From Anaerolinea sp. (GTDB taxonomy: Bacteria; Chloroflexota; Anaerolineae; Anaerolineales; Anaerolineaceae), in contig DYEC01000004.1 in NCBI GenBank assembly GCA_020725865.1, positions 62,001-126,000 of the forward strand: DNA of 64,000 nucleotides, read 5' to 3'. A model generated the notes under the pieces. That model saw nothing but the letters and a program-made list of their open reading frames with translations. It was not told the DNA's origin and ran no database searches. A program made the position numbers and the translations under genes. Positions within the stretch are counted from its first letter, which is position 1. Each line of letters opens with the position of its first letter. This document shows positions 1-64,000 of the stretch, piece by piece.

Positions 1-1
1 G

Positions 2-1873
2 GCCGTATTAGTTCCTGTACAATCAAATTTTTCACCCGTCCGGCTGGATGTTCCTTCTGAAGAGGGTATTTTGGGTTGCGCAGCGGAGCTCGTTAAGTCG
101 CCGAACTGGCTACAGCCTGTTTTATGGCAATTGTTGGGTGAAGTGATCCTAGTTCGCAACCGAGCGGTTGCCCGCCGTCTGGCAAAGGAATTGCCCCCGA
201 CCGCACGAGCAGTGACACTGCGAGGGGAAGTGTTTTGGGGAAATGGCGTTGTGATTGCTGGTCGTGAGGGGCGAGAGGGGTTGGTGGGGCGCCCGCGCCA
301 GAAGCGCGAGCTACAAGAGGCGATTGCTGCTGTCACTCATGAGTTGGAGCAGGCTGGTGCTCAAAAGAGGGAGGTGGAGAAAAAAATCGCTGCTCAGCGA
401 AATCGTGTTGCCATGCTGGTAGAAAAATTAACCAGTGCCCGTAAATTCCAACAAGAGGCGGTGCACATTATTCAAAAGAAAAGCCTAGAACTGGAACAGG
501 CGCGTCAACGTCAGGACTGGCAACGTAGACAGTTGAATAGTATTGAGACACAGATACAACAGACCGATGACGAATTGAAACAAGTTACTGAAGGGCAACG
601 AGGTCTTGAAGAGGAAATTGCGCGACTGGATGGAGAAATTCAGGAACGCCAACATGTTCTTTCGACATCGGCGCTGGATGAGTTGCAGACTGCCGTTGCA
701 CACTGGCACACAAACGCAGCGGTGGCAGAACGTGCTTTGAAAGATGCTGAACATCGTTTATCGGAGTACCGACAAACTCTGGAAAGCGATCGTCAACTTC
801 ATGCTAGTCTGCTACAACGTCTGGGCATGGTTGAGACTGGCTTGCAAACCTTAGAGGCAGAGAGACAAATGCTGCGCAATCTGGAAAAGGAATTGAACAA
901 CGAGGTTGAAGAGCTGAGTCTTAAACTTGAACCTGCGGAAGATGAGCTGGAAAAACTGGAAAAGCAATATACTTTCTTTCAGCAGGAACAGGTAACCGCA
1001 CAACAGGCAGTAACTGTCGCGGAGCGCTATGTTGCTCAAGCTCAACTAGACCTGAATCGCCAACGGGAATTGCTGGATTCTCTACGCAGGCGGATTGAAG
1101 ACGATTTTGGGCTGGTATCCTTTGAGACTACGCCGGGCTCGCCAACACAAGCCCCCTTGCCGCTTGGTTCGATGGTGGAGCAGCTTCCTGCTTTGGTCGA
1201 GTTGCCTCCTGAGCTGGAGGATAATATCAATCGTCAACGTTCACTATTGCGCCGCATGGGAGCGATTAATCCAGAAGCCTTGAGTGAATACCAGTCTGTA
1301 CGTGAGCGGTATGATTTTCTAACAGGTCAGGTGGAAGACTTAAAGCGCGCTGATGCCGATCTGCGAAAAGTGATTGAAGAGCTTGATGAGCTAATGAAAA
1401 AAGAGTTTCGCAAGACATTTGATGCGGTGGCGGTTGAGTTTCGGCAGATGTTTACCCGTTTATTTGGCGGCGGCTCGGCGCGATTATTATTATCTGATGA
1501 AGATAATCCAACCGAGGCGGGGATTGATATTGAAGCCAGATTGCCGGGGCGACGCGAGCAGGGCCTGGCGCTCCTCTCTGGTGGGGAAAGGAGTCTTACC
1601 GCTGTGTCTTTGATCTTTGCCTTGTTGAAGGTATCCCCGACACCGTTTTGCGTTTTGGACGAAGTGGATGCCATGCTGGACGAAGCCAATGTAGGGCGGT
1701 TTTGCGAGTTGCTTCAGGAACTCAGTCATAAAACGCAGTTTATTGTCATCACACACAATCGCAACACAGTTCAAACTGCTGGTGTAATCTATGGTGTAAC
1801 AATGGGGCGCGATTCAGCCAGTCAGATCATTAGTCTGAAAATGGATGAAATTGGGGAAGATATGATGGGATAA
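2..1873 (+). CDS. smc: Chromosome segregation protein SMC, C-terminal part (5' end outside window)
   Basis: Structural maintenance of chromosomes ATPase, which compacts and segregates DNA with ScpA/ScpB. The frame is open to the left edge, so the N-terminal Walker A head and first coil are missing and 623 residues remain. The first 90 or so visible residues look like the hinge (GCAAELV, then a LLGEVILVRN stretch). A long coiled coil rich in Glu, Gln, Arg and Leu follows, then the C-terminal ATPase head with the ABC signature LSGGERSLTA near visible residue 525, Walker B ending FCVLDEVDAMLDE, and the switch motif FIVITHNRNT. The TTG at 71 is an internal codon, not a start. The gene ends at a clear intrinsic terminator. 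Family assignment is very secure. Confidence 0.96.
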   Translation, partial: AVLVPVQSNFSPVRLDVPSEEGILGCAAELVKSPNWLQPVLWQLLGEVILVRNRAVARRLAKELPPTARAVTLRGEVFWGNGVVIAGREGREGLVGRPRQKRELQEAIAAVTHELEQAGAQKREVEKKIAAQRNRVAMLVEKLTSARKFQQEAVHIIQKKSLELEQARQRQDWQRRQLNSIETQIQQTDDELKQVTEGQRGLEEEIARLDGEIQERQHVLSTSALDELQTAVAHWHTNAAVAERALKDAEHRLSEYRQTLESDRQLHASLLQRLGMVETGLQTLEAERQMLRNLEKELNNEVEELSLKLEPAEDELEKLEKQYTFFQQEQVTAQQAVTVAERYVAQAQLDLNRQRELLDSLRRRIEDDFGLVSFETTPGSPTQAPLPLGSMVEQLPALVELPPELEDNINRQRSLLRRMGAINPEALSEYQSVRERYDFLTGQVEDLKRADADLRKVIEELDELMKKEFRKTFDAVAVEFRQMFTRLFGGGSARLLLSDEDNPTEAGIDIEARLPGRREQGLALLSGGERSLTAVSLIFALLKVSPTPFCVLDEVDAMLDEANVGRFCELLQELSHKTQFIVITHNRNTVQTAGVIYGVTMGRDSASQIISLKMDEIGEDMMG

Positions 1874-1896
1874 GCCGTTTATCCTTGAAATAGAGC

Positions 1897-1940
1897 AACA
1901 GCATGGGTTGCCCCTGGCAGCCCATGCTGTTTTATTTTTG
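1897..1940 (+). terminator. Intrinsic terminator of smc
   Basis: An 11-bp perfect stem (1897-1907 with 1921-1931), extended by an inner TGCC/GGCA pairing, is followed by a T-rich tract. It lies between smc and the convergent PpiC gene. The U-tract is on the plus strand only, so it primarily serves smc. Confidence 0.85.
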
Positions 1941-1950
1941 TCTCGCATTG

Positions 1951-3246
1951 CTAGAATTGAGGCACGAAGGTTGGTTCGGTTGGGATGACTGTCTCCCACA
2001 AATCGTAACGCTCAATGTCCTCACCGTCACGTTGCGTCTGTAACCATTCGTCGAATTTTTGATCTTTGAGGTTTTGTAACTGGCTTTGGCTCAACGGTCG
2101 TACGTCTTTGCCTAAAAGCTGGATAAGGTGCCATCCGAATTGGGTTTTAACAGGCTGGCTGATTTGACCTATCTCCAGCTGGAAAGCTACATCTTCGAAT
2201 TCCTTGACCATCATGCCGCGCCCGAACCAGCCCAGATCGCCACCTTTATCTTTGTTACTGGTATCTGTTGAATATTCGGCAGCCAGTTTACCCCAATCCT
2301 CACCTTTTTTAATCCGGTCGAGGAGGGCTTGTGCAGTACCCTCATCGTCAACCAGAATATGACGAGCCCAGACCTGTTCCTGCTCGGGTTGAATGTCAGC
2401 GGTAATTGCCTCGTACACTTTGTTTTTTAGCAGTTCGCGGCGGAAAATCTCGCGCAGGTCGCTTTCACTGAATCCCAGTTCTTTTAATTCGCCGATATAC
2501 TCTGCAACACGGTTTTTATATCCTTCCAGCGTATATGGCGTAGATGTGGGTTCGGGGGTGTTGGTTGGCAGGCTAGGATCTACGGTTGGGGTGGCAGTTG
2601 GTTCAGCAGTCATGGTTGGTGATGCTTCCAGCGTTGGCGTAGGGGGTAGCGTTGCCGTTGGTGGTATCAATGTCAGCTGGAGCGGGGACAGGGTGGACGT
2701 TGCAAATGTAGTGGGAGTAGGTGCTGGCGTTGGAGTACCATTTGCGTAGAAGCCAAAGGCTTCCTGCATTGATTTTTCAATTTCTTCATCTGTCATGGTA
2801 ATGCCGCGTGCTTTGGCTTCGCGTTCGATAATTTTCGCATCAATTAATTGCTCTAGCGCAGTGCTGCCCAGCACTGTAGCATTTTCTGCGCTAAGCTGTG
2901 AGCTGATCTGCTCTAATTGCGATTGAATTTGCGCACTAAATGTCGGGTCGTTACCGAAGAATTGATACATCTGATAGGTATATTCGTAGTTCTTAATCAG
3001 ATTCCAGCGGTAATAGTAGACCTGTTTTTGCAGATCGGCAACGGTGATGATTTGATCACCAACCTTTGCAACCGGTTTTCGAGATTTCAACACGGTTTGA
3101 TCCAAAATCCCGAAAAGGATGACGCCCACCACCAGAACGGCGATCACGATAGAACCGATGATCAGGTAACGTCGTTTAATACGCTCCTGTTCCAGACGCG
3201 CCAAATGTTTTTTCGTGACCACCTTTGGAGTTGATTGTTTTGCCAT
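1951..3246 (-). CDS. Membrane-anchored PpiC/SurA-type peptidylprolyl isomerase with Thr/Pro-rich insertion
   Basis: Parvulin-type prolyl isomerase that assists folding of exported proteins outside the cytoplasmic membrane. Residues 1-25 are basic. A single transmembrane helix spans about residues 27-48, and a SurA_N-like chaperone region starts at VAKVGDQIITVADLQ. The PpiC domain covers roughly residues 295-395, with ARHILVDDE, GGDLGWFGRG and FGWHLIQLL as family hallmarks. About 75 residues of Thr/Pro-rich low complexity (roughly 170-245) interrupt the helical chaperone region. A putative SD AAGGTAG precedes the ATG. It lies 43 bp after rpsR on the same strand and may be the last gene of the rpsF operon. 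A lipoprotein paralogue is at 52628-53530. Confidence 0.9.
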   Translation of the reverse strand: MAKQSTPKVVTKKHLARLEQERIKRRYLIIGSIVIAVLVVGVILFGILDQTVLKSRKPVAKVGDQIITVADLQKQVYYYRWNLIKNYEYTYQMYQFFGNDPTFSAQIQSQLEQISSQLSAENATVLGSTALEQLIDAKIIEREAKARGITMTDEEIEKSMQEAFGFYANGTPTPAPTPTTFATSTLSPLQLTLIPPTATLPPTPTLEASPTMTAEPTATPTVDPSLPTNTPEPTSTPYTLEGYKNRVAEYIGELKELGFSESDLREIFRRELLKNKVYEAITADIQPEQEQVWARHILVDDEGTAQALLDRIKKGEDWGKLAAEYSTDTSNKDKGGDLGWFGRGMMVKEFEDVAFQLEIGQISQPVKTQFGWHLIQLLGKDVRPLSQSQLQNLKDQKFDEWLQTQRDGEDIERYDLWETVIPTEPTFVPQF

Positions 3247-3289
3247 AGCTACCTTATATATTCAGGATTGAGTATCACAGGGTGGAAAA

Positions 3290-3571
3290 TCAATGCCCTG
3301 CATCTTCATAGGGTTGGGGGGTGAAAGGTAGCAAGGCAAGGTGCCGGGCGCGTTTGATGGCTGTTGCCAGCTCACGCTGATGTTTCGCGCAGGTGCCTGT
3401 CTGTCGGCGCGGTCGGATTTTGCCTTCTTCTGTAACGAAACGACGCAACAACTCGATGTTTTTGTAATCAATAGCAATGTTTTTATCAGCACAGAATTGA
3501 CAGATTTTGGGTCTGGCGACAAAGCGCCGCCCAACTACTCGTTCTTGATCTTGTATGATTTCATCACTCAT
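3290..3571 (-). CDS. rpsR: 30S ribosomal protein S18
   Basis: Small-subunit protein that binds 16S rRNA as a heterodimer with S6 on the platform. The 93-residue length fits the family. Diagnostic segments are [27 protein letters not shown] and [24 protein letters not shown]. The CxxC plus later Cys suggests the zinc-binding form of S18, although only three Cys are evident. It is third in the conserved rpsF-ssb-rpsR order, 14 bp after ssb. Several overlapping frames here are shadows. Confidence 0.97.
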
Positions 3572-3585
3572 GGTTTACTCCATAA

Positions 3586-3990
3586 TTAGAATGGATAATC
3601 TTCTTCTACTTCACCGGGTTCAGGTGGTTCGCCCACCGCGGTTTGGCTGCCTTCGCGACGGTCACCCAATAGCATCATTTCGTTCGCAACGATTTCAACA
3701 CTGGTGTGCTTGACACCTTCCGAATCATCCCAGCGTCTGGTTTGCAACCTGCCCTCGACGTAAACTTGTTGTCCCTTGGTAAGGTATTGCTTGCAAATTT
3801 CAGCAAGATTTCCCCAAGTGACCACATTGAACCATTCCGTTTCGGTATGGCGTTCGCCATTCGCACTGTTCCAGGTTCGGCTGGTTGCGACTGTGAAAGT
3901 TGTCACCGGTTTGCCAGAAGGTGTATAACGCATTTCTGGGTCTCGCCCCAGGTAACCAATGATCATCACCTTGTTTAATCCACGGCTCAT
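3586..3990 (-). CDS. ssb: Single-stranded DNA-binding protein
   Basis: SSB coats single-stranded DNA in replication and repair and recruits partners through its C-terminal tip. The 134-residue protein has an OB-fold of about residues 5-105: NKVMIIGYLGRDPEMRYTPSG, then TEWFNVVTWGNLAE and QQVYVEGRLQTRRW. A short acidic tail ends EEDYPF, close to the usual DDxIPF tip but with Tyr at the Ile position. It lies between rpsF and rpsR, the standard arrangement that couples S6/S18 production with SSB. Confidence 0.97.
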   Translation of the reverse strand: MSRGLNKVMIIGYLGRDPEMRYTPSGKPVTTFTVATSRTWNSANGERHTETEWFNVVTWGNLAEICKQYLTKGQQVYVEGRLQTRRWDDSEGVKHTSVEIVANEMMLLGDRREGSQTAVGEPPEPGEVEEDYPF

Positions 3991-4066
3991 GTCTATCTCC
4001 TGCTTTTTTACCGGTTTAATCGGTACAAAGTACCGGTTGGAAGCACAACCTGATAGTGAACCCTTC

Positions 4067-4351
4067 CTATGCGGCTATAGTGACCAAATAGCGCAAGATT
4101 GGTTCGGTGTATTGCAGGTTGCGTTCCAGTTCTCGAACGGATGAGGGTGCCATCTGGGCATTTAGCAGAACATAAAAGCCTTCCCGATGTTTGCGAATCG
4201 GGTATGCCAGTTTGCGTTTGCCCCAGTGGTCCACTTTGGCAACCTTGCCACCGAAATCGTTAATCCAGCTGCCAATTTTGTCCACCAAACCTGACAGACT
4301 GGCATCATCCAGATCGGGCTGGAGTACTACAACGACCTCATAATCACGCAT
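4067..4351 (-). CDS. rpsF: 30S ribosomal protein S6
   Basis: S6 partners S18 on the 30S platform. From the ATG at 4351 the protein is 94 residues, the normal size, and begins MRDYEVVVVLQPDLDD. Family blocks are GGKVAKVDHWGKRKLAYPIRKHREGFYVLLN and the closing ILRYLVTIAA. The longer frame to 4447 adds 32 residues unlike S6 that cover the leader RNA, and an AGGAGG lies 8-10 bases before the 4351 ATG, so the short start is chosen. First gene of rpsF-ssb-rpsR. Confidence 0.96.
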   Translation of the reverse strand: MRDYEVVVVLQPDLDDASLSGLVDKIGSWINDFGGKVAKVDHWGKRKLAYPIRKHREGFYVLLNAQMAPSSVRELERNLQYTEPILRYLVTIAA

Positions 4352-4447
4352 GTTGGAAACCTCCTTTCCTTGGGTTTGCCCCCAACTCACACCGTTGGTG
4401 TGGCCGGGAGCGGAAAGACGGGAAGTGCACCTCCCGTAATTAAGCAT
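4352..4447 (-). promoter_or_regulatory. Structured rpsF 5' leader, candidate S6:S18 autoregulatory element
   Basis: The leader of roughly 95 nt contains an ACGGGA/TCCCGT hairpin (4432-4437 with 4418-4423). A competing pairing of the same CGGGAG strand with CTCCCG at 4404-4410 is also possible. A CACACC-AACG-GGTGTG hairpin (4388-4403) lies just before the SD. rpsF operons in many bacteria carry an mRNA motif bound by S6:S18. Position and structure fit, but I could not match the consensus element base by base. Confidence 0.5.
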
Positions 4448-4451
4448 GTGA

Positions 4452-4480
4452 AGTTTACCATATCAAGGCGAATCTTGCAA
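4452..4480 (-). promoter_or_regulatory. Promoter of rpsF-ssb-rpsR
   Basis: On the minus strand: TTGCAA (4475-4480), 17-bp spacer, TAAACT (4452-4457). The start point would be near 4445, giving a leader of about 94 nt that contains the hairpins described above. Confidence 0.7.
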
Positions 4481-4669
4481 ACTGTCGCGTTAGCTTGTGA
4501 CTTTTTCGAGAGTGTTGAAAACAAAACCAAACCACCATATATGGCGGTAAAATGCTCAATTTTTTGCATAGATATGCGCCAAATATGACTTTTTCAACAC
4601 GCTCCTGTTTCAAAACTGGTAAAACAGGGCATAAAGGGATTTGCGCGCAATCATTGCTGGAATCAACAA

Positions 4670-4944
4670 AGGAGACACATATCCAGTATCCACCCAGCGA
4701 CAATACCGCTCCATCTGGTCAAGTGCCTTGAACCTGTCACATTCCAGCAGACTGGTTGCCAGACAAGCGCCATTGGTGTATCATCTGTTTACTGCCCTGG
4801 AAGAAGGTTAAAATAGCCGCCGCCAATCATATCAGTCAGCAGTTCAAAGCCCCCGCGTGGACAAAACTCAACACTTGACCCAAGTTCACCTACGGCTAGA
4901 CCAAGTAAACACCCTCGAAAGCGGTCCCGCGAATCTAAATCCAT
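4670..4944 (-). pseudogene. ADP-ribosylglycohydrolase (DraG family) remnant
   Basis: The gap between rpsF and the DUF1028 gene holds a decayed gene. From an ATG at 4944 the frame reads MDLDS then DRFRGCLLGLAVGE, the classic N-terminus of ADP-ribosylglycohydrolases. It continues through VEFCPRGGF, LLTDMIGGGYFN and LPGQ, then a TAA (4789-4791) where the family has the Trp of GQWTDDT. TDDTPMAL follows. A one-base deletion near 4764-4767 shifts the frame into CLATSLLECDRFKALDQ and MERYCRWVDTGYVSP. Similarity stops at about 4670, only some 90 residues into a family usually near 300. One stop, one frameshift and a truncation make this a pseudogene. Intact members remove ADP-ribose from proteins. 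Confidence 0.85.
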
Positions 4945-4981
4945 TTAGCTTGTTTCCAATTAATGCGATACAAAAAATTAG

Positions 4982-4987
4982 TATAAT
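4982..4987 (+). promoter_or_regulatory. -10 element upstream of DUF1028 gene
   Basis: A perfect TATAAT lies 17 bp before the ATG at 5005. No good -35 is visible at standard spacing. If it is used, the leader would be about 10 nt. Confidence 0.4.
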
Positions 4988-5004
4988 GCAAATGGTAGGT
5001 GTCT

Positions 5005-5949
5005 ATGATTTCTTTAATAAACTCTCGTTTTCCTCTTGCACATACTTTCTCGATCGTAGCACGTGATCCACAAACCGGACAATTGGGTGTTGCTGTTCAG
5101 TCGCATTGGTTTTCTGTCGGTTCGCTGGTCACCTGGGCTCAGGCTGGCGTTGGCGCAGTCGCCACGCAGGCGGTCGTCGAGGTTAGCTATGGCCCATTGG
5201 GCCTCGAACGAATGAAGTCCGGTTTGTCTGCTGCGGAGGCGCTCACGGAGCTTTTACGAAATGATAGCGAGCGCGCTGTGCGTCAGGTTGCCATGGTTGA
5301 TAGTCATAGCAGAGTAGCAGCACATACCGGCGAGCGTTGTATCGAGGCTGCCGGGCATTATATTGGTGAGGGATTCTCCGTTCAGGCAAACATGATGGGA
5401 AATAATACTGTCTGGAATGCTATGGCAGTAGCCTATCAGAATGCCAGTGGAAACTTTGCAGAGCGGTTGCTCATCGCACTCGAAGCCGGGCAAGCAGCCG
5501 GCGGCGATATACGCGGTCAGCAAAGTGCTGCCATACTGATTGTTGCTGCCCAGCCGAGTGATCAGCCCTGGAAGGAAACACTAATTAATCTGCGTGTGGA
5601 AGACCATCCGCGACCCATTGCCGAGTTGCGCCGTCTGGTTACCCTACATCAGGCTTACGAGCTGATGAATGAGGGTGATAAATATCTCGGTCGGGGAAAC
5701 GTTGAAGAAGCTCTTGAGCGGTATCGTTCTGCGGCGCAAATGGCACCTGCAATCATTGAGTTACCTTTTTGGCACGCTGTTACCCTTGCGGAGCTGGGGA
5801 GATTGGAACAGGCGTTGCCGATTTTCAAGCAAGTATTCGAGAGAGACACCGCCTGGGCAGTCTTGCTTCAGCGTTTACCGAAAGCCGGTTTCTTACGTAA
5901 TGATCCACAGATGATTCAGCAAATTCTGGGATTGTTGGAAGCGGACTGA
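5005..5949 (+). CDS. DUF1028 family protein with C-terminal helical-repeat domain
   Basis: The N-terminal 210 or so residues match DUF1028, an Ntn-hydrolase-like family: HTFSIVARDPQTGQLGVAVQSHWFSVGSLVTWAQAGVGAVATQ, followed later by YIGEGFSVQANMM and RLLIALEAGQAAGGD. The remaining 100 residues (VTLHQAYELMNEGD, VEEALERYRSAAQMAP) look like TPR-type helical hairpins, a fusion seen in this family. Biochemical function is not established. ATG 5005 is preferred because the conserved domain starts close to it. An in-frame GTG at 4999 is an alternative. No signal peptide is evident. Confidence 0.88.
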   Translation: MISLINSRFPLAHTFSIVARDPQTGQLGVAVQSHWFSVGSLVTWAQAGVGAVATQAVVEVSYGPLGLERMKSGLSAAEALTELLRNDSERAVRQVAMVDSHSRVAAHTGERCIEAAGHYIGEGFSVQANMMGNNTVWNAMAVAYQNASGNFAERLLIALEAGQAAGGDIRGQQSAAILIVAAQPSDQPWKETLINLRVEDHPRPIAELRRLVTLHQAYELMNEGDKYLGRGNVEEALERYRSAAQMAPAIIELPFWHAVTLAELGRLEQALPIFKQVFERDTAWAVLLQRLPKAGFLRNDPQMIQQILGLLEAD

Positions 5950-5990
5950 ATTTGTTCAGCATGTCTATTCTATAGAAAGCAGGTAGATGA

Positions 5991-6281
5991 ATGACCTCCA
6001 AAAATGATATTCCGGAAGATCATTCACAAAGCGGCATTGAGAAAATACGAGCGGTTAAGCAGGCACATGAAGCTTCACTTTTGTCTAAAGCCAATGTTGT
6101 GGGGGTGGGCATTGGGCTGGCGCGCAGGGGACCCACCTGGACACAGGAAATGGCTCTAATTGTGCTGGTTCGTCAAAAGGTTCCCATCTCGCAATTGGAC
6201 CCAGAGGATATTATCCCCCGAATCCTAGATGGGGTGCCGGTGGATGTACAGGAAGTTGGAAACGTCAAGGCGCAGGACTGA
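5991..6281 (+). CDS. Small conserved protein of unknown function
   Basis: 96 residues, 41 bp after the DUF1028 gene on the same strand. The N-terminal third is polar and helical. Then come SKANVVGVGIGLARRG, the hydrophobic strand MALIVLVRQKVP, and IPRILDGVPVDVQEVG. This strand-rich segment resembles the short module found at the N-terminus of some trypsin-like serine protease proteins, but no catalytic domain follows. No signal peptide or transmembrane helix. A stand-alone structural module is possible. Function unknown, and the resemblance is from memory of the pattern. Confidence 0.7.
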   Translation: MTSKNDIPEDHSQSGIEKIRAVKQAHEASLLSKANVVGVGIGLARRGPTWTQEMALIVLVRQKVPISQLDPEDIIPRILDGVPVDVQEVGNVKAQD

Positions 6282-6310
6282 GTGAGGATACGCTGTAACT
6301 CGGAAAGCCT

Positions 6311-8896
6311 TTACTCATAGTGAATTGCATCCAGTATTGGTGTCATTGCTGCTCGCCTCGCCGGTAAAATTGCGGCAATTTGCGAAACAAACAGCGCGAT
6401 TGCTAATCCCACCACAACCCCTTGCACCGGAAAAACGTAGGTTAAGTTATAACCTGACATAGCTGTCATTGAGATCATAAAAATACGCGAAAGAATCACT
6501 CCCAAAATGAGACCGAAGATGCCGCCAATCAGTCCCATTAAGCCGGCTTCCGCAAGCACCATGCCAACCACTTGCCAGCGAGTCATCCCTACACTACGTA
6601 ACATCCCTATTTCCTGAGTTCGTTCTATCACATTCATAGTCAGGGTGTTGACTACACCCAATGAAGCTACCAGCATGGCAATCAATGCCAACACATCAAA
6701 CATAATAAATGCCTGATCCATCAGCTGAGAAATGCGTTGTTTAATTTCCTGATTAGACTCAATGATGAGTCGGTCTCGCGCTCCATATAAAGCATCAATA
6801 CGGTTTTGAACTTCCTGAACATCGTAACCGTCTTTTACCTTTATCATATATGCAGTGGCATCATTCACGCGAAAATAACGGCGTAAGTCACCCCAACTGC
6901 CTTCAATTACCTGTCCCTGATTGTAAAAATCAACCACCACCGCCGCTACGCGAAAGTCTTTGGTACCAATATGGGTACGCAGGCGGATTACGTCGCCTTC
7001 TTTTAAGCCGTATTTTTCTGATATCACGCTCGAAATAAAAACAGTGTCACCCTCCGCCAGATGTTGCATTGCCATTCTGGGATTGGTGGCTTTGTCGCTG
7101 AAAACAAACGAAGTTACCCGTCCATGTATTGCCGGATCAATCGCCATTAAGCTTAAATCTTGCTCATTACCATCTGGCTTAAGCCATTTGACATCTAGAT
7201 AGCGGATTGGTGCAACTGCTGTTACTCCTTCAACTGATTCCAGCCGGCGCGCAATATCACGGCGTAAACCGACTGAAGAGCTGACGTACAGGTCACCTCC
7301 AATGTAAGCATTGATCCATTCCTTTAGATCACCACTAAACGACTCGGTCATTCCACGAACGATCAAAATCATTGCCACCCCTATCATTAATGCTGCCACC
7401 GTTAGGGTGGTTCGTAGTTTTGCTCGTTGAACGTTACTGCTTCCGAGACGCCCGCTATTTCCATAAATGCGGCGCATGAATGGTCGTGAAACTTGTTCCC
7501 AGAGGCTGACTGATGCGGGCAGGATTAAGGTAGCACCCCCAAACAATGCGAAAACCACCAGACTGCCCAGACGGAACTGTACATCATAAGGAAAGGGATT
7601 AAGTATTAATATAACTAGTGATACTAACAATAGCCCCAATCCAATGCTCCAGCCGTGAACAATCAACCAGCTATCTCGCCCAGTGCCCCGTATCCGCAAA
7701 GCCTCAAGCGGAGAAATTCTCCCAGCCTGCCATGCGGGTATCAAAGCAGCCAAAACTGTGACAGTTACACCTACCAATAAACTGGTTGCCAGAACATTGG
7801 GGTCAATTCGTATCGTTCCCATCTCTTGGTTCATCATGATGCCCATTAGTCTGCTCAAGCCGCGCGCTAGGAAAATGCCTAATCCCACGCCTAAGATTGA
7901 ACCTAAAACTCCCAATACAAATGCTTCAATGACCACTTGGCGCGTAACTTGAAATCGGGTCATGCCCACAGTTCGTAACATACCAAACTCACGTGTTCGC
8001 TCAACAACCGTCATCGCGAAAGCGTTGTAAATAAGAAAAGCGCCCACAAAAAGAGCAATACCACTTAAGAAATTTAAACCAATCTGGTAGCTACCCAGCA
8101 TTTGCGCCATGCGGCGGCCCTGGGATGCTGGATAGATAACAGCATAATCTTTCCCTAGTCGTTCCTGGATGTCTAATCGTAACGATTCGAGCGCATCTGA
8201 ACTGCTGTATGCTGAAGAAACCACGATATCAATTTGATCAGCATACCCCGGGCGATCAAAAACATTTTGTGCAGTTTTGAGTGGAATGACACCAAAAGCC
8301 CCGTTGTTGATTTGCCCCGGACCGTCTTTTGTTATCAATCCTACAACCCTAAATCTTTGGGCACCCTTAGGAGATAAAATGCTGACCCAATCACCTAACC
8401 CGATTCCCTCTTGATCGGCGTAACTTTTGACCAGTACAATCTCATTTGTCGTGTGATCATTAGAAAGAAAGCGCCCTTCTGAAATTTGATAAGTGCGAGC
8501 ACGTATATCCAGTTCAGGATCAATACCGTACAGGGTTAAGCCTCCCATACTTGCGCCAAAAAAGCTTAAGTCAATTTGATCTGTGGAAATTTGCTCAGCA
8601 AGCAGGGTCTTCACCTGTATCGTGGGAATTGCTACTGCAACGCCCGGTATGTTTTCAACTCTTCGCAACACGCGTTCTGAAAAACCGCGCTGGGTTGAGT
8701 CGGCACTCACAATCATTAAACTGGCATTTCCAGATGTGTTCTTAAATAGACGCGTTACCGAGTCGAGCGCTGTCAGGTTAGTAATCCCAATTGCCAGCAT
8801 ACTGGCAACGCCCAGGATAATTCCAAAAGCACTGAGTAAGACTCGTGTTGGTCTGGATCTCAGGGAACGAAAGATCAAGAGTCGTGAAAGGACCAT
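6311..8896 (-). CDS. ABC transporter permease with two FtsX-type membrane modules
   Basis: An 861-residue permease of the MacB/LolCE type. Each half has one N-terminal transmembrane helix, a large extracytoplasmic domain, then three helices of an FtsX domain. The first half starts SRPTRVLLSAFGIILGV, with FtsX helices at about 270-395. Two extra helices at about 405-455 lead to the second half, which starts LRTTLTVAALMIG, with FtsX helices at about 735-855. Both halves carry the cytoplasmic VxERTxEFGMLR/EIGMLRSVGMTR coupling motif. Its ATPase is encoded 29 bp upstream. Such transporters do mechanotransmission or lipid/lipoprotein extrusion rather than solute import. The substrate is not evident. 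SD is weak. Confidence 0.93.
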   Translation of the reverse strand: MVLSRLLIFRSLRSRPTRVLLSAFGIILGVASMLAIGITNLTALDSVTRLFKNTSGNASLMIVSADSTQRGFSERVLRRVENIPGVAVAIPTIQVKTLLAEQISTDQIDLSFFGASMGGLTLYGIDPELDIRARTYQISEGRFLSNDHTTNEIVLVKSYADQEGIGLGDWVSILSPKGAQRFRVVGLITKDGPGQINNGAFGVIPLKTAQNVFDRPGYADQIDIVVSSAYSSSDALESLRLDIQERLGKDYAVIYPASQGRRMAQMLGSYQIGLNFLSGIALFVGAFLIYNAFAMTVVERTREFGMLRTVGMTRFQVTRQVVIEAFVLGVLGSILGVGLGIFLARGLSRLMGIMMNQEMGTIRIDPNVLATSLLVGVTVTVLAALIPAWQAGRISPLEALRIRGTGRDSWLIVHGWSIGLGLLLVSLVILILNPFPYDVQFRLGSLVVFALFGGATLILPASVSLWEQVSRPFMRRIYGNSGRLGSSNVQRAKLRTTLTVAALMIGVAMILIVRGMTESFSGDLKEWINAYIGGDLYVSSSVGLRRDIARRLESVEGVTAVAPIRYLDVKWLKPDGNEQDLSLMAIDPAIHGRVTSFVFSDKATNPRMAMQHLAEGDTVFISSVISEKYGLKEGDVIRLRTHIGTKDFRVAAVVVDFYNQGQVIEGSWGDLRRYFRVNDATAYMIKVKDGYDVQEVQNRIDALYGARDRLIIESNQEIKQRISQLMDQAFIMFDVLALIAMLVASLGVVNTLTMNVIERTQEIGMLRSVGMTRWQVVGMVLAEAGLMGLIGGIFGLILGVILSRIFMISMTAMSGYNLTYVFPVQGVVVGLAIALFVSQIAAILPARRAAMTPILDAIHYE

Positions 8897-8925
8897 ACAG
8901 TCAGCACCAATAATGTGTAAAGCAC

Positions 8926-9675
8926 TTAAGCCTCAAGTTTCGCCATAGTTTTCATCACTAACCGCAAACGTTGCACGGGTGTTTGATTGTGTTTCAGTTG
9001 GATTTCAACTTTTATTTGCCCGTCTTTCAGAAACACAATTCGATCTGCGTATGTTGCTGCGCGTGGATCGTGTGTGACTACAACAATTGTTTGCGATAGC
9101 TGATCACAGGAGCGTCGCAGCAATTCCATGATTAGCACACCAGTTTTTGAGTCGAGGTTGCCGGTTGGTTCATCAGCCAGCACAATAGCTGGTTCGGTAA
9201 TCAAGGCGCGTGCCAATGCAACTCGCTGTTGCTCTCCTCCCGAAAGCTGGTCAGGTTTATGGCGGCGGCGATCAGATAATCCAACGAGTTCAAGCAACGT
9301 CTGCAGGCGCTGTTCATAGTAACGCGGGTCTTTTCCATCGATCAAAATTGGCAGCATGATGTTCTCTTCAGCAGTCAAGGTTGGCAATAGGTTGTAAAAC
9401 TGGAAGACAAATCCAACATTGTGGCGACGAACCAGCGTTGCCTGTCCGTCATCTAACACAGAAAGTCGTTTTCCTGCCAATATAACTTCACCATCAGACG
9501 GTTTATCAAGACCGCCCAGAAGATGTAACAGGGTTGATTTTCCGCTACCCGATGCGCCCATAATAGCAACAAATTCACCTTTTTCCACACAGAAATTCAC
9601 TCCATCCAGCGCGTTTACCACATGCTTGCCCAACTGATACCGTTTATGAAGGTTTTTTGCCTCAACAACAGTCAT
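8926..9675 (-). CDS. ABC transporter ATP-binding protein (LolD/MacB type)
   Basis: A 249-residue nucleotide-binding subunit. Walker A is [10 protein letters not shown]-loop [16 protein letters not shown], signature [15 protein letters not shown], Walker [13 protein letters not shown], and switch His in VVTHDPRAA. The NLLPTLTA and PTGNLD segments are typical of the LolD/MacB/FtsE class. A strong AGGAGG precedes the ATG. It pairs with the FtsX permease that follows 29 bp later and is third in a minus-strand run beginning at the PlsY-like gene. The run of about 20 residues after the ATPase core is basic. Confidence 0.95.
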
Positions 9676-9735
9676 CTAGACCTCCTGCAATTACCCATAA
9701 ACTGTTCATTTGGCAACCAATATACTAGAATTCTC

Positions 9736-12081
9736 TCATCTGTCATGGATGATAACCTCTCCTTTGTATCCATCAATTGTAACTATCATATCATCTGTCA
9801 GGCAAAAAGCATTGGATACTGAAACAACTGCTGGAATTTTATACTCTCGTGCAATGATGGAACTATGTGAAAGCATTCCGCCTGATTCGGAAATTACTCC
9901 ACCGGCACGTGCGAAGAGAGGAGTCCATCCAACATCCGAAAAAGGTACCACCAAAACATCACCCTCTCTGACTTTATTGAAATCTGCAATGCCCCGAATC
10001 AGGCGCACAGGTCCGGTATAGTATCCTCGTGAAGTTGGCACACCAGTTAATTTGTTGTTTGTGGCGATCCCTACTGGCGGTGGTTCGTCGCCATATATGA
10101 CACCTGGCAAGGTAACATCGCGGTAATCTTCCATTTCTTTTTTACGCTGGTTTACTATGTCCGCACATTTATAGCCCTGATCTGGATATTTAACTACCTG
10201 TTTTACTTCGTCTAAAGTTAAGTAAAATATGTCATCCCGTTCAATCAGCAACCTATTACGAACAAAGTGATCAGCAAGTGCCAGAAAGTATACCCGGAAC
10301 AGACCATAGCCATAAGTATACAATGAGCTGATCTGTTCGCGATGCAGGCGAAACCGTTGGGCACGATGATGAAGGATCTTAAGTGCCAAGCGGCGTCCCA
10401 GCGGTGCCTGTATCTCGGGCACCCTGAGAAGACGTTCGCCGGCTCCTATCTCAGGTTGTGTAAAGGATGCGATGAGTGAGAGGATCAAATTCGGATTCTC
10501 GCGCCATGGCGACACTGAAATATCTGTACCTACATCGCTCAGATGGCCGAAGCGATCAATGAAATTGGCTACCGCTTGTTGAAACTCTTCAATCTGGGGC
10601 AGTTTCTGAAATTCCGCATAGCTGCTATTAAGTATTTGGGTTCTTAAACCTTCGTCGAACTGACTAAACTGTTGATGAAGTTGCATAAGGAAAAAGTTTG
10701 GATCAAATTCTCTTAATTCTTCCACACCGTACATTACGTCCACTTTATCCGGGTCAACGCCAGCTTTTTTCAGTTGACCGCGCAGAATCATATTGTACAT
10801 AGACATGAGAAGTGGGGCGACAATCGTGTAATAAGCTGTCTTCTGATTAAGGATAAAAAGTTGGTCAATGGTTTCGATCAGCTCATGGGGACTTTGTTGC
10901 GAGGCTTTTTCAATTGAAAACCTTTGATACTCCTGTTGGGCTTCGATTAGAAACTTCTGAATCTTTGGTGAGAAATTCCACTTATCCAACATCATACGCA
11001 ATATGCGAGGAATTTTGGGAATCAAGGCGCGGTTCGGCTTAAAGGCTGGCATCTGTACTCCTGCTGGCCCGACTCCCATCATCATTTCTAAAACCTCGCG
11101 TGGCAATCCTAAACTATTAAATACCTGACCCAAAATTTGCATGTTGAAATATGCGCGGTAATAGAACGGTTTGGCAAGGCTCATCACATCAATATCGTTC
11201 TTGCCAATCATCTCTGTAATCAAAATTTTCCAGGCACCACAAACCAAAGGAACATTCAAAGACCAGACCAGCGGTTTGATCATACCTGGCATCATTTCTT
11301 TAGCAATTGAATTAGAATAAACTGGTACGTTTCTTGTTGAGGTAATCTCCCGCATTTGTACCCAATAAATTTGCCTCCCATCATATACCCACTCCAAATC
11401 AACATCTTTGCAAAAAACTTTAGAGATTCTACGGATCTTGTCTACAAGCTCCTGCATTAACGTCAGATCGATTTCATTATGTTCTGGTTTGGCAATCCAG
11501 ACTCCCCACTTGTTAATATACGTATAAGGGGTAATTCCTCCTTGTACAAGCGCGTCGCCTCGTCCCTTGACAACTTCGATCACCGTCTCATCCATGCCGG
11601 TTATCGGATGCTTGCTAAAGGCCACACCGGAAAGCACAGGAGAAACCATCTCTTGAATGATAACCGCCATGTGAAGTTCCTTCTGACCTTTATTATGCTT
11701 CTGTATATAAATCTGAACCTCATTAGATTGGGTGGTAGCCCAAACCGACCAGATTGCCCGCAATATGTCACTCACGCCATACACATCCAGGATGGTCTTA
11801 AATTGACCTGCAAAAGAATGCTCAAAGTCGTCTTCCAGATTGGCTGAGGAGCGCACAGCATACGGAATATTTGGTGCAATAATCTGGTTTAGCTCACTCT
11901 CTAGCGAGGCAAGCATTTCAATATTATTCTTAAGATAACCATCGTATGCCTGCCATGTGCACACATATGTTGTTGGTGTCAAAAACCCTTTATCCTGCAA
12001 GAGACGCAAATTACGCGCTTTATTACCAATCGAGGCAGGAAGCCGCTTCTCCCGCAAGTTAAAAATGTATTTTTTGTTCAT
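9736..12081 (-). CDS. PEP-synthase-like phosphotransferase lacking the PEP/pyruvate barrel (RPH-like architecture)
   Basis: 781 residues from the ATG at 12081, which has GAGGG 6 bp before it. The longer frame adds 18 unlikely residues. The N-terminal region of about 290 residues is a PPDK-type ATP-grasp domain: GNKARNLRLLQDKGF, YAVRSSANLEDD, SFAGQFKTILDV, IQEMVSPVLSGVAFSKHP, then DLEWVYDGRQIYWVQMREI. A helical middle region follows. The C-terminal swivelling domain has the phosphohistidine loop GGMLSHSSIIARE, with His739, and then PAVV. No C-terminal TIM barrel follows, so it cannot be a complete PEP synthase or PPDK. The layout matches rifampicin phosphotransferase-like enzymes, which move the beta-phosphate of ATP to a small acceptor. 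The acceptor here is unknown. Confidence 0.85.
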   Translation of the reverse strand: MNKKYIFNLREKRLPASIGNKARNLRLLQDKGFLTPTTYVCTWQAYDGYLKNNIEMLASLESELNQIIAPNIPYAVRSSANLEDDFEHSFAGQFKTILDVYGVSDILRAIWSVWATTQSNEVQIYIQKHNKGQKELHMAVIIQEMVSPVLSGVAFSKHPITGMDETVIEVVKGRGDALVQGGITPYTYINKWGVWIAKPEHNEIDLTLMQELVDKIRRISKVFCKDVDLEWVYDGRQIYWVQMREITSTRNVPVYSNSIAKEMMPGMIKPLVWSLNVPLVCGAWKILITEMIGKNDIDVMSLAKPFYYRAYFNMQILGQVFNSLGLPREVLEMMMGVGPAGVQMPAFKPNRALIPKIPRILRMMLDKWNFSPKIQKFLIEAQQEYQRFSIEKASQQSPHELIETIDQLFILNQKTAYYTIVAPLLMSMYNMILRGQLKKAGVDPDKVDVMYGVEELREFDPNFFLMQLHQQFSQFDEGLRTQILNSSYAEFQKLPQIEEFQQAVANFIDRFGHLSDVGTDISVSPWRENPNLILSLIASFTQPEIGAGERLLRVPEIQAPLGRRLALKILHHRAQRFRLHREQISSLYTYGYGLFRVYFLALADHFVRNRLLIERDDIFYLTLDEVKQVVKYPDQGYKCADIVNQRKKEMEDYRDVTLPGVIYGDEPPPVGIATNNKLTGVPTSRGYYTGPVRLIRGIADFNKVREGDVLVVPFSDVGWTPLFARAGGVISESGGMLSHSSIIAREYKIPAVVSVSNAFCLTDDMIVTIDGYKGEVIIHDR

Positions 12082-12143
12082 ATAAACCCTCTGTTTTTCC
12101 CTCTTCGTGACGGGCTTCAAACAAACTCGGAGCAATGTAAACT

Positions 12144-12872
12144 TCAGGGCTTGCTTTTGTGTGGCCCCCGAAAATAATTCATAATCCTTAACATTGCTCT
12201 TCCCATTGGATTGGTTATCATTGTTTCGCTCAATGAAATGTTCTTAACCTGATCCCTGAATTGCAAATATTGCTTCAGTTCCGGAATCATTGCTAATATA
12301 AACAAAATGTTCACTGCCAATGCATATCTAACATAAGTAAGGTTGCCAGTCATAAACCACATCCAGGGAATCAGCAGCCACAAACCGCTCAGAAATACCA
12401 GTAGGAAGTTGCGAAATACGACCAGCCCAAGAATCCAGCCACCTATTGAACACACTATGGCACCCAGCCAGTCAACAGCCAGTAATCCACCATAAATTGT
12501 TGAGAATCCACGCCCACCCTTAAACCGATAATATACGGGCCAGCAGTGGCCAATTGTTCCAGCCAGCGCAGTGATCAAGAAATACGATTGATGGGGGTAA
12601 TAAAGCCTGAAGAGCAGTGTTGGTATGAAGACCTTTGCCATATCCAGCAGGCCGATTGCGCAACCTGCCTTTGATCCCAAAATTTCAGATGCGGCTGAAG
12701 CACCTTTTGCGCTTACAACCATTTTCCGGTCGCTGCCGGGGACATCTAGCTCAAAATCTTTGAGCTCTTTCTTTTCTTCCGGCGCAAATAATCGCACTGC
12801 CAAGCGGGGAAAAGAAATGCTACCTGTTATGTAACCAAGAAAAGCGCTCAATAATACAATCCCAACATCCAT
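12144..12872 (-). CDS. Atypical PlsY-like glycerol-3-phosphate acyltransferase family protein
   Basis: A 242-residue polytopic membrane protein of the PlsY family, whose members acylate glycerol 3-phosphate from acyl-phosphate. The N-terminal helix ends GYITGSISF, and GHCWPVYYRFKGGRGFST matches the conserved second cytoplasmic motif. The first cytoplasmic motif, normally SGNxGATN, reads SAKGASAASEILG here, and the loop before it is longer and charged (APEEKKELKDFELDVPG). The housekeeping activity is therefore uncertain. First gene of the run with the phosphotransferase and the ABC transporter, 62 bp before the next start. AAGGA lies 6 bp before the ATG. Confidence 0.82.
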   Translation of the reverse strand: MDVGIVLLSAFLGYITGSISFPRLAVRLFAPEEKKELKDFELDVPGSDRKMVVSAKGASAASEILGSKAGCAIGLLDMAKVFIPTLLFRLYYPHQSYFLITALAGTIGHCWPVYYRFKGGRGFSTIYGGLLAVDWLGAIVCSIGGWILGLVVFRNFLLVFLSGLWLLIPWMWFMTGNLTYVRYALAVNILFILAMIPELKQYLQFRDQVKNISLSETMITNPMGRAMLRIMNYFRGPHKSKP

Positions 12873-13136
12873 GATTTTCCTTTTTTACATTAGCACCAGA
12901 GCGAAAATGGGACCAAGAAAATGTGATAATCCCCTTGTGAAAGAACAATAAGAAAACAAGAAGTATTGTGCTGGGCGACAAGAACAAGGCAGATAATCTA
13001 GCGCTTTATCTAAGATTATTTTACAGCAAAAGAGTTTGACAGAAAACACTCTGTATCAAGCTTTATGAGGGTCTAATACATATCCCCCCCTTGTGAAAAA
13101 TAAATCCAGTTTCATCTGAATAGAAACAGTCAGCAA

Positions 13137-13718
13137 TCAGGGAGCATTAATATGACCAATAACCACATCGTTGACCAATACTTCGTAATTCCCTGTCGGA
13201 AAACTACCCAGCGAGATTGTCATTTCAAATTTCGCCAGCACTTGAACGCAGATTTTTTCTGGATCAACAAGCGAGAACACACTAATTTTGATTTGTTTGC
13301 TCATCTCCGGTGGTTTGACTTCAGCGCGCACTTCGTGACAGGGAGTTGGCAGGTTGCCCTTGATCACCACGGCATACTGAGGCGGGTAACTTTCTCTGAT
13401 AAGCAAATCAGCCGTATCAATGAAAACCGAACCTCTGGCGAACCGCTCATCGCCAGGCCGTGGCTGATAGGGATTTGTTGGCAATGGGATAAAAACATCT
13501 CCCGGCGCATTTGAAGTCAGTTCCTGTGGAGGTACCGGTGAAATTGTTGGAATGCTGGTAACTGGCTCGATGATGCCTGTTGGGGAAGCGACAGCATGGT
13601 CCGGCGGGGGGATCACTGGAGTTCTGGTGTTAGTTGGTAGCATCAGCGGCGAACAGGCTACTAATGCAATCATAGAAAAAGAAAAAAGTATCATCAGAAA
13701 CATTCCACGTGAAATCAT
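13137..13718 (-). CDS. Lipoprotein of unknown function
   Basis: 193 residues. A signal peptide with lipobox LVAC (Cys22) is followed by about 60 residues rich in Pro, Thr and Ser. The C-terminal 110 residues look beta-rich: FARGSVFIDTADLLIRESYPPQYAVVIKGNLPTPCHEVR, a FEMTISLGSFPTGNYEVLV strand pair and a final VIGHINAP. Two or three Cys in the domain could form a disulfide. It resembles small exported Ig-like or copper-binding-like domains, but I do not recognise a family. It follows the CAP lipoprotein gene by 67 bp on the same strand. GTGAGG before the ATG is a plausible SD. Confidence 0.75.
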   Translation of the reverse strand: MISRGMFLMILFSFSMIALVACSPLMLPTNTRTPVIPPPDHAVASPTGIIEPVTSIPTISPVPPQELTSNAPGDVFIPLPTNPYQPRPGDERFARGSVFIDTADLLIRESYPPQYAVVIKGNLPTPCHEVRAEVKPPEMSKQIKISVFSLVDPEKICVQVLAKFEMTISLGSFPTGNYEVLVNDVVIGHINAP

Positions 13719-13785
13719 CTTAGCGCCTCACTCTCATTATATACAATAGACGATGGCGCTGAGCACCCGGTTCCCAAAGGAGACT

Positions 13786-14901
13786 CTATTTGGGCTTGGC
13801 AAAAACCAGCGAATAATAGCCCCCATAAGAACTGGAGGGACTATAAGCATAGCCGATACCAATCTCTGTTACTTTCGGGCTTAGGATATTATCGCGATGC
13901 ACCTTGCTGTTCATCCACCAATTAAATGCGCCTACCGGCGTCCCTCCAAAGGCTGGATTGCCCACATAAATATTTTCAGTTGCGTACGCGTAATTGTACC
14001 CCTGCGCCTGAATGCGGGTATACCAAGTGGAACCGTCACTACCAATATGATCCACAAAATCCTGACATGCCATGTCCGCGCTATGCACGTCTGCCGCGGC
14101 TGCCAGCTTTTCATTCGAAGCCAATGTAGGTATGTTTTCCTGTTGCCTGGCACCATTGATGAGTTGTAATAACTCCTCCAGATAGCCGGCGTTTCGTTGA
14201 GGTGAGCAAACGCCTGATGAAGGTGCCGGCGTGTTTTGCACAGGCTGGGCCAAAGGGGATGACACAGCAGTGCTCTTTTCGGGTGCCTTCAATGGGTACC
14301 AGCTTACACCGATCTTGACCCAAATCAAACCAACCCCGCCGCTGTCAACGCCAAAACGGTTCCCATAAGGGTCTTGAAACTGCCAGTAACCGGTAAATTC
14401 TCCCCCCGTTGCAGGCGAACGCAGGTTAACCGAAACGTCCACAATCTCCCCTGGTACTGCTGGTGGCATAGGGTTGGATAGTGCGCCATTTAAAATATCC
14501 CCGCTGTGAAAAACCAGCGCATAGGTTTCATTCCAGGTGCATGTTCCCTCATTACGAATGCGCCATGTCTTGACAAAACTTTGATTTTGTGCAAAAGATG
14601 AACCATCCGGTACAGTGACATCGCCAAAGAAACCCGCAGTATCCACGCAATCTTTCATTATCATGGATGTGGGTGAAGATTCTGTTATTGAAGGCTGTGA
14701 AGGTGCAATCGTTGGCTCAGTATTCTGAATGGTTGCAACCATTGTTGGGGCAGGCGAAGACGTGGTGGTTGGGGTAGAAACAGGGAAGGTTTGGATTTGA
14801 TTTGGTGCAGGTGAAATCTCTCGTGCAGTGCACCCAAGTAGAGTAAATAGTAAAAGGACAAAAGCACCCCCCTTCAAAATAGGCTGTTTTTTCATCTTCA
14901 A
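13786..14901 (-). CDS. Lipoprotein with NBR1-like Ig domain and CAP/SCP domain
   Basis: 371 residues. The signal peptide ends in lipobox LLGC (Cys24), followed by a Thr/Pro/Ser linker to about residue 80. Residues 85-195 match the NBR1-type four-tryptophan Ig-like domain: FVKTWRIRNEGTCTWNETYALVF, VDVSVNLRSPATGGEFTGYWQFQDPYGNRFG. After a second linker, residues 240-371 form a CAP domain (LLQLINGARQQ, LAAAADVHSADMA, VDHIGSDGSTWYTRIQAQGY, ENIYVG, WMNSKVHRDNILSPKVTEIGIGY) with the His and Glu pocket residues in place. Bacterial CAP proteins are extracellular, and their activity is mostly undefined. Confidence 0.9.
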   Translation of the reverse strand: MKMKKQPILKGGAFVLLLFTLLGCTAREISPAPNQIQTFPVSTPTTTSSPAPTMVATIQNTEPTIAPSQPSITESSPTSMIMKDCVDTAGFFGDVTVPDGSSFAQNQSFVKTWRIRNEGTCTWNETYALVFHSGDILNGALSNPMPPAVPGEIVDVSVNLRSPATGGEFTGYWQFQDPYGNRFGVDSGGVGLIWVKIGVSWYPLKAPEKSTAVSSPLAQPVQNTPAPSSGVCSPQRNAGYLEELLQLINGARQQENIPTLASNEKLAAAADVHSADMACQDFVDHIGSDGSTWYTRIQAQGYNYAYATENIYVGNPAFGGTPVGAFNWWMNSKVHRDNILSPKVTEIGIGYAYSPSSSYGGYYSLVFAKPK

Positions 14902-14934
14902 CCGCTTTCAAGTAATCGGACTAAATTTATCATA

Positions 14935-14940
14935 ATTATA
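14935..14940 (-). promoter_or_regulatory. -10 element for CAP lipoprotein gene
   Basis: TATAAT on the minus strand, 33 bp before the ATG at 14901. The -35 is poor (TGGAAA-like at 17-18 bp). Confidence 0.4.
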
Positions 14941-15014
14941 CATCTATGTCCACAAAATTTCCATTATTGCAATAGTTTTTTGGGAATTGGTCTTAAACGC
15001 TACCTCGGCAAAAT

Positions 15015-15043
15015 TTGACATTTTTTGATAGCCAATTTAAACT
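15015..15043 (+). promoter_or_regulatory. Promoter of comM, placing the start point at the ATG
   Basis: Consensus TTGACA (15015-15020), 17-bp spacer, TAAACT (15038-15043). The ATG begins at 15050, seven bases after the -10, where transcription would start. The comM mRNA is therefore predicted to be leaderless. Confidence 0.7.
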
Positions 15044-15049
15044 TAACTT

Positions 15050-16567
15050 ATGCTCGCCCGCGTCTATTCATGTGCAGTCATCGGCCTGGAGGGCGTGATT
15101 GTCGAAGTTGAGGTAGATATCTGCCCTGGGTTGCCGGGAATGGACATTGTTGGTTTGCCTGATAAAGCAGTTCAGGAAAGCCGTAACCGTGTTCAGGCAG
15201 CCATCAAAAACGCTGGTCTAGAATATCCACGCAAACGACTGGTTGTCAATCTGGCACCGGCTTCTGTGCGCAAGGAAGGACCTGCTTATGATCTTCCGAT
15301 TGCCTTAGGGGTGGCTATTCTGACCGGCGACCTGAACCCTTCATGTGTGGAAAGTACCATCGTTATCGGTGAGTTATCACTAGATGGCATTGTCCGCCAT
15401 ACGCGCGGCGTTTTACCTATGGCGGCGATGGCGAGGCAACAGGGCTTCAAACGCATTTTTGTCCCCGAAGCAGACGCTGCAGAAGCGGCTTTAATCCCGG
15501 ATATTGAAGTGATTCCGGTGTCAACGCTGGCTGCATTACTTGCTCACCTGAACAACCATCATCCCATCACGCCACATCCGCCGGTTGAAACAGAACAACT
15601 CATCCCCAGTGTCCTGACTGATTTCAGTGATATCAAAGGACAGGAACACGTCAAACGGGCGCTGGAAGTGGCAGCAGCCGGCGGACATAATTTACTGATG
15701 GTTGGTCCACCGGGAGCTGGTAAAACTCTGTTGGCGCGTGCCTTGCCTTCTATCCTGCCCAAGATGACCATTGATGAAGCGCTGGATGTCACGCGCATCT
15801 ACTCGGTCGCCGATCAACTTCCACCTGATTTGCCGCTCATCCGTACGCGACCCTTTCGCGCGCCCCACCACACCATCAGTCATGCCGGGCTGGTCGGCGG
15901 CGGTAACTGGCCGCATCCGGGTGAAGTATCGCTGGCGCACCGTGGTGTGCTTTTCCTGGATGAATTACCTGAATTTGGTCAGCATGTGTTGGAAGTGTTG
16001 CGCCAGCCTATTGAGGACAAAATTGTTACCATTAGCCGCGCCCAGGGTTCACTGACTTTCCCGGCTAATTTTCAACTGGTTGCTGCAATGAATCCCTGCC
16101 CCTGCGGCTATTATGGCGACCCGGTCAAACCCTGCACCTGTGCTCCTGCAACAGTGACTAAATATCAAAAACGAATCTCGGGACCGTTGTTGGATCGAAT
16201 TGATATTCACATCGAAGTGCCACGAGTCGAATATGAAAAATTGAGCGACCGACGTCTTGGTGAGCCTTCTGAGATTGTTCGTTCACGTGTTGAAGCCGCT
16301 CGGGAACGACAGCGTCAGCGCTTTGGTGGAAGTAATATTGCAACCAATGCCGAAATGCGCCCGGCAGATATTCGTAAGTATTGTGTCCTGGATGATAATG
16401 GTCGCGCTTTAATGAAAACTGCTATGAACCAGTTGCAACTCTCAGCCCGCGCCTACCATCGTGTGCTCAAGCTGGCGCGTACGATTGCCGATATGGCAGG
16501 CAGCGATCCCATTACACCGCAACATCTTGCCGAAGCATTGCAGTATCGTCAGAGAACTGAAGTATAA
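15050..16567 (+). CDS. comM: YifB/ComM family Mg-chelatase-like AAA+ ATPase
   Basis: A 505-residue cytosolic AAA+ protein. ComM homologues act as helicases that extend heteroduplexes during transformation and recombination. The N-terminal 170 residues form the Lon-protease-like fold (MLARVYSCAVIGLEGVIVEVEVDI, GLPDKAVQESRNRVQAAIKN). The Mg-chelatase-type ATPase has Walker A GPPGAGKT at about residue 219, Walker B LFLDELPEF and NPCPCGYYGDP, the latter part of a Cys cluster. The C-terminal helical domain ends RAYHRVLKLARTIADM. Full length for the family. Apparent leaderless start from a consensus promoter. The gene symbol follows the functional name used for the family. Confidence 0.95.
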   Translation: MLARVYSCAVIGLEGVIVEVEVDICPGLPGMDIVGLPDKAVQESRNRVQAAIKNAGLEYPRKRLVVNLAPASVRKEGPAYDLPIALGVAILTGDLNPSCVESTIVIGELSLDGIVRHTRGVLPMAAMARQQGFKRIFVPEADAAEAALIPDIEVIPVSTLAALLAHLNNHHPITPHPPVETEQLIPSVLTDFSDIKGQEHVKRALEVAAAGGHNLLMVGPPGAGKTLLARALPSILPKMTIDEALDVTRIYSVADQLPPDLPLIRTRPFRAPHHTISHAGLVGGGNWPHPGEVSLAHRGVLFLDELPEFGQHVLEVLRQPIEDKIVTISRAQGSLTFPANFQLVAAMNPCPCGYYGDPVKPCTCAPATVTKYQKRISGPLLDRIDIHIEVPRVEYEKLSDRRLGEPSEIVRSRVEAARERQRQRFGGSNIATNAEMRPADIRKYCVLDDNGRALMKTAMNQLQLSARAYHRVLKLARTIADMAGSDPITPQHLAEALQYRQRTEV

Positions 16568-16568
16568 T
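16563..16568 (+). promoter_or_regulatory. Possible -10 for the UbiB-like gene at the end of comM
   Basis: TATAAT overlaps the comM stop codon, with TTGCAG 19 bp upstream. Start would be near 16575, ahead of the ATG at 16643. Weak support because of long spacing. Confidence 0.3.
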
Positions 16569-16642
16569 GAATTTCTTATTAGAGAACAAAGCGGATCGGT
16601 TTTTTCCAAGATGCTTCCATAGCGAGCGTCAATAGAATTTGC

Positions 16643-18349
16643 ATGTTCAATATCCGCTATCCCACGCGCAACATTCGCCGTCTGGTTGAAGTGCAGGCGA
16701 CTTTCGTTCGTTACGGCTTTGATTTCCTGTTTGAAACGACAGAACTGCGCCGCATACGCTCTTTGATGGGAAAGCGCTTTCGTAAGGCGGAGGCTGAAAC
16801 TCTTCAGCTCGGCATTCCCGAACGCCTACGGCTAATTATTCAAGAATTGGGACCAACTTACATCAAACTGGGGCAGATTCTCTCCAGCCGCAGTGACTTG
16901 CTCCCTGGTGAATTTATCCGAGAGTTGTCCAGACTTCAAGATCAGGTTCCTCCCTTTTCGTTCGATCAGGTCGAAAAAGTTATCCGGCACGAATTCAAGA
17001 AATCCATTCCGGAGATATTTCTGGATTTCGAGCCACAGCCGTTTGCCGCTGCGTCCATTGGGCAGGTGCATTATGCCCGTTTGTTCGATGCCACGCCAGT
17101 GGTTGTAAAAGTACAGCGACCCGAAATTCGTACTCAAGTTGAGTCTGATATCGAGATCATTCGTTCATTGGTTCGCCTGATCGAGTCTACCAATGGCTGG
17201 ATCAGACGTTATGGGCTGTCTGAAATTTTTGATGAATTTGCACGTACGCTCGACCGTGAACTGGATTATCGTAACGAAGCCAGTAACGCTGACCATTTGC
17301 GCCGATTAATGATGCCACAACATCATGTGCGTGTTCCTGTGGTTTATTGGGAGTTGACCTCCGAGCGCGTCCTGACCATGGAACGCTGTGATGGCATTAA
17401 AATTAATGACTTGAAAGCATTGGATGCGGCACATGTAGATCGCGTCGAACTGGCAAGGGTATTTATCAACAGTCTACTAACCCAATTGCTGCTGGAAGGT
17501 TTCTATCATGCAGATCCACATCCTGGTAATTTGCTGGTTGATCCTGATGATGAAACCTTGATCTATATTGACTTGGGAATGACCGGTCGCCTACTTGCTG
17601 ATCAACGGCAGGCGCTTGAGGATATCATTCTATCGATTATGCGGCGCGATAGTGCCGATGTGACCAGAATCATCATGAGTATTGGTACGCCCTTTCAAAA
17701 AGTTAATGAGCGAAGCTTGCTCTACTCTATAGACTATATTATTAACCGTTATCTAGAAGTTTCCCTGGAACAGATTCAGTTTGCCACATTACTCAAAGAA
17801 ATTCTTGGTACGATCTTCCGGCACAATATCCGCCTGCCCAGCGAGTATAGCTTGGCGGTAAAAGCGATTATGCAAGGTGAAGAGATTGCCCGCCAGCTTG
17901 ATCCAAAAATATCTATCGCAGAAATTGCCGAGTCCGTCTCCAGGCGAATTATCCTGCAGCGTCTTGCTCCTGAAAACATGCTAGATGCCCTGCGCGATAC
18001 TACTCGGGAGTTTTACCGCCTGCGTTCTGTTATGCCGCGTGCAATGGAATCCATCATTCGTCAGCTTGCCGAAGGCAAACTGGTCATCGGTCTTGACATT
18101 CCGATGTTCAAATGGATCATCAATTCAATCCTGGTCATTGCCAATCGCCTGGTTGCAGGTCTGATTATCACCGGCATGTTGATCGCCGCTGCGATCTTGA
18201 TGAATATTTTTTCTGGAAGACTGGGAACATTTTTTCAAGTTTTGGGCGCCATCGGTTTTATAATTGCTTTTCTGCTGGGCGGTACAATGGTCTGGAGTGT
18301 GATTACCGAAATACGCCGGCAAGAACGCAGTAAAAAAGAAGAGCTATGA
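16643..18349 (+). CDS. ABC1/UbiB-family atypical kinase, membrane anchored
   Basis: 568 residues. Hallmarks of the ABC1/UbiB/ADCK family are the KxGQ motif in PTYIKLGQILSSRSDLLP, the AAASIGQVH loop replacing the usual Gly-rich loop, VVVKVQRPE, HADPHPGNLL and IDLGMTG. Two hydrophobic helices occur in the last 70 residues (ANRLVAGLIITGMLIAAAILM and VLGAIGFIIAFLLGGTMVW). Members influence quinone or lipid metabolism. In organisms without ubiquinone the role is unclear. Followed 15 bp later by the SRPBCC gene. No convincing SD before the ATG. Confidence 0.93.
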   Translation: MFNIRYPTRNIRRLVEVQATFVRYGFDFLFETTELRRIRSLMGKRFRKAEAETLQLGIPERLRLIIQELGPTYIKLGQILSSRSDLLPGEFIRELSRLQDQVPPFSFDQVEKVIRHEFKKSIPEIFLDFEPQPFAAASIGQVHYARLFDATPVVVKVQRPEIRTQVESDIEIIRSLVRLIESTNGWIRRYGLSEIFDEFARTLDRELDYRNEASNADHLRRLMMPQHHVRVPVVYWELTSERVLTMERCDGIKINDLKALDAAHVDRVELARVFINSLLTQLLLEGFYHADPHPGNLLVDPDDETLIYIDLGMTGRLLADQRQALEDIILSIMRRDSADVTRIIMSIGTPFQKVNERSLLYSIDYIINRYLEVSLEQIQFATLLKEILGTIFRHNIRLPSEYSLAVKAIMQGEEIARQLDPKISIAEIAESVSRRIILQRLAPENMLDALRDTTREFYRLRSVMPRAMESIIRQLAEGKLVIGLDIPMFKWIINSILVIANRLVAGLIITGMLIAAAILMNIFSGRLGTFFQVLGAIGFIIAFLLGGTMVWSVITEIRRQERSKKEEL

Positions 18350-18364
18350 GGAGATCGAAGCACG

Positions 18365-18772
18365 ATGGAAACCCTGATCTTATCTATCGTCTTACCTGTT
18401 TCTCAAGAGGAGTTATACCGTGCATGGCTGGATAGCAATGAACACACACGATTTACTACAAGTAGTGCGGTGATTGACCCGCGGGTAGGCGGAGAATTTT
18501 GTGTCTGGGATGGTTATATCACTGGGAAAACACTCGAATTAGAGCCACCACGCCGTATCCTGCAAAGTTGGCGCACAACCGATTTTGCAGATGGAGACCC
18601 GGATAGCCTGCTGGAAATTATATTTGAATCCGTTCCAGATGGAACATGTTTGATACTCAGGCACACCAATATTCCTGAGAGTCAAGCAGCCAGCTATGAG
18701 CAAGGCTGGCAGGAGTATTACTTCGCCCCAATGTTTAAATACTTCTCAACCCGCCTCGAACCCACAGAATAG
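18365..18772 (+). CDS. SRPBCC / AHSA1-like START-fold protein
   Basis: 135 residues. It begins with the typical strand ILSIVLPVSQEELYRAWLDSNEHTRFT and continues VGGEFCVWDGYITGKTLELEPPRRILQSWRT, the classic AHSA1 order, ending with the helix YEQGWQEYYFAPMFKYFS. These helix-grip folds bind hydrophobic ligands or Hsp90. In bacteria the partner is usually unknown. GAGGAG precedes the ATG by 11 bp. Probably cotranscribed with the UbiB-type gene. Confidence 0.88.
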   Translation: METLILSIVLPVSQEELYRAWLDSNEHTRFTTSSAVIDPRVGGEFCVWDGYITGKTLELEPPRRILQSWRTTDFADGDPDSLLEIIFESVPDGTCLILRHTNIPESQAASYEQGWQEYYFAPMFKYFSTRLEPTE

Positions 18773-18809
18773 AGGCTCTGTCAGTTTATTTATCGGCAGG
18801 TCAGCACCC

Positions 18810-19214
18810 TTAAGCTTCGCGACCACCTTTTAGGCTATCCTGCAGCTTCTTGAGTGCTTCCCAATTGCCCTTTGCAGCCAGGCGCGCTTGCTCGGGCCAG
18901 GTCGTGGGATCGGCAAGCCGCAGGCCAGCATCCTCCAGGATGCGGTGCAGAGTTTCCACCTCAGTCTGCGCCAGTTGCGCAAATGTTTGAATCCCTGCTG
19001 CCTGCAATGTGCTTGCAATCTTGGGCCCAATTCCTTCAATCACCTTCAGATCATCTGGTTTCTCTGGGCTGACTGATTTTGATGCTAGTTTTGTGCGTTC
19101 CTGACGGTGCAGCCAGATTGCTAGCAGCAAAACGAGAAGGATTACAATAACGATAATAATTGCCCAGACAATACTGTCACTTTGCATGGCAACAACCATG
19201 CTGTGTCTAGCCAT
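18810..19214 (-). CDS. Membrane-anchored helix-hairpin-helix protein
   Basis: 134 residues from the ATG at 19214, chosen because GGAGGT sits 6 bp before it. The longer frame adds 14 residues without support. One transmembrane helix lies at about residues 14-35 (VWAIIIVIVILLVLLLAIW). After a charged linker comes a helix-hairpin-helix motif, LKVIEGIGPKIASTLQAAGI, then TFAQLAQTEVETLHRIL and a WPEQARLAAKGNWEALKKLQ helix. Such HhH modules bind DNA or mediate protein contacts. The membrane anchor is the unusual part. Directly downstream of a soluble DUF4332 HhH gene, separated by a terminator-like hairpin. Confidence 0.82.
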   Translation of the reverse strand: MARHSMVVAMQSDSIVWAIIIVIVILLVLLLAIWLHRQERTKLASKSVSPEKPDDLKVIEGIGPKIASTLQAAGIQTFAQLAQTEVETLHRILEDAGLRLADPTTWPEQARLAAKGNWEALKKLQDSLKGGREA

Positions 19215-19230
19215 CGTGCACCTCCCGAAT

Positions 19231-19266
19231 AAAAATCTCAGCCCGGTAGATAACACCCTGGCTGAG
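19231..19266 (-). terminator. Terminator or attenuator between the two helix-hairpin-helix genes
   Basis: On the minus strand, CTCAGCC pairs with GGCTGAG around a 16-nt loop and runs into ATTTTTATT. The hairpin ends just before the SD of the downstream gene (start 19214), so partial read-through could set the ratio of the two products. Confidence 0.65.
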
Positions 19267-19274
19267 TTTACCCA

Positions 19275-19679
19275 TCAATAGGTAATCACGCGTGGAAGCG
19301 ACTTTGCCTGCTCGATCCAGTCTTCTACCTGATGTTTGACTGGCATCTTCCGCACCAGTTTTTTGGCGGCATTTACCTCAACCAGTTTGTTATAGAGGTT
19401 TTCTGCATTGCGCTGAGCCAGTTCGACAACTGTGTCAACACCTGCTTCTTCCAGAAGATCGGCATATTCCTCGCCTACACCTTTGATGCGGAACAAGTCT
19501 ACATGGTTAACCCATTCAAGTATAAGCTTTTCTGAAATACCCGTTTGCTCGGCAAGCTCTTTGCGCCCTTTGGGAGTCGAACCTTTTTGCAAAAGTATAT
19601 CTGTGCTGGTTACCCCAGCTTCTTTCAGTTTTGCGGCAAATTTTTCGCCAATTCCCTCAACGCTTAACAAACTGGACAT
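19275..19679 (-). CDS. DUF4332 helix-hairpin-helix protein
   Basis: 134 residues. Two consecutive HhH units: SVEGIGEKFAAKLKEAGVTS near the N-terminus and IKGVGEEYADLLEEAGVDTV in the middle, then LYNKLVEVNAAKKLVRKMP and VEDWIEQAKSLP. This order is typical of DUF4332. Soluble, no signal peptide. Function unestablished. The fold suggests nucleic-acid or protein binding. GGAGG lies 4-8 bp before the ATG. The downstream neighbour is a membrane-anchored HhH protein. Confidence 0.85.
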   Translation of the reverse strand: MSSLLSVEGIGEKFAAKLKEAGVTSTDILLQKGSTPKGRKELAEQTGISEKLILEWVNHVDLFRIKGVGEEYADLLEEAGVDTVVELAQRNAENLYNKLVEVNAAKKLVRKMPVKHQVEDWIEQAKSLPRVITY

Positions 19680-19885
19680 TGTGCCTCCTTATGATTGGAT
19701 AGATTAAATTTGACCAGTGATATCATCATTGTACAACAATTTCTCATAAAATACACAAGACATATCCCGTTTTCGGTTTAGAATATAACAAGAGTAACCG
19801 TTTAATTCTTGTTGCTCGAGCAGGCATAAGGCTATTGTAAAAAATCATTTGATATAGACAGCCCAGCAATTCTGAAGGACTAAGG

Positions 19886-21061
19886 ATGAAAACCAGCATT
19901 CTTCCCCTTGAAATTCTCATGCGCGCTTTTCCGGGTTTAGGCAAAGAGGAGGCCGAGGACATCATTGGTGTAAGCGAATTGCACAGTTTTCCACCCAACA
20001 CAATGGTGTGTTGCGAGGGAGCGTATGAAACAACATTCTACATCATCCTGGAGGGGGAGGTCGAGGTCACCAAACTGATCAACCCGAATGAAGTTCGTGT
20101 TCTAAAGCATCTAAAAGCCGGAGACTTTTTTGGAGAGATGGCTATCATCCATAATGCACCACGTGCAGCAACAGTCACAACTGTTCTTCCAACTACAACG
20201 CTGGTCATCCAAAAAGAGGCGTTTTCTAAATTGTTAGAGACCAACAGTAGCATGTCCTTGGCGATGGTTCGAGAAGTCAGTCGGAGATTACGTGAAAATG
20301 ACGAGATGGCAATTGAAGACCTGCGTCTGAAAGCGAAAGAGCTTGCAGAAGCCTATCAACAACTTGCGGAACTGGATTTCGCCCGACGTCAGTTTCTTAC
20401 AACCATTGCTCATGAATTGCGCACTCCCCTGATGGCTGCCAGCGGGTATATGCAGGTGATTCTGAGCGGCAAACTACAGGAAGAAGCCTTGTCTTCTGCC
20501 CTAAACACGGTAGGACGTAATCTGCAAGAAATCATCGCTTTGGTGAACGATATTCTGTTTTTGCAGGAAATGGATTTGATATTACCAGAATTTCAGCCCA
20601 CGGATATTGACAGCGTGATTGCCATTGCTGTTGAGCAGCAACGCGCCTATGCTACGCGTAACAAGGTTGATCTGAAACTAACTATTCCTTCTGGCTTGCC
20701 ACCCGTGAATGCAGATGCCAAAAGCCTGGTTCGAGCCTTTGCGGCTATCCTGAACAATGCCATCAAGTTCAGCCCGGATGGAGGTGAAGTTCTGATAGAG
20801 GTCAGCTGTGACCGCCACCTGATTCACATCCTGTTTCAAGATCACGGTGTTGGCATTACACCCGAAGCCTTACCCAAAATTTTTGACCGCTTTTTCCATC
20901 TGGATAACATCGGTGGACATCTCTTTCGAGGAATTGGGCTAGGGTTATCTATTGCCCGCCAGGTAATTGAACAACATCATGGTTCAATCGAGGTTCGAAG
21001 CGAGCCGGGTAAGGGCAGCATTTTCATCGTTCATTTGCCTCAACTCACAAAAAGCGACTAA
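19886..21061 (+). CDS. Sensor histidine kinase with N-terminal cyclic-nucleotide-binding domain
   Basis: 391 residues, no transmembrane segment. Residues 1-130 are a cNMP-binding beta-barrel (FYIILEGEVEVTKL, GDFFGEMAIIHNAPRAATVTT, the latter the phosphate-binding cassette). A short coiled coil follows, then HisKA with the H-box TTIAHELRTPLMAASGY and HATPase_c with N-box ILNNAIKFSPDGG, then FQDHGVGI, FDRFF and GIGLGLSIARQ. A cytosolic two-component kinase probably gated by a nucleotide second messenger. No response regulator is adjacent. SD AAGGACTAAGG before the ATG. Its end overlaps the convergent EamA gene by 4 bp. Confidence 0.92.
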   Translation: MKTSILPLEILMRAFPGLGKEEAEDIIGVSELHSFPPNTMVCCEGAYETTFYIILEGEVEVTKLINPNEVRVLKHLKAGDFFGEMAIIHNAPRAATVTTVLPTTTLVIQKEAFSKLLETNSSMSLAMVREVSRRLRENDEMAIEDLRLKAKELAEAYQQLAELDFARRQFLTTIAHELRTPLMAASGYMQVILSGKLQEEALSSALNTVGRNLQEIIALVNDILFLQEMDLILPEFQPTDIDSVIAIAVEQQRAYATRNKVDLKLTIPSGLPPVNADAKSLVRAFAAILNNAIKFSPDGGEVLIEVSCDRHLIHILFQDHGVGITPEALPKIFDRFFHLDNIGGHLFRGIGLGLSIARQVIEQHHGSIEVRSEPGKGSIFIVHLPQLTKSD

Positions 21062-21483
21062 CCGGCAGTTAATAAGACAATTCCACCCACAGTGAGCAGC
21101 ATTCCAGTCACAGTCTTAACTGTTAACGGTTCGCCCCCAAATAATGTACTCATTAAAGCACCAAATAATGGTGAAGTAAATGCAATTGGCATGACACGTG
21201 TTAGTGGTGCGCCTTTGATTGCAGCGTAAAAACAAAGCATCCCTATCGAGCCAGCCATCACACCCCCACCAACGATCATATATAGCAGCGACTTTGGCCC
21301 AGCCTGGGATAGGGTCTTCCACTGGGGCGCACTAACTGCACCGAGGATTAAAAACGCGATCGCAGTGCGAATTGTAATGCCCATTTGCGGTGAAAGTTGT
21401 CCAAGGTGTAGACCCTTTTTCTCGAAATAACCTCCTATCCCCCAGGCCATAGCAGTCAACACTGCAAGCAATTGTGGTTTCAT
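21058..21483 (-). CDS. Half-size EamA-type (DMT superfamily) membrane protein
   Basis: 141 residues from the ATG at 21483, with GGAG 10 bp upstream. Five hydrophobic helices form one EamA module: PQLLAVLTAMAWGIGGYFEKKGL, then AIAFLILGAVS, LLYMIVGGGVMAGSIGMLCFYAAIKGAPLTRVMPIAFTSPLFGALMSTLFGGE, and VTGMLLTVGGIVLL. Full DMT exporters have two such modules, so this one presumably dimerises. The substrate cannot be inferred. Divergent from mraZ. Confidence 0.88.
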   Translation of the reverse strand: MKPQLLAVLTAMAWGIGGYFEKKGLHLGQLSPQMGITIRTAIAFLILGAVSAPQWKTLSQAGPKSLLYMIVGGGVMAGSIGMLCFYAAIKGAPLTRVMPIAFTSPLFGALMSTLFGGEPLTVKTVTGMLLTVGGIVLLTAG

Positions 21484-21537
21484 TGAAAGAGCCTCCATTT
21501 CTTACAAAATTGTAACGAATCAAAGTGTAAAAACCAC

Positions 21538-21566
21538 TTGCAAAATCCAAGTTTTTCGTATATACT
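21538..21566 (+). promoter_or_regulatory. Promoter of the mraZ/dcw cluster
   Basis: TTGCAA (21538-21543), exact 17-bp spacer, TATACT (21561-21566). The start point would fall near 21573, inside the MraZ repeats that follow. Confidence 0.8.
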
Positions 21567-21600
21567 GTGGAAGAAAGTGGTTAAAAGTGGGTTAAAGTGG
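21567..21600 (+). promoter_or_regulatory. MraZ operator: four GTGG repeats at 10-bp spacing
   Basis: GTGG occurs at 21567, 21577, 21587 and 21597, exactly one helical turn apart and separated by A/T-rich hexamers. MraZ is known to repress its own operon through GTGG/TGGG-type direct repeats with this period. The array abuts the -10 and overlaps the predicted start point, which would allow direct blocking of polymerase. Confidence 0.88.
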
Positions 21601-21649
21601 AGCGCCGGGCTTCTCCGGCGTTCCGGCTTAAACACAGAGGGTAGAACGT

Positions 21650-22090
21650 ATGTTCTTTGGGCGATATGATCATACACTTGACGAAAAGGGTCGCATAACG
21701 ATTCCGGTGCGTTTTCGCGACGCGTTATTGTATGGCGCATATATTACGCGTGGGTTTGACCAGAATTTGCTTGTGTGGGTCGCGGCGGATTTTGAAGAAG
21801 TCGCCCAACGCGTTAACCAAATGAGCATTACCGACCCAACAGCCCGAATGCTGCGGCGAATGATCTTTTCTACTGCAGAACCGGTTGACATTGACCGTGC
21901 CGGGCGTATTCTCATCCCCGGCTTTCTTCGAGAGGCAGGTGGTCTGGAAAAAACGGTTGTCATTGTTGGTACGGGCAACAGCTATTTTGAAATTTGGTCT
22001 CCAGAGCGTTGGGCTGAGCACGACGTTCTGTTACAAGATCAATCCATGCTGGAGCGGTTGACGGCACTTGACCTGCCGGTAAAACCATGA
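21650..22090 (+). CDS. mraZ: Transcriptional regulator MraZ
   Basis: 146 residues, the family size. Two AbrB-like half domains: MFFGRYDHTLDEKGRITIPVRFRDAL at the N-terminus and TAEPVDIDRAGRILIPGFLREAGGL in the second half, each with the DxxGR-[IV]x[IV]P motif. MraZ forms a ring that binds spaced direct repeats and represses the dcw cluster. First gene of the cluster, behind the repeats at 21567-21600. The stop overlaps the rsmH start (ATGA). Confidence 0.97.
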   Translation: MFFGRYDHTLDEKGRITIPVRFRDALLYGAYITRGFDQNLLVWVAADFEEVAQRVNQMSITDPTARMLRRMIFSTAEPVDIDRAGRILIPGFLREAGGLEKTVVIVGTGNSYFEIWSPERWAEHDVLLQDQSMLERLTALDLPVKP

Positions 22091-23037
22091 CACAAAGCGC
22101 GGATAAACTACTCTCACCGCACCAGCCCGTTCTTTACCAAGAGATTATAACCGCGTTGCGCCCGAAAAGCCCAGGGTGTTATGTGGACGCCACAGTTGGT
22201 GCGGGGGGGCACGCCTGGGGGCTTCTGCAAGAAAGCAGCCCGGCTGGTCATCTGCTGGGTCTGGATGTTGATCCCCAGGCGCTGGCTCTTGCAAGCCAGC
22301 GCCTTGCTGTTTTTGGGGATCGGGTTATTTTGATCCAGGCATCCTATACCACACTGACGGAGCAGCTACAACATCTGGGCTGGGAGAAGGTGGATGGCAT
22401 CGTTCTGGATTTGGGAGTTTCGTCAATGCAGTTGGATACCCCTCAGCGAGGTTTTTCATTTCGAGTAGATGGTCCCCTGGACATGCGTTTTTACCCTGGT
22501 CAAACGCTGAGTGCTGCAAAACTGGTCAACGAACTACCCGAGGAAGAACTGGCAGATATAATCTGGCGCTATGGAGAAGAGCGAAATGCTCGCCGTATTG
22601 CCCGGGCAATCTGTCAGGCACGGCCACTGCAAACCACTTCTGAACTGGCGGATGTTATTTTGAAGGTTTCGGGACGGCGTACCAGCCGTATTCATCCAGC
22701 AACCCGCACCTTCCAGGCGTTGCGTATCGCTGTAAACCAGGAATTAAACGCACTGGAAGAAGTCTTGCCCCAGGCAGTTGCGGTGCTTGCACCAGGCGGC
22801 CGGTTGGCGGTCATCTCATTTCATTCGTTGGAGGATAGAATTGTCAAGCGATTCTTCCTTCAGGAGAGTCAAAATTGTATCTGTCCTCCACGTCAGCCAA
22901 TGTGTACTTGCGGGCACCATGCAACCATCAAGATCATTACCCGCCGCCCATTGGTAGCCAGCGCAGAGGAAATTCAGAAAAACCCAAGAGCACGTAGTGC
23001 TCGCTTGCGGGTTGCTGAAAAACTCAAACTGGCATGA
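22087..23037 (+). CDS. rsmH: 16S rRNA (cytosine(1402)-N(4))-methyltransferase
   Basis: 316 residues. SAM-dependent methylation of C1402 in the decoding centre. Family blocks: HQPVLYQEIITALRP, DATVGAGGHAWGLLQ (SAM loop), GLDVDPQALALA, GIVLDLGVSSMQLDTPQRGFSF, LDMRFYP, TRTFQALRIAVNQELNALE and FHSLEDRIVKRFF. A Cys cluster near the C-terminus (CICPPRQPMCTC) is also usual. Overlaps mraZ by 4 bp, indicating translational coupling. Confidence 0.97.
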   Translation: MTQSADKLLSPHQPVLYQEIITALRPKSPGCYVDATVGAGGHAWGLLQESSPAGHLLGLDVDPQALALASQRLAVFGDRVILIQASYTTLTEQLQHLGWEKVDGIVLDLGVSSMQLDTPQRGFSFRVDGPLDMRFYPGQTLSAAKLVNELPEEELADIIWRYGEERNARRIARAICQARPLQTTSELADVILKVSGRRTSRIHPATRTFQALRIAVNQELNALEEVLPQAVAVLAPGGRLAVISFHSLEDRIVKRFFLQESQNCICPPRQPMCTCGHHATIKIITRRPLVASAEEIQKNPRARSARLRVAEKLKLA

Positions 23038-23105
23038 CAGTTGCATGAGATAAAGGTCGTAAACAGGTGTCCAACAGAAGAGATAGAGCGTGTTGAGGTA
23101 GCACT

Positions 23106-23573
23106 ATGAATAAACGTTGGATACAGGCATATAAAGAAGCGCCCTGGCGTGTACAGGTCAAACGTATCGCGGCGTTTTTATCCGCAATGATTGCAATTGC
23201 AATTGTTGCTGGACTTTATCTAAATATCACAGCCCAAACTGCTGCCGCTGGAGTAGAAGCCCGCAAATTGGAAAAACAGCGTGATGAATTAATGCGCCAG
23301 AATTCTGACCTAAGAACCCAACTGGGTTTTATGTCGTCACGAGTCGAGATGGAACGACGGGCGCGTGAGTTGGGATACGAACCGGTCAATCCTGACCAGC
23401 TCGAATACATGGTTATTGAAGGCTACCCGGGTCGGGACTCAATTCGGCTTGCTTCGCCTCCAAGTCCTCTGCAAACCTCAAGACCACTACTTAAGCCGGA
23501 TTATACACAATCACTGGGTGAGTGGTTGATGAACAAAATGGCAAGCCTTCCTGGAAGGGAGGGCGAGGAATGA
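23106..23573 (+). CDS. FtsL/DivIC-like septum formation protein
   Basis: 155 residues: short basic cytosolic tail, one transmembrane helix (about 24-44, IAAFLSAMIAIAIVAGLYLNI), then a coiled coil (EARKLEKQRDELMRQNSDLRTQLGFMSSRVEMERRARELGY) and a proline-containing extracytoplasmic tail. Topology, size and position between rsmH and ftsI match FtsL, which bridges FtsQ and FtsI/FtsW in the divisome. FtsL and FtsB are hard to tell apart by sequence, so no symbol is given. Stop overlaps the ftsI start. Confidence 0.85.
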   Translation: MNKRWIQAYKEAPWRVQVKRIAAFLSAMIAIAIVAGLYLNITAQTAAAGVEARKLEKQRDELMRQNSDLRTQLGFMSSRVEMERRARELGYEPVNPDQLEYMVIEGYPGRDSIRLASPPSPLQTSRPLLKPDYTQSLGEWLMNKMASLPGREGEE

Positions 23574-25363
23574 ATAACTCGCTAATCGCTCGGATGCAAT
23601 CTGTTGCGGTTCTTTTGACCACAGTTAGCCTCCTGATCGTTTTTCAAATGGCTCGCGTTCAAGCTAGCAGTGGTGGTAAGGACCTGCTCAATTACGCTGA
23701 AAGAAATCTGGTCGCCAGAACCGTTGAACTGGTGCCCGAGCGAGGTAATATTTATGATCGTTATGGGCATTTGCTGGCAGGCAATAAGCTCATGTATGAG
23801 CTTGGTCTTGATCTATCAGGTGTGGAGAATCCGCATACTATTGCTACCACCTTGAACAGTTTGTTAGGAATGGACTATGCCGAAGTATTGGGGTATGCCA
23901 GCATCGAGTACGTTAGAGGAGAAAAAGAATATATCCGCTTTCCCAGTCCCATTGAACCGGATGCCATCACAGAATTGGAAAAAAGGATGAAAGAGTACGA
24001 AGACCAGCCGGTCAGAAGGCGGTTGTTTGGCAAAAGTGAACCCAAACCCAGTCTGGCGGGATTGATCTGGCAACCGCGCATGATTCGCACTTATCCAGAG
24101 GGTTCACTAGCTTCAAACGTCATTGGAATTTACCCGTTTTTGAAGTGGGAAGATGCAGTTCCGGCCGGTGGCATTGAGCAAGAGTATAACAACCTGCTTT
24201 CCGGAACACCTGCCAGATTTGTAATCCCCTATGATCCCAACCAACTTCGCGAAATCCCGACTGTATCCCCCGGTGGCAGTGTTATCCTCACCATTGATAT
24301 TCAGCTCCAGGCAGCAGTTGAAGAGATTCTTGATAAAGCGGTCGCTTCTACCCAATCCGATTCGGGTACAATTGTCATCCTTGATACCAGAAACGGCGAA
24401 GTATTGGCGATGGCAACTTCGCCGCGTATTAACTTGAATGAATATTGGAAGGTTAACGAACTGGACCCGAACATGCCGTTCAACCGAGCCGTCAATATAA
24501 CCTATGAACCCGGCTCGGTATTCAAAACGATTACAATGGCTATTGCTCTCCACTTAGGCCGGGTTACACCTGATACGACTTTTGTAGATACAGGTTCCTT
24601 TCAGGCAGGTGATTTTCCAGTGCAAAACTGGGATGGGCGCGCTTATGGCCAGGTCACCATGACGCAGTGTATGCAATATTCTCTAAATGTATGTTTGGCG
24701 CATGTTGCCGTGGAAAAGATCGGTTCGGCGGATTATTACCAATCACTTAAACAATTTGGTATTGGACAGCGCAGCCGGATTGATTTGGCTGGTGAAGCGG
24801 TTTATCCTTTACGTGTCCCGGGTGATGAACTTTGGAGTATTTCCGATCTGGCACGCAACTCCTTTGGCCAGGCGCTCTCGGTGGCACCAATTCAAATTGC
24901 CAGTGCCATTACCGCAATTGCGAATGATGGCAAGATTATGGCGCCGCACGTGGTTAAAGCCACTATTGAAAATGGGCAGCAGCGTGACAGAACCCCAACG
25001 CTGGTTAACACGCCGATCAGCGCAGAAGCTGCTCGTACCCTGACCGCCATGCTGGCAGCAACTGTTGAAAGTGAGTCATACGAAGCCGCGCATGTGGAAG
25101 GTTACAAAGTAGCTGGTAAGACAGGCACGGCAGAAATTCCTACCGCTGAGGGTTATACTTCTCCCCTCACCAATGCATCCTTTGTCGGCTGGGGTCCTGC
25201 TGATGCTCCGCGCATTTTAGTGTACGTCTGGCTGGAAAAGCCGAAAACGGAAAAATGGGGCTCAATTGTAGCCTCGCCAGTTTTCAGCAAAACATTTAGC
25301 AAGGCAGCTTATCTGCTTAACATTCCGCCGGATGATATACGGCGTTCTTTGTATGGACAGTAA
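23570..25363 (+). CDS. ftsI: Septal peptidoglycan transpeptidase (class B PBP, FtsI/PBP2 type)
   Basis: 597 residues from the ATG at 23570, which overlaps the preceding stop (ATGA) and has GAGG 3 bp before it. N-terminal membrane anchor (SVAVLLTTVSLLIVFQMARV), PBP dimerisation segment starting PERGNIYDRYGHLLAGN, then the transpeptidase domain with SxxK in PGSVFKT (Ser316, Lys319), SxN as SLN (371-373) and KTGTAE (517). All catalytic motifs are intact. No PASTA repeats. It cross-links septal peptidoglycan with FtsW. Confidence 0.95.
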   Translation: MNNSLIARMQSVAVLLTTVSLLIVFQMARVQASSGGKDLLNYAERNLVARTVELVPERGNIYDRYGHLLAGNKLMYELGLDLSGVENPHTIATTLNSLLGMDYAEVLGYASIEYVRGEKEYIRFPSPIEPDAITELEKRMKEYEDQPVRRRLFGKSEPKPSLAGLIWQPRMIRTYPEGSLASNVIGIYPFLKWEDAVPAGGIEQEYNNLLSGTPARFVIPYDPNQLREIPTVSPGGSVILTIDIQLQAAVEEILDKAVASTQSDSGTIVILDTRNGEVLAMATSPRINLNEYWKVNELDPNMPFNRAVNITYEPGSVFKTITMAIALHLGRVTPDTTFVDTGSFQAGDFPVQNWDGRAYGQVTMTQCMQYSLNVCLAHVAVEKIGSADYYQSLKQFGIGQRSRIDLAGEAVYPLRVPGDELWSISDLARNSFGQALSVAPIQIASAITAIANDGKIMAPHVVKATIENGQQRDRTPTLVNTPISAEAARTLTAMLAATVESESYEAAHVEGYKVAGKTGTAEIPTAEGYTSPLTNASFVGWGPADAPRILVYVWLEKPKTEKWGSIVASPVFSKTFSKAAYLLNIPPDDIRRSLYGQ

Positions 25364-25375
25364 GGATGCGTTATC

Positions 25376-26791
25376 GTGTTAACTCTTTCTGACGTTCTTG
25401 AAGCACTGACCGGTGTCCGTCCTGGTGAAATCTCACTTGTGATCAGCGAGACGGTTATTGATTCGCGTCAGGTCATCCCGGCAGCCATGTTTGTTGCCCT
25501 GCCAGGCGAGCGGGTTGATGGGCACGATTATGTAGGCGAAGCGTTCCAGCGCGGTGCCAGTCTCGCCCTGGTGCAACGCGACCTGTCTGCTCAATTCACT
25601 ACCCTGGACTTGAGAGGTGGTCAGCTTCCACAGGGCTTCGTTCCTCCTGTTCCACCATTTTGTATATATGTGGAAAATAGTCTTGAGGCATTACAAAAAA
25701 TTGCCGCATTCTGGCGACGAAAACAGGATGTGCGTGTAATCGGGGTCACTGGCAGTGTGGGTAAATCTACCACGAAGGAACTGATCGCCGAAGTGCTCAG
25801 CCAGCGTTACTGCACATTGAAAACCATTGGAAACCTCAATAATGAGATTGGCTTACCTCTGATGCTTTTGCGCCTGAGCGCGGGGCACCAACGCGCGGTG
25901 CTTGAGATGGGATTTTATGTTCCCGGAGAAATCACACTGCTCTGTAATCTTGCCTTGCCACAAGTGGGTGTTATTACCAATATTGGTACTGTTCATGCCG
26001 AACGGGCAGGGTCGCAAGAAGTAATTGCGCGTGGGAAAGCTGAGCTGGTTCAGGCATTGCCGCCGGATGGCGTTGCCATTCTGAACTATGACGACCCCTG
26101 GGTGCGCCCGATGGCACAACAGACGCAAGCGCGAGTCTTGTACTATGGTGTAGATCCTGTTGCCGACCTGTGGGCTGACCAGATTGAGAGCTTGGGACTG
26201 GAGGGTATCCGGTTCCGTCTTCATTATCGCCATGAGGTGTTACACCTACGGGTACCGATGCTCGGCCGTCATTCGGTGCACACCGTTTTGCGCGCAGTGG
26301 CGGTTGGACTGGTGGAAGGACTTGGCTGGCAGGAAATTATCAATGGACTGAAAGCTGGTCATAACCAATTGCGCTTGGTTGCGGTTCATACACCAAGCGG
26401 TGCTCTGATTCTGGATGATACATACAATGCTTCACCCGAGTCCACTCTGGCGGCGTTGAACTTACTGGATGAAATGAGCGGTCGTAAGATTGCCATTTTG
26501 GGCGACATGTTGGAATTAGGTCCCTATGAGCGGCAGGGACATGAAATGATTGGTGCCCGCGCCGCCGAAGTTTGCAACGAGCTGATTGCTGTCGGTGAGC
26601 GGGCCAAAATAATCGCTGATACTGCCGTAGCGGCTGGATTATCGCACTCACGGGTGCATTGGTTTGCGGATGTTCCATCAGCAATTGGCTTCTTAAGTCA
26701 GCACAGGTTTCAACATGGCGAGGTGATACTGGTAAAAGGTTCTCATGGTTTACGAATGGACCGCATTGTGGCAGCTATGGAGAAAGAATGA
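25376..26791 (+). CDS. murF: UDP-N-acetylmuramoyl-tripeptide--D-alanyl-D-alanine ligase
   Basis: 471 residues. Adds D-Ala-D-Ala to the UDP-MurNAc-tripeptide. N-terminal UDP-binding part VIDSRQVIPAAMFVALPGERVDGHDYVGEAFQRGA, ATP loop GVTGSVGKSTTKE (Ser in place of the first Thr), GNLNNEIGLPL, and the C-terminal ligase part LILDDTYNASPESTLAAL and GDMLELGP. GTG start with AAGGA about 8 bp upstream. It directly follows ftsI, so murE, usually between these two, is absent here. Confidence 0.95.
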   Translation: MLTLSDVLEALTGVRPGEISLVISETVIDSRQVIPAAMFVALPGERVDGHDYVGEAFQRGASLALVQRDLSAQFTTLDLRGGQLPQGFVPPVPPFCIYVENSLEALQKIAAFWRRKQDVRVIGVTGSVGKSTTKELIAEVLSQRYCTLKTIGNLNNEIGLPLMLLRLSAGHQRAVLEMGFYVPGEITLLCNLALPQVGVITNIGTVHAERAGSQEVIARGKAELVQALPPDGVAILNYDDPWVRPMAQQTQARVLYYGVDPVADLWADQIESLGLEGIRFRLHYRHEVLHLRVPMLGRHSVHTVLRAVAVGLVEGLGWQEIINGLKAGHNQLRLVAVHTPSGALILDDTYNASPESTLAALNLLDEMSGRKIAILGDMLELGPYERQGHEMIGARAAEVCNELIAVGERAKIIADTAVAAGLSHSRVHWFADVPSAIGFLSQHRFQHGEVILVKGSHGLRMDRIVAAMEKE

Positions 26792-27783
26792 TGCAAGAAA
26801 CCTCTTTAGCGCTTGCGCTCAGCACGTTGAGTTTTATGATGGCGGTCATTTGGGGGGGACCCTTGATTCGCCTTTTGCGTTATTTGAAAATTGGCAAGCT
26901 GATTCGGATCGAAGGACCGGATAGCCATGTGACAAAAATGGGAACTCCAACGATGGGGGGAGTAATGATCGTGCTTCCCGTGACCCTGATCACAGTATTA
27001 CTCAATGCCGCCTCCTTGTTGGGTGTGGATGTTTTGGGCCAATCGGTTTTAGTGCCTTTACTGGTAATGTTAATTTATATGCTGTTAGGCATGATTGATG
27101 ATTGGGAAGGTATTCGTGGCGCCCGGCGTGGTCTTGGAATGCGGGCCCGCACCAAGTTTGCTCTGCAGGTTGCTTTTGCAATTGGCATTGCTTTTGCGCT
27201 TCGTAATTACCTGCATGTGCCCGAAATGTACTGGCCTTCTGTTACTGAGCCTTTCGAACTTGGCGGCTGGTATATTCCAATTGCGGTTTTCATCATTGTT
27301 GGCATGTCCAATGCGGTGAATCTGACGGATGGATTGGACGGATTAGCCGGTTTGATCAGCGCAACTGCTTTCACAGCTTATGGAGGCATTGCTCTGCTTC
27401 AGGGGCAGGTCTTTATTGCTCGCTTTTGCTTTACGATTGTTGGTGCTATATTCGGTTTCCTGTGGTTTAATGTTCACCCTGCTGAACTATTCATGGGTGA
27501 TGCGGGCTCTCTATCTTTGGGTGCCACGCTCGGCGTCATTGCCTTAATGACAGGGCAATGGCTGCTGTTACCCATTGTAGCCATTATTCCGGTCAGTGTA
27601 ACCCTGAGTGTGATTTTACAGGTGGCGTATTTCAAATTAACCAAGGGCAAACGTCTGTTCAAAATGGCACCCTTGCATCATCATTTTGAATTATTGGGAT
27701 GGAGCGAAACCCAGGTTGTACAGCGTTTCTGGCTGGTCAGCCTGCTATTTGCAATGTTAGGGATTGCTTTGGCGTTGGTGTGA
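26788..27783 (+). CDS. mraY: Phospho-N-acetylmuramoyl-pentapeptide-transferase
   Basis: 331 residues from the ATG at 26788, overlapping the murF stop. The longer frame is spurious. Forms lipid I on undecaprenyl phosphate in the membrane. About ten helices, with TPTMGGVMIV, LGMIDDWEG (catalytic Asp pair), NAVNLTDGLDGLAGL and the cytosolic HHHFELLGWSETQVV histidine loop, all diagnostic of MraY. Confidence 0.96.
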   Translation: MMQETSLALALSTLSFMMAVIWGGPLIRLLRYLKIGKLIRIEGPDSHVTKMGTPTMGGVMIVLPVTLITVLLNAASLLGVDVLGQSVLVPLLVMLIYMLLGMIDDWEGIRGARRGLGMRARTKFALQVAFAIGIAFALRNYLHVPEMYWPSVTEPFELGGWYIPIAVFIIVGMSNAVNLTDGLDGLAGLISATAFTAYGGIALLQGQVFIARFCFTIVGAIFGFLWFNVHPAELFMGDAGSLSLGATLGVIALMTGQWLLLPIVAIIPVSVTLSVILQVAYFKLTKGKRLFKMAPLHHHFELLGWSETQVVQRFWLVSLLFAMLGIALALV

Positions 27784-27785
27784 TC

Positions 27786-29168
27786 ATGAAAAACTGGAAA
27801 GGTCAGCGCGTTCTGATTATTGGTGCAGCCCGTCAGGGGCTGGCGTTGGCTCGTTTTTTGATCTGCCAGGGGGCAGACGTGACGTTGAACGATCAAAATC
27901 CTGCCGAGCAAATGAAGAATGCCATCCAAAGTATGGAAGGTTATCCGGTTCATTGGGCTTTGGGCGGGCACCCGCTAGACTTACTGGAGAACAAAGACTT
28001 GGTCTGTTTATCCGGAGGTATCCCGCTCGCTCTACCCATTATTGTTGAAGCACAAAGGCGCGGTATTCCGCTTTCAAATGATTCGCAAATCTTTATGGAA
28101 GCTGTACCCTGCCGGGTCATTGGCATTACTGGCTCTGCTGGAAAAACTACCACCACCACCCTGGTTGGGCGCATGGCACAGGCAGCTGTTCAACCACCAG
28201 CAAAACTTTGGGTTGGCGGCAATATTGGTTTGCCGCTCATTGACCAATTAGACAAAATTGCTCCTCATGATACCGTGGTACTTGAACTTTCTAGCTTTCA
28301 ACTGGAACAAATGACCATCTCCCCTCAAGTGGCAGCAATTTTGAACATTACTCCTAACCACTTGGATCGTCATGGTACCTTTGCTGCTTATACTGCTGCA
28401 AAAGCGCGGATTTTGACCTTTCAAACGGAGCGGGATGCTGCCGTCTTGAGTTGTGATGATCCTGTCACTTGGGGACTGGCTGGACAGGTGCGCGGTCGGT
28501 TAATAACATTTGGGCGGCAACGCCCCCCTGCAGGACAATTGGGAACATTCGTGGAAAACAATGCTATCTATTTGAGCAATGGCGGTCAATGTTTCAAGGT
28601 TATTGGGTGCAATGACATCCAATTGCGCGGCGACCATAATCTGCTTAATGTTCTTGCTGCCTGTGCCATTGCACATGCAGCTGGCTTTTCAGTTTCAGCC
28701 ATGATTGCAGGAATTCGGGGTTTCACGGGCGTTCCCCATCGTTTGGAATATGTCAGAACATTGCACGGTGTAGATTGGTATAACGATTCAATTGCCACTG
28801 CCCCGGAGAGAACGATTGCTGCGATTCGCTCTTTTCAAGAACCACTCGTTTTGTTGTTGGGTGGGCGTGACAAAAATTTACCATGGGAATCGCTGGTTGA
28901 ACTGGTTCACAGTCGGGTTGATCATGTGATTGTCTTTGGCGAAGCGGCTGAAAAAATTTTACGAGCACTTGGAGAGCAGCGCCCCGGTTACCGTCCTTTT
29001 AGTGTTGACCGTGTCGCTGGGCTTAAGGAAGCCGTTTATCGGGCAGCTGCAATTGCCGAACCGGGAGATGTTGTGCTGCTTTCGCCTGGCGGTACCAGCT
29101 TTGATGAGTTCAAGGATTTTGAGGAACGCGGAGAGAGGTTTCGAGAATGGGTCAAACAACTTTCGTGA
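27786..29168 (+). CDS. murD: UDP-N-acetylmuramoylalanine--D-glutamate ligase
   Basis: 460 residues from the ATG at 27786, two bases after the mraY stop. Rossmann start RVLIIGAARQGLALARFL, ATP loop GITGSAGKTTTTTLVG, GGNIGLPLI, LELSSFQLE, NITPNHLDRHGT, and the C-terminal NDSIATAPERTIAAI and LLLGGRDKNLPW. Adds D-Glu to UDP-MurNAc-L-Ala. The 3' end overlaps ftsW by 22 bp. Confidence 0.96.
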   Translation: MKNWKGQRVLIIGAARQGLALARFLICQGADVTLNDQNPAEQMKNAIQSMEGYPVHWALGGHPLDLLENKDLVCLSGGIPLALPIIVEAQRRGIPLSNDSQIFMEAVPCRVIGITGSAGKTTTTTLVGRMAQAAVQPPAKLWVGGNIGLPLIDQLDKIAPHDTVVLELSSFQLEQMTISPQVAAILNITPNHLDRHGTFAAYTAAKARILTFQTERDAAVLSCDDPVTWGLAGQVRGRLITFGRQRPPAGQLGTFVENNAIYLSNGGQCFKVIGCNDIQLRGDHNLLNVLAACAIAHAAGFSVSAMIAGIRGFTGVPHRLEYVRTLHGVDWYNDSIATAPERTIAAIRSFQEPLVLLLGGRDKNLPWESLVELVHSRVDHVIVFGEAAEKILRALGEQRPGYRPFSVDRVAGLKEAVYRAAAIAEPGDVVLLSPGGTSFDEFKDFEERGERFREWVKQLS

Positions 29169-30580
29169 GAACATCTCCTGCTGTATCCAAAATACGGTCA
29201 AAACCCAGCCGGCTTTGGTTGGACATTCCTCTGGTGCTGGCAGTTATTGCACTTACCATTATCGGTTTGTTGATGGTCTATTCAGCCAGTTGGAACTATG
29301 TGATTCCCAGAAAAGGTGATCCGGCTTATCTGCTTAATCGCCAATTGCTCTGGGCAATTTTTGGCATTGTAGTCGCGCTGATAATCAGCATGATTGACTA
29401 TCATCATCTGGCGCGTCTTGCTGTCCCCATCATGGCGATAACACTGTTGATGTTACTGATCGTACTATGGTCTGGCGGCGATTCGGAAACACCTGCTCGC
29501 ACTTTGTTTGGCACCTCAGTGCAACCTTCTGAGATGGCAAAACTGGTTATCATTATCTACCTTTCGGTTTGGCTGTATTCGAAACGCGATCAAATAGCCA
29601 GCATCTCGTTTGGTTTGATCCCAATGATGTTCATTCTGGGTATCACGGCGGGTTTAATCCTGCTTCAGCCAGATTTGAGTGCTGCAGCAACAATTGTCGT
29701 TTTGGGATGTCTCCTTTTCTTTATTTGTGGTGGGGAACTTCGCCAGATAGTCCTGGTTGTGGTGGTTGTTGTCTTGCTGGGTGCACTGGTTGTGTCTGTC
29801 AGCCAGAATGGGCAAAATCGTATCAGTTATTACATCAATGGATTGCAAGATCCGTTGCGGGCACACGATCATATCAAACGCTCTTTGGAAGCTGTTGTTC
29901 GGGGTGGCATCTTTGGTGTTGGTATTGGTAAAGGCATTACCAAATTCACCGGGCTGCCTTTCTCTTGGACAGATAGTATCTTTGCAGTCATTGCTGAGGA
30001 GACTGGTTTACTTGGGGCTTGTGTGGTGATTGGATTGTATATCCTTGTCCTCTGGCGCGGGTTTGGCATTGCACGCAAAGCGCCTGATCAACTGGGATAC
30101 CTGCTTGCCAGCGGAGTGACGATCTGGATCACAATGGAAGCTATGATCAACATCGGCGCAATGGTCAATCTGGTGCCATTTGCAGGGAATGCTCTGCCCT
30201 TTATCAGCGCTGGCGGCTCTAATCTGACGATGACCCTATCGGGTATTGGAATTCTGCTCAGTATTGCTCGCCAGACAGCAAAAGGCACCTCGACGGCCGG
30301 GGTGTTGCCGGTCAGCACGGTGAAATCTGAACCTCTAAGGCAGGTTCGAGCCTCAAGAGCACGATCTCATACCTTGGGCGGAGAACCTGTCACTTCCGCC
30401 GTAGAAGAAAATGAGTATACCTGGATAACCAATTCTACTGTCCAATTCACGGAAAGGACTGTACGGAGAAGCAGAAAGAGACAATCGTGGAGGTTTCTGG
30501 ATGCGCTTTTTAATTTGCGCAGGCGGAACGGGCGGCGGCGTATATCCCGCACTGACCGTCCTGCAAACACTCGGCGCTGA
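29147..30580 (+). CDS. ftsW: Septal peptidoglycan glycosyltransferase FtsW (SEDS family)
   Basis: 477 residues with about ten transmembrane helices, SEDS type. Signature segments are GLLMVYSASWNYV, QPSEMAKLVIIIYLSVWL, LLQPDLSAAATIVVLG, SLEAVVRGGIFGVGIGKG and VPFAGNALPFISAGGSNLTMTLSGIGILLSI. Polymerises lipid II with FtsI. The core ends near residue 385 and about 90 hydrophilic residues follow. The last 26 are Arg-rich and read through the first 80 bases of murG in another frame, a long overlap for this cluster. Start ATG has GAGAGG upstream inside murD. Confidence 0.95.
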   Translation: MGQTTFVRTSPAVSKIRSKPSRLWLDIPLVLAVIALTIIGLLMVYSASWNYVIPRKGDPAYLLNRQLLWAIFGIVVALIISMIDYHHLARLAVPIMAITLLMLLIVLWSGGDSETPARTLFGTSVQPSEMAKLVIIIYLSVWLYSKRDQIASISFGLIPMMFILGITAGLILLQPDLSAAATIVVLGCLLFFICGGELRQIVLVVVVVVLLGALVVSVSQNGQNRISYYINGLQDPLRAHDHIKRSLEAVVRGGIFGVGIGKGITKFTGLPFSWTDSIFAVIAEETGLLGACVVIGLYILVLWRGFGIARKAPDQLGYLLASGVTIWITMEAMINIGAMVNLVPFAGNALPFISAGGSNLTMTLSGIGILLSIARQTAKGTSTAGVLPVSTVKSEPLRQVRASRARSHTLGGEPVTSAVEENEYTWITNSTVQFTERTVRRSRKRQSWRFLDALFNLRRRNGRRRISRTDRPANTRR

Positions 30581-31592
30581 AGCCAACCCTGTTTTATGGG
30601 TTGGCAGTCAGGGCGGATTGGAAGTCGCCCTGGTTCAGCGCGCTGGTGTGCCATTCACCGCTATTCCGTCTGCAGGTTTGCACGGGGTGGGCATTACTCA
30701 ATTGCCTCGTAATGCCTTGCTTTCGCTACGCGGTCTTTTGGCTTCACAGCGCATCTTGAAAGATTTCAACCCTGATGTATTGATGTTTACCGGCGGGTAT
30801 GTTGCTGCGCCAATGGCATTGGCAGCCAGACATATCCCGACCTTGCTCTATGTTCCGGATATTGAGCCGGGATGGGCGCTCAAGTTTCTAGCTCGCTTCG
30901 CAGATGTGATTGCGGTAACCGCCGAAGAGACGCGTGCTTACCTGCCAGCACGTGCCAAAGTAATCGTCACAGGATATCCAACCCGAGTGGAATTGCGCGA
31001 ATGGACACCTGAGAAGGCTAAGAACTGGCTTGGCTTGGGTAATCAGTTTCCTACGCTATTGGTCTATGGCGGTAGCCGCGGTGCACGCACCATCAACCGC
31101 TCGCTACTGGATTGCCTGCCTCAACTTCTAGAATTCTGCCAGATCATCCATATTAGCGGTGAACTGGATTGGAAGGAAGTGGAAGCCTTCCGTTCTTCAC
31201 TGCCGGAGATATTACAGAAACGCTATCATGCCTTTCCATATGTACACGAAATGGGCGCGGTGCTGGCAAGTGCAGATCTGGCGATCACCCGCGCTGGCGC
31301 TTCCATTCTGGGAGAGTTGCCATTGTTTGGTTTGCCAGCCATTCTGGTGCCCTATCCATACGCCTGGCGTTATCAAAAGGTCAATGCGGCATATCTGGAG
31401 CGTCACGGCGCTGCAGTTGTCGTCGAAAACGAGTTGCTCCCTCGGCGATTGTTTCCTCTCGTTAAGGTGTTACTGGCAGATCAACAGCGCCTGGGTCAGA
31501 TGCGTCAGGCGATGCAATCGCTGGCACGTCCTCAAGCTGCCAGAGAACTGGCAGCGCTGGTTCGCGAGCTGGCAGGAGGGCAGCAAAGATGA
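30501..31592 (+). CDS. murG: UDP-GlcNAc:lipid I N-acetylglucosaminyltransferase MurG
   Basis: 363 residues, GT28 fold. It converts lipid I to lipid II at the inner face of the membrane. N-terminal glycine loop FLICAGGTGGGVYPALTVLQ, acceptor-side PDVLMFTGGYVAAPMALAA, and donor-side YGGSRGARTINRSLL and ITRAGASILGELPLFGLPAILVPYPYAWRYQKVNAAYLE. The His usually found in the GGTGGH loop is Gly here. GGAGG 6-9 bp before the ATG supports the start, although it lies inside ftsW. Overlaps the next gene by 4 bp. Confidence 0.95.
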   Translation: MRFLICAGGTGGGVYPALTVLQTLGAEANPVLWVGSQGGLEVALVQRAGVPFTAIPSAGLHGVGITQLPRNALLSLRGLLASQRILKDFNPDVLMFTGGYVAAPMALAARHIPTLLYVPDIEPGWALKFLARFADVIAVTAEETRAYLPARAKVIVTGYPTRVELREWTPEKAKNWLGLGNQFPTLLVYGGSRGARTINRSLLDCLPQLLEFCQIIHISGELDWKEVEAFRSSLPEILQKRYHAFPYVHEMGAVLASADLAITRAGASILGELPLFGLPAILVPYPYAWRYQKVNAAYLERHGAAVVVENELLPRRLFPLVKVLLADQQRLGQMRQAMQSLARPQAARELAALVRELAGGQQR

Positions 31593-32134
31593 TATCCCTG
31601 GCAGTACTTTTCTGGATGCTGGTTATTTTGTTTGCTATTATCGGGTTCAATCGCGGCTGGGCAAAAGAAATGCTGGTTAGTTTTTCAGTGATTTTAGCGC
31701 TCTTTATGCTGAATGTTCTGGAAAGGAACAATCTGCCGGTAATTTCCAATCTAGTTGCCATCGCTGCACAAGATCCCAAGCCACTCTTCTGGCTACGCAC
31801 CATCCTGGTTATAGTGCTGGTCTTTTTTGGTTACCAAAGTCCGAACATTTCAAAACTGGCAGCAACCAATCGCTTTATCCGCGAAAAATTGCAGGACTCA
31901 CTTTTGGGTTTATTTCTGGGTGCATTGAACGGTTATCTGGTGGTTGGAACGTTATGGCATTTCCTGCATGTTGCTAATTATCCGTTTCCAGATGTCATCG
32001 CCGCACCAACTGGCGCTTTTCTCAAAGCTGCCGAGCCGTTGCTTGCCTTGCTTCCGCCGACCTGGTTGCAGGGTGTGACTGTTTATCTCGCCGTTGCGGT
32101 TTGTTTTGCGTTTGTATTGGTGGTATTGATTTGA
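31589..32134 (+). CDS. CvpA-like membrane protein within the dcw cluster
   Basis: 181 residues with four or five transmembrane helices. It begins ISLAVLFWMLVILFAIIGFNRGWAKEMLVSFSVILALF, the GxxRGWxxE pattern seen in CvpA-family proteins, then LGLFLGALNGYLVVGTLW. Overlaps murG by 4 bp (ATGA) and murC by one base, so it is fully embedded in the operon and likely works with cell-wall synthesis. CvpA proteins have no agreed biochemical role. Confidence 0.78.
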   Translation: MISLAVLFWMLVILFAIIGFNRGWAKEMLVSFSVILALFMLNVLERNNLPVISNLVAIAAQDPKPLFWLRTILVIVLVFFGYQSPNISKLAATNRFIREKLQDSLLGLFLGALNGYLVVGTLWHFLHVANYPFPDVIAAPTGAFLKAAEPLLALLPPTWLQGVTVYLAVAVCFAFVLVVLI

Positions 32135-33510
32135 TGAAACACATACACTTGATTGGAATTGGAGGGACCGGTTTATCTGCCATTGCCCGTGTGCTGCTGG
32201 AAAGCGGCTATACGGTCAGCGGCTCTGACCGTGTTGAATCACCGCTGGCGAAAGAGTTACGCCAGGCGGGTGTCAGAGTGTTCATCGGACATGCTGGCGA
32301 AAACATCATCGGCGCAGACTTGATTGTCCGTTCCTCTGCCGTAACGGAAGATAATCCGGAGGTTGTTGCTGCGCGTACCGCCGGCATTCCGGTGCTGAAG
32401 CGGTCTGATTTTTTGGGGACAATCACGGCAGAAAAACGTGTGATTGCTATTGCTGGCACACATGGCAAGACTACTACGACTGCCATGACTGCCTGGGTGC
32501 TGACGCGTTTGGGGCTCGACCCATCCTACATTATCGGTGGGGTTTCAAAGAATCTTGGCAGCAATGCACATGCAGGCAAGGGTCAGTTTTTTGTCATCGA
32601 AGCAGATGAATATGACTTCATGTTTCTAGGATTGCACCCTGAACAAATTATCATAACTTCAATGGAACATGATCATCCGGATTGCTTCCCAACTCCTGAG
32701 GACTATCGAAACGCCTTCAAGTCGTTTATTCAGCATATAAAACCCGGCGGTTTGGTGTTGCTCTGTCGCGATGATGCTGGTGCAAGTAGTCTGAAAGATA
32801 CTGTTCCACCTGCCTGTCGAACATTGACATATGGAACAGAAAGCAGAGCAAATTACCATGCCCTTAACCTGACCGCCAATGATAAAGGCGGGTTTGACTT
32901 CACCGCCTGTTTTGAGGATGTTGCACTGGCTCAGATTAGCCTACGCGTGCCGGGTCAGCACAACGTTCGCAATGCGCTGGCTGTCGCCGCAGTTGTTCAT
33001 CAATTAGGGCTTTCAATATCCGAAGCAGCTCATGCGTTGGAAGAATATAGTGGCTCTGGGCGGCGATTTGAGATCCTCGGTGAGGCCAATCAGATTACGA
33101 TCATTGATGATTACGCCCATCACCCGACAGAAATTCAGGCAACGCTGGCGGCTGCCCGCAGTCGTTATCCAGGGCGTCGCATCTGGGCAGTTTGGCAGCC
33201 ACACACCTATAGCCGAACCCGTACTTTGCTTGAGCAGTTCTCTAATTCGTTTAGGGATGCGGACCGGGTCGTAGTAACCGAGATATATGCAGCACGAGAA
33301 CCGCGAGAGGAATTTTCTGCTTTTCAGGTAGTGAAGCAAATGAAACATCCGGATGCTCGATTTATCCCCGGGTTGATCGAGACGGCTGAGAAATTACTGG
33401 AGGAACTCAAACCCGGTGATGTTCTGCTGGTGCTATCTGCAGGCGATGCGGACCAGATCAGTGCGCATGTGCTGGCGGGTCTTCAAGAAAGGCTGATAAC
33501 CAATGGCTGA
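32134..33510 (+). CDS. murC: UDP-N-acetylmuramate--L-alanine ligase
   Basis: 458 residues from the ATG at 32134. The 11-residue longer frame overlaps the previous gene without support. MKHIHLIGIGGTGLSAIARVL at the N-terminus is diagnostic, followed by SGSD, ATP loop IAGTHGKTTTTAM, EADEYD, NVRNALAVAA, and IDDYAHHPTEIQATLAAAR in the C-terminal domain. Adds L-Ala to UDP-MurNAc. The last 8 bp overlap a small downstream ORF. Confidence 0.97.
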   Translation: MKHIHLIGIGGTGLSAIARVLLESGYTVSGSDRVESPLAKELRQAGVRVFIGHAGENIIGADLIVRSSAVTEDNPEVVAARTAGIPVLKRSDFLGTITAEKRVIAIAGTHGKTTTTAMTAWVLTRLGLDPSYIIGGVSKNLGSNAHAGKGQFFVIEADEYDFMFLGLHPEQIIITSMEHDHPDCFPTPEDYRNAFKSFIQHIKPGGLVLLCRDDAGASSLKDTVPPACRTLTYGTESRANYHALNLTANDKGGFDFTACFEDVALAQISLRVPGQHNVRNALAVAAVVHQLGLSISEAAHALEEYSGSGRRFEILGEANQITIIDDYAHHPTEIQATLAAARSRYPGRRIWAVWQPHTYSRTRTLLEQFSNSFRDADRVVVTEIYAAREPREEFSAFQVVKQMKHPDARFIPGLIETAEKLLEELKPGDVLLVLSAGDADQISAHVLAGLQERLITNG

Positions 33511-33697
33511 TAACAGAAAACAGACTTATCATGTTGAAATTTCGGGACTAGCGAACCTGAAGTTGATACCCGCGGCTTCAGAACCGTCAGAAAAACCAAA
33601 GCGACGGCGAGAACCTTTCATCCTTTCGACAGAGCTGTCGCGGGAAGAAAAAGTTGAAGTTGTGAATCGTCTGATTGAGTGTGTGAGAGAACTGTGA
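33503..33697 (+). CDS. Small basic protein of unknown function between murC and murB
   Basis: 64 residues, start ATG 8 bp inside murC with AAAGG upstream, stop 3 bp before murB. The N-terminal half is polar (YHVEISGLANLKLIP), the middle is a Lys/Arg/Pro patch (EKPKRRREPFIL) and the C-terminal part an amphipathic helix (LSREEKVEVVNRLIECVREL). It fills the murC-murB interval exactly with no spare bases, which argues for a real gene. No family recognised. Probably cytosolic. Confidence 0.65.
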   Translation: MADNRKQTYHVEISGLANLKLIPAASEPSEKPKRRREPFILSTELSREEKVEVVNRLIECVREL

Positions 33698-33700
33698 GGG

Positions 33701-34642
33701 ATGCGCTCTGTGACCGATAGAGTCCTTTTCAGTAAGCTTCGAGCAATTTTCGGCGAGCGTCTGCAGGAAAATGTGCGGCTGGCAAATTACACTACTGCCC
33801 GCGTGGGCGGGGTGGCAGATGGCTTGCTGGTTGCCAATTCCAGCGCAGAGCTGGTTGAAATTGGACGCAGCTTATGGGAGCTATCGGTGCCTTTCCGCAT
33901 TCTGGGCAGTGGCTCGAATGTACTCGTCAGTGACGCTGGTTTTCGGGGAGTGGTGGTGCTCAATCATGCGCGCGCCGTAAAAATCGATGCCCGCCAGATA
34001 CCGCCAACGGTTTGGGCTGAATCAGGTGCAAGCTTAAGCGGTGTAGCCCGACAGGCAGCCCTGCGATGCCTGAGCGGATTGGAATGGGCTGCCACCATCC
34101 CCGGAACCATTGGCGGAGCCGTGTATGGCAACGCCGGTGCACACGGTGCAGATATGCAAACAAGTCTGCTGATGGCAGAAATCTTGCATCCTCAAAACGG
34201 CATAGAGATGTGGACCTGTGAACGTCTGGGTTATGAATATCGTAGCAGTGCCATAAAGCGGGAAAGACTGCCATTAATCATCCTCTCCGCCACCTTGCGT
34301 CTCTCGCTTGGTGACAGGGACGAAATCCGGACACGTATGCAAGAGTATGCTGCAAAAAGGCGACGGACGCAGCCCCCGGGTGCTAGTATGGGCTCGATGT
34401 TCAAAAATCCGCCGGGAGATTTTGCCGGCCGGTTAATTGAAGCTGCGGGGTTGAAAGGCACCCGAATTGGAGGAGCGAAAATCAGTCCAATACATGCAAA
34501 TTTCTTTATCAACGATGGAAATGCAACTTCCCAGGATATTTGGAAACTGATCTGTCTGGCGAAGCGCACCGTTCAAGAAAAATTTAATGTGAATTTGGAA
34601 CTTGAAATTGAATTATTGGGTGAATGGGATGAAAACAAATAA
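33701..34642 (+). CDS. murB: UDP-N-acetylenolpyruvoylglucosamine reductase
   Basis: 313 residues, FAD-dependent reduction of UDP-GlcNAc-enolpyruvate. Family features: NYTTARVGGVADGLLVANS, FRILGSGSNVLVSDAGFRGVVVL (FAD), GLEWAATIPGTIGGAVYGNAGAHG, then the catalytic Ser in GASMGSMFKNPPGDFAGRLIEAAGLKG and HANFFINDGNATSQDI. The layout, lacking the extra loop of the E. coli enzyme, is that of type II MurB. Overlaps ddl by 14 bp. Confidence 0.96.
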   Translation: MRSVTDRVLFSKLRAIFGERLQENVRLANYTTARVGGVADGLLVANSSAELVEIGRSLWELSVPFRILGSGSNVLVSDAGFRGVVVLNHARAVKIDARQIPPTVWAESGASLSGVARQAALRCLSGLEWAATIPGTIGGAVYGNAGAHGADMQTSLLMAEILHPQNGIEMWTCERLGYEYRSSAIKRERLPLIILSATLRLSLGDRDEIRTRMQEYAAKRRRTQPPGASMGSMFKNPPGDFAGRLIEAAGLKGTRIGGAKISPIHANFFINDGNATSQDIWKLICLAKRTVQEKFNVNLELEIELLGEWDENK

Positions 34643-35753
34643 ACTCCGAATTGGTGTCTTGTTTGGTGGGATTTCTGGCGAACATGAAGTATCGCTAATG
34701 TCTGCTCGTTCTATTTTAAATGCGCTTTCACCTGAAAAATACGAGGTAATACCAATAGGAATAACCAAACAAGGTCAGTGGATCACCGGAGAAAATATAC
34801 TGGAATCATTGGAGCGTGGCGATACCACCTCCCTTATTCCGGTTACTATCCTACCGAAACCCGGCACTCGCATGTTGTATGCTTTGCGTTCAACAGAAGG
34901 GCAAACCCAGCTGGAGCCATTGAGTGAACTGGATGTGATCTTCCCGGTGTTGCACGGTACCTTTGGCGAGGATGGTACGATGCAGGGATTGCTGGAAGTG
35001 GCAGGGATTGCCTATGTGGGTGCAGGTGTTCTGGCTTCTTCAGTGTGCATGGATAAAGCGTTATGTAAAAAAGTTCTCAGCGCACATGGTTTACCGGTTG
35101 TCGAATGGCAGGTATTCACCCGTGGTCAGATTCGGCAGGATATGGCGGCAGTCATTCAACAGGCTGAAGCTATCAGTGCATATCCTTTGTTTGTCAAACC
35201 GGCAAATCTTGGGTCATCGGTAGGCATTACCAGATGTAGCAACTGTGGGGATCTGGTTGAAGGGTTAATGGAAGCTGCGCGTTACGATCGGCGAGTTCTG
35301 GTGGAGCGAGGTTTGCATCGCCCGCGCGAAATTGAGGTCAGTGTTTTGGGGAATGACAATCCACAGGCTTCACTTCCAGGTGAAATCCGTCCCAGGCAGG
35401 AATTTTACACCTATGATGCCAAGTACTATGATGATAGCACTGAACTGCTTGCTCCCGCCCCATTGAGCCAGAGGGAGATTAAACACTTTCAAGAGCTTGC
35501 GATTGAAGCCTATAGAGCAACAGACTGTGCCGGAATGGCGCGGGTGGACTTTTTAATGGAGTCGGATAGCCAGGCGATTTATATCAGTGAGATAAACACC
35601 ATTCCCGGTTTCACTCGCATTAGCATGTACCCAAGACTTTGGTCACTCAGCGGCATTTCATATCCAGAACTGGTGGATCGCTTAATTGAACTGGCATTGG
35701 AACGTAAAGCGGAAAACGACCAGACCGAACGAGTTTTCAGGAGAGATGGATGA
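34629..35753 (+). CDS. ddl: D-alanine--D-alanine ligase
   Basis: 374 residues from ATG 34629, which starts inside the murB end. ATP-grasp enzyme making D-Ala-D-Ala for MurF. Motifs: IGVLFGGISGEHEVSLMSARSIL, VIFPVLHGTFGEDGTMQGLLE, CMDKALCKKVLSAHGLP, LFVKPANLGSSVGITRC, REIEVSVLGND, GEIRPRQEFYTYDAKYYDDSTELLAPAP and YISEINTIPGFTRISMYPRLW. Overlaps ftsQ by 4 bp. Confidence 0.97.
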   Translation: MKTNKLRIGVLFGGISGEHEVSLMSARSILNALSPEKYEVIPIGITKQGQWITGENILESLERGDTTSLIPVTILPKPGTRMLYALRSTEGQTQLEPLSELDVIFPVLHGTFGEDGTMQGLLEVAGIAYVGAGVLASSVCMDKALCKKVLSAHGLPVVEWQVFTRGQIRQDMAAVIQQAEAISAYPLFVKPANLGSSVGITRCSNCGDLVEGLMEAARYDRRVLVERGLHRPREIEVSVLGNDNPQASLPGEIRPRQEFYTYDAKYYDDSTELLAPAPLSQREIKHFQELAIEAYRATDCAGMARVDFLMESDSQAIYISEINTIPGFTRISMYPRLWSLSGISYPELVDRLIELALERKAENDQTERVFRRDG

Positions 35754-36790
35754 CGGTGCGCAACAAGGCTGTGCTTCCACGCTCTGAACAGGTGCGCCAG
35801 CGCCGGGCCCGACGCAGTCAGGAACGTGTCGGTCGTGCTGCCCAGCGCGCCATTTTTACCTCGGAATTACCAGCCGTGGTCGTGCGTGGTGGGATCGGCA
35901 CACCTTTAGTCCAACGCTCAAAGAACCGTCCGCGTCGTTCATTTTCAATCCCGCTGGATATGCCGGGGACAGAGGTGCGTACACCTTCGCTGCCGATCAT
36001 CCGCCCGGGTTGGAGATTGTTATCTGGGTTTTTGACCATCACGTTTGGCATCCTAATTTACATGATGCTCACCGCACCGATGTTGGGGATTTCTGCACCA
36101 CAGCTGAACGGAATACAGCGTTTGACGGCTGAAGATTTTGAGAATGTTCTGCATCTTTCTGGAATGAATGTCTTTTTCTTCGATCCGCAAAACACACACG
36201 CGCTGCTGGAAAAATCCTTCCCGGAATTAGGCTACATTGATGTTCAGGTGGGATTACCCAACAAAGTGATTATTACGGTCATTGAACGCCAGCCTGTACT
36301 GGCATGGGAGCACGGCAAAGTCAAGTGGATTGATGCCGAAGGGTACATCTTTCCGGCACGTGGTGAACCATCTAACCAGCTGGTTTATGTTGTTGGAGAC
36401 ACTACCCCGCCTCTCATTCATGAGAACAATCAACAAGAATTGAATGAGGACGTTGGAGGAGAGCAAGGTGATGAACAAAACACAAAAGGCGAAAAAGACC
36501 TCTCGCAAAAAGCCGATTTGCATCCACGCATGGACCCAAAGCTGTTGCAGGCAATTTTAAAACTGAACAGCTTGATCCCAGGTGTGCCGCTAGTTTACAG
36601 CGGAAAGGATGGTTTGGGCTGGAAAGACCCGGCTGGCTGGCAGGTATTTATTGGCACTTCGTTGGAACAGTTTGATGAAAAAATGAGAGTTTATCAGGCA
36701 ATCGTCAACAGGCTAAACGAACAGGGCATTCAGCCCGCAATGATCAGTGTAGAACACATGCATGCGCCTTTTTATCGGATGGAGCCATAA
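35750..36790 (+). CDS. ftsQ: Cell division protein FtsQ/DivIB
   Basis: 346 residues. Basic, Arg-rich cytosolic region of about 85 residues, one transmembrane helix (LLSGFLTITFGILIYMMLTA), then a POTRA domain (LNGIQRLTAEDFENVLHLSGMNVFFFDPQNTHALLEKSFPELGYIDVQVGLPNKVIITVIERQPVLAWEH) and a beta domain (WIDAEGYIFPA, later MRVYQAIVNRLNEQGIQPAMISVE). An acidic, Gln/Glu/Asp-rich insertion of about 35 residues interrupts the beta domain. Position before ftsA agrees. FtsQ recruits FtsL/FtsB to the septum. Confidence 0.9.
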   Translation: MTVRNKAVLPRSEQVRQRRARRSQERVGRAAQRAIFTSELPAVVVRGGIGTPLVQRSKNRPRRSFSIPLDMPGTEVRTPSLPIIRPGWRLLSGFLTITFGILIYMMLTAPMLGISAPQLNGIQRLTAEDFENVLHLSGMNVFFFDPQNTHALLEKSFPELGYIDVQVGLPNKVIITVIERQPVLAWEHGKVKWIDAEGYIFPARGEPSNQLVYVVGDTTPPLIHENNQQELNEDVGGEQGDEQNTKGEKDLSQKADLHPRMDPKLLQAILKLNSLIPGVPLVYSGKDGLGWKDPAGWQVFIGTSLEQFDEKMRVYQAIVNRLNEQGIQPAMISVEHMHAPFYRMEP

Positions 36791-36794
36791 AGCT

Positions 36795-38036
36795 ATGGAC
36801 GAGCCGATTGTTGTTGGGATTGATATAGGCACCAGCAAGGTCTGTACACTGGTAGCCAGGGTTGAGAGAGAAACCAACCTGCGTATCCTTGGGGTTGGTA
36901 TTGAACCATCCGCTGGGATCAAGAAAGGCAACGTGGTTGATCTAGCGGCAGCTTCTCAAGCGATTGCTCGCTCGGTAGAAAAAGCACAACGTACATCGGG
37001 TTTAGAAATCACCTCAGCATTGGTCAGTCTCGCCGGATCTCATATCTCTTCAGTCAACAGTCGCGGCGTTGTCGGGATTGCCGGGCGGGTAATTGATCAG
37101 GATGATATTGAGCGCGCGCTGGAAGCCGCCCAGGCTGTTGCAATCCCGCACAACCGAGAGGTTATTCATATCATCCAGCGCGGTTTCGTTGTGGATGGAC
37201 AGGATGGAATCCGTATGCCCATCGGGATGCATGGTTACCGGCTGGAAGTGGAGGCGCATATCATCACTGCAGCCGCCGCGGCGGTTGAGAATTTGCGTCA
37301 ATGTGTCGAAGCGGCAGGGATTGAAGTGATCCAATTTGTGTTGAATCCCCTGGCTTCTGCTGAAGTCGTCCTAACCGACCAGGAAAGGCAAATGGGAGTG
37401 GTCGTATGTGATATTGGCGGTGGCACAACCGACATGGCGATTTATATAGATGGGGATGTTTGGCACACCATGGTGTTGCCGGTTGGTGGTTTTCACATTA
37501 CATCGGATGTAGCTCATGGTTTACGTTTGCCAGTCTCCCAGGCTGAAGAAGCCAAAAAGCAATATGGTCATGCTATTGAGATTGAAGTTGATCCAAACGA
37601 TGTATTCACGACGCGCGCTTTTGGGCATGATCAGCCTGTTCAAGTTGCTCGCACTGATCTGGCGCACATTATTGAAGCACGCGTGGAGGAAATATTCGAA
37701 CTGGTGTTGCAGGAAATTAAGCGCTCTGGCTATGATGGTTTGCTGCCGGCGGGCATGGTGCTGACAGGCGGCACCAGCAGTTTACCCGGCATTCGCAAGC
37801 TGGCAAGCCGGGTGCTTGATTTGCCGGTACGCGTTGCCAAACCGGAGAATCTGGTTGGGCTGGTGGATCAATTACATTCGCCAGCATATTCCACCAGTGT
37901 GGGATTGTTACACTGGGCATTGTTGATGCATGAAACTACCCCTACCCGGTTGGGTGCACGCTCAAAAGCGAGAAAAGGAGGTGGAAATACCGAATGGGAA
38001 GCAGTCAAAAGTTTTCTCAAACGTCTGTTGCCGTAA
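36795..38036 (+). CDS. ftsA: Cell division protein FtsA
   Basis: 413 residues from ATG 36795, 4 bp after ftsQ. Actin-like ATPase tethering FtsZ to the membrane. Phosphate-1 [16 protein letters not shown], the SHS2 (1C) domain with [21 protein letters not shown], phosphate-2 [15 protein letters not shown], and adenosine motif [21 protein letters not shown]-terminal amphipathic helix [14 protein letters not shown] after a basic linker is the expected membrane-targeting sequence. Confidence 0.96.
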
Positions 38037-38101
38037 CTAAAGGCTTAAACAAGGCCGGGTTACGATCAAACCATCATGATTCAAAATTGGAGGAGGATCA
38101 C

Positions 38102-39268
38102 ATGGACATTTCTCAATCATTACCAGAGTCTTTTGCCCGCATCAAAGTCATCGGTGTGGGCGGCGGCGGTTGCAATGCCGTCAATCGGATGATCACCGAA
38201 GGCGTTCAAGGCATCGAGTTTGTTGCGGTGAACACGGATGCTCAGGCGTTGTTGCTCTCCAAAGCGTCCATCCGCGTTCGCATTGGTGAAAAGGTCACAC
38301 GCGGTCTTGGTGCTGGCGGTAACCCGGAAATGGGGCAAAAAGCTGCCGAAGAGTCTGCTGAAGAGCTATACGAAGTACTCAAAGGTAGCGATATGGTGTT
38401 TGTCACTGCCGGGTTGGGTGGTGGCACCGGCACAGGTGCAGCTCCAATTGTTGCCCAAATCGCAAAAGAGGTGGGTGCTTTGACCATCGGCGTAGTCACT
38501 CGGCCTTTTTCCTTTGAAGGCAATCGCCGCAGCCAGGCAGCCGAAGCAGGCATCAGCCGCCTGAAAGAACATGCTGATACCCTGATTGTTATCCCCAATG
38601 ACCGTCTGTTGCAGATCGTTGATAAACGTGCCAGTCTGCAGGAAGCGTTTCAGGTCGCGGATGACGTCCTGCGGCAGGGTATTCAGGGCATTTCCGAGCT
38701 GATCACGGTGCCCGGTTTGATCAACCTGGATTTTGCCGATGTGCGTGCCATCATGTCCGAAGGCGGCGCAGCACTAATGGCGGTTGGAAAAGCCAGTGGA
38801 GAAGACCGTGCCCGCGTAGCTGCAGAACAAGCTATTTCCAGCCAGCTGCTGGATATTACTATTGATGGCGCACGCGGTATTCTCTTCAATGTAACCGGCG
38901 GTAACAGTCTGACGCTGTTCGAGGTCAATCAGGCAGCGGCTATTATCAAGGAAACCGCTCACCCGGATGTAAACCTGATTTTTGGTGCGGTAATTGACCC
39001 GAACATGGGCGACGAACTGCGCGTGACCGTAATTGCAACCGGATTTGATCGTGCCACCAGCCCACGCCGTATGGTCAGTGAACGCCCTTTACGCCTTGAG
39101 GAAACTCACTCGACCAATGTGCCTGTGCGTTCAGCTGATAAGGCGGAAGTCACGGTCAGTGCCACTACCCAAAGACCGGCTCACAGTGACTTCCAGCCGC
39201 GGGTGATCAACACAGAAGACATTGACAATATACCGGCTTTTATGCGCAAGCGGTTTCAGCAGCGTTAG
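38102..39268 (+). CDS. ftsZ: Cell division GTPase FtsZ
   Basis: 388 residues from ATG 38102, preceded by GGAGGAGGA. The longer frame to 37994 overlaps ftsA and is not used. Tubulin-like GTPase that forms the Z ring. [32 protein letters not shown], the GTP signature [12 protein letters not shown] near residue 104-115, [33 protein letters not shown] and a variable linker. The C-terminal conserved peptide [12 protein letters not shown] binds FtsA. Last gene of the cluster. Confidence 0.98.
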
Positions 39269-39428
39269 TTTGCTGCCGCTAGTGATTGCAATGGGCATGC
39301 GCTTGCGGCGCGTTGCCGGAATATTACGCTTTATAACATACTCCCCGCCTTCTCTTTCATTTTGAAGGAGTTATGGCGCGTGATATCTGGTCTGCTGCCC
39401 CTCCTCCAAATTTAAAAGTAGCCAGAAA

Positions 39429-39467
39429 ACACAACATATCCGGTTCAAACCCGGATATGTTGTGTTA
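39429..39467. terminator. Bidirectional terminator after ftsZ and the convergent glycosyltransferase
   Basis: A perfect 16-bp inverted repeat (39429-39444 with 39452-39467), loop TTCAAAC. On the minus strand it runs into TTTTC just after the glycosyltransferase stop. On the plus strand the T-run is weak, so it is a better terminator for the minus gene. The other 160 bp between ftsZ and this hairpin hold nothing I recognise. Confidence 0.75.
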
Positions 39468-39485
39468 ATCCCAAAACAGAAATTG

Positions 39486-41096
39486 TTAATGCCCCAATTT
39501 CTCCCAAAGCACATCCGGAGAATTCTTCAGCAATCTCAGACTGACTCCCTTATATCCAACAATGGCATAACGAGTTGACGCCCACTCGGTGAGATCCTGT
39601 CCACCCCATTCAAAGGTCTCTGTGTAAGTTGGCTGGAGTCGCTTGAGAGAGTATTCTAGACTGTATTTGATGTGTCCTGGCCGCCACTCAATTGCGCCGG
39701 ATAAGTCTGGCGGCAGATGGGCGATATACTTGTCCGATTTTCCAAGATAGTCAATTGCCCTGCGCCCGCTGTAATATGGCATAACTCCGGCTGCAGTCGT
39801 ACCGACGCTGGCGTTTTCTGTGGTTACCTCGCGAATTGCCAGCGCAACATTCACGTTCCAGGCATTTGCCCCAGTGGTATAGAGCTTCTGCAGGAAAAAG
39901 ATTTCTCGCCGAAAGCCGTAATCGGAGAACACCAGCCCGCTGATCACGATTACTGTTACCAGAAATGCTGGAACGAACCTTTCCGGCAGGAGAGGCTTAC
40001 GCAAAAAATAGCTGCGGAAAAATCCCGTCTCGCTCAAGCTCTTGAAGAACGCTTGTGCCCCCAGGGCAGCCAACACCAGCGCCAAAGGCATTGTTGGGGC
40101 AGTCAGACGCCAGTAAGGCCAGGCGTCTCCCCCAACAAATACGGTATAGAAGACAGCAATACCCCACAGCAGGAACAGGACCAGTTTTTGCCGACGATAA
40201 TTGAACAGGACGTCACTGGTTGCCAGCAAAGTCACCAGCAACACACTCTTGAGATAAGGCTTAATATAATCAAAGCCACCGCGCAACCGGACGGAGAGCG
40301 GCGCACCTGCCACCTTCAACGTATAAGTGTTGGGTAGCAATTCGCCGTAATACAGCCAGCGAAACAGTGTCTGCCCACTGACAAAGGCGATCAACAAACC
40401 AAATGCCCCCAGAGCCGTCAGCCATTCGCTCCGCTCACCTTTCATTTTCCAAATTTCGCGAAAAACAAGAGCAAACAAAGCCACCGAAAACAGCACCGAA
40501 TCCGGCCGGGTCAAGTATGCCAGTCCGCAAAATAATCCCAGTTTCCACAAATCTGACCTTTGTTTTGTTTCCGCAAATCGGAATGCCATGAAAACCGCTC
40601 TCAGTATCAGCACGGTCAGCAGACCGGTCTCCATCCCCATTAAACTCCAGTATGCCAACGGATAATAGAACAATGTGGTAAAGACAACCAGCAAACGAAC
40701 AGAAACCTTCCATGCAGCGCTCTCTTGATCCACCAAACGGGCTGCAATCTCTCCCGCCAGCAGTGCTGAAGCTACCACAAATAGAACCCCCAGTAGTTGA
40801 ATTGCCAGCACTGCGGTTACTTTATCAAAGACCAGTGTGGATAGGGCCATCAGCAACGTCATTAATAAATTGGTGTATCCCTCCACCCGCTCGCCCGGAT
40901 TCCACACTAGGCCAAAGCCGTGAGATAGGTTCCAGCCATAACGCATGGATACCATCGCGTCGTCAAATAATGAGAAATAGCGTTGCCCATCAATGGCAAT
41001 GGTAGAAGATTTGTAGATGAAAACACCACTCCATAACAGGAACAAGCCAATGATTAGGGTCAATACAATAAGTTCAGGAGGAAAGCGCTTTTTCAA
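39486..41096 (-). CDS. Polytopic membrane glycosyltransferase-like protein (GT-C type)
   Basis: 536 residues with ten or more hydrophobic helices. The first extracytoplasmic loop contains FDDAMVSMRYGWNLSHGFGLVWNPGERVEGYTN, the DD plus ERVEGYTN pattern seen in GT-C enzymes such as arabinofuranosyl- and mannosyltransferase relatives using polyprenyl-phosphate sugars. The C-terminal part (from about residue 400) is soluble-like (ALAIREVTTENASVGTTAAGVMPYYSGRRAIDYLGKSD). Acceptor unknown, possibly cell-wall polymer or protein. TTG start at 41096 with AAGG upstream. Confidence 0.8.
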   Translation of the reverse strand: MKKRFPPELIVLTLIIGLFLLWSGVFIYKSSTIAIDGQRYFSLFDDAMVSMRYGWNLSHGFGLVWNPGERVEGYTNLLMTLLMALSTLVFDKVTAVLAIQLLGVLFVVASALLAGEIAARLVDQESAAWKVSVRLLVVFTTLFYYPLAYWSLMGMETGLLTVLILRAVFMAFRFAETKQRSDLWKLGLFCGLAYLTRPDSVLFSVALFALVFREIWKMKGERSEWLTALGAFGLLIAFVSGQTLFRWLYYGELLPNTYTLKVAGAPLSVRLRGGFDYIKPYLKSVLLVTLLATSDVLFNYRRQKLVLFLLWGIAVFYTVFVGGDAWPYWRLTAPTMPLALVLAALGAQAFFKSLSETGFFRSYFLRKPLLPERFVPAFLVTVIVISGLVFSDYGFRREIFFLQKLYTTGANAWNVNVALAIREVTTENASVGTTAAGVMPYYSGRRAIDYLGKSDKYIAHLPPDLSGAIEWRPGHIKYSLEYSLKRLQPTYTETFEWGGQDLTEWASTRYAIVGYKGVSLRLLKNSPDVLWEKLGH

Positions 41097-41136
41097 GGAT
41101 TATCGCCTTGTTCTAAGAATAAAAATTGCTTTACCA

Positions 41137-41142
41137 ATTATA
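41137..41142 (-). promoter_or_regulatory. -10 element for the glycosyltransferase gene
   Basis: TATAAT on the minus strand, 40 bp before the TTG start. No convincing -35. Confidence 0.35.
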
Positions 41143-41174
41143 TCGCGTCGCAAACGACCAGCATAAATTGCCTG

Positions 41175-41203
41175 TTGACCAGCGCATTTCTTTTGAATAT
41201 ACT
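41175..41203 (+). promoter_or_regulatory. Promoter of the GH25 gene
   Basis: TTGACC (41175-41180), exact 17-bp spacer, TATACT (41198-41203). Leader would be about 75 nt. Confidence 0.7.
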
Positions 41204-41282
41204 GGATTTGGACAGTATTTCTGAGATTTTATCCTCGCTTTACTTAACTCGAGTTCAGGTGTAGTTCAAAAGGAGACGGATC

Positions 41283-42008
41283 ATGAGTCGAGCTTTAGGT
41301 ATTGATGTTTCGTTTTGGCAAGACGATAACACCACCCCCCAGCAGGTGAATTGGAAAAAAGCAAAAGCTGCCGGTGCAGTCTTTGCTTTTATAAAAGCCA
41401 GTCAGGCAACTTACACTGATCAGGATTTTGAATACAACTGGAAAGAGGCGAAGGCAGCCGGGATCCTACGCGGCGCTTATCACTACTTCGATTACCGTGT
41501 GGCGCCAAAACCGCAGGCGCAGCATCTAATCAAGTTGCTTCAAAATGATCCCGGTGAGCTTCCTCCCGTTATGGATCTGGAGCGCAATCCCTACTGGCCT
41601 CTGCCCTCACGAGAAAATTTGCTCAAGGTGACGCAGATATTTCTTGGTGAACTGGAAACCGCCTTTGGCAAAAAGCCGCTTTTCTATACCAATCCAAGCA
41701 TGATTTATTACACACTGAAACCTGTTCCTGCTTGGTTAACAGACTATCCCCTATGGATTGCACATTATGGTGTACCGCAACCAACAATGATCTCGCCATG
41801 GACAAAGTGGACGTTCTGGCAGTGGACGGATAAAGGTGATGGATTGTTGTTCGGCATGGAGAGCAAACAGGTGGATATGAACTGGTTCAATGGCACCGAA
41901 GCTGAACTTCGCCAATGGGCTGGTCTGGAGCTTCCGGTACCTGCCCCTCAGCCAACACTGGAGGAAAAAGTCGCCAAACTTTGGGCAGCGCACCCAGAGC
42001 TGCACTAA
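41283..42008 (+). CDS. Glycoside hydrolase family 25 lysozyme-like protein, no signal peptide
   Basis: 241 residues, a single GH25 barrel. N-terminal GIDVSFWQDD (catalytic-region Asp), FAFIKASQATYTDQDFEYNWKEAKAAGILRGAYHYFDYR, the DxE motif in PPVMDLERN, KPLFYTNPSMIYY, YPLWIAHYG and WTFWQWTDKGDG, then VDMNWFNGT. GH25 enzymes cleave the MurNAc-GlcNAc bond of peptidoglycan. The start lies 6 bp after AAGGAGA and no hydrophobic leader precedes the domain, so classical secretion is not expected. A short helical tail follows the barrel. Confidence 0.92.
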   Translation: MSRALGIDVSFWQDDNTTPQQVNWKKAKAAGAVFAFIKASQATYTDQDFEYNWKEAKAAGILRGAYHYFDYRVAPKPQAQHLIKLLQNDPGELPPVMDLERNPYWPLPSRENLLKVTQIFLGELETAFGKKPLFYTNPSMIYYTLKPVPAWLTDYPLWIAHYGVPQPTMISPWTKWTFWQWTDKGDGLLFGMESKQVDMNWFNGTEAELRQWAGLELPVPAPQPTLEEKVAKLWAAHPELH

Positions 42009-42025
42009 CAAGAATTTTACTAACA

Positions 42026-42066
42026 ATAAGGGGCTGTCTTTGGTTTTCTTCCAGACAGCTCCTTAT
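42026..42066. terminator. Strong hairpin after GH25 gene
   Basis: A 14-bp stem with one G-T pair (42026-42039 with 42053-42066). There is no T-run directly after it on either strand, so termination is likely but not certain. Confidence 0.5.
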
Positions 42067-42089
42067 CTTAACACCACGAGATCCCGAAG

Positions 42090-42117
42090 TTGATTTTTTT
42101 ACAAGACATGTTATATT
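42090..42117 (+). promoter_or_regulatory. Promoter of the polysaccharide deacetylase gene
   Basis: TTGATT (42090-42095), 16-bp spacer, TATATT (42112-42117), ahead of the ATG at 42214. Confidence 0.5.
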
Positions 42118-42213
42118 TGAACATATACTTTGCAAGAGGATCGAGCGGGAAATCAAAATTACCACGAACTGGCATATCACGTCATAGCAAATCCTGACAA
42201 AAGGTTACCGGTT

Positions 42214-43065
42214 ATGAAACATCCTGGAAGATTGCTGATTTATTGGGATTACGAACTCCAACGTGGGGCAGACGTATCACCCAGTGGAAGACACGATTGG
42301 GGCATAGAAGACTTTCGTCAAACAGAAAAATTACTGGAAGTACTTGATCAATATCAAGTGAAGACAACCTTTGCTGTGGTTGGATTTGCTGCGTTGGATG
42401 GGGAGCTTCCTTACCACGCGCCAGCTCAGATCCGAGAAATAGCACGGCGGGGCCACGAAGTAGCCAGCCACACCTGGATGCACGACTGGGTGCCGGGTTT
42501 AACTTATATACAATTATTGGAAACTCTTCGTAAAAGCAAAGAACAATTAGAGGTTGTTACCGGGCAGCCAGTTATTTCCTTTGCTCCTCCTTGGAACGCG
42601 CCTAGAACCTTCCTGCAAAGAACATCTATTGGGCTTTATGACCGACGCCGCAATGGACGCCCTCATACCGATATACCTACACTCTGCAGGGCACTGCGAG
42701 AAACCGGCTACCGGACCGCGCGAATCGCCTATGAACCCTTGCACCATATGCTGCTTCGCCGCTTGACCGGTAAAGCCGTAAAACTGCCAACCCAAGAAGA
42801 ATGGATAGAGGGTATTCTCTGTCTGAAGGTGAGCAGTGGAGGTTTTGCAGCTGACTCAATGACAGTAATTCGGCGAGCAGCACAGTCTGGCGGAAACGCC
42901 GTTATCTATGGCCACCCTAATACACTGGCTGGCGAAGACCACGAAAGTATTAAGTTCTTTATAACTTTTTTGGAAGCAGCATGTGATCTGCGCGAACAGG
43001 GAAAACTGGATATCATAACACCGGCGAAATTGCTTGATTTTTATTCAGGAAATGCTATATTGTAA
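42214..43065 (+). CDS. Polysaccharide deacetylase (CE4/NodB-like) family protein
   Basis: 283 residues from ATG 42214, with AAAAGG about 9 bp upstream. The longer frame adds 28 residues unlike the family. NodB-type fold: LLIYWDYELQRG (first metal-binding acidic position), DQYQVKTTFAVVGFAAL, and the HxxxH motif in GHEVASHTWMHDW, then a late VIYGHPNTL. The shape with WDYE and C-terminal elements resembles cytosolic HpPgdA/PuuE-like deacetylases rather than secreted PgdA. No signal peptide. Substrate unknown. Between a GH25 enzyme and a SIS isomerase, so an amino-sugar role is plausible. Confidence 0.85.
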   Translation: MKHPGRLLIYWDYELQRGADVSPSGRHDWGIEDFRQTEKLLEVLDQYQVKTTFAVVGFAALDGELPYHAPAQIREIARRGHEVASHTWMHDWVPGLTYIQLLETLRKSKEQLEVVTGQPVISFAPPWNAPRTFLQRTSIGLYDRRRNGRPHTDIPTLCRALRETGYRTARIAYEPLHHMLLRRLTGKAVKLPTQEEWIEGILCLKVSSGGFAADSMTVIRRAAQSGGNAVIYGHPNTLAGEDHESIKFFITFLEAACDLREQGKLDIITPAKLLDFYSGNAIL

Positions 43066-43117
43066 TTAGGGATTCACACGAACGCGGTTGATTTAATTTC
43101 TGTCTGTACTTTAATAA

Positions 43118-43156
43118 AACAGGGCAATCTGTATCTGGGGTTGCTCTGTTAGTTTT
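43118..43156 (+). terminator. Terminator after deacetylase gene
   Basis: A 10-bp stem with one G-T pair (43118-43127 with 43141-43150), followed by AGTTTT. Confidence 0.6.
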
Positions 43157-43187
43157 GATCGGTACTGGTATTCAAAAGGAGGTCGCC

Positions 43188-43379
43188 ATGATTAGGCTCA
43201 ATTTGTCATTAGAAGAGCGCGATATCCTGGCTGCAACCCTTGAGTGCTGCATTGACGACCTAAAGGATGAAATCCGCCACACCGACCGCGTCGAATATCG
43301 TGAAATGCTCAAGCATCGCCTTGAAGTTTTATCTAAAGTGCTTGAGAGTCTTCACCAAAAACTGCCCCTCGCTGAATGA
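43188..43379 (+). CDS. Small helical protein of unknown function
   Basis: 63 residues from the ATG at 43188, chosen because a near-perfect SD AAAAGGAGG sits 5 bp before it. Almost entirely amphipathic helix, rich in Glu, Leu and Arg: LSLEERDILAATLECCIDDL, then VEYREMLKHRLEVLSKVLESLHQ. No hydrophobic or signal segment. A two-helix hairpin is likely. No family recognised. The stop lies inside a GCCCCT/AGGGGC hairpin (43364-43388). Convergent with the SIS gene. Confidence 0.75.
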   Translation: MIRLNLSLEERDILAATLECCIDDLKDEIRHTDRVEYREMLKHRLEVLSKVLESLHQKLPLAE

Positions 43380-43421
43380 CCAAGGGGCGTGACCAAACTG
43401 AAGGGGTATGCTCCAGAAAGA

Positions 43422-44459
43422 TTACTCGGTCCGAGTAATTTTGTGGATACTGCGTGGTACCTCCGTGTCATATCCTTTGGTGTTTGCCAGATAATATGCA
43501 AACAACTGTGCTGGGACAATGCACACGATGGGGCTTAACCATTCAGGAATACCAACCGGCAATTGAACTGCCGATTGAGCCAATTGAATAGCTTCCTCTC
43601 GATTGGAAATTACTAATAATTCAGCGTGATGTTCAAGGCGCAGTCGCTTGAGCAACGTCAGCATATTATCAAATACCCGACCATCTGGTACTGCTGCCAT
43701 TACAGGAAATCCCTGATCTACCATTGCAATTGGCCCATGAAGGAAATCAGCCGATGAATAAGGATCGGCAACCACATAGGTCAATTCTTTCAACTTCAAC
43801 GACCACTCAAAAGCAGTGGCATAATTGTACCCACGTCCCAATACCACGCATTGTTCCATATACCGATAGCGTTCAGCAATACGGCTGATACGTTCCTCCA
43901 AAGCCAGTGTTTCGGTAACCCAGGCAGGCACTTGTTCCAGTTCCCGATGCCGATTCGTGTTCTTGTCCAAAGCCACTGATAACATAGCAATTGCCATCAG
44001 CTCTGCAGTGTATGTCTTAGTAGCAGCTACTGATAGTTCTTGTCCGGCACGAATATCCAACACAAAATCAGCGGTTTTTGCCAGAGGTGACCCGGTTGCA
44101 TTGGTTACTGCCAGTGTCAGGCATCCTTGCCGCTTTCCTTCTTCCAGCACAGCAATTATGTCCGGTGACTGACCGGATTGTGAGATACCAACAACTAATG
44201 CATCCCGCAAGTTGGGTGGTTGTTCGTACAGCGTGAAAAGTGAGGGTGTTGCTAGCGCAATAGGCAAACGATTGATCCCACCCCATAGATAATTTGCATA
44301 CCGCCCGGCGTTATCGGATGTACCGCGCGCTGCCAGAAAGACATAGTGAACATCGCTCTTTTGAATTGCCTGTGCAATTTCTCTAGCCAGTCCCATTTGC
44401 TCGGTCAACAATTGTTCCAGAATGGTTGGTTGTTCAAAGATTTCTGAACGCAGGCTCAT
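43422..44459 (-). CDS. SIS-domain sugar-phosphate isomerase/deaminase (GlmS isomerase-domain-like)
   Basis: 345 residues containing two SIS domains without the glutaminase domain of GlmS. Starts MSLRSEIFEQPTILEQLL, like the isomerase half of GlmS. ARGTSDNAGRYANYL, SQSGQSPDI and VAATKTYTAELMAI mark the first SIS. VVLGRGYNYATAFEWSLKLKELTYVVADPYSSADFLHGPIAMVDQG marks the second. Family members isomerise or deaminate amino-sugar phosphates such as glucosamine 6-phosphate. The exact substrate is not determinable. The C-terminal codons lie in a palindrome ATTACTCGG-CCGAGTAAT (43421-43439) that may act as terminator. Confidence 0.88.
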   Translation of the reverse strand: MSLRSEIFEQPTILEQLLTEQMGLAREIAQAIQKSDVHYVFLAARGTSDNAGRYANYLWGGINRLPIALATPSLFTLYEQPPNLRDALVVGISQSGQSPDIIAVLEEGKRQGCLTLAVTNATGSPLAKTADFVLDIRAGQELSVAATKTYTAELMAIAMLSVALDKNTNRHRELEQVPAWVTETLALEERISRIAERYRYMEQCVVLGRGYNYATAFEWSLKLKELTYVVADPYSSADFLHGPIAMVDQGFPVMAAVPDGRVFDNMLTLLKRLRLEHHAELLVISNREEAIQLAQSAVQLPVGIPEWLSPIVCIVPAQLFAYYLANTKGYDTEVPRSIHKITRTE

Positions 44460-44542
44460 AATTTCTCCACAATTTCACAATTATCAGAACGCCTTCAACC
44501 CGCATCACGAATTTTATAGCGGCTATCAGCTATTTTGTCCCA

Positions 44543-44571
44543 AGTATAGCCCGTTTTTTTGCCCCTGTCAT
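44543..44571 (-). promoter_or_regulatory. Promoter of the SIS gene
   Basis: On the minus strand: ATGACA (44566-44571), 17-bp spacer, TATACT (44543-44548). The leader would be about 76 nt. Confidence 0.6.
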
Positions 44572-44621
44572 CAATGTTTCATACTCGATCAAATATCCGG
44601 CTGGTTCTTTAAAAACTCTTC

Positions 44622-45326
44622 TCAATCAAACCCTAGCCGTTCCCGCTTCAACGAGACGAAACGACCTATCCCAATAACCAGATGATCCAGCACCTCAATA
44701 TCGAGTAATTTGCCCGCCTGAATCAATGCTCGCGTCAAATTAATATCTTCAGGGCTGGGCGTTGGGTCTCCGGATGGATGATTATGCACCACAATAATGG
44801 CAGCCGCATTGCGTTGAATCGCCATGCGAAACAGTTCACCAGTTCTCACAGTGGAAGCATTTAAAGAACCTGCATAAAGCTTGTCAACTGCAATTACGCG
44901 ATGGCGAGTATCTACCAGAATCACCCAAAGATGCTCTTGAGAGAATGCTGACATCTCATACTGAACAAGCGCTGCAGCGTCTTCCGGGCTTTGGATAATT
45001 GGGCGTTCGTCCGGATGCACCATCATCAGTCTTCTGCCGAGCTCAATCGCAGCTTTAATCTGTGCCGCCTTGGCTTCTCCAATACCTCGTTGTTGACATA
45101 ACTCCGAAAAAGTGGCGCGTTGCAAACCAAACAGACCACCTAATTCGCGAAGCAAACGATTCCCAACCTGGACGGCATTTTCGCCCTCTAATCCAACCCG
45201 CAACAGGATGGCTAACAATTCATCATCATTTAATGCCTGCGCGCCCAATTCTGCCAAACGTTCACGCGGTCGTTGTCTTTCTTCCAAATCGGCAATACGA
45301 TATGTGGTGGATTGTTCTCGTGCCAT
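44622..45326 (-). CDS. radC: RadC family JAMM-domain protein
   Basis: 234 residues from the ATG at 45326. The reading one codon further begins with TTG and is less likely. N-terminal HhH region RPRERLAELGAQALNDDELLAILLRVG and FSELCQQRGIGEAKAAQIKAAIELGRR, then the MPN/JAMM metal site in IIVVHNHPSGDPTPSPEDINLT, fully intact. Once tied to DNA repair, but its true role is unsettled. A perfect TATAAT on the minus strand (45397-45402) lies upstream, with a weak -35 at 15 bp spacing. Confidence 0.95.
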   Translation of the reverse strand: MAREQSTTYRIADLEERQRPRERLAELGAQALNDDELLAILLRVGLEGENAVQVGNRLLRELGGLFGLQRATFSELCQQRGIGEAKAAQIKAAIELGRRLMMVHPDERPIIQSPEDAAALVQYEMSAFSQEHLWVILVDTRHRVIAVDKLYAGSLNASTVRTGELFRMAIQRNAAAIIVVHNHPSGDPTPSPEDINLTRALIQAGKLLDIEVLDHLVIGIGRFVSLKRERLGFD

Positions 45327-45538
45327 CAAAACCCCTCGTTTTTATGTTTTCAGGAATAAGGGATAATCATCTTGTGCTTAAAATTTTATCTATTTGATTA
45401 TACCCGCGCCGATTCTTTGTCAGTATCCTCCTGGAAACTAATTTTCAAATTCTTCCGTTATATCAGAGATCTTTATGTCGTCCCAGCTTTTTATAAACTC
45501 ACCGAGAATCTAAATACACTCGATGAATTAAAAAACTA

Positions 45539-45567
45539 TTGCCTATTTAATTGATCACAGGTATAAT
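45539..45567 (+). promoter_or_regulatory. Promoter of tRNA-Val, probably also of the T-box-thrS transcript
   Basis: TTGCCT (45539-45544), exact 17-bp spacer, TATAAT (45562-45567). The start point would be near 45574, six bases before the tRNA. No other good promoter is seen before the T-box leader. Confidence 0.75.
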
Positions 45568-45579
45568 AAAAAACAACCC

Positions 45580-45653
45580 GGGCGGTTAGCTCAGTTGGTT
45601 AGAGCGTTGCGTTGACATCGCAAAGGCCGTAGGTTCGAGTCCTATACCGCCCA
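45580..45653 (+). tRNA. tRNA-Val (anticodon GAC)
   Basis: A 74-nt cloverleaf. The acceptor stem GGGCGGT/ACCGCCC is perfect, D stem GCTC/GAGC, anticodon stem TTGCG/CGCAA with loop TTGACAT (anticodon GAC at 45614-45616, reads GUC/GUU Val codons), T stem GTAGG/CCTAT with loop TTCGAGT. The discriminator base is A. CCA is not encoded (next bases CTT). Confidence 0.95.
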
Positions 45654-45660
45654 CTTTAAA

Positions 45661-45914
45661 AACGCGAGGACCAGGACGAGTAACCGACTTGTATTCCGAC
45701 AGAGAGAGGGAATGGTACGTTGAGAGTTCCCTTCGGCAATCGGGCGGTGAAAACCACCTGCGAGCGTAACCCTGAACAGGGTATTTACCCTTAGTATGGG
45801 AAACGGTTGACCCCGTTATCAGTCACAGGAGATGACCTACCTATTGGATGGGTCAAACTGGGTGGAACCGCGTGAGCGTACCTCTCGCCCCAGATGGCGA
45901 GAGGTAATTGGTTT
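45661..45914 (+). promoter_or_regulatory. Threonine T-box leader of thrS
   Basis: A tRNA-sensing leader. Stem I shows the AGAGAG motif (about 45701) and a specifier loop GAAAACCA with Thr codon ACC at 45753-45755. The T-box sequence AACTGGGTGGAACCGCG occupies 45856-45872. The terminator is a perfect 11-bp stem (45879-45889 with 45896-45906) followed by a weak T stretch. Uncharged tRNA-Thr would stabilise the antiterminator and allow thrS expression. It starts only 7 nt after tRNA-Val. Confidence 0.93.
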
Positions 45915-45963
45915 AAAAGGCATCATTGGTTATTAGGAATGGAACTTTCTTTTGGAGGCACAC

Positions 45964-47742
45964 ATGAGTAAAGAAAGGTATGAGGATACCAAACTGTTTC
46001 GTATGCGGCACTCTGCTGCGCATGTTATGGCGCAGGCAGTACTGGAAAAATTTCCGGATGCCAAATATGCGATCGGCCCCGCTATTGACGATGGGTTTTA
46101 TTATGATTTTGACCTGCCGCGCCCTTTGACACCGGAGGACCTAGAACAAATTGAAGCGCGGATGCGCTCGATCATTCGTGAGAATCATCCCTTTGTGCGG
46201 CGCGAAATTTCTGCGGACGAAGCGCGGCAGATTTTCAAAGATCAACCCTATAAATTGGAGTTGATAGAGGGTCTGGAACAGGGTGGCTTTGATGAGCATG
46301 GAGAACCACTGGCGGAGAAACCGGTGATCTCGATTTATACGCATGCCTCATTCACCGATCTCTGCCGGGGTCCTCATGTCGAGCGCACAGGCGAGATTAA
46401 CCCGGATGCCATCAAGCTGATGTCGGTGGCTGGCGCATATTGGCGTGGCGATGAACATCGCCCTATGTTGCAGAGAATTTATGGCACAGTCTGGTATACG
46501 TCTGAAGAGCTTCAGCAGTACTTATGGAAACTGGAAGAGGCGCGCAAACGCGACCATCGAAAGATTGGCAAGGAATTGGATTTATTTAGCGTTAATGATG
46601 AAGTTGGTCCCGGCTTGATCCTCTGGCATCCAAAGGGAGCTAAAGTTCGCAAGATCATTGAAGACTTTTGGATGAATGAACACGAACGTTCAGGTTATGA
46701 GTTCGTTTTTACGCCTCATATCGGACGGGCAGCGTTGTGGGAAACAAGCGGACATCTGGGTTTTTACAAGGAAAGCATGTACGCACCTGTGGATATAGAA
46801 GGTCAACAATATTATTTGAAGCCAATGAATTGCCCCTTCCACATCCACATTTATAAAAGCCAAATCCGTTCCTATCGAGATTTACCAATGCGTTTGGCTG
46901 AAAAAGGCACAGTTTATCGTTATGAGCGTTCCGGGGTGCTTCATGGATTGTTTCGCGTGCGTGGGTTTACTCAGGATGATGCTCATCACTTTTGCCGGGA
47001 AGATCAGATGCCGGAAGAGATTGATTTTGTCCTGGATTTCAGCTTGCATATTTTACATTCCTTTGGTTTTCAGGATATTAAAGCATATCTCAGTACCCGG
47101 CCGGAGAAAGCAGATGGCGAAGTAGCACGCTGGAATGCTGCAGAAGCTGCACTGGAAAACTCACTCAAGCGATCTGGGGTGCCCTACGAGGTGGATGCTG
47201 GTGGCGGCGCTTTTTATGGCCCGAAGATTGATCTTAAGGTGAATGATGCGATTGGACGTGAATGGCAGTTATCCACTATTCAGTTTGATTTCAACCTGCC
47301 AGAACGTTTCGATCTGACCTATATCGGTGAAGACGGACAACCGCATCGTCCTTATATGATTCACCGCGCGCTGTTAGGAAGTATGGAGCGTTTCTTTGGC
47401 GTTTTGATTGAACATTATGCCGGTGCTTTTCCCGTCTGGTTAATGCCGATTCAGGTGGTACTGATCCCAATCGCCGATCGTCACGTCGCATATGCTCAAA
47501 AAGTTGCTTCAGAGTTAAAGCTGGCAGGTCTGCGTGTCCGCGTTGATGACCGCGCGGAACGCATGAATGCAAAGATTCGAGATGCGCAGAATCAAAAGAT
47601 CCCCTATATGCTTGTAGTCGGTGACAAGGAAATGGAAAGCGGTCAGGTAGCTTTGCGACTACGCAGCGGTGAAAACCCGGGACCGATACCAATCGCTACT
47701 TTCCTAGAACGGGCAAAGAAAGAGATTGAAGAAAAAATTTGA
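45964..47742 (+). CDS. thrS: Threonyl-tRNA synthetase lacking the N-terminal TGS domain
   Basis: 592 residues from the ATG at 45964, with GGAGG 5-7 bp before it. The TTG frame start at 45952 overlaps that SD. Class II synthetase charging tRNA-Thr. It begins directly with the editing (N2) domain, MRHSAAHVMAQAV with the HxxxH pair, AIGPAIDDGFYYDFDL and LCRGPHV. The catalytic core follows: PMNCPFHIHIYKSQIRSYRDLPMRLAEKGTVYRYERSGVLHGLFRVRGFTQDDAHHFC, then DLKVNDAIGREWQLSTIQFDFNLPERF, with the anticodon domain at the end. The usual 60-residue TGS domain is absent. Confidence 0.97.
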   Translation: MSKERYEDTKLFRMRHSAAHVMAQAVLEKFPDAKYAIGPAIDDGFYYDFDLPRPLTPEDLEQIEARMRSIIRENHPFVRREISADEARQIFKDQPYKLELIEGLEQGGFDEHGEPLAEKPVISIYTHASFTDLCRGPHVERTGEINPDAIKLMSVAGAYWRGDEHRPMLQRIYGTVWYTSEELQQYLWKLEEARKRDHRKIGKELDLFSVNDEVGPGLILWHPKGAKVRKIIEDFWMNEHERSGYEFVFTPHIGRAALWETSGHLGFYKESMYAPVDIEGQQYYLKPMNCPFHIHIYKSQIRSYRDLPMRLAEKGTVYRYERSGVLHGLFRVRGFTQDDAHHFCREDQMPEEIDFVLDFSLHILHSFGFQDIKAYLSTRPEKADGEVARWNAAEAALENSLKRSGVPYEVDAGGGAFYGPKIDLKVNDAIGREWQLSTIQFDFNLPERFDLTYIGEDGQPHRPYMIHRALLGSMERFFGVLIEHYAGAFPVWLMPIQVVLIPIADRHVAYAQKVASELKLAGLRVRVDDRAERMNAKIRDAQNQKIPYMLVVGDKEMESGQVALRLRSGENPGPIPIATFLERAKKEIEEKI

Positions 47743-47761
47743 TAGAAATGTGCTCTGGCAA

Positions 47762-47791
47762 TTGACGAAATGCCAGAGTGTGTGGTATATT
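47762..47791 (+). promoter_or_regulatory. Promoter of infC-rpmI-rplT
   Basis: TTGACG (47762-47767), 18-bp spacer, TATATT (47786-47791). A CTCTGGCA/TGCCAGAG hairpin (47753-47778) overlaps the -35 and might also end thrS transcripts, though no T-run follows. Confidence 0.6.
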
Positions 47792-47860
47792 CGGCTACTG
47801 AAGTCCGTCAAACTACGGGCTTATTGAGTTATTCGTTTGAATTGTTGAAAGGAGAAGATT

Positions 47861-48433
47861 ATCAGCACACTCAACTTTCGGGTAAATGAATCCATTCGAG
47901 TGCCACAAGTTCGTTTAATTGGCGCTGACGGTGGAAATCTGGGTGTTGTGGATATCAAAGAGGCGCTGCGTATTGCTCGCGAGGCAGATTTGGATCTGGT
48001 GGAAGTTGCTCCAAACTCAGACCCTCCAGTTTGCCGGGTGATGGATTTCGGGAAGTTCCTGTACGAACGCACAAAGAAGGAACGCGAGGCGCGTAAAGCC
48101 CAGACAAAAATTGAGATCAAAGAGGTGCGTCTGCGCCCCAAAACCAATGAGCACCACCGTTCTTTTAAAATTCGAGATGCTCGACGCTGGATACAGGAAG
48201 GGATGAAGGTCAAAGTGAGTATTCGCTTCCGCGGACGCGAAATCACCTATCCTGAACTGGCGTTGGAAGACTTGAAGGAAATCGCCGAAGAGTTGTCCGA
48301 TATAGCAGTCATTGAGCAGGCGCCAAACATGGAAGGAAGAATGATGTTTATGATGCTGGCGCCCATCCCGAAAGGTAAAAAAGCTGTAACGGTGAAAGAG
48401 CAACCCGAGGCGGCTTCGACCCAGAGTGTCTGA
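47861..48433 (+). CDS. infC: Translation initiation factor IF-3, non-AUG start
   Basis: 190 residues if started at ATC 47861. IF-3 keeps 30S and 50S apart and proofreads the start codon. The conserved N-terminus (NFRVNESIRVPQVRLIGADGGNLGVV) begins well before the first GTG at 47900, and no ATG, GTG or TTG is available. AAAGGAG (47848-47854) sits 6 nt before ATC and 3 nt before ATT (47858), so AUC, or AUU, is the likely start. Downstream: EADLDLVEVAPNSDPPVCRVMDFGKFLYE, IKEVRLRPKTNEHHRSFKIRDARRWIQEGMKVKVSIRFRGRE. Rare start codons let IF-3 repress its own mRNA in other bacteria. Confidence 0.9.
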   Translation: MSTLNFRVNESIRVPQVRLIGADGGNLGVVDIKEALRIAREADLDLVEVAPNSDPPVCRVMDFGKFLYERTKKEREARKAQTKIEIKEVRLRPKTNEHHRSFKIRDARRWIQEGMKVKVSIRFRGREITYPELALEDLKEIAEELSDIAVIEQAPNMEGRMMFMMLAPIPKGKKAVTVKEQPEAASTQSV

Positions 48434-48447
48434 GCCTATCTTCGCAA

Positions 48448-48504
48448 CAAACAGGTTCGTCAAAACTTGCGGCCTGTTTGAAGAACAGACCGCAAAAATT
48501 TTTG
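48448..48504 (+). promoter_or_regulatory. Attenuator-like switch before rpmI, candidate L20-responsive element
   Basis: Two exclusive structures share the strand CCTGTTT. Form one is a terminator-like hairpin: TTGCGG (48467-48472) with CCGCAA (48490-48495) and inner CTGTT/AACAG, followed by AAATTTTTG. Form two pairs CAAACAGG (48448-48455) with CCTGTTTG (48473-48480), which breaks the first. Located between infC and rpmI, where L20 autoregulates in E. coli. The ligand here is inferred, not shown. Confidence 0.6.
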
Positions 48505-48522
48505 TAAAGAGGAGTTTTCGCT

Positions 48523-48753
48523 GTGCCACGGAAGCAAAAAGCAGGAAAATTTAAACTCAAAACCCATAAGGCAACCTCTAAACGGTTTCGCCTTTCGGGT
48601 AGTGGAGTCTTATTGCGCACGAAAGGCGGTAAGAGCCATCTACGCCGTCGCACCGCAAAGCGCACCAAGGCTCTATTCACCGAGATGATCCCCGTTGAGG
48701 GAGAAAAGATCATCAAACGTGTCAAACGCCTTGCTCCCCATATGGGGGACTGA
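48523..48753 (+). CDS. rpmI: 50S ribosomal protein L35
   Basis: 76 residues beginning at GTG 48523 with GAGGAG 9 bp upstream. Very basic. MPRKQKAGKFKLKTHKATSKRFRLSGSGVLLRTKGGKSHLRRRTAKRTKAL is the L35 pattern. Slightly longer than the usual 65 residues owing to a C-terminal KIIKRVKRLAPHMGD. Second gene of infC-rpmI-rplT, expression probably gated by the preceding switch. Confidence 0.96.
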   Translation: MPRKQKAGKFKLKTHKATSKRFRLSGSGVLLRTKGGKSHLRRRTAKRTKALFTEMIPVEGEKIIKRVKRLAPHMGD

Positions 48754-48847
48754 GGCTCGTCGTTTATCCAGATTAGTGCGGCTGCTGGGTGTTTGCAACG
48801 GGTGAGTTTTTCACCGACGCCCTGGGGTTCGCAAAGGAGTAAAAAAT

Positions 48848-49198
48848 ATGGCTCGTGTTAAAGGAGGACCGCGAGGTCACCTGCGTCACAAAAAAGTTTT
48901 GAAGTTTACCAAAGGTCAACGCGGTAGTAAGCATTTGCTCTTTCGGCGCGCCAATGAGGCGATGCTGAAAAGCCTCTGGTATGCTTACCGTGACCGCCGC
49001 ACGCGCAAGCGCGATTTGCGCCGCTTATGGATTGCCCGTATTAATGCTGCAGCCCGGCTGAACGACATCAGCTATAGCCGGCTGATTCATGCCATGAAGA
49101 AGGCGAATATCCAGTTAAATCGCAAGGTGCTTGCTGATTTGGCGGTTCGTGATCCACAGGCTTTTGCTGCCGTAGTCGCTAAAGCGAAAGCCGCCTGA
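48848..49198 (+). CDS. rplT: 50S ribosomal protein L20
   Basis: 116 residues. Binds 23S rRNA early in 50S assembly and represses its operon in other bacteria. [106 protein letters not shown] is diagnostic across its whole length. AAAGGAG precedes the ATG. The 94 bp before it can also fold (GGTGA/TCACC), but I assign no function. Confidence 0.97.
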
Positions 49199-49222
49199 AA
49201 TTATTTCGGACGGTTGACTCCC

Positions 49223-49258
49223 TGGGATGGCTGAAAAGTCCATCCCATTTCCTTTTAA
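49223..49258 (+). terminator. Terminator of infC-rpmI-rplT
   Basis: An 8-bp stem TGGGATGG/CCATCCCA (49223-49230 with 49240-49247) followed by TTTCCTTTT. Confidence 0.85.
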
Positions 49259-49278
49259 TTTGCGCTAGAATATGTGAT

Positions 49279-49878
49279 ATGAATGTCGTCAAGAAGTACT
49301 ATGAATTCTCACCGTTTCATAGGTTGGAAATTGTACATGGTGACCTCACCGAAGAGTCCGTAGATGCAATTGTCAATGCAGCCAATTCTCATCTTGCGCA
49401 TGGAGCAGGAGTAGCTGGGGCGATTGTTCGGCGTGGAGGCATTCAAATTCAACGTGAAAGCGATGAATGGGTACGGCGGTATGGACCGGTTTCCCATGCT
49501 GAACCAGCTTATACTTCTGGTGGAAACCTTCCCTGTCGTTTTGTGATCCACGCGGTTGGACCAATCTGGGGAGAGGGGGACGAAGATCGAAAACTTGCTG
49601 CTGCTATTTCCGGCAGTTTGCATCTAGCAGACCGGCTTGGGGTAACTTCACTTGCTTTTCCACCAATTTCTACAGGCATCTTTGGTTTTCCAAAGGAGCG
49701 TGCGGCGCTGATTTTCTATAACACAATCCAGAAATATTTTGCTGAACATCCTGCTACAATCCTAAGACTTGTCCGGTTATGCATTATTGATGTTCCGACT
49801 CTTGAAGTCTTCCTAAACGAATTCATTGACTGGAAGAAAAGTCTCCCTGCTAATGATTACATCCATAAGGAATCCTAG
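49279..49878 (+). CDS. Macro-domain (ADP-ribose-binding) protein
   Basis: 199 residues, a single macro domain. Macro domains bind ADP-ribose or its derivatives, and some remove ADP-ribose from proteins or deacetylate O-acetyl-ADP-ribose. LEIVHGDLTEESVDAIVNAANSHLAHGAGVAGAIVRRGG holds the Asp and Asn of the adenine/ribose pocket. VSHAEPAYTSGGNLPCRFVIHAVGPIWG and LAFPPISTGIFGFPKERAA form the phosphate loop. A TAGAAT at 49265-49270 could be its -10. Overlaps the SpoU gene by 26 bp. Confidence 0.93.
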   Translation: MNVVKKYYEFSPFHRLEIVHGDLTEESVDAIVNAANSHLAHGAGVAGAIVRRGGIQIQRESDEWVRRYGPVSHAEPAYTSGGNLPCRFVIHAVGPIWGEGDEDRKLAAAISGSLHLADRLGVTSLAFPPISTGIFGFPKERAALIFYNTIQKYFAEHPATILRLVRLCIIDVPTLEVFLNEFIDWKKSLPANDYIHKES

Positions 49879-50635
49879 AGTTCAACAAATTCGCAGTTTG
49901 CTGGATCAGCGTAAGGAAAGGAAGGAAACGCAGTCCTTTGTGATCGAGGGCGTCAGGTTGGTTGAGGAGGCGCTGATCTGTGGCTGGCTACCGAGACAGG
50001 TATTTTTTAGCGATGATCTTTCGTTGCGCGGCCAAGCGCTTATCAGCGAATTTACCGCTCGCCAGGTGGAGGTTGAACAGGTTTCTAGTTCTGTCATGCA
50101 ATACATGACAGGAACAGAAACGCCACAGGGAATATTAGCAGTCATACCACAACGCGAGTTGCCTGTTCCGGAACCACTTGACTTTATCATCATTGCGGAT
50201 CAGCTGCGCGACCCCGGTAATCTTGGCACACTTTTGCGGACCGCTGTTGCAGCCGGGGTGCAGGCAATTGTGTTGACGCCGGGCACCGCAGATGTATTTT
50301 CTCCCAAGGTGTTGCGCGCCGGCATGGGCGCCCATTTCAGGTTGCCGGTCTTTCAAAAAACATGGCAGGAGATTGATGATCTCATTAAAGCCCATTGTCC
50401 GCAGTTAAGGATTTTTGTCGCTGAACCAGCGGAAGGCATTTCCTGCTGGCAGCTTGATCTCAAACAACCGCTTGCCCTGGTGATCGGCGGTGAAGCTGAA
50501 GGCACCGGAATAGAAGCTCGTCGGCGAGCTGATGAGTTGATCTGCATCCCTATGCCTGGGAGGAGTGAATCGCTTAATGCCGCTGTAGCTGCTGGTATAT
50601 TAATCTTTGAAGTAGTGAGACAAAGGTCATCATGA
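49853..50635 (+). CDS. SpoU/TrmH-family RNA 2'-O-methyltransferase
   Basis: 260 residues from ATG 49853, where the family start MITSIRNPRVQQIRSLLDQRKERKETQSFVIEGVRLVEEAL begins. An upstream TTG frame is not supported. N-terminal substrate-binding domain, then the trefoil-knot SPOUT domain: LDFIIIADQLRDPGNLGTLLRTAVAAGVQAIVLTPGTADVFSPKVLRAGMGAHFRLPV (motif 1), ALVIGGEAEGTG (motif 2), CIPMPGRSESLNAAVAAGILIFEV (motif 3). Probably methylates rRNA. The exact site is not deducible. Weak SD within the macro gene. Confidence 0.93.
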   Translation: MITSIRNPRVQQIRSLLDQRKERKETQSFVIEGVRLVEEALICGWLPRQVFFSDDLSLRGQALISEFTARQVEVEQVSSSVMQYMTGTETPQGILAVIPQRELPVPEPLDFIIIADQLRDPGNLGTLLRTAVAAGVQAIVLTPGTADVFSPKVLRAGMGAHFRLPVFQKTWQEIDDLIKAHCPQLRIFVAEPAEGISCWQLDLKQPLALVIGGEAEGTGIEARRRADELICIPMPGRSESLNAAVAAGILIFEVVRQRSS

Positions 50636-51870
50636 AAATTCGTTCAATCACCTGTTTTTATGACCCAAAAGCATCCGCATTCTCTCAAATCATGGCTCAA
50701 TTTAGCGCGCTTATTATCGCTGCCAGACAATCTTTTCAAGATGCTGGTTTTGAGGTGCAGACAACCCGATTGACGACTACGCCTTTCCCAATTTTCTTGC
50801 CAATCGAATCACCAGAGACGTTGTTCAAAGAGGTGTCTTCCTTAGAGAAACGGGCTGAAGAACATGGCTTCAGCTATCTTTCCCTTGGACCTGCATTGCC
50901 TGAATCGCCGTCAAGCTATGCACTGATTCCAGACCTACTGCAAGCGACCCGCAACGTGTTTCTCAGTGCCGTGGTGGGCGACATACAGCAGGGAATATCG
51001 CTCCCATCGGTGCATGCTTGTGGTGAAATCATTGCCCGCAATGCTCACATCTCGGCCGATGGTTTTGCTAATTTGCGTTTTTCGGCGCTGGCAAACGTTC
51101 CTGCTTATGTGCCATTTTTCCCCGCCTCATATCACGAAGGCGATACCCCGGCTTTTGCTCTGGCGATGGAATGCGCAGATGTGGCTGTTCAGGTTTTTAG
51201 CAATGCAAACAGCATTGCTGAAGGGCAGCGTTCCATGTTGGAGACTCTTGAAACTGCAGGGCATACCCTGACTGCTATTGCCAGGTGGTTATCCCACCGC
51301 TTCAGGGTTCGCTTTTTAGGCATTGACTTTTCTCTGGCTCCTTTCCCTGAGGATTGGTGTTCTATTGGGGCAGCTTTGGAAAAAATGGGAGTACCTCGAG
51401 TTGGTCTCGCTGGCTCGTTGGCGGCTGCTGCAATCCTGACAGACACTCTTGAGCGGGGCAAATGGCTAAAAACAGGCTTTAATGGGTTGTTTTTACCGGT
51501 GCTCGAGGATTCAATCTTGGCAGATCGCAGCGCGCAGCAAGTTCTAACCCTGAAAGATCTTTTGCTTTATTCTGCTGTGTGTGGTGCTGGATTAGATACC
51601 GTGCCTCTTCCGGGCGACGTGACCAGTGAGCAATTGGCGGCGGTTTTGCTGGACGTAGCGGCGCTGGCGATGCGACTCAATAAACCATTGACTGCACGCC
51701 TGATGCCCATTCCGGGAAAACAAAGAGGTGAGTTTACCAGTTTTGACTTTGCTTACTTTGCCAATGGCGGTATTTTGGATGTGCCGGCTGCTCCCCTTGG
51801 CGGGCTTTTTACCCAAAACGGGACCTGCTCTCTCCGCCCAAGACTGAATACGACTAGAAGAAAGAAGTAA
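50632..51870 (+). CDS. UPF0210/DUF711 family protein
   Basis: 412 residues, ATGA overlap with the methyltransferase gene. MKIRSITCFYDP at the start and the alpha/beta body with SYLSLGPALPESP, ISADGFANLRFSALANVPAYVPFFPASYHEG, FALAMECADVAVQVF, FLGIDFSLAPFPEDWCSIGAALEKMG and LYSAVCGAGLDTVPLPGDVTSEQLAAVLLDVAALAMRLNKPLTARLMPIPGKQRGEFTSFDFAYF match DUF711. Function of the family is not established. Ends 2 bp before a convergent gene with no terminator between. Confidence 0.9.
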   Translation: MKIRSITCFYDPKASAFSQIMAQFSALIIAARQSFQDAGFEVQTTRLTTTPFPIFLPIESPETLFKEVSSLEKRAEEHGFSYLSLGPALPESPSSYALIPDLLQATRNVFLSAVVGDIQQGISLPSVHACGEIIARNAHISADGFANLRFSALANVPAYVPFFPASYHEGDTPAFALAMECADVAVQVFSNANSIAEGQRSMLETLETAGHTLTAIARWLSHRFRVRFLGIDFSLAPFPEDWCSIGAALEKMGVPRVGLAGSLAAAAILTDTLERGKWLKTGFNGLFLPVLEDSILADRSAQQVLTLKDLLLYSAVCGAGLDTVPLPGDVTSEQLAAVLLDVAALAMRLNKPLTARLMPIPGKQRGEFTSFDFAYFANGGILDVPAAPLGGLFTQNGTCSLRPRLNTTRRKK

Positions 51871-51872
51871 CC

Positions 51873-52610
51873 TTATTTCACTTGACGGAAATTAACAATA
51901 ATTAGACTTTTCTCGCACTCTGCATAGGTGTCAAAGAAAATTTTACCAGATAGAGGCAGTCGTGCCTGATCAACCAAACGTACCCATAAGGTCTGACTGG
52001 TCGCGGCTGGTTCTTTTGCCAGTTCAAATTCATATCCCGCTTCACCATACTTGGTAGCAAGCCCGGTCAGCGTGGTCTGGTCTATTGCCTTCCCGTTAAG
52101 CGTACCCCCAAGCTGAACCGTTATTCCCGTTACAGGACGCCCTTGTAAATCTACCACCTGTCCTCCCACCCCCATCCATTTGCAGGCTCTTTCGGGATAA
52201 AGAACAGAAGCGTCAATGCCAGTCGGTTGACCCTGCAAGGCAAAGGGGTATGTCGAAACTAAGGTTGCTGTTGGAGGGATACTAATCCCGGTGGGCAGTT
52301 GCGTCTCCGTAGCTGTGGGTGTTTGGGGCTGTGGTGTATTGGATGGGGAGGGAGTAATCGTAATGGTTGCTGTCCAGGTGGGAGGGAGCGCAGGCGGAAG
52401 CGGTGTATCCGATGGCAGTAGCAGCGGAACAGGCATGGTGGGCGGCGGCAACGGGTTGAGTGGTATGTTAGGGTTAAAGTAGATTGCAACAAATGCACCA
52501 GACAAAATACACATCATGATCAATACAAGGATGGTGAGCAAATTCCAGAAAAGCTCTCCTCCTGTCCTTTTGCGTGGATTTCTTTTTGGTGATTCCCTGG
52601 TGAATGCCAT
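51873..52610 (-). CDS. Membrane-anchored extracellular protein with Pro/Thr-rich stalk
   Basis: 245 residues: basic N-terminus, one transmembrane helix (about 23-46, FWNLLTILVLIMMCILSGAFVAIYF), a 75-residue Pro/Thr/Ser-rich stalk, then a beta domain of about 120 residues containing CKWMGVGGQVVDLQGRPVTGITVQLGG and YGEAGYEFELAKEPAATSQTLWVRLVDQ. The GGQVVDLQGRPVTGITVQL segment resembles carboxypeptidase-regulatory-like beta sandwiches. No enzyme motif. Seventeen bp after the PpiC lipoprotein gene, so probably cotranscribed. Confidence 0.78.
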   Translation of the reverse strand: MAFTRESPKRNPRKRTGGELFWNLLTILVLIMMCILSGAFVAIYFNPNIPLNPLPPPTMPVPLLLPSDTPLPPALPPTWTATITITPSPSNTPQPQTPTATETQLPTGISIPPTATLVSTYPFALQGQPTGIDASVLYPERACKWMGVGGQVVDLQGRPVTGITVQLGGTLNGKAIDQTTLTGLATKYGEAGYEFELAKEPAATSQTLWVRLVDQARLPLSGKIFFDTYAECEKSLIIVNFRQVK

Positions 52611-52627
52611 TTGGTTGTCTCCTAAAA

Positions 52628-53530
52628 CTACCCTCCACCAATTCGTATCTCTATTGTACTATTTTCTCGCCGTTTGTTAACCCAATCTTGTACAGCCTGA
52701 TGTTGCAACATTTTACGGGCGTCCTGCTCCAATGGTCTGACAGTTCTTTCCAAAACCTGGACAATATGGAAACCGATAGCGCTCTTAATGACTGGCGTGT
52801 ACTCTCCTGGCTGCAATTGAAATGCTGCTTCCTCAACCACAGGTTGGGTCAGGTAGCCACGTGGAAACCAACCCAAGTCGCCACCAAGCAGCGGATCGTA
52901 TTGTTGAGCAAGTGTTGCAAAATCTGCGCCAGCCTGTAGCTGTTGATATACTTTGTTTGCCAGCGCTTCATCCAACAACAGAATTTGGCGGGCGCGAATT
53001 TGCTCCATTTCAGTGGGGACGCTGTTTGCAATTTGATCTCGCTGCCAAGCCGCCATCATTGCTCTTCTCAGTGCTACACGAAAACTAGCTGCGTCATAAC
53101 CGTTTTCTGCAATCCATTTTTCCAGTTCTTGAGCGCTTCCCAGTTGTGTTGCCATCTTTTCTATGTGTGCCTGCAACGCAGTGTCATCCACTGTAAATCC
53201 AGCCTGAGCAGCCGCTTGTGCCAGCAACATCTGCCCGATTAATTCATCTAGGACTTTTTGACGTTGCTCAGCTTCTGTGGATTGAACTCCCAGCTCTTTT
53301 TCTGCGGCTTGCAATCGCTGTAGTTCTGACTGGAATTCGGTAAGCAAGATGTATTCGCCGTTGACCTTCGCTGCTAGGGGAGGCTCGGTTGGTGTTGGCG
53401 ATGGAGGTACGTTCGTAGCGGTTGGCAGTTGGGTTGGTTCGGCTGTTGCGCCAGCAAAAATCTGGCAGCCAGCGAGAGAGGCAAATAAAAACAAATTCAG
53501 CAAAATAATCAGTTTACGCTTTATTGTCAT
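52628..53530 (-). CDS. PpiC-type peptidylprolyl isomerase lipoprotein
   Basis: 300 residues, PrsA-like. Signal peptide with lipobox LAGC (Cys22), a short Pro/Thr linker, a SurA_N-like chaperone region (AAKVNGEYILLTEFQSELQRLQAAEKELG, VLDELIGQMLLAQAAAQAGF), then a parvulin domain at about 175-270 (IRARQILLLDEALANKVYQQLQAGADFATLAQQYD, GGDLGWFPRGYL, IGFHIVQVLER). Assists folding of exported proteins. Related to the 1951-3246 protein but lipid-anchored and with the linker before, not inside, the chaperone domain. Confidence 0.92.
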   Translation of the reverse strand: MTIKRKLIILLNLFLFASLAGCQIFAGATAEPTQLPTATNVPPSPTPTEPPLAAKVNGEYILLTEFQSELQRLQAAEKELGVQSTEAEQRQKVLDELIGQMLLAQAAAQAGFTVDDTALQAHIEKMATQLGSAQELEKWIAENGYDAASFRVALRRAMMAAWQRDQIANSVPTEMEQIRARQILLLDEALANKVYQQLQAGADFATLAQQYDPLLGGDLGWFPRGYLTQPVVEEAAFQLQPGEYTPVIKSAIGFHIVQVLERTVRPLEQDARKMLQHQAVQDWVNKRRENSTIEIRIGGG

Positions 53531-53538
53531 TTTGAAAA

Positions 53539-53544
53539 ATTATA
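53539..53544 (-). promoter_or_regulatory. -10 element of the PpiC lipoprotein gene
   Basis: TATAAT on the minus strand, eight bases before the ATG at 53530. The start point would be at or within two bases of the ATG, so this mRNA may be nearly leaderless. The -35 is poor. Confidence 0.4.
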
Positions 53545-53658
53545 CCTTTGTTTAATTGAGCAGTTGAGAGCTCAGGAAACCTTTTTGTGTAAGTCTTTCA
53601 TCTAAGGGCATCCTTCATCTTTTTGACAAACTTTTAAGATTAAAAGTTCAGAAAACCC

Positions 53659-53687
53659 TTGAAATCATTGAATAAATGTGCTAGAAT
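53659..53687 (+). promoter_or_regulatory. Promoter of nrdR-nrdJ
   Basis: TTGAAA (53659-53664), exact 17-bp spacer, TAGAAT (53682-53687) preceded by TGC (extended -10). Confidence 0.7.
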
Positions 53688-53694
53688 GCTGAAA

Positions 53695-53740
53695 CCAGTA
53701 TATATACGATAATAATTCGAAATATCCCAATATATGGGGG
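53695..53740 (+). promoter_or_regulatory. Pair of NrdR-box-like palindromes
   Basis: Two A/T-centred palindromes, AGTATATATAC (centre about 53702) and CCCAATATATGGG (centre about 53732), lie three helical turns apart just after the -10. NrdR boxes are known to occur in pairs at whole-turn spacing near nrd promoters. The second fits the usual CwATATATwG core well, the first less so. Confidence 0.65.
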
Positions 53741-53786
53741 TGTACTTGATGGATAACTTTATAATTATTACAACCAGGAGGGTGAT

Positions 53787-54239
53787 ATGCGTTGCCCGTA
53801 TTGTCAGAATGAAGAATCAAAGGTCTTGGACACAACTCATGACAACCGTGGAGGGGTTCGAAGACGGCGAGAATGTGAGAAATGTGGACAACGCTTCAGT
53901 ACTTATGAGCGAGCCATTTTAGCTACACCATTGATTATTAAACAGGATGGCAATCGTGAAGAGTTTGACCGCGAAAAGCTCTTGCGTGGTATTCGTATTG
54001 CCTGTGCCAAACGCCCTGTCTCTGCGGCGGATATTGAGCGTCTGGTGGGGGAGATTGAGGTTGCACTTCAAAGAATGGGGCGTGCTGAAGTTTCTTCCCG
54101 TACAGTTGGCGATATGGTCATAGCTGGACTTAAGGAACTGGATCATATTGCATATATCCGTTATGCAATCGTTTATCTTAAATTGAATGATTTACATGCG
54201 ATCCGACAGGAGATTGATCGCTTATTGTTAGAAGGTTAG
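53787..54239 (+). CDS. nrdR: Transcriptional repressor NrdR
   Basis: 150 residues, the family size. Zinc ribbon [42 protein letters not shown] with four Cys, then the ATP-cone [43 protein letters not shown] and ending [17 protein letters not shown]. NrdR senses ATP/dATP and represses ribonucleotide reductase genes. First gene of an operon with nrdJ, behind two candidate NrdR boxes, so autoregulation is likely. GGAGG 8 bp before the ATG. Confidence 0.97.
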
Positions 54240-54250
54240 GAGGATTACGT

Positions 54251-56833
54251 ATGACAACCCATCAGGCTATAGAAAAAGCTGGCATTTTGCCTACACCACC
54301 AATTCCTAAAGATTTGCCGCCTGTTCAATTGACTGAGAACGCCCGTCAGGTGCTTATTCGCCGTTATGTGCGGCGAGGGCAGGATGGCAAAGCCAGTGAG
54401 ACGATTGAAGAGATGTTCTGGCGGGTCGCTTATCATGTCGCTAAAGTTGAAGAGGTTTGGAACAATGATGTAATTGGGCAGGCACGCGCGTTTTATCGTT
54501 TATTGACCACAAAGAAATTTTTTCCCAATTCCCCCACTTTTACCGGCGCCGGCACCCCGCTCGGCCAACTGGCAGCCTGTTTTGTTCTTCCTGTTTCTGA
54601 CGACATGGGACGGTCTCCATCGGGTATTTTTCAAACATTGCGCGATGCAGCATTGATTCAACAAACTGGCGGAGGAAACGGTTTTTCCTTTTCGCGTCTA
54701 CGTCCTAAAGGTTCTATCGTCAAATCTTCTGCTGGACAGGCTACGGGTCCAGTTGGCTTTCTACGCGTATATGATCACGCTTTTGGTGAGGTGGCGCAGG
54801 GCGGGTCACGACGTGGTGCCAATATGGCTGTGCTGCGCGTGGATCATCCGGACATTGAAGAATTCATCACCTGCAAAACGGATGAAAACCAAATTACCAA
54901 TTTCAATATATCCGTTGGGATCACTGATGCATTCATGCGGGCAGTGGAAAATGACGAGGATTGGGAATTGCGTTTCCCAGATGTTCTTGCTCCCGAATAC
55001 AGCGGTTTTGATGGAACCCTTGAACAGGCAGAGGAGAAGGGTATACCCATCCGTGTTTATAAAAAGGTGCGGGCGCGTGAGCTATTTGAGAAAATCGTCC
55101 GTCAGGCACACCACAATGGAGAGCCGGGAGTATTATTCGTAGATACTGCGAATCGAGGTAACCCGGTACCTCATCTCTACCCCCTTGAAGCCACTAATCC
55201 CTGTGGGGAGCAATGGCTTGGTCCATACGAAAATTGTTGTCTTGGGTCAGTCAATCTAGCTGAACACCTTGGCGCTGACGGCATGGTTGATTGGGAAGAG
55301 TTGCGCCGCTCAGTTATCCTGGCGACCCGTTTTCTGGATGATGTGGTGGATGCCAATCAATATGTGCCGGCTGTACCGCAGTTAAAAGAAGCGGCGCTAC
55401 GCGCCCGCCGCATCGGCCTTGGAATTATGGGATTGGCTGATTTAATGTATCATGTTGGCGTTGCCTATGGTTCTCCAGAAGGCCAGGAATTTGCTGCGCA
55501 GGTTATGGAATTTGTTCGTTATCATGCCATGCGTGCAAGCATTGAACTGGCAAAAGAGCGCGGGCCTTTCCCAGCTATTCGTGGTAGTATTTATGACCCT
55601 GAGAATTTGCGTTGGCAGCCGCCGCGTTCCATCGTTCCCTATGCAAATGACTGGGGGCGTCCATCGCTTGATTGGGGCGCCATTCGCCAGGATATCCTTA
55701 AACATGGTATCCGGAATGCTGCTCAGACAACCATTGCGCCAACCGGTACCATTGCCACAGTTGCCGGTTGCGAGGGATATGGTTGTGAACCGGTGTTTGC
55801 ACTGGCATATATCCGTCATGTGAACGACAATGGCAAAGATTTGCAGCTCACCTATACCAGCCCAACATTCATAAAAGCCCTTGAAAAAGCTAGCATCCCA
55901 CCAGAAGTTCGAGAGCAGATTGTCAACCGGGTTTTGCAGGAAGGTACATGTCAGGGGATTTTCGAGATTCCAGAAGCCATCCGTAAAGTTTTTGTTGTAT
56001 CACAAGATATTACTGCCGAAGAACATGTCCGTATGCAGGCGGCACTTCAGGCATTTGTGGATAACAGCCTTTCCAAGACGATTAACTTTCCTGAGACGGC
56101 AACCGAGCAGGATGTGGCAGTTGCCTATCAACTTGCCTGGAAATTAGGTTGTAAGGGTATCACTGTTTACGTCACAGGCTCGCGCGAAAAGGTGGTTTTG
56201 GAAACTCAGGCAACGGTGAAAAAGAAGCAATCTGAAAAGCCAGCTAAGACCGTGGCACAACCTGCTCTCTGGCAGGATGCCAAAAAACCCAGACCCCGCA
56301 CTTTATCAGGGTTTACATATTCCGTTGAAACACCGCTGGGGAAAGCTTTTATTACTATTAATGAAAATGGTGACCGTCAGCCTTTTGAGGTGTTTATTAA
56401 TACAGCAAAAGCGGGTTCAGAAACTGCTGCCGTTTCTGAAGCCATTGGGCGTTTGATTTCTTACGTCTTGAGGCTAATGTCCCCGATTGAACCTGCCACA
56501 CGTCTGCGCGAAGTGTTCCGTCAGCTTTCTGGCATCGGCGGCGGGCGATCCTTGGGTTTTGGCCCCAATCGCGTGCGTTCGTTACCGGATGGTCTGGCGC
56601 AGGTGCTTGGGGAATATTTGGAGCAACGTCAGGAGCGCATGAAGGAACAGCCTGTTGAAGCAACACAGGAGGACAATGGTCATGAACAACCATTGAGTTT
56701 GCTTGAAATCTCATCAGCTTCTGAAGAGGTTTGGCATAAAATTGGCGATCTGTGTCCGGAGTGTGGTCAGGCAACAGTGGTTAATGAAGAAGGCTGCCGC
56801 AAATGTTATACCTGCGGATATAGTGAGTGCTAA
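54251..56833 (+). CDS. nrdJ: Adenosylcobalamin-dependent (class II) ribonucleoside-diphosphate reductase
   Basis: 860 residues. Reduces ribonucleotides using a radical from coenzyme B12, without an NrdB partner. N-terminal [34 protein letters not shown] (first redox Cys), [63 protein letters not shown] (active-site Cys318 and Glu), [25 protein letters not shown]. The later part contains the TSCPD module ([21 protein letters not shown]). The C-terminus is a zinc-ribbon-like tail [26 protein letters not shown] carrying the redox Cys pair. GGAGG precedes the ATG, 11 bp after nrdR. Confidence 0.96.
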
Positions 56834-56853
56834 ATGAAGATAGAGAGGTAAAT

Positions 56854-57708
56854 ATGGGTAGAGTTGCTGTGATTACAGATACGGATTCGAGTCTTCCCCA
56901 ATCGTTAGCGGCACAACACGGAATTATTCAAGTGCCCATTACCGTTCACTTTGGGGAAGAGACCTTTGTAACCGGCGTGGATATTGATGACAATGAACTT
57001 TTTAAGCGCATTAATCGTTTGGGACGGTTGCCTACCACCGCGGCACCGGCTCCCAGTGCATTCTTAAAAGCCTATCAAACCGCCTTTGAAAATGGAGCTG
57101 ATTCGATTGTGTGTATCTGTGTCAGCAGTAAGATCAGTGGCACTTATAATTCCGCACTGACTGCACGAGAGGAATTTGCTGAAAAAGAAATCACCGTGAT
57201 CGACTCACTCAGTGTTTCGATGGGACAGGGTTTTATGGCGCTGGCAGCCGCGCAGGCTGCCAGCGCTGGCGCCAGCCATGATGAAGTTATTTCCAAAGCA
57301 CTTTCTGTAGGCAAGCGTGTTCACTTATATGCTGCTCTGGCAACGCTGAAGTATCTGGCGATGAGCGGCAGGGTAGGAAAGATTGCTGCTGGCATGGCAA
57401 ACATGCTCAATATTCGCCCGATTTTGACTATAAAAGACGGAAAGTTGGAGATGCTGGAGCGCGTGCGGACGAAGAAAGTTGCCATGCAAAGGCTTGTCGA
57501 GTTGGTGGAAACTTCTGTGGGAACATCTTCAGTAGAGCGTGTTGCATTCATTCATGTTAATAATCTTGAGGACACCAATCTATTAGAAACTGAACTGCGT
57601 AATCATCTTTCACTCCCGGAAGAAGTGCTAAAAGTGGAATTCACCCCGGGGCTTTCAGTTCATGCCGGTGACGGACTGGTTGGTGTTGCCATTGTGACAG
57701 TTGAATAA
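56854..57708 (+). CDS. DegV family fatty-acid-binding protein
   Basis: 284 residues from ATG 56854, with GAGAGG 7 bp upstream. The frame start at 56827 lies inside nrdJ. VAVITDTDSSLPQSLAAQHGIIQVPITVHFGEETF at the N-terminus, TTAAPAPSAFLKAYQTAFENG, VCICVSSKISGTYNSALTAREEF, VIDSLSVSMGQGFMALAAAQ and LKYLAMSGRVGKIAAGMANMLNIRPILTIKDGKLEMLERVRTKKVAMQRLVEL are the DegV pattern. Family members (FakB) bind a fatty acid for phosphorylation by FakA. No FakA gene is in this window. Confidence 0.94.
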   Translation: MGRVAVITDTDSSLPQSLAAQHGIIQVPITVHFGEETFVTGVDIDDNELFKRINRLGRLPTTAAPAPSAFLKAYQTAFENGADSIVCICVSSKISGTYNSALTAREEFAEKEITVIDSLSVSMGQGFMALAAAQAASAGASHDEVISKALSVGKRVHLYAALATLKYLAMSGRVGKIAAGMANMLNIRPILTIKDGKLEMLERVRTKKVAMQRLVELVETSVGTSSVERVAFIHVNNLEDTNLLETELRNHLSLPEEVLKVEFTPGLSVHAGDGLVGVAIVTVE

Positions 57709-57813
57709 CCGAATTGCTTCCCCTGATGGACTTTAGAACATCGTTGAAAATTCATCAATTCAGTAGGGTCTTTGACAGTTTCTGACGGTTTCTGTAAGTA
57801 ACAAGTTATTATT

Positions 57814-57823
57814 GTGCTAGAAT
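57814..57823 (+). promoter_or_regulatory. Extended -10 before the FHA-C11 gene
   Basis: TGTGCTAGAAT-type extended -10 (TAGAAT at 57818-57823 with TGC before it). The same stretch precedes nrdR. No matching -35. Confidence 0.4.
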
Positions 57824-57872
57824 AGTTCCAGAGACTGTCTTATTTTTTTCTTTCCTTACCGGGAGATTTCCC

Positions 57873-60356
57873 ATGGGCACATATACAATCGAACAAATTG
57901 AACGGTTGTATCGGGACTTGCTGGAGAAGTTTCGGTCAGGTCAGCTCACTTTTGAAGCGTTTGTGGCAGAAGTTTATAAACTGCAAGCGCAGGATGAGTT
58001 GGGAAACTGGTGGATGATTGATCCACAAAGCGGAAATTTTATTCGTTTTGATGGTACACAATGGGTGACAGACACCCCCCCAAGGAAACCACCAGCGTCT
58101 CCTGCTCCTAAACCATCTAGGGTCAAGACGAGCTATGCCCTCTGGTATCAAAAAGATCAAGGGGAATGGTCATCTTGCGATTTGCTAGATGAAATGGTCA
58201 TCGGTCGGCAGTCTGATTGTGAACTACCAATTTCGGATGCCAGAATTTCGCGTAGGCATGCGAAGCTTGAAACCAAAGCAGATGGTATTTGGCTGACTGA
58301 CCTTGGTTCACAAAATGGTACTTACGTAGAAGGGAAACGGCTTACACCTCATCAACCCTACAAACTGCAACCCGGGCAGAGCTTTGTCATTGCAAACGCG
58401 ACTTTTCGAGTGGAAATTGCTGAACCAAAATTGCCATACCACACAGAACCCAAATCAGCGGAGGAACCGGTTAAAATGCCACAGCCACCGCCCAGGGCAG
58501 AGCAGGTTCCTTATTCGGCATTCACATTGTGGTATCGCCATGGAGTGGGAGAGTGGCGCTCGATACCACTTAATCGCGATCTGATTATCGGGCGAAGACA
58601 CGATTGCGATGTCCAAATTACCGAAGAGACAGTATCCCGGCAACACGCACGCCTGAGTATAAAAGAGGGCGCTGTCTGGCTAACTGACTTGGGTTCTTCC
58701 AATGGCACGTTTCTGATGGGCGAGCGGCTGTCAGCACAAGTGCCGAAGAGTGTCCCACTGGGGCAGGATTTTTCCATAGGTAATACTGTATTCCGGGTTA
58801 CTATGGCTAAAGTCCCGGCACCCGATGTTGGCGGTATTAAAAGACAACGAATTGAAGCTGCGCAACCAAAACAGGAAATTCGCCCTGTTTCCGCTGTACC
58901 TTCGCCCTTACCTGTGCAAAAAGGCAAAGGCGCGGGGCTGACAGTTGTTCTGCTGGGGGGAAGTTTATTTGTTTGTTTTTGTGCAATGGTTATGATCGTT
59001 GGTATTTTATTTTTCAGACCGGCAAGAACAACTTCAACCGCTCAGGTTATGATTATGGGAAAGGCAACAATTACCCCAATCTCAGAAGCCGAAAAACCCA
59101 AACCCTCGCCCACAGTCACTCCTGAAGTGAAAGCTAATCAGACCTGGTTGGTTATTCTGTATCAGGTTGCAGAAGACAAACCTCTTGAAATTGGATCGTT
59201 TCTGGATGTAAACGAAAGCGAGCTGGTCGGTGGCAGTGACCGTGTGCGTATTGTTACACAATTTGACCGTTTCAAAGGTGGGCTAGATGAGGAGGGTGGA
59301 TGGACCAGCGCCAAGCGATTGGAGATAGCCAAAGATACCGATGTCGAACGTATCAATTCGCCCGAAATCAGCGATCAGGGTGAAGTAGATAGCGCAGCCC
59401 CCACAACCTTTGTCGAGTATGTCACTTGGGCGATAGAGACTTATCCGGCGGACAAGTATGTATTAATTGTGTCGGATCATGGCATGGGATGGGTGGGAGC
59501 GCTAGCTGACGATACTCCAACTGAGAAAAACTACATGAGATTGAGTGATATTGAGCAGGCTCTTTCTTATATCCTTCAAAAAACTGGTATTCGTCAGTTT
59601 GATGTGTTAGGTTTTGATGCCTGTTTAATGGGGCAAATGGAAGTCTTTTTCACCATGGCGCCTTACGCTCGTTATGTGGTTGCTTCTGAGGAAGTTGAAC
59701 CTATGCTTGGTTGGGCTTATGAAGGGATGCTGAAGCAGTTAGTGAATAATCCGGACATGAAAGCGGCAGACCTGGTTCAAGCGGCAGTTAATAGTTATAT
59801 TGACCAGGACATTATAGTCACAAATGACTACATCCGTGATCAAATTTTTGAGGGCGCGTCTGCGCAGGATGTTGCTTATGAAAAAGGCAAAAACAGCACC
59901 ATGTCGGCAGTAGATTCCAGCCGCATCGCTGTGGTCATTGAGGCGCTCGATGCTTTTATTGCATCTCTGCAAAATGCAGATCAGTCTGTTGTAGCTTGGG
60001 CGCGGACTAACGCCCAACATTATGAAGATGCCTTTATGGACGAAGACACGCCTTTGCATAATTCGTCCACGATTGATCTGGCTCATTTTGCCATGCTAAT
60101 GAAAGAAAATAGTGAGAATGCTGAGTTATCAGCATCGGCTGATCAGTTAATCAATGCAATCCAAGAAGTTGTGGTTTCAGAAAAACATGGACCAGAAAGT
60201 CCCGGGTCACATGGCATTTCCATTTTCTTTCCCTTGTCCGAGATTTATGTCGCAACATACGATGATACATACAGCCTTTGCTATACCTGTATTGCAAATA
60301 CCTTTGCGCAAAACTCCAGATGGCCTGCTTTTCTGGAATTTCATTACTCCCAATAA
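57873..60356 (+). CDS. Membrane protein with two FHA domains and a C11 (clostripain-type) peptidase domain
   Basis: 827 residues. Residues 1-70 are a small helical and Trp-rich module (LGNWWMIDPQSGNFIRFDGTQW). FHA1 spans about 88-182 (IGRQSDCE, ISRRHAKL, GSQNGTYVEG) and FHA2 about 217-311 (IGRRHDCD, VSRQHARL, GSSNGTFLMG), both with intact pThr-binding Arg, Ser and Asn. A transmembrane helix lies at about 355-381, placing FHA inside and the rest outside. The C11 domain covers about 424-827 with catalytic His536 in SDHGMGW and Cys584 in FDACLMG. Likely a caspase-fold peptidase cleaving after basic residues, coupled to Ser/Thr phosphorylation. No kinase is adjacent. The FHA-TM gene follows 20 bp later. 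Confidence 0.9.
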   Translation: MGTYTIEQIERLYRDLLEKFRSGQLTFEAFVAEVYKLQAQDELGNWWMIDPQSGNFIRFDGTQWVTDTPPRKPPASPAPKPSRVKTSYALWYQKDQGEWSSCDLLDEMVIGRQSDCELPISDARISRRHAKLETKADGIWLTDLGSQNGTYVEGKRLTPHQPYKLQPGQSFVIANATFRVEIAEPKLPYHTEPKSAEEPVKMPQPPPRAEQVPYSAFTLWYRHGVGEWRSIPLNRDLIIGRRHDCDVQITEETVSRQHARLSIKEGAVWLTDLGSSNGTFLMGERLSAQVPKSVPLGQDFSIGNTVFRVTMAKVPAPDVGGIKRQRIEAAQPKQEIRPVSAVPSPLPVQKGKGAGLTVVLLGGSLFVCFCAMVMIVGILFFRPARTTSTAQVMIMGKATITPISEAEKPKPSPTVTPEVKANQTWLVILYQVAEDKPLEIGSFLDVNESELVGGSDRVRIVTQFDRFKGGLDEEGGWTSAKRLEIAKDTDVERINSPEISDQGEVDSAAPTTFVEYVTWAIETYPADKYVLIVSDHGMGWVGALADDTPTEKNYMRLSDIEQALSYILQKTGIRQFDVLGFDACLMGQMEVFFTMAPYARYVVASEEVEPMLGWAYEGMLKQLVNNPDMKAADLVQAAVNSYIDQDIIVTNDYIRDQIFEGASAQDVAYEKGKNSTMSAVDSSRIAVVIEALDAFIASLQNADQSVVAWARTNAQHYEDAFMDEDTPLHNSSTIDLAHFAMLMKENSENAELSASADQLINAIQEVVVSEKHGPESPGSHGISIFFPLSEIYVATYDDTYSLCYTCIANTFAQNSRWPAFLEFHYSQ

Positions 60357-60376
60357 AAGGCGGGAGGGATAACTTT

Positions 60377-61924
60377 ATGTACGCATCAAAAAAATACGTA
60401 TTACGTTACAGAAAAGATGATGAGACCTGGAAAGAGATGCCCTTGGCTGGTGAGATCAGCATTGGTAGGAGTGCCCAGGCAACGCTTCAGCTTGAGGATG
60501 AAGAAATTTCACCTGTTCATGTTCGCCTTGAACTCAAGTCCGATGGTGTCTGGGTTACCGATCTGGGCTCAGTCTCTGGAACGATATTAGAAGGACAGCG
60601 TCTTGAGCCACAGACGCCGGTTCGTTTAAAAGAAAGGCAATCTTTCCAGACAGGCAGTTACAACTTTACTTTGTTTGAAATTCAACCACAATCCGTTGAT
60701 GAGAGGCAGACTGGCGAAGCCGGGACAACATCCGTTGAGAAACTTGTCTCTCGAAGCCCATGGTTGCGTTGGGTGTTGGAGCATGCTGCCCTGGTAAGTG
60801 GCGTGGTGATAACGATTGCTCTGGTCAGCGTTGCCTTGGTATTTTTTTTAATACAACAGCAAAATGCTCAGGTGGCAGCGATTAATCAGACAGCCACAGC
60901 ATTAGCAGCAGCAACTCAACCCGCAGAAACTCTGATGCCTGGTATAACCCCACCTGCAACATCTACCGTTACCAGGACACTCCCGCCCTTTGTTGCTCAA
61001 ACTGTTCAGCCGACACAAAGTGCTGATCAATTAACAGTTATTCCTCCAGGTCTGGGCAACATTCAGATTGCCCCGATCAATCTTTTAAGCAATGGCCAGG
61101 TAATTGGAAATCTGTGGCAGACATTACTGACAATTGGCAGTGGGCAGTCTGTTGATCTCGCAACAACCATCACGGGGAACAATATTGGTTTTGTTTATCG
61201 TTATGCCGGTTTAAAAGAAATTGGGCCGGATGGAAGTCAAGTGTTTCGGACGATAGAAATGCAATATTTGGGTGCCCAGGATAGTCGGGAAATTGGTGGT
61301 GTTCTGATACCGGATTGGGGAGAGGGAGAGATACCCATTAAGTTTAATTGGAAGCCCATGATTACCCGTGTGGGAGATGGGACACGCTGGGAAGATGCGC
61401 TGATCTATCCAGTGAATTACAACTCGGTAGCAAAGGTAGAAGGAGCCGCGTATGCAACCAACGGTAGATATACCTATCTGAGTGGCAAACAGGTGCCGAG
61501 CAGAATATTTTTTGATGGAAGCGGCAAGATGATCGCCGTTTATGGATACAAAGAAAGCGAGGGCTTTCGGGGCACTCCCTTTGAAATTGTACCGGAGCGG
61601 GGGGACAAATTCACCATCCTAAAGCAACAATTTGAGTTTGAGAATGGTCAGCAGCCAACTTCTCCCGTTTTACCGCCTGTGTTAACCGATTTATTGGGGC
61701 AGGCTACTGCGCTTCCATTTGGCCAACTGATCGGTCAGTCTGGCATACCAGGATATGGGCAAGGCGACTTTATGTTATATGAGGATGGTACGCTGGTGTA
61801 TCAGGGTACGCCATTTCGCTGGCAAAAACAGGAAAATATACCCGGAGATTATGTTGTTGGCCTTGTCGTTGAGGACCTGGACGGCAATTATTTGATTGCT
61901 TATGTGCCCGTTCGTGTTAGGTAA
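60377..61924 (+). CDS. Single-pass membrane FHA-domain protein with large extracytoplasmic domain
   Basis: 515 residues from ATG 60377 (GGGAGGG upstream). The longer frame overlaps the previous gene. FHA domain at about 5-98: IGRSAQATLQLEDEEISPVHVRLELK, WVTDLGSVSGTILEG. The conserved Arg after Ser is Pro and the Asn of NGT is Ser, so phosphothreonine binding is doubtful. Transmembrane helix at about 139-163 (AALVSGVVITIALVSVALVFFLI), a Thr/Pro/Gln linker, then about 300 residues of beta-rich domain (IGNLWQTLLTIGSGQSVDL, GEGEIPIKFNWKPMITRVGDG, DYVVGLVVEDLDGNYLIAYVPVRV) with no recognised family. Probably cotranscribed with the FHA-C11 gene and a candidate partner or substrate. Confidence 0.85.
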   Translation: MYASKKYVLRYRKDDETWKEMPLAGEISIGRSAQATLQLEDEEISPVHVRLELKSDGVWVTDLGSVSGTILEGQRLEPQTPVRLKERQSFQTGSYNFTLFEIQPQSVDERQTGEAGTTSVEKLVSRSPWLRWVLEHAALVSGVVITIALVSVALVFFLIQQQNAQVAAINQTATALAAATQPAETLMPGITPPATSTVTRTLPPFVAQTVQPTQSADQLTVIPPGLGNIQIAPINLLSNGQVIGNLWQTLLTIGSGQSVDLATTITGNNIGFVYRYAGLKEIGPDGSQVFRTIEMQYLGAQDSREIGGVLIPDWGEGEIPIKFNWKPMITRVGDGTRWEDALIYPVNYNSVAKVEGAAYATNGRYTYLSGKQVPSRIFFDGSGKMIAVYGYKESEGFRGTPFEIVPERGDKFTILKQQFEFENGQQPTSPVLPPVLTDLLGQATALPFGQLIGQSGIPGYGQGDFMLYEDGTLVYQGTPFRWQKQENIPGDYVVGLVVEDLDGNYLIAYVPVRVR

Positions 61925-61927
61925 AAG

Positions 61928-61956
61928 CCCTGCGAAGGCAATAAAACTTCGCAGGG
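61928..61956. terminator. Terminator between FHA gene and plsC-like gene
   Basis: A perfect 10-bp stem CCCTGCGAAG/CTTCGCAGGG (61928-61937 with 61947-61956). On the minus strand it continues into CTTTTAC, a good terminator for the acyltransferase. It may also stop the plus-strand FHA transcript. Confidence 0.75.
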
Positions 61957-61977
61957 AAATATTCTCAATGGTGATGA

Positions 61978-62673
61978 TTAATTGGTGGCTGGCAGGCTCA
62001 AGAGTGAAGCGGGTCCCTGATGCATGCGGTTTTCACTCTGACGTGCCATCTCAGTAATGTGATGCATGACACGTTCAGCTACTGCGCGAACATAGGGACG
62101 ATCCTCAGGGTCACCAAGAAAATATAATGGCTGGCCAACGGTCATGTTGTACTTTCCACGAATATACCAGCGTCCATATTCGACTCGTCCCTTGACAACT
62201 GACCGTATCGTGTGAAGGCGCTCTCGTTGGAGGTGAATGCCAACCGGTATGACTGGTGCACCGCTTAGCAAAGCCAGCCGGGCGACACCTGTACGCGGTG
62301 GAAGAAAACCTCCTTCGATAGGGCTCAAGTCGCCTTCTGGAAAGATAATCACCGTTTTTCCCTCTGCCAGAAGTTCAAGCGCAGCCTGCATGGCTGCCTG
62401 ACCGTTGCCGGCGATAACCGGTATATGACCTGACTTGCGTAGATAAGTTCCCAATACCGGAACCTGAAATAAAACGTTATTGATTAATATGTAAACCTGC
62501 TGGCGTGCTAGCGAAGCAACAAAAAATGGATCAGTTGTACTGGGGTGATTAGCGGCGATGATTTTTGCGCCTTCTGGCATTTGCCCGTGTCGGAAGATGC
62601 TGGTTCTTAACATGGCTCCCATGTAGGATTTGACCACGGGCTTTGAGAAGAAATAAAGAAATTTCGAAATCAT
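61978..62673 (-). CDS. 1-acyl-sn-glycerol-3-phosphate acyltransferase-like protein (PlsC family)
   Basis: 231 residues. Acyltransferase of phospholipid synthesis at the inner membrane face. HX4D motif in ANHPSTTDPFF, motif III FPEGDLSPIEGGFLPPRTGVARLAL and GAPVIPVGIHL, all typical of PlsC. No strong transmembrane helix, with only the hydrophobic N-terminus MISKFLYFFSKPVV. A TATAAT on the minus strand (62692-62697) lies just upstream. Together with the PlsY-like gene far upstream it is the second lipid acyltransferase homologue in the window. Confidence 0.92.
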   Translation of the reverse strand: MISKFLYFFSKPVVKSYMGAMLRTSIFRHGQMPEGAKIIAANHPSTTDPFFVASLARQQVYILINNVLFQVPVLGTYLRKSGHIPVIAGNGQAAMQAALELLAEGKTVIIFPEGDLSPIEGGFLPPRTGVARLALLSGAPVIPVGIHLQRERLHTIRSVVKGRVEYGRWYIRGKYNMTVGQPLYFLGDPEDRPYVRAVAERVMHHITEMARQSENRMHQGPASLLSLPATN

Positions 62674-62691
62674 AACATCCTGTTTCTATTG

Positions 62692-62697
62692 ATTATA
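62692..62697 (-). promoter_or_regulatory. -10 element for the PlsC-like gene
   Basis: TATAAT on the minus strand, 18 bp before the ATG at 62673, giving a leader of about 12 nt. No good -35. Confidence 0.4.
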
Positions 62698-62891
62698 CTG
62701 TAAGCGAAAGCCGATACTGTTCTGTTAGAGGATACCAGAGGAGGGCTTTTCCGTTATGAGCTACAGGTAATAGTTGCACTATATGACTAGGCATATTTAT
62801 TGGGGAAAAGCGAAACCAAAGGCATAGCTCTCACTGCAACTGTCTTCTATAACCCCCCGCTGGGCAAAAAGATACGGCAGCTCTAGAACCA

Positions 62892-64000
62892 TTAACGGCG
62901 TTCAGCCCGTAGAGCTTCACAGGCGCGTTGATATACCTCTCGCAGTTTAGGAAGCCGGGCTTGAGCAGCTTCGTGGTCGTCCCTTTCCAATAATTTTTCA
63001 AGCTCATTACATGCCGCAGCGATAGAGCGCACTCCCAGGTTGGCACTGGTGCCTTTCAGACTGTGTAATGCCTTTCTCACATCCTGCAAATTTCCTCCAA
63101 TTATTCCATCCTGAATGCGCTCCATTAAAATGTTAGAGTCTTCCAAGTAGATATCAATCAGTTCAGTAAGAAAATCCGCTTCGCCCTCGGTTTGTAGCTC
63201 ACGGATGTTGTTGAGCATATTGTAGTCTAGGGGTTCAATATCTTCAAGCGGTTGTGGAGCTTTCTCAAGCGTGGGTAAGGCGGTTTCTTTTGTCCTTAAC
63301 CAGCGGTGAATAGCTTCTGAAAGAGATGGTAAGGTTACCGGCTTGCTGATATAGTCATCCATGCCAGCAGCAATACATGCTTCCCGATCACCCTGCATTG
63401 CATTGGCTGTCATGGCAACAATTGGAATATGCAACCCCCTCTTCATTTCCTCATCCCGAATCAAGCGTGTTGCTGTAAAGCCGTCCATTTCGGGCATCTG
63501 ACAATCCATCAAAATCAGGGCGAACTTATAGGGGGCTTGTAAATACGCTTGAAGAGCTTTTTGTCCATTTTCAGCGGTTTCGACCTGGAAGCCGAGCTTT
63601 TCAAGCTGTACCGTTGCCAGTTTTTGATTTGCCGGGTTATCCTCGGCAAGTAGAATAATCTTGCGGGTTGTTGGTGTCACCTTCTGTTTTGTTTCTGGTT
63701 GAATAACGACATTTTCAAAATCATAGGCTTTTTCAGAAGATGGCTTGTGCTTTGAAATCAGTGGTTTGCCCAGTTTTGCAGAGCAAAGTACCTGGAATAA
63801 TATCCCACGTTTGACAGGCTTTGTAATAAAAGCAGCAAAGCCGCGCCGCATTGCCATGTCTTCCATCCCACGTTGATCAAATGCGGTTAGTGCAACCAGA
63901 GCTGGTGTAATCTCTGAGGAATGAATCTCTTCGGCTAGAGAAAACCCATCCATATCGGGAAGTTGCAAGTCAATGATAGCAACATCATATAACATCCCTT
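62892..64000 (-). CDS. Hybrid two-component protein, C-terminal receiver-receiver-HPt part (5' end outside window)
   Basis: The reading frame runs off the right edge, so the ATG at 63995 is internal and an N-terminal sensor and kinase region probably lies beyond. Visible order: the end of a first receiver domain (YDVAIIDLQLPDMDGFSLAEEI with the phospho-Asp, then ITKPVKRGIL). A complete second receiver at about 110-230 (ILLAEDNPANQKLATVQLEKLGF, LILMDCQMPEMDGFTATRLIR, PIVAMTANAMQGDREACIAAGMDDYISKPV). An HPt domain at about 270-367 with the phospho-His in ALHSLKGTSANLG. Typical of BarA-like phosphorelay kinases. The partner is not visible. Confidence 0.93.
   Translation of the reverse strand, partial: GMLYDVAIIDLQLPDMDGFSLAEEIHSSEITPALVALTAFDQRGMEDMAMRRGFAAFITKPVKRGILFQVLCSAKLGKPLISKHKPSSEKAYDFENVVIQPETKQKVTPTTRKIILLAEDNPANQKLATVQLEKLGFQVETAENGQKALQAYLQAPYKFALILMDCQMPEMDGFTATRLIRDEEMKRGLHIPIVAMTANAMQGDREACIAAGMDDYISKPVTLPSLSEAIHRWLRTKETALPTLEKAPQPLEDIEPLDYNMLNNIRELQTEGEADFLTELIDIYLEDSNILMERIQDGIIGGNLQDVRKALHSLKGTSANLGVRSIAAACNELEKLLERDDHEAAQARLPKLREVYQRACEALRAERR

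Follow-up and report, generated by a model that had tools for sequence, protein, structure and literature searches.

Within the window, that is the whole stretch of 64,000 nucleotides that was analysed, a valine tRNA gene, a threonine T-box leader and thrS follow one another closely on the forward strand. The features of the locus are as follows, "abutting" referring to the loci of related genomes defined below.

45539..45567, + strand: sigma-70 promoter TTGCCT-17-TATAAT, which would head the shared unit; predicted start at about 45574; equivalent present in 31/31 abutting loci
45580..45653, + strand: tRNA-Val(GAC); CCA not encoded; discriminator A
45654..45663, + strand: spacer CTTTAAAAAC, from sequence
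45658..45895, + strand: T-box leader, stem I to antiterminator; RF00230, 101.8 bits
45753..45755, + strand: specifier codon ACC (Thr), from the Rfam alignment
45858..45893, + strand: antiterminator, mutually exclusive with the terminator; from the Rfam structure line and the fold
45863..45866, + strand: UGGA bulge; complementary to the UCCA end of tRNA-Thr, whose discriminator is U, but not to that of tRNA-Val, whose discriminator is A
45879..45906, + strand: terminator hairpin with an 11-pair stem and a weak U-tract; proposed to end the tRNA transcript conditionally
45964..47742, + strand: thrS; ATG start; GGAGG at 45954-45958; TIGR00418, 724.9 bits

The tRNA gene is placed at 45580-45653 by Rfam (73 bits) and at 45580-45654 by ARAGORN, and it is single copy, the sole Val(GAC) gene among the 39 tRNA matches of the genome. 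The T-box covers the full RF00230 model (1-219) and scores above its gathering score of 93, and its specifier ACC agrees with the synthetase gene downstream, thrS. The arms of the terminator and antiterminator overlap at 45879-45893, with folds of -19.8 and -12.7 kcal/mol respectively, and the terminator stem is followed by a poor U-tract, ATTGGTTTAA, at 45907-45916.

The promoter ahead of the tRNA is the only sigma-70-like promoter found in the scanned region of 1801 bases. A preliminary description of this DNA had placed it six bases before the tRNA; the promoter is indeed present, but it is the predicted start that lies 6 nt before the tRNA, the -10 hexamer ending 12 nt off. Stem I, described as beginning about 7 nt after the tRNA, is also close behind it, with the Rfam model starting 4 nt past the discriminator and the first stem I pair formed approximately 10 nt past it. 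The claim that neither a terminator nor a second promoter intervenes stands, as a scan of the stretch between tRNA-Val and the T-box found no terminator-like site and no consensus promoter. With one promoter match found in the 1801 bases against 2.5 expected in shuffles, the number of matches is not above chance, thus the significance of the promoter comes from its conserved position in relatives rather than from the match itself, and the case therefore rests on comparison.

The order of tRNA and T-box was compared in 179 thrS upstream regions, of which 130 are from genomes of the class and 49 from a family sample. The class part covers 130 of the 195 genomes in which thrS was matched, namely the best 30 and another 100 of the rows listed, with some rows close to a contig end left out, and the family part 49 further genomes of a 61-genome family sample, with the genome of the window counted once, in the class set. 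In 31 of the 179 loci a tRNA-Val(GAC) ends 8-34 nt before the stem I motif, an arrangement here termed abutting. In others tRNA-Val lies 46-60 nt (15 loci), 81-153 nt (10 loci) or farther (6 loci) from stem I; a further 69, here termed solo, possess a T-box but no tRNA, 5 run into a contig end and 43 have no T-box according to the detector, a figure that is an overcount as the detector was a regular expression that missed at least L248, whose T-box has a variant motif.

All 31 abutting loci have a strong promoter (score of 9.9 or above) ahead of the tRNA, whilst no promoter predicted to start in the spacer or where the tRNA ends scores above 7.5 in any of them. In a stretch of equal size before stem I, a promoter score of 10 or above is reached in 0/31 abutting loci compared to 47/69 solo loci (Fisher 9e-12). 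With a looser score of 8 the contrast is weak (17/31 against 55/69, p 0.016), since there is a TTGACA inside tRNA-Val itself. When the T-box terminators were tested for a run of U residues the window was among the 4/31 abutting loci that failed, the other 27/31 being better.

Loci in which tRNA and T-box are apart serve as natural experiments. The nearest relatives by ThrRS, L248 (80%) and L249 (79%), have between the same tRNA and T-box a hairpin, a recognised terminator in L248, and then a new TATAAT promoter, whereas the window carries neither at this position. L274 is abutting, yet in its close relative L275 a gene is inserted between the two, the tRNA is followed by a terminator and a new promoter precedes the T-box. 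Within the 46-60 nt class, L096 and L100, which have tRNA-Val(UAC), possess a promoter of their own, and several other loci have a hairpin without a promoter (by eye), these hairpins being read as putative leaky terminators or processing sites. Of the tRNA-Val genes that do not abut a T-box, 13/23 have their own detectable terminator, and directly upstream of the trpB-like, ileS, valS, pheS and serS T-boxes in the genome of the window there are promoter-like hexamers (by eye). Taken with the promoter counts of 31/31 and 0/31, the contrast with L248 and L249 makes a shared tRNA-Val/T-box transcript in the window very likely, and the earlier proposals that thrS is driven from the tRNA promoter and that the 5' end of the leader arises from tRNA 3' processing are likewise well supported by the related loci. 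The linkage of tRNA-Val and T-box is labile rather than fixed, with many T-boxes having no tRNA; approximately 11 changes of the abutting state are needed on a tree of 58 ThrRS proteins, and the arrangement is also found in genomes from other families and classes of the phylum.

tRNA-Val is not the only partner. When class genomes were searched with a pattern for a tRNA of any type next to such a stem I, 31/396 matched, the reversed pattern giving a handful of matches, and the 30 loci fetched comprised 24 with tRNA-Val(GAC), 3 with tRNA-Thr(CGT), 1 with tRNA-Leu(GAG) and 2 with no tRNA (L126 and L147, dismissed). In L118-L120, all of one genus, tRNA-Thr(CGT) abuts a T-box with specifier GUC that precedes valS, the mirror image of the unit in the window, and in L144 tRNA-Leu(GAG) abuts a Thr-specific T-box (ACC) followed by asd. 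A tRNA-Val and T-box precede an M20-type peptidase rather than thrS in L134 and L135 (for L134, a weak ArgE/DapE-family match). Within a phylum sample 20/400 genomes matched the tRNA-abutting pattern, with five further tRNA-Val/T-box/thrS units and one tRNA-Gly/T-box/valS unit (L298); matches dismissed were L302, a tRNA-Ser before a miaB-like frame, and L303, a tRNA-Ala before large rRNA (both by eye), along with L297, L299, L300, L304 and L307, in which no tRNA was found.

It is thus proposed, with a probability of about 0.87, that tRNA-Val(GAC), the threonine T-box and thrS are transcribed together as a single unit from the promoter of the tRNA, the T-box doubling as a conditional terminator. 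The transcription, processing and regulation of this unit would proceed as follows. RNA polymerase starting at the tRNA promoter would make tRNA-Val first and the leader second. When tRNA-Thr is charged the polymerase would stop at the T-box terminator, which would thereby serve as the terminator of the tRNA gene; when it is uncharged it would bind the leader and allow the polymerase to read on into thrS. RNase P and RNase Z would free tRNA-Val from the transcript, with the RNase Z cut, presumably after 45653, leaving a leader with only a few nucleotides ahead of stem I, much like one made from its own promoter. It is most likely that the T-box acts as conditional terminator of the tRNA gene and that the leader acquires its 5' end through processing of the tRNA 3' end. 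It had been suggested that the 5' end of the riboswitch is changed by this processing, however it would hardly be so, as the predicted start-to-stem-I distance in solo loci is 7-24 nt compared to 8-34 nt from tRNA end to stem I. Nor is there support for the suggested coupling of the valine tRNA to threonine sensing: the attenuator lies downstream of the tRNA, therefore tRNA-Val would be made whatever the T-box decides and its output should be independent of threonine. The coupling would be the reverse, with the supply of thrS following the tRNA promoter.

Any role of tRNA-Val as the molecule that is sensed is difficult to reconcile with its sequence. It mismatches the window T-box twice, with ACC facing a GAC anticodon and UGGA facing discriminator A, and this is general for the abutting loci, which have specifier ACC in 31/31 (20 by script, 11 by eye from sequence), bulge UGGA in 31/31 and a cis tRNA-Val with discriminator A in 30/31, one row being scored T by script. 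The tRNA-Thr(CGT) and tRNA-Thr(TGT) of the same genome have discriminator U and fit the UGGA; no tRNA-Thr(GGT) is found among the tRNA matches of the assembly. If not the ligand, tRNA-Val might still influence the riboswitch in cis by offering alternative pairing, given that stem I holds a second copy of its acceptor 7-mer GGGCGGT and that, with no constraints on the fold, the structure of minimum energy has the tRNA paired with the antiterminator. The repeat is present in only 1/31 abutting loci, thus is ascribed to chance, and native pairs of tRNA and leader do not fold together any better than swapped ones (p 0.25). As both recognition sites mismatch and joint folding gains nothing specific, cis tRNA-Val is rejected as the ligand, and a cis action of any kind is extremely improbable.

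A different objection is that the T-box has a hidden promoter inside the tRNA which it merely adjoins. The anticodon arm of tRNA-Val does hold a perfect TTGACA hexamer, scores inside abutting tRNAs reach 9.3, and a weak internal promoter could conceivably be present there. The -10 at the correct spacing is poor though, starts at the tRNA end or in the spacer have only the low scores given above, and L248 and L249 share the internal hexamer yet carry a separate TATAAT promoter, which makes this explanation very unlikely. Rather more weight attaches to the arrangement being a frozen accident left over from an old neighbourhood of tRNA-Val and thrS, functionally meaningless for both genes. A tRNA-Val(GAC) is found shortly upstream of thrS in 8 loci outside the phylum (L045, L054, L057, L063, L069, L079, L082 and L086, which by their record titles include Poribacteria, Neomarinimicrobiota, Verrucomicrobia, Omnitrophota and Kiritimatiellae), a raw count rather than a rate. 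A T-box match was sought at these 8 loci and none was found, pointing to a neighbourhood that predates the T-box there, and the lability of the arrangement is also in keeping with an accident. Against this, terminators or promoters appear where tRNA and T-box are apart, and unrelated tRNAs have been joined to T-boxes independently. An accident without function is therefore rather doubtful, and it is an alternative that bears on the benefit of the arrangement and not on the shared transcript, which remains the preferred reading of the window.

The genome of the window has a second unit of this type at L007:1-380, the start of contig C10, which opens inside a tRNA read as Ala(GGC) and continues with a hairpin spacer, a Leu T-box and leuS. 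Among the leuS loci fetched from the family (L351-L379), 28/29 have a same-strand tRNA-Ala upstream of the T-box, in 27 cases Ala(CGC) and Ala(GGC) together and in L374, a short contig, Ala(GGC); the remaining locus, L355, is cut by the contig end. A TTGACA/TARAAT-like promoter precedes the first tRNA (by eye), and the second abuts the T-box in about a dozen loci, L368 among them. Across the class, a pattern for a tRNA abutting the Leu stem I matched 15/396 genomes and none of the reversed controls.

In 9 of these 15 loci there is, in addition to an abutting Ala(CGC), a complete tRNA-Ala(GGC) that follows stem I and precedes the T-box sequence. Searching for a tRNA placed 25-55 nt ahead of the T-box sequence gave matches in 32/396 class genomes compared to 3 genomes with the pattern reversed, and the 30 loci fetched gave 28 with tRNA-Ala(GGC), 1 with Ala(CGC) and 1 with no tRNA (L401, dismissed, as was L418, which has no T-box match). 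The nested loci, all in other genomes of the class, are L385-L387, L389-L394 and most of L395-L424. The Rfam T-box model aligns over its full length, spanning the nested tRNA, in 9/9 and 15/16 loci, which represent 24 genomes and 13 families, with scores of 44.6-76.1 bits that are below the gathering cut-off because of the tRNA insert. The nested tRNA occupies the loop of the final helix ahead of the antiterminator, stem III in the usual naming, and the arms of this helix covary between genomes: mean pairing is 17.4 within loci and 14.2 between loci (SD 0.45; 0/500 shuffles; n=31, with L418 and some near-identical genomes included). Genes downstream of the nested T-boxes include leuS (L404, L399) and ilvE (L395). 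At L411:2191-2379 there is a group I intron match (RF00028, 54.3 bits) just past another tRNA gene at 2047-2118.

We are inclined to the view that T-boxes of the Chloroflexota are systematically built into tRNA units as conditional terminators, with synthetase supply following tRNA promoters, and that the extreme form is tRNA-Ala(GGC) inside the Leu T-box, the release of which would cut the riboswitch and leave its halves held by the conserved helix. The usual view of T-boxes is of leaders that stand alone and are transcribed from a promoter of their own, whereas those described here would belong to tRNA operons in which one RNA provides for tRNA output, its terminator and synthetase control, and RNase P and RNase Z would set the lifetime of the T-box. 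The nested tRNA-Ala poses a testable question, whether the riboswitch acts before processing destroys it or whether the helix preserves its function after the cut. In the open-licence papers searched neither co-transcription of a tRNA with a T-box nor a tRNA inside a T-box was found, and an earlier description elsewhere is possible.

The closest known counterpart to the T-box itself is the B. subtilis thrS/thrZ type (RF00230), which similarly lies before thrS and has a stem I with ACC, a UGGN matching the tRNA-Thr discriminator and a terminator/antiterminator pair, but it has its own promoter, whereas the window T-box is predicted to begin within a tRNA transcript. Co-transcription of tRNA genes with a protein gene is known from thrU-tyrU-glyT-thrT-tufB of E. 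coli, in which a tRNA promoter drives the protein gene and RNase P and RNase Z free the tRNA, as is proposed for the window; the window differs in that a tRNA-sensing riboswitch lies between and would gate the protein gene. The Leu T-box units with tRNA-Ala in Anaerolineae share the logic of tRNA, T-box and aminoacyl-tRNA synthetase, one of them at leuS in the same genome (L007), and differ in having two tRNAs, with one inside the T-box in the 24 genomes confirmed by Rfam.

Follow-up and report, generated by a model that had tools for sequence, protein, structure and literature searches.

A gene pair of Anaerolinea sp. that joins FHA domains to the parts of a C11 protease: a probable two-part enzyme with a possible link to threonine phosphorylation

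The window, i.e., the whole stretch of 64,000 nucleotides from Anaerolinea sp. that was analyzed, contains two open reading frames on the same strand, ORF1 at 57873-60356 (827 aa) and ORF2 at 60377-61924 (515 aa, ATG start), which are separated by a gap of 20 bp. In protein 1, Pfam detected two FHA stretches (PF00498, 131.9 bits and E 1e-38 over the whole protein) and a Peptidase_C11 domain (E 1e-39); in protein 2 it detected one FHA domain (E 1e-13), beyond which only the FHA-like Yop-YscD model appeared. The ORF and Pfam checks agree with the coordinates, the spacing and the domains given in an earlier note on this DNA. Its FHA-FHA-TM-C11 architecture for gene 1 holds, except that a module of 70 residues ahead of the FHA domains had been missed, and its order of FHA, transmembrane (TM) helix and beta domain for gene 2 is borne out by the Pfam match, the one predicted helix and an all-beta AlphaFold2 model. 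The domain composition of the pair is well supported and comprises the following features:

57873..60356, + strand: gene 1, FHA-FHA-TM-C11 peptidase, 827 aa (orthologues L120:8390-11074(-) and L121:4536-6782(+))
57873..58082, + strand: N-terminal module of gene 1 (aa 1-70), helix pair and W/F-rich segment, no Pfam family
58125..58415, + strand: FHA1 (aa 85-181), R112, S126, H129 and N148 kept in all three orthologues
58512..58802, + strand: FHA2 (aa 214-310), R241, S255, H258 and N277 kept in all three orthologues
58944..59000, + strand: single TM helix of gene 1 (aa 358-376), from hydropathy
59133..60350, + strand: C11 (clostripain-family, caspase-fold) peptidase domain (aa 421-826), PF03415
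59478..59480, + strand: catalytic His536, invariant in alignments of 20 and 52 sequences
59616..59624, + strand: Asp582-Ala-Cys584, the catalytic Cys and the Asp two residues earlier, D and C invariant in the same alignments
60362..60368, + strand: GGGAGGG, ribosome-binding-site-like sequence of gene 2
60377..61924, + strand: gene 2, FHA-TM-CTD, 515 aa (orthologues L120:6878-8374(-) and L121:6782-8269(+))
60386..60676, + strand: FHA3 (aa 4-100) with a degenerate phosphothreonine site, in one clade with its two orthologues (99/99)
60797..60853, + strand: single TM helix of gene 2 (aa 141-159)
60980..61921, + strand: CTD (aa 202-515), all-beta, double sandwich-like, found fused behind C11 in relatives
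61646..61762, + strand: CTD insert (about aa 424-462), in the three split CTDs, absent from fused CTDs

The N-terminal module of gene 1 is missing from the G246 orthologue. Neither protein has an N-terminal signal, and one TM helix is predicted for each. We predict that the FHA domains are cytosolic and that C11 and CTD lie outside. For this topology, which the earlier note had already proposed for both proteins, the basic residues of protein 2 fit well (three Lys/Arg before the helix, none after), whereas the charge bias of protein 1 is less clear-cut (4 versus 3 within 30 residues of the helix).

The protease domain scored 137.3 bits with PF03415, for which the curated cut-off is 25.8, and holds the family C11 residues H536, C584 and D582. 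The catalytic His and Cys had been placed exactly in the earlier note; they lie in the motifs SDHG and DACLM. The aspartate two residues before the catalytic cysteine corresponds to the S1 Asp177 of PmC11 (PMC4850288), and cleavage after Arg or Lys is predicted. Clostripain, PmC11, fragipain and globupain have in common with the window protein the caspase fold, the HG...DxC dyad, the S1 Asp and a secreted or surface-facing location (PMC4850288, PMC10315481), but these known C11 peptidases are secreted single chains and lack the FHA domains, the TM anchor and the CTD on a second subunit that distinguish the window pair. The score with the clostripain equivalog TIGR02806 was 42.8 bits versus a cut-off of 550. 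C11 enzymes are normally activated by cleavage after Lys or Arg in the loop behind the catalytic histidine (PMC4850288, PMC10315481). Between His and Cys of the window protein lie K552 and R556; the L121 protein has no basic residue in this loop, and in the stretch examined one is present in only 53 of the 78 family members. The basic residue is not conserved, and a fixed autocleavage site is not supported.

Prediction of the fold of the second protein's outer domain, which the earlier note had suggested, yielded an all-beta structure (AlphaFold2, pLDDT 75.6), and a CTD profile matched the partner protein with E 7e-84. Dozens of Chloroflexota relatives carry this CTD behind C11 in one TM-C11-CTD chain; identity to these fused relatives is 39-45% for the C11 domain of gene 1 and 25-35% for the CTD of gene 2. 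A fused relative was predicted as a single unit (mean pLDDT 88, pTM 0.90 over 685 aa), and the best PDB match of its model was clostripain (E 2e-19). Foldseek with the CTD alone gave no significant match in the PDB, and the domain is therefore left without a functional name; arrestin- and transglutaminase-type readings were discarded with TM-scores under 0.2. As the outer domain of the partner is the CTD that relatives carry fused to C11, the partner most plausibly supplies the half of the enzyme that gene 1 lacks, and we consider it highly probable that the gene pair encodes a two-domain protease split into two parts. The earlier note had taken the partner for an adaptor, inhibitor or substrate; an unrelated protein in such a role is very unlikely, since its outer domain is one that normally sits on the polypeptide of C11 itself, and a foreign inhibitor or substrate is unlikely. 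The single-chain TM-C11-CTD proteins constitute an undescribed two-domain C11-CTD protease family that is common in Chloroflexota. They have the same C11, CTD and outward topology as the window pair but consist of one polypeptide with an N-terminal TM helix or signal; in place of an FHA domain, the cytosolic end is either a signal sequence or a short tail that is basic and disordered. In the window pair, the homologous C11 and CTD lie on two chains. Most C11-CTD proteins are devoid of any FHA domain, so the basic enzyme can do without one.

A genome search for the two-gene pair, as the earlier note had proposed, showed that the genes are conserved together: the paired form is present in 3 of 147 genomes, from three genera of one family, with the genes adjacent on one strand in all three, and the same FHA-FHA-TM-C11/FHA-TM-CTD layout recurs in G178 and G246. 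Since an FHA-TM part is present on each half and the layout is found in three genera, we rejected the idea that the split stems from a frameshifted or broken single gene. The CTDs of the three split systems group together in a single clade (96/85). The C11 tree does not clearly place the third orthologue, from L121, with the other two, and a clade of the three is not rejected (p-AU 0.34). The split likely arose by duplication and complementary loss, with FHA1/2 trees in which the branching among FHA1 and FHA2 is not settled. The gene neighbors (DegV, thiolase, PilM/MreB-like) are not common to all three loci, and no PADLOC family was matched at E <= 0.01, i.e., no link to anti-phage defence was found.

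FHA1 and FHA2 combine the profile match with the R, S, H and N of phosphothreonine readers. The claim that the FHA domains of gene 1 are intact extends to three genera, and both are likely to bind phosphothreonine. What had gone unnoticed is the degeneration of the FHA domain of gene 2: in FHA3 of the window the N of the NGT loop is replaced by S, the orthologues variously lack R, S or N, and only H is invariant. FHA3 does not have the full R, S, H and N set of a reader and has probably lost this function. It is therefore unlikely that the two subunits are bridged symmetrically through phosphorylation. The closest FHA sequence models are FhaB/FipA and GarA/OdhI, readers of Ser/Thr kinases that, unlike the window pair, comprise no protease; the score with the FhaB/FipA equivalog NF049868 was 120.6 versus a cut-off of 125 bits.

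Both Ser/Thr kinases and FHA domains occur widely in bacteria. As the best explanation of the whole, to which we give an even chance, we propose an outward-facing, FHA-tethered C11 protease of two subunits that is docked on phosphothreonine, phosphorylation setting the site of assembly. One membrane-anchored subunit would provide the caspase-fold catalytic domain and the other the beta-rich CTD, which in relatives is covalently joined to C11 and predicted to be packed on it, such that non-covalent docking of the two outer domains would rebuild the usual C11-CTD unit. A single TM helix per subunit would tie the outer domain to cytosolic FHA domains, of which FHA1 and FHA2 would serve as competent readers and FHA3 as a structural, non-reading copy. 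The FHA domains of the protease would dock on phosphothreonine generated by a Ser/Thr kinase of the cell, either on the kinase itself or on another membrane protein; cytosolic phosphorylation would set where, and perhaps whether, the halves assemble into the active enzyme, which would process surface or secreted proteins. Phospho-gating of the outer protease is plausible; a single TM helix, which offers no obvious path for a conformational signal, speaks against it. We consider it somewhat less likely than not that phosphothreonine controls assembly or activity and not placement alone, and it is doubtful that the pair is an inside-out signaling protease, in which split caspase-fold halves on two single-pass proteins are joined or released outside by phosphothreonine recognition inside.

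The FHA domains may also do no more than localize the split protease to a kinase-rich site such as the division site or a pole, without control of activity. The anatomy would be identical, FHA proteins such as GarA and FhaB/FipA often serve as scaffolds, and the closest named FHA model is FhaB/FipA, albeit below its cut-off. Placement alone hardly explains, however, why an enzyme is split in two with an FHA-TM part on each half, and we regard this reading as rather unlikely. It is distinctly improbable that the partner is a regulator derived from a copied CTD, i.e., an inhibitor or decoy that competes or blocks instead of completing the enzyme. Stand-alone CTD genes without C11 do occur directly behind complete C11-CTD genes (g100/g101, G625 and G708), whose enzymes already have a CTD, and the split CTDs carry the insert that fused CTDs lack. 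The stand-alone CTDs, however, form a separate clade (100/99), this pair accounts for the only C11 and the only CTD of the window genome, and none of the three paired C11 proteins carries a CTD itself, so that a complementing role is simpler.

The proposed two-subunit, phosphothreonine-docked protease can also be compared with single-chain FHA-TM-C11-CTD proteins from another class of the phylum. Like the window pair, they have a cytosolic FHA domain with an intact phosphothreonine site, a TM helix and outer C11 and CTD, but they are one chain with one FHA domain of another subtype and belong to a separate C11 lineage (a common clade with the split group was rejected, p-AU 0.007). FHA was apparently joined to C11-CTD more than once, which may be taken as independent support for phospho-control. 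This recurrence, once with a linked kinase, together with the retention of every phosphothreonine-contacting residue in both protease FHA domains across three genera and the poor conservation of the loop basic residue, makes it equally improbable that the FHA domains are evolutionary baggage or generic, phosphate-independent oligomerization modules on a constitutive protease set by ordinary C11 zymogen processing, even though FHA3 is degenerate and K552 and R556 lie where C11 enzymes normally self-activate (PMC4850288, PMC10315481).

The earlier note had also raised a linked Ser/Thr kinase. At the pair itself there is none: in the window, L120 and L121, neither a kinase nor a further FHA gene is linked to it, nor was a phosphatase seen, for which no dedicated search was made. 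The window genome encodes 12 Ser/Thr kinases, none of them within the window; the one closest to the pair lies about 14 kb downstream. Among the relatives with FHA-TM-C11-CTD, on the other hand, all five genomes of one family (f118) have a Ser/Thr kinase gene directly after the FHA-TM-C11-CTD gene, on the same strand; these genomes encode 20-27 kinases each. These five genomes represent two genera, their linkages may reflect one ancestral event, and they concern a different FHA-C11 lineage and a different FHA type from those of the window pair.

To our knowledge, few membrane-crossing outputs of bacterial Ser/Thr kinases and FHA domains have been described, and our literature search found no relevant paper linking FHA with C11 or clostripain. 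An outer protease wired to an inner FHA domain, a combination that recurs within one phylum and in one case lies beside a kinase, would offer a testable route from cytosolic phosphorylation to cell-surface remodeling. An FHA reader on a membrane peptidase with a proposed signaling role is likewise present in FHA-fused PrsW proteins (PMC3482391), in which the peptidase is an unrelated membrane enzyme with neither an outer caspase fold nor a split partner.

The paired form consists of two adjacent genes, the first for the protease subunit with the forkhead-associated domains FHA1 and FHA2, the second for its partner with FHA3:

57873-60356, + strand, gene 1, 827 aa, Pfam FHA, FHA and Peptidase_C11
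60377-61924, + strand, gene 2, 515 aa, Pfam one FHA

Nothing but a gap of 20 bp lies between them, with no intervening gene, and a strong ribosome-binding-site-like sequence precedes gene 2. Each protein has a single transmembrane (TM) helix, sited between its FHA part and its outer part. His536 and Cys584 were found in the gene 1 product and are invariant among relatives, as is Asp582, two residues N-terminal of Cys584, at the position of the S1 residue Asp177 in PmC11 (PMC4850288). The protein starts with a helical pair followed by a W-rich stretch (57873-58082), a module that matched no Pfam family and is absent from the orthologue in genome G246; the start of gene 1 in genome G178 is unsure. 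A DegV-family gene lies upstream (56827-57708), and two genomes of genus g3 have one too (L081:5308-6165; L083:8432-9289), on the downstream side of a fused C11-CTD gene.

The earlier note had correctly seen an outer beta domain in the partner and had regarded it as unknown, a description that no longer holds. When the gene 2 protein was compared with 151 genomes of the order, this domain matched, besides the FHA matches, proteins of 720-890 aa in which an N-terminal tail or signal is followed by C11 and immediately thereafter by a C-terminal domain, the CTD (TM-C11-CTD). Identity is 39-45% between their C11 domains and that of gene 1, and 25-35% between their CTDs and the outer domain of gene 2. 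The CTD occurs in 59/147 genomes of the family, 95/400 of the order, 103/396 of the class and 36/350 of a phylum sample, sets that overlap one another, and almost all of these CTDs are joined to C11. Because the two domains are fused in relatives, a Rosetta-stone relation, the two window proteins are most likely halves of one enzyme. For C11 plus CTD of a fused relative, AlphaFold2 (52 sequences) gave pLDDT 88 and pTM 0.90, with a confidently predicted relative placement of the domains; the closest PDB match was clostripain (E 2e-19). The CTD by itself is modelled as an all-beta fold, for which no close relative was found in the PDB.

The pair is conserved together, which the earlier note had proposed to check: the same genes recur in the same order in two further genera of the family (G178, locus L120; G246, locus L121), touching each other in L121, and G246 additionally carries a fused C11-CTD paralogue (L137). 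It is rare (3/147 family genomes) and was not seen in the wider order, class and phylum samples. The split CTDs, three in number, group as a single clade (support 96/85) and have in common about 38 extra residues close to the C-terminal strands, an insert absent from fused CTDs; the three FHA3 domains likewise form one clade (99/99). In the C11 tree the window and G178 halves cluster (100/100), and a clade that includes the G246 half as well is neither established nor rejected (p-AU 0.34). The paired form therefore probably arose only once.

FHA1 and FHA2 have the same phosphothreonine-contacting R, S and N, and the same structural H, in all three orthologues, whereas in FHA3 only the His is invariant, with R, S and N each missing in at least one orthologue and Asn replaced by Ser in the window. 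These patterns suggest that the protease subunit, if anything does, reads phosphothreonine and that the CTD subunit probably does not. Both proteins are predicted to insert with the N-terminus in and the C-terminus out, for the first on the basis of hydropathy and the absence of a signal peptide, its charge bias being weak. The active unit would then form outside by C11-CTD docking, as the fused relatives suggest, and binding of phosphothreonine on a kinase or other membrane protein by FHA1/2 would place or assemble the complex, with a possible effect on its activity or on its location only. As in the C11 family, surface or secreted proteins would be cut after Arg/Lys. Whether the usual C11 activation-loop cleavage takes place is uncertain, since L121 has no basic residue in that stretch, although the window has K552/R556.

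A linked Ser/Thr kinase, sought on the suggestion of the earlier note, lies beside none of the three pairs (window, L120, L121). The window's genome (3.1 Mb, 26 contigs, 99% complete) contains a single C11 gene, along with 12 FHA domains and 12 Ser/Thr kinases. A separate line of support for the proposed role of phosphorylation is provided by single-chain FHA-TM-C11-CTD proteins, which carry a canonical FHA and come from two further families of the phylum, in another class. Their C11 falls in a different tree region from the split form, a tree uniting every FHA-bearing C11 in one clade is rejected (p-AU 0.007) and their FHA is of another type, so FHA apparently joined the C11-CTD protease repeatedly. 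In each of the five genomes (2 genera) of one such family, f118, that encode the single chain, its gene is followed immediately, and on its own strand, by one for a membrane Ser/Thr kinase 760-780 aa long; the two kinases tested match Pkinase at E 7e-37 and 7e-39. With 20-27 Ser/Thr kinases per genome of this kind, we estimate chance adjacency at about 1% per lineage. FHA joined to C11 was not found described in the open-access papers searched. FHA stands beside the protease once more at L082:8317-8907, where a fused C11-CTD gene is followed after some 135 bp by a small gene for an FHA-TM protein (197 aa).

At L122, L123, L124, L125, L127, L129, L131, L167 and L187, a complete C11-CTD gene is followed immediately by a gene for a CTD on its own (about 265-290 aa); these stand-alone CTDs form a separate clade (100/99) and might act on the fused enzyme as a secreted partner or as a regulator. 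Many fused TM-C11-CTD proteins (N-termini of L069, L074, L075, L089 and others) share a short motif in the cytosolic tail, RRR...R-A-E-A-P or PExxxQRRRxGxxPT, possibly a site of binding or of phosphorylation. One fused protein (L191:5681-8722) has an additional N-terminal multi-TM domain that by eye resembles a CAAX-type membrane protease. Elsewhere in the window (45580-45895), the end of a tRNA-Val(GAC) gene lies 4 bases ahead of a T-box leader (RF00230, 101.8 bits), itself upstream of an ORF at 45952.
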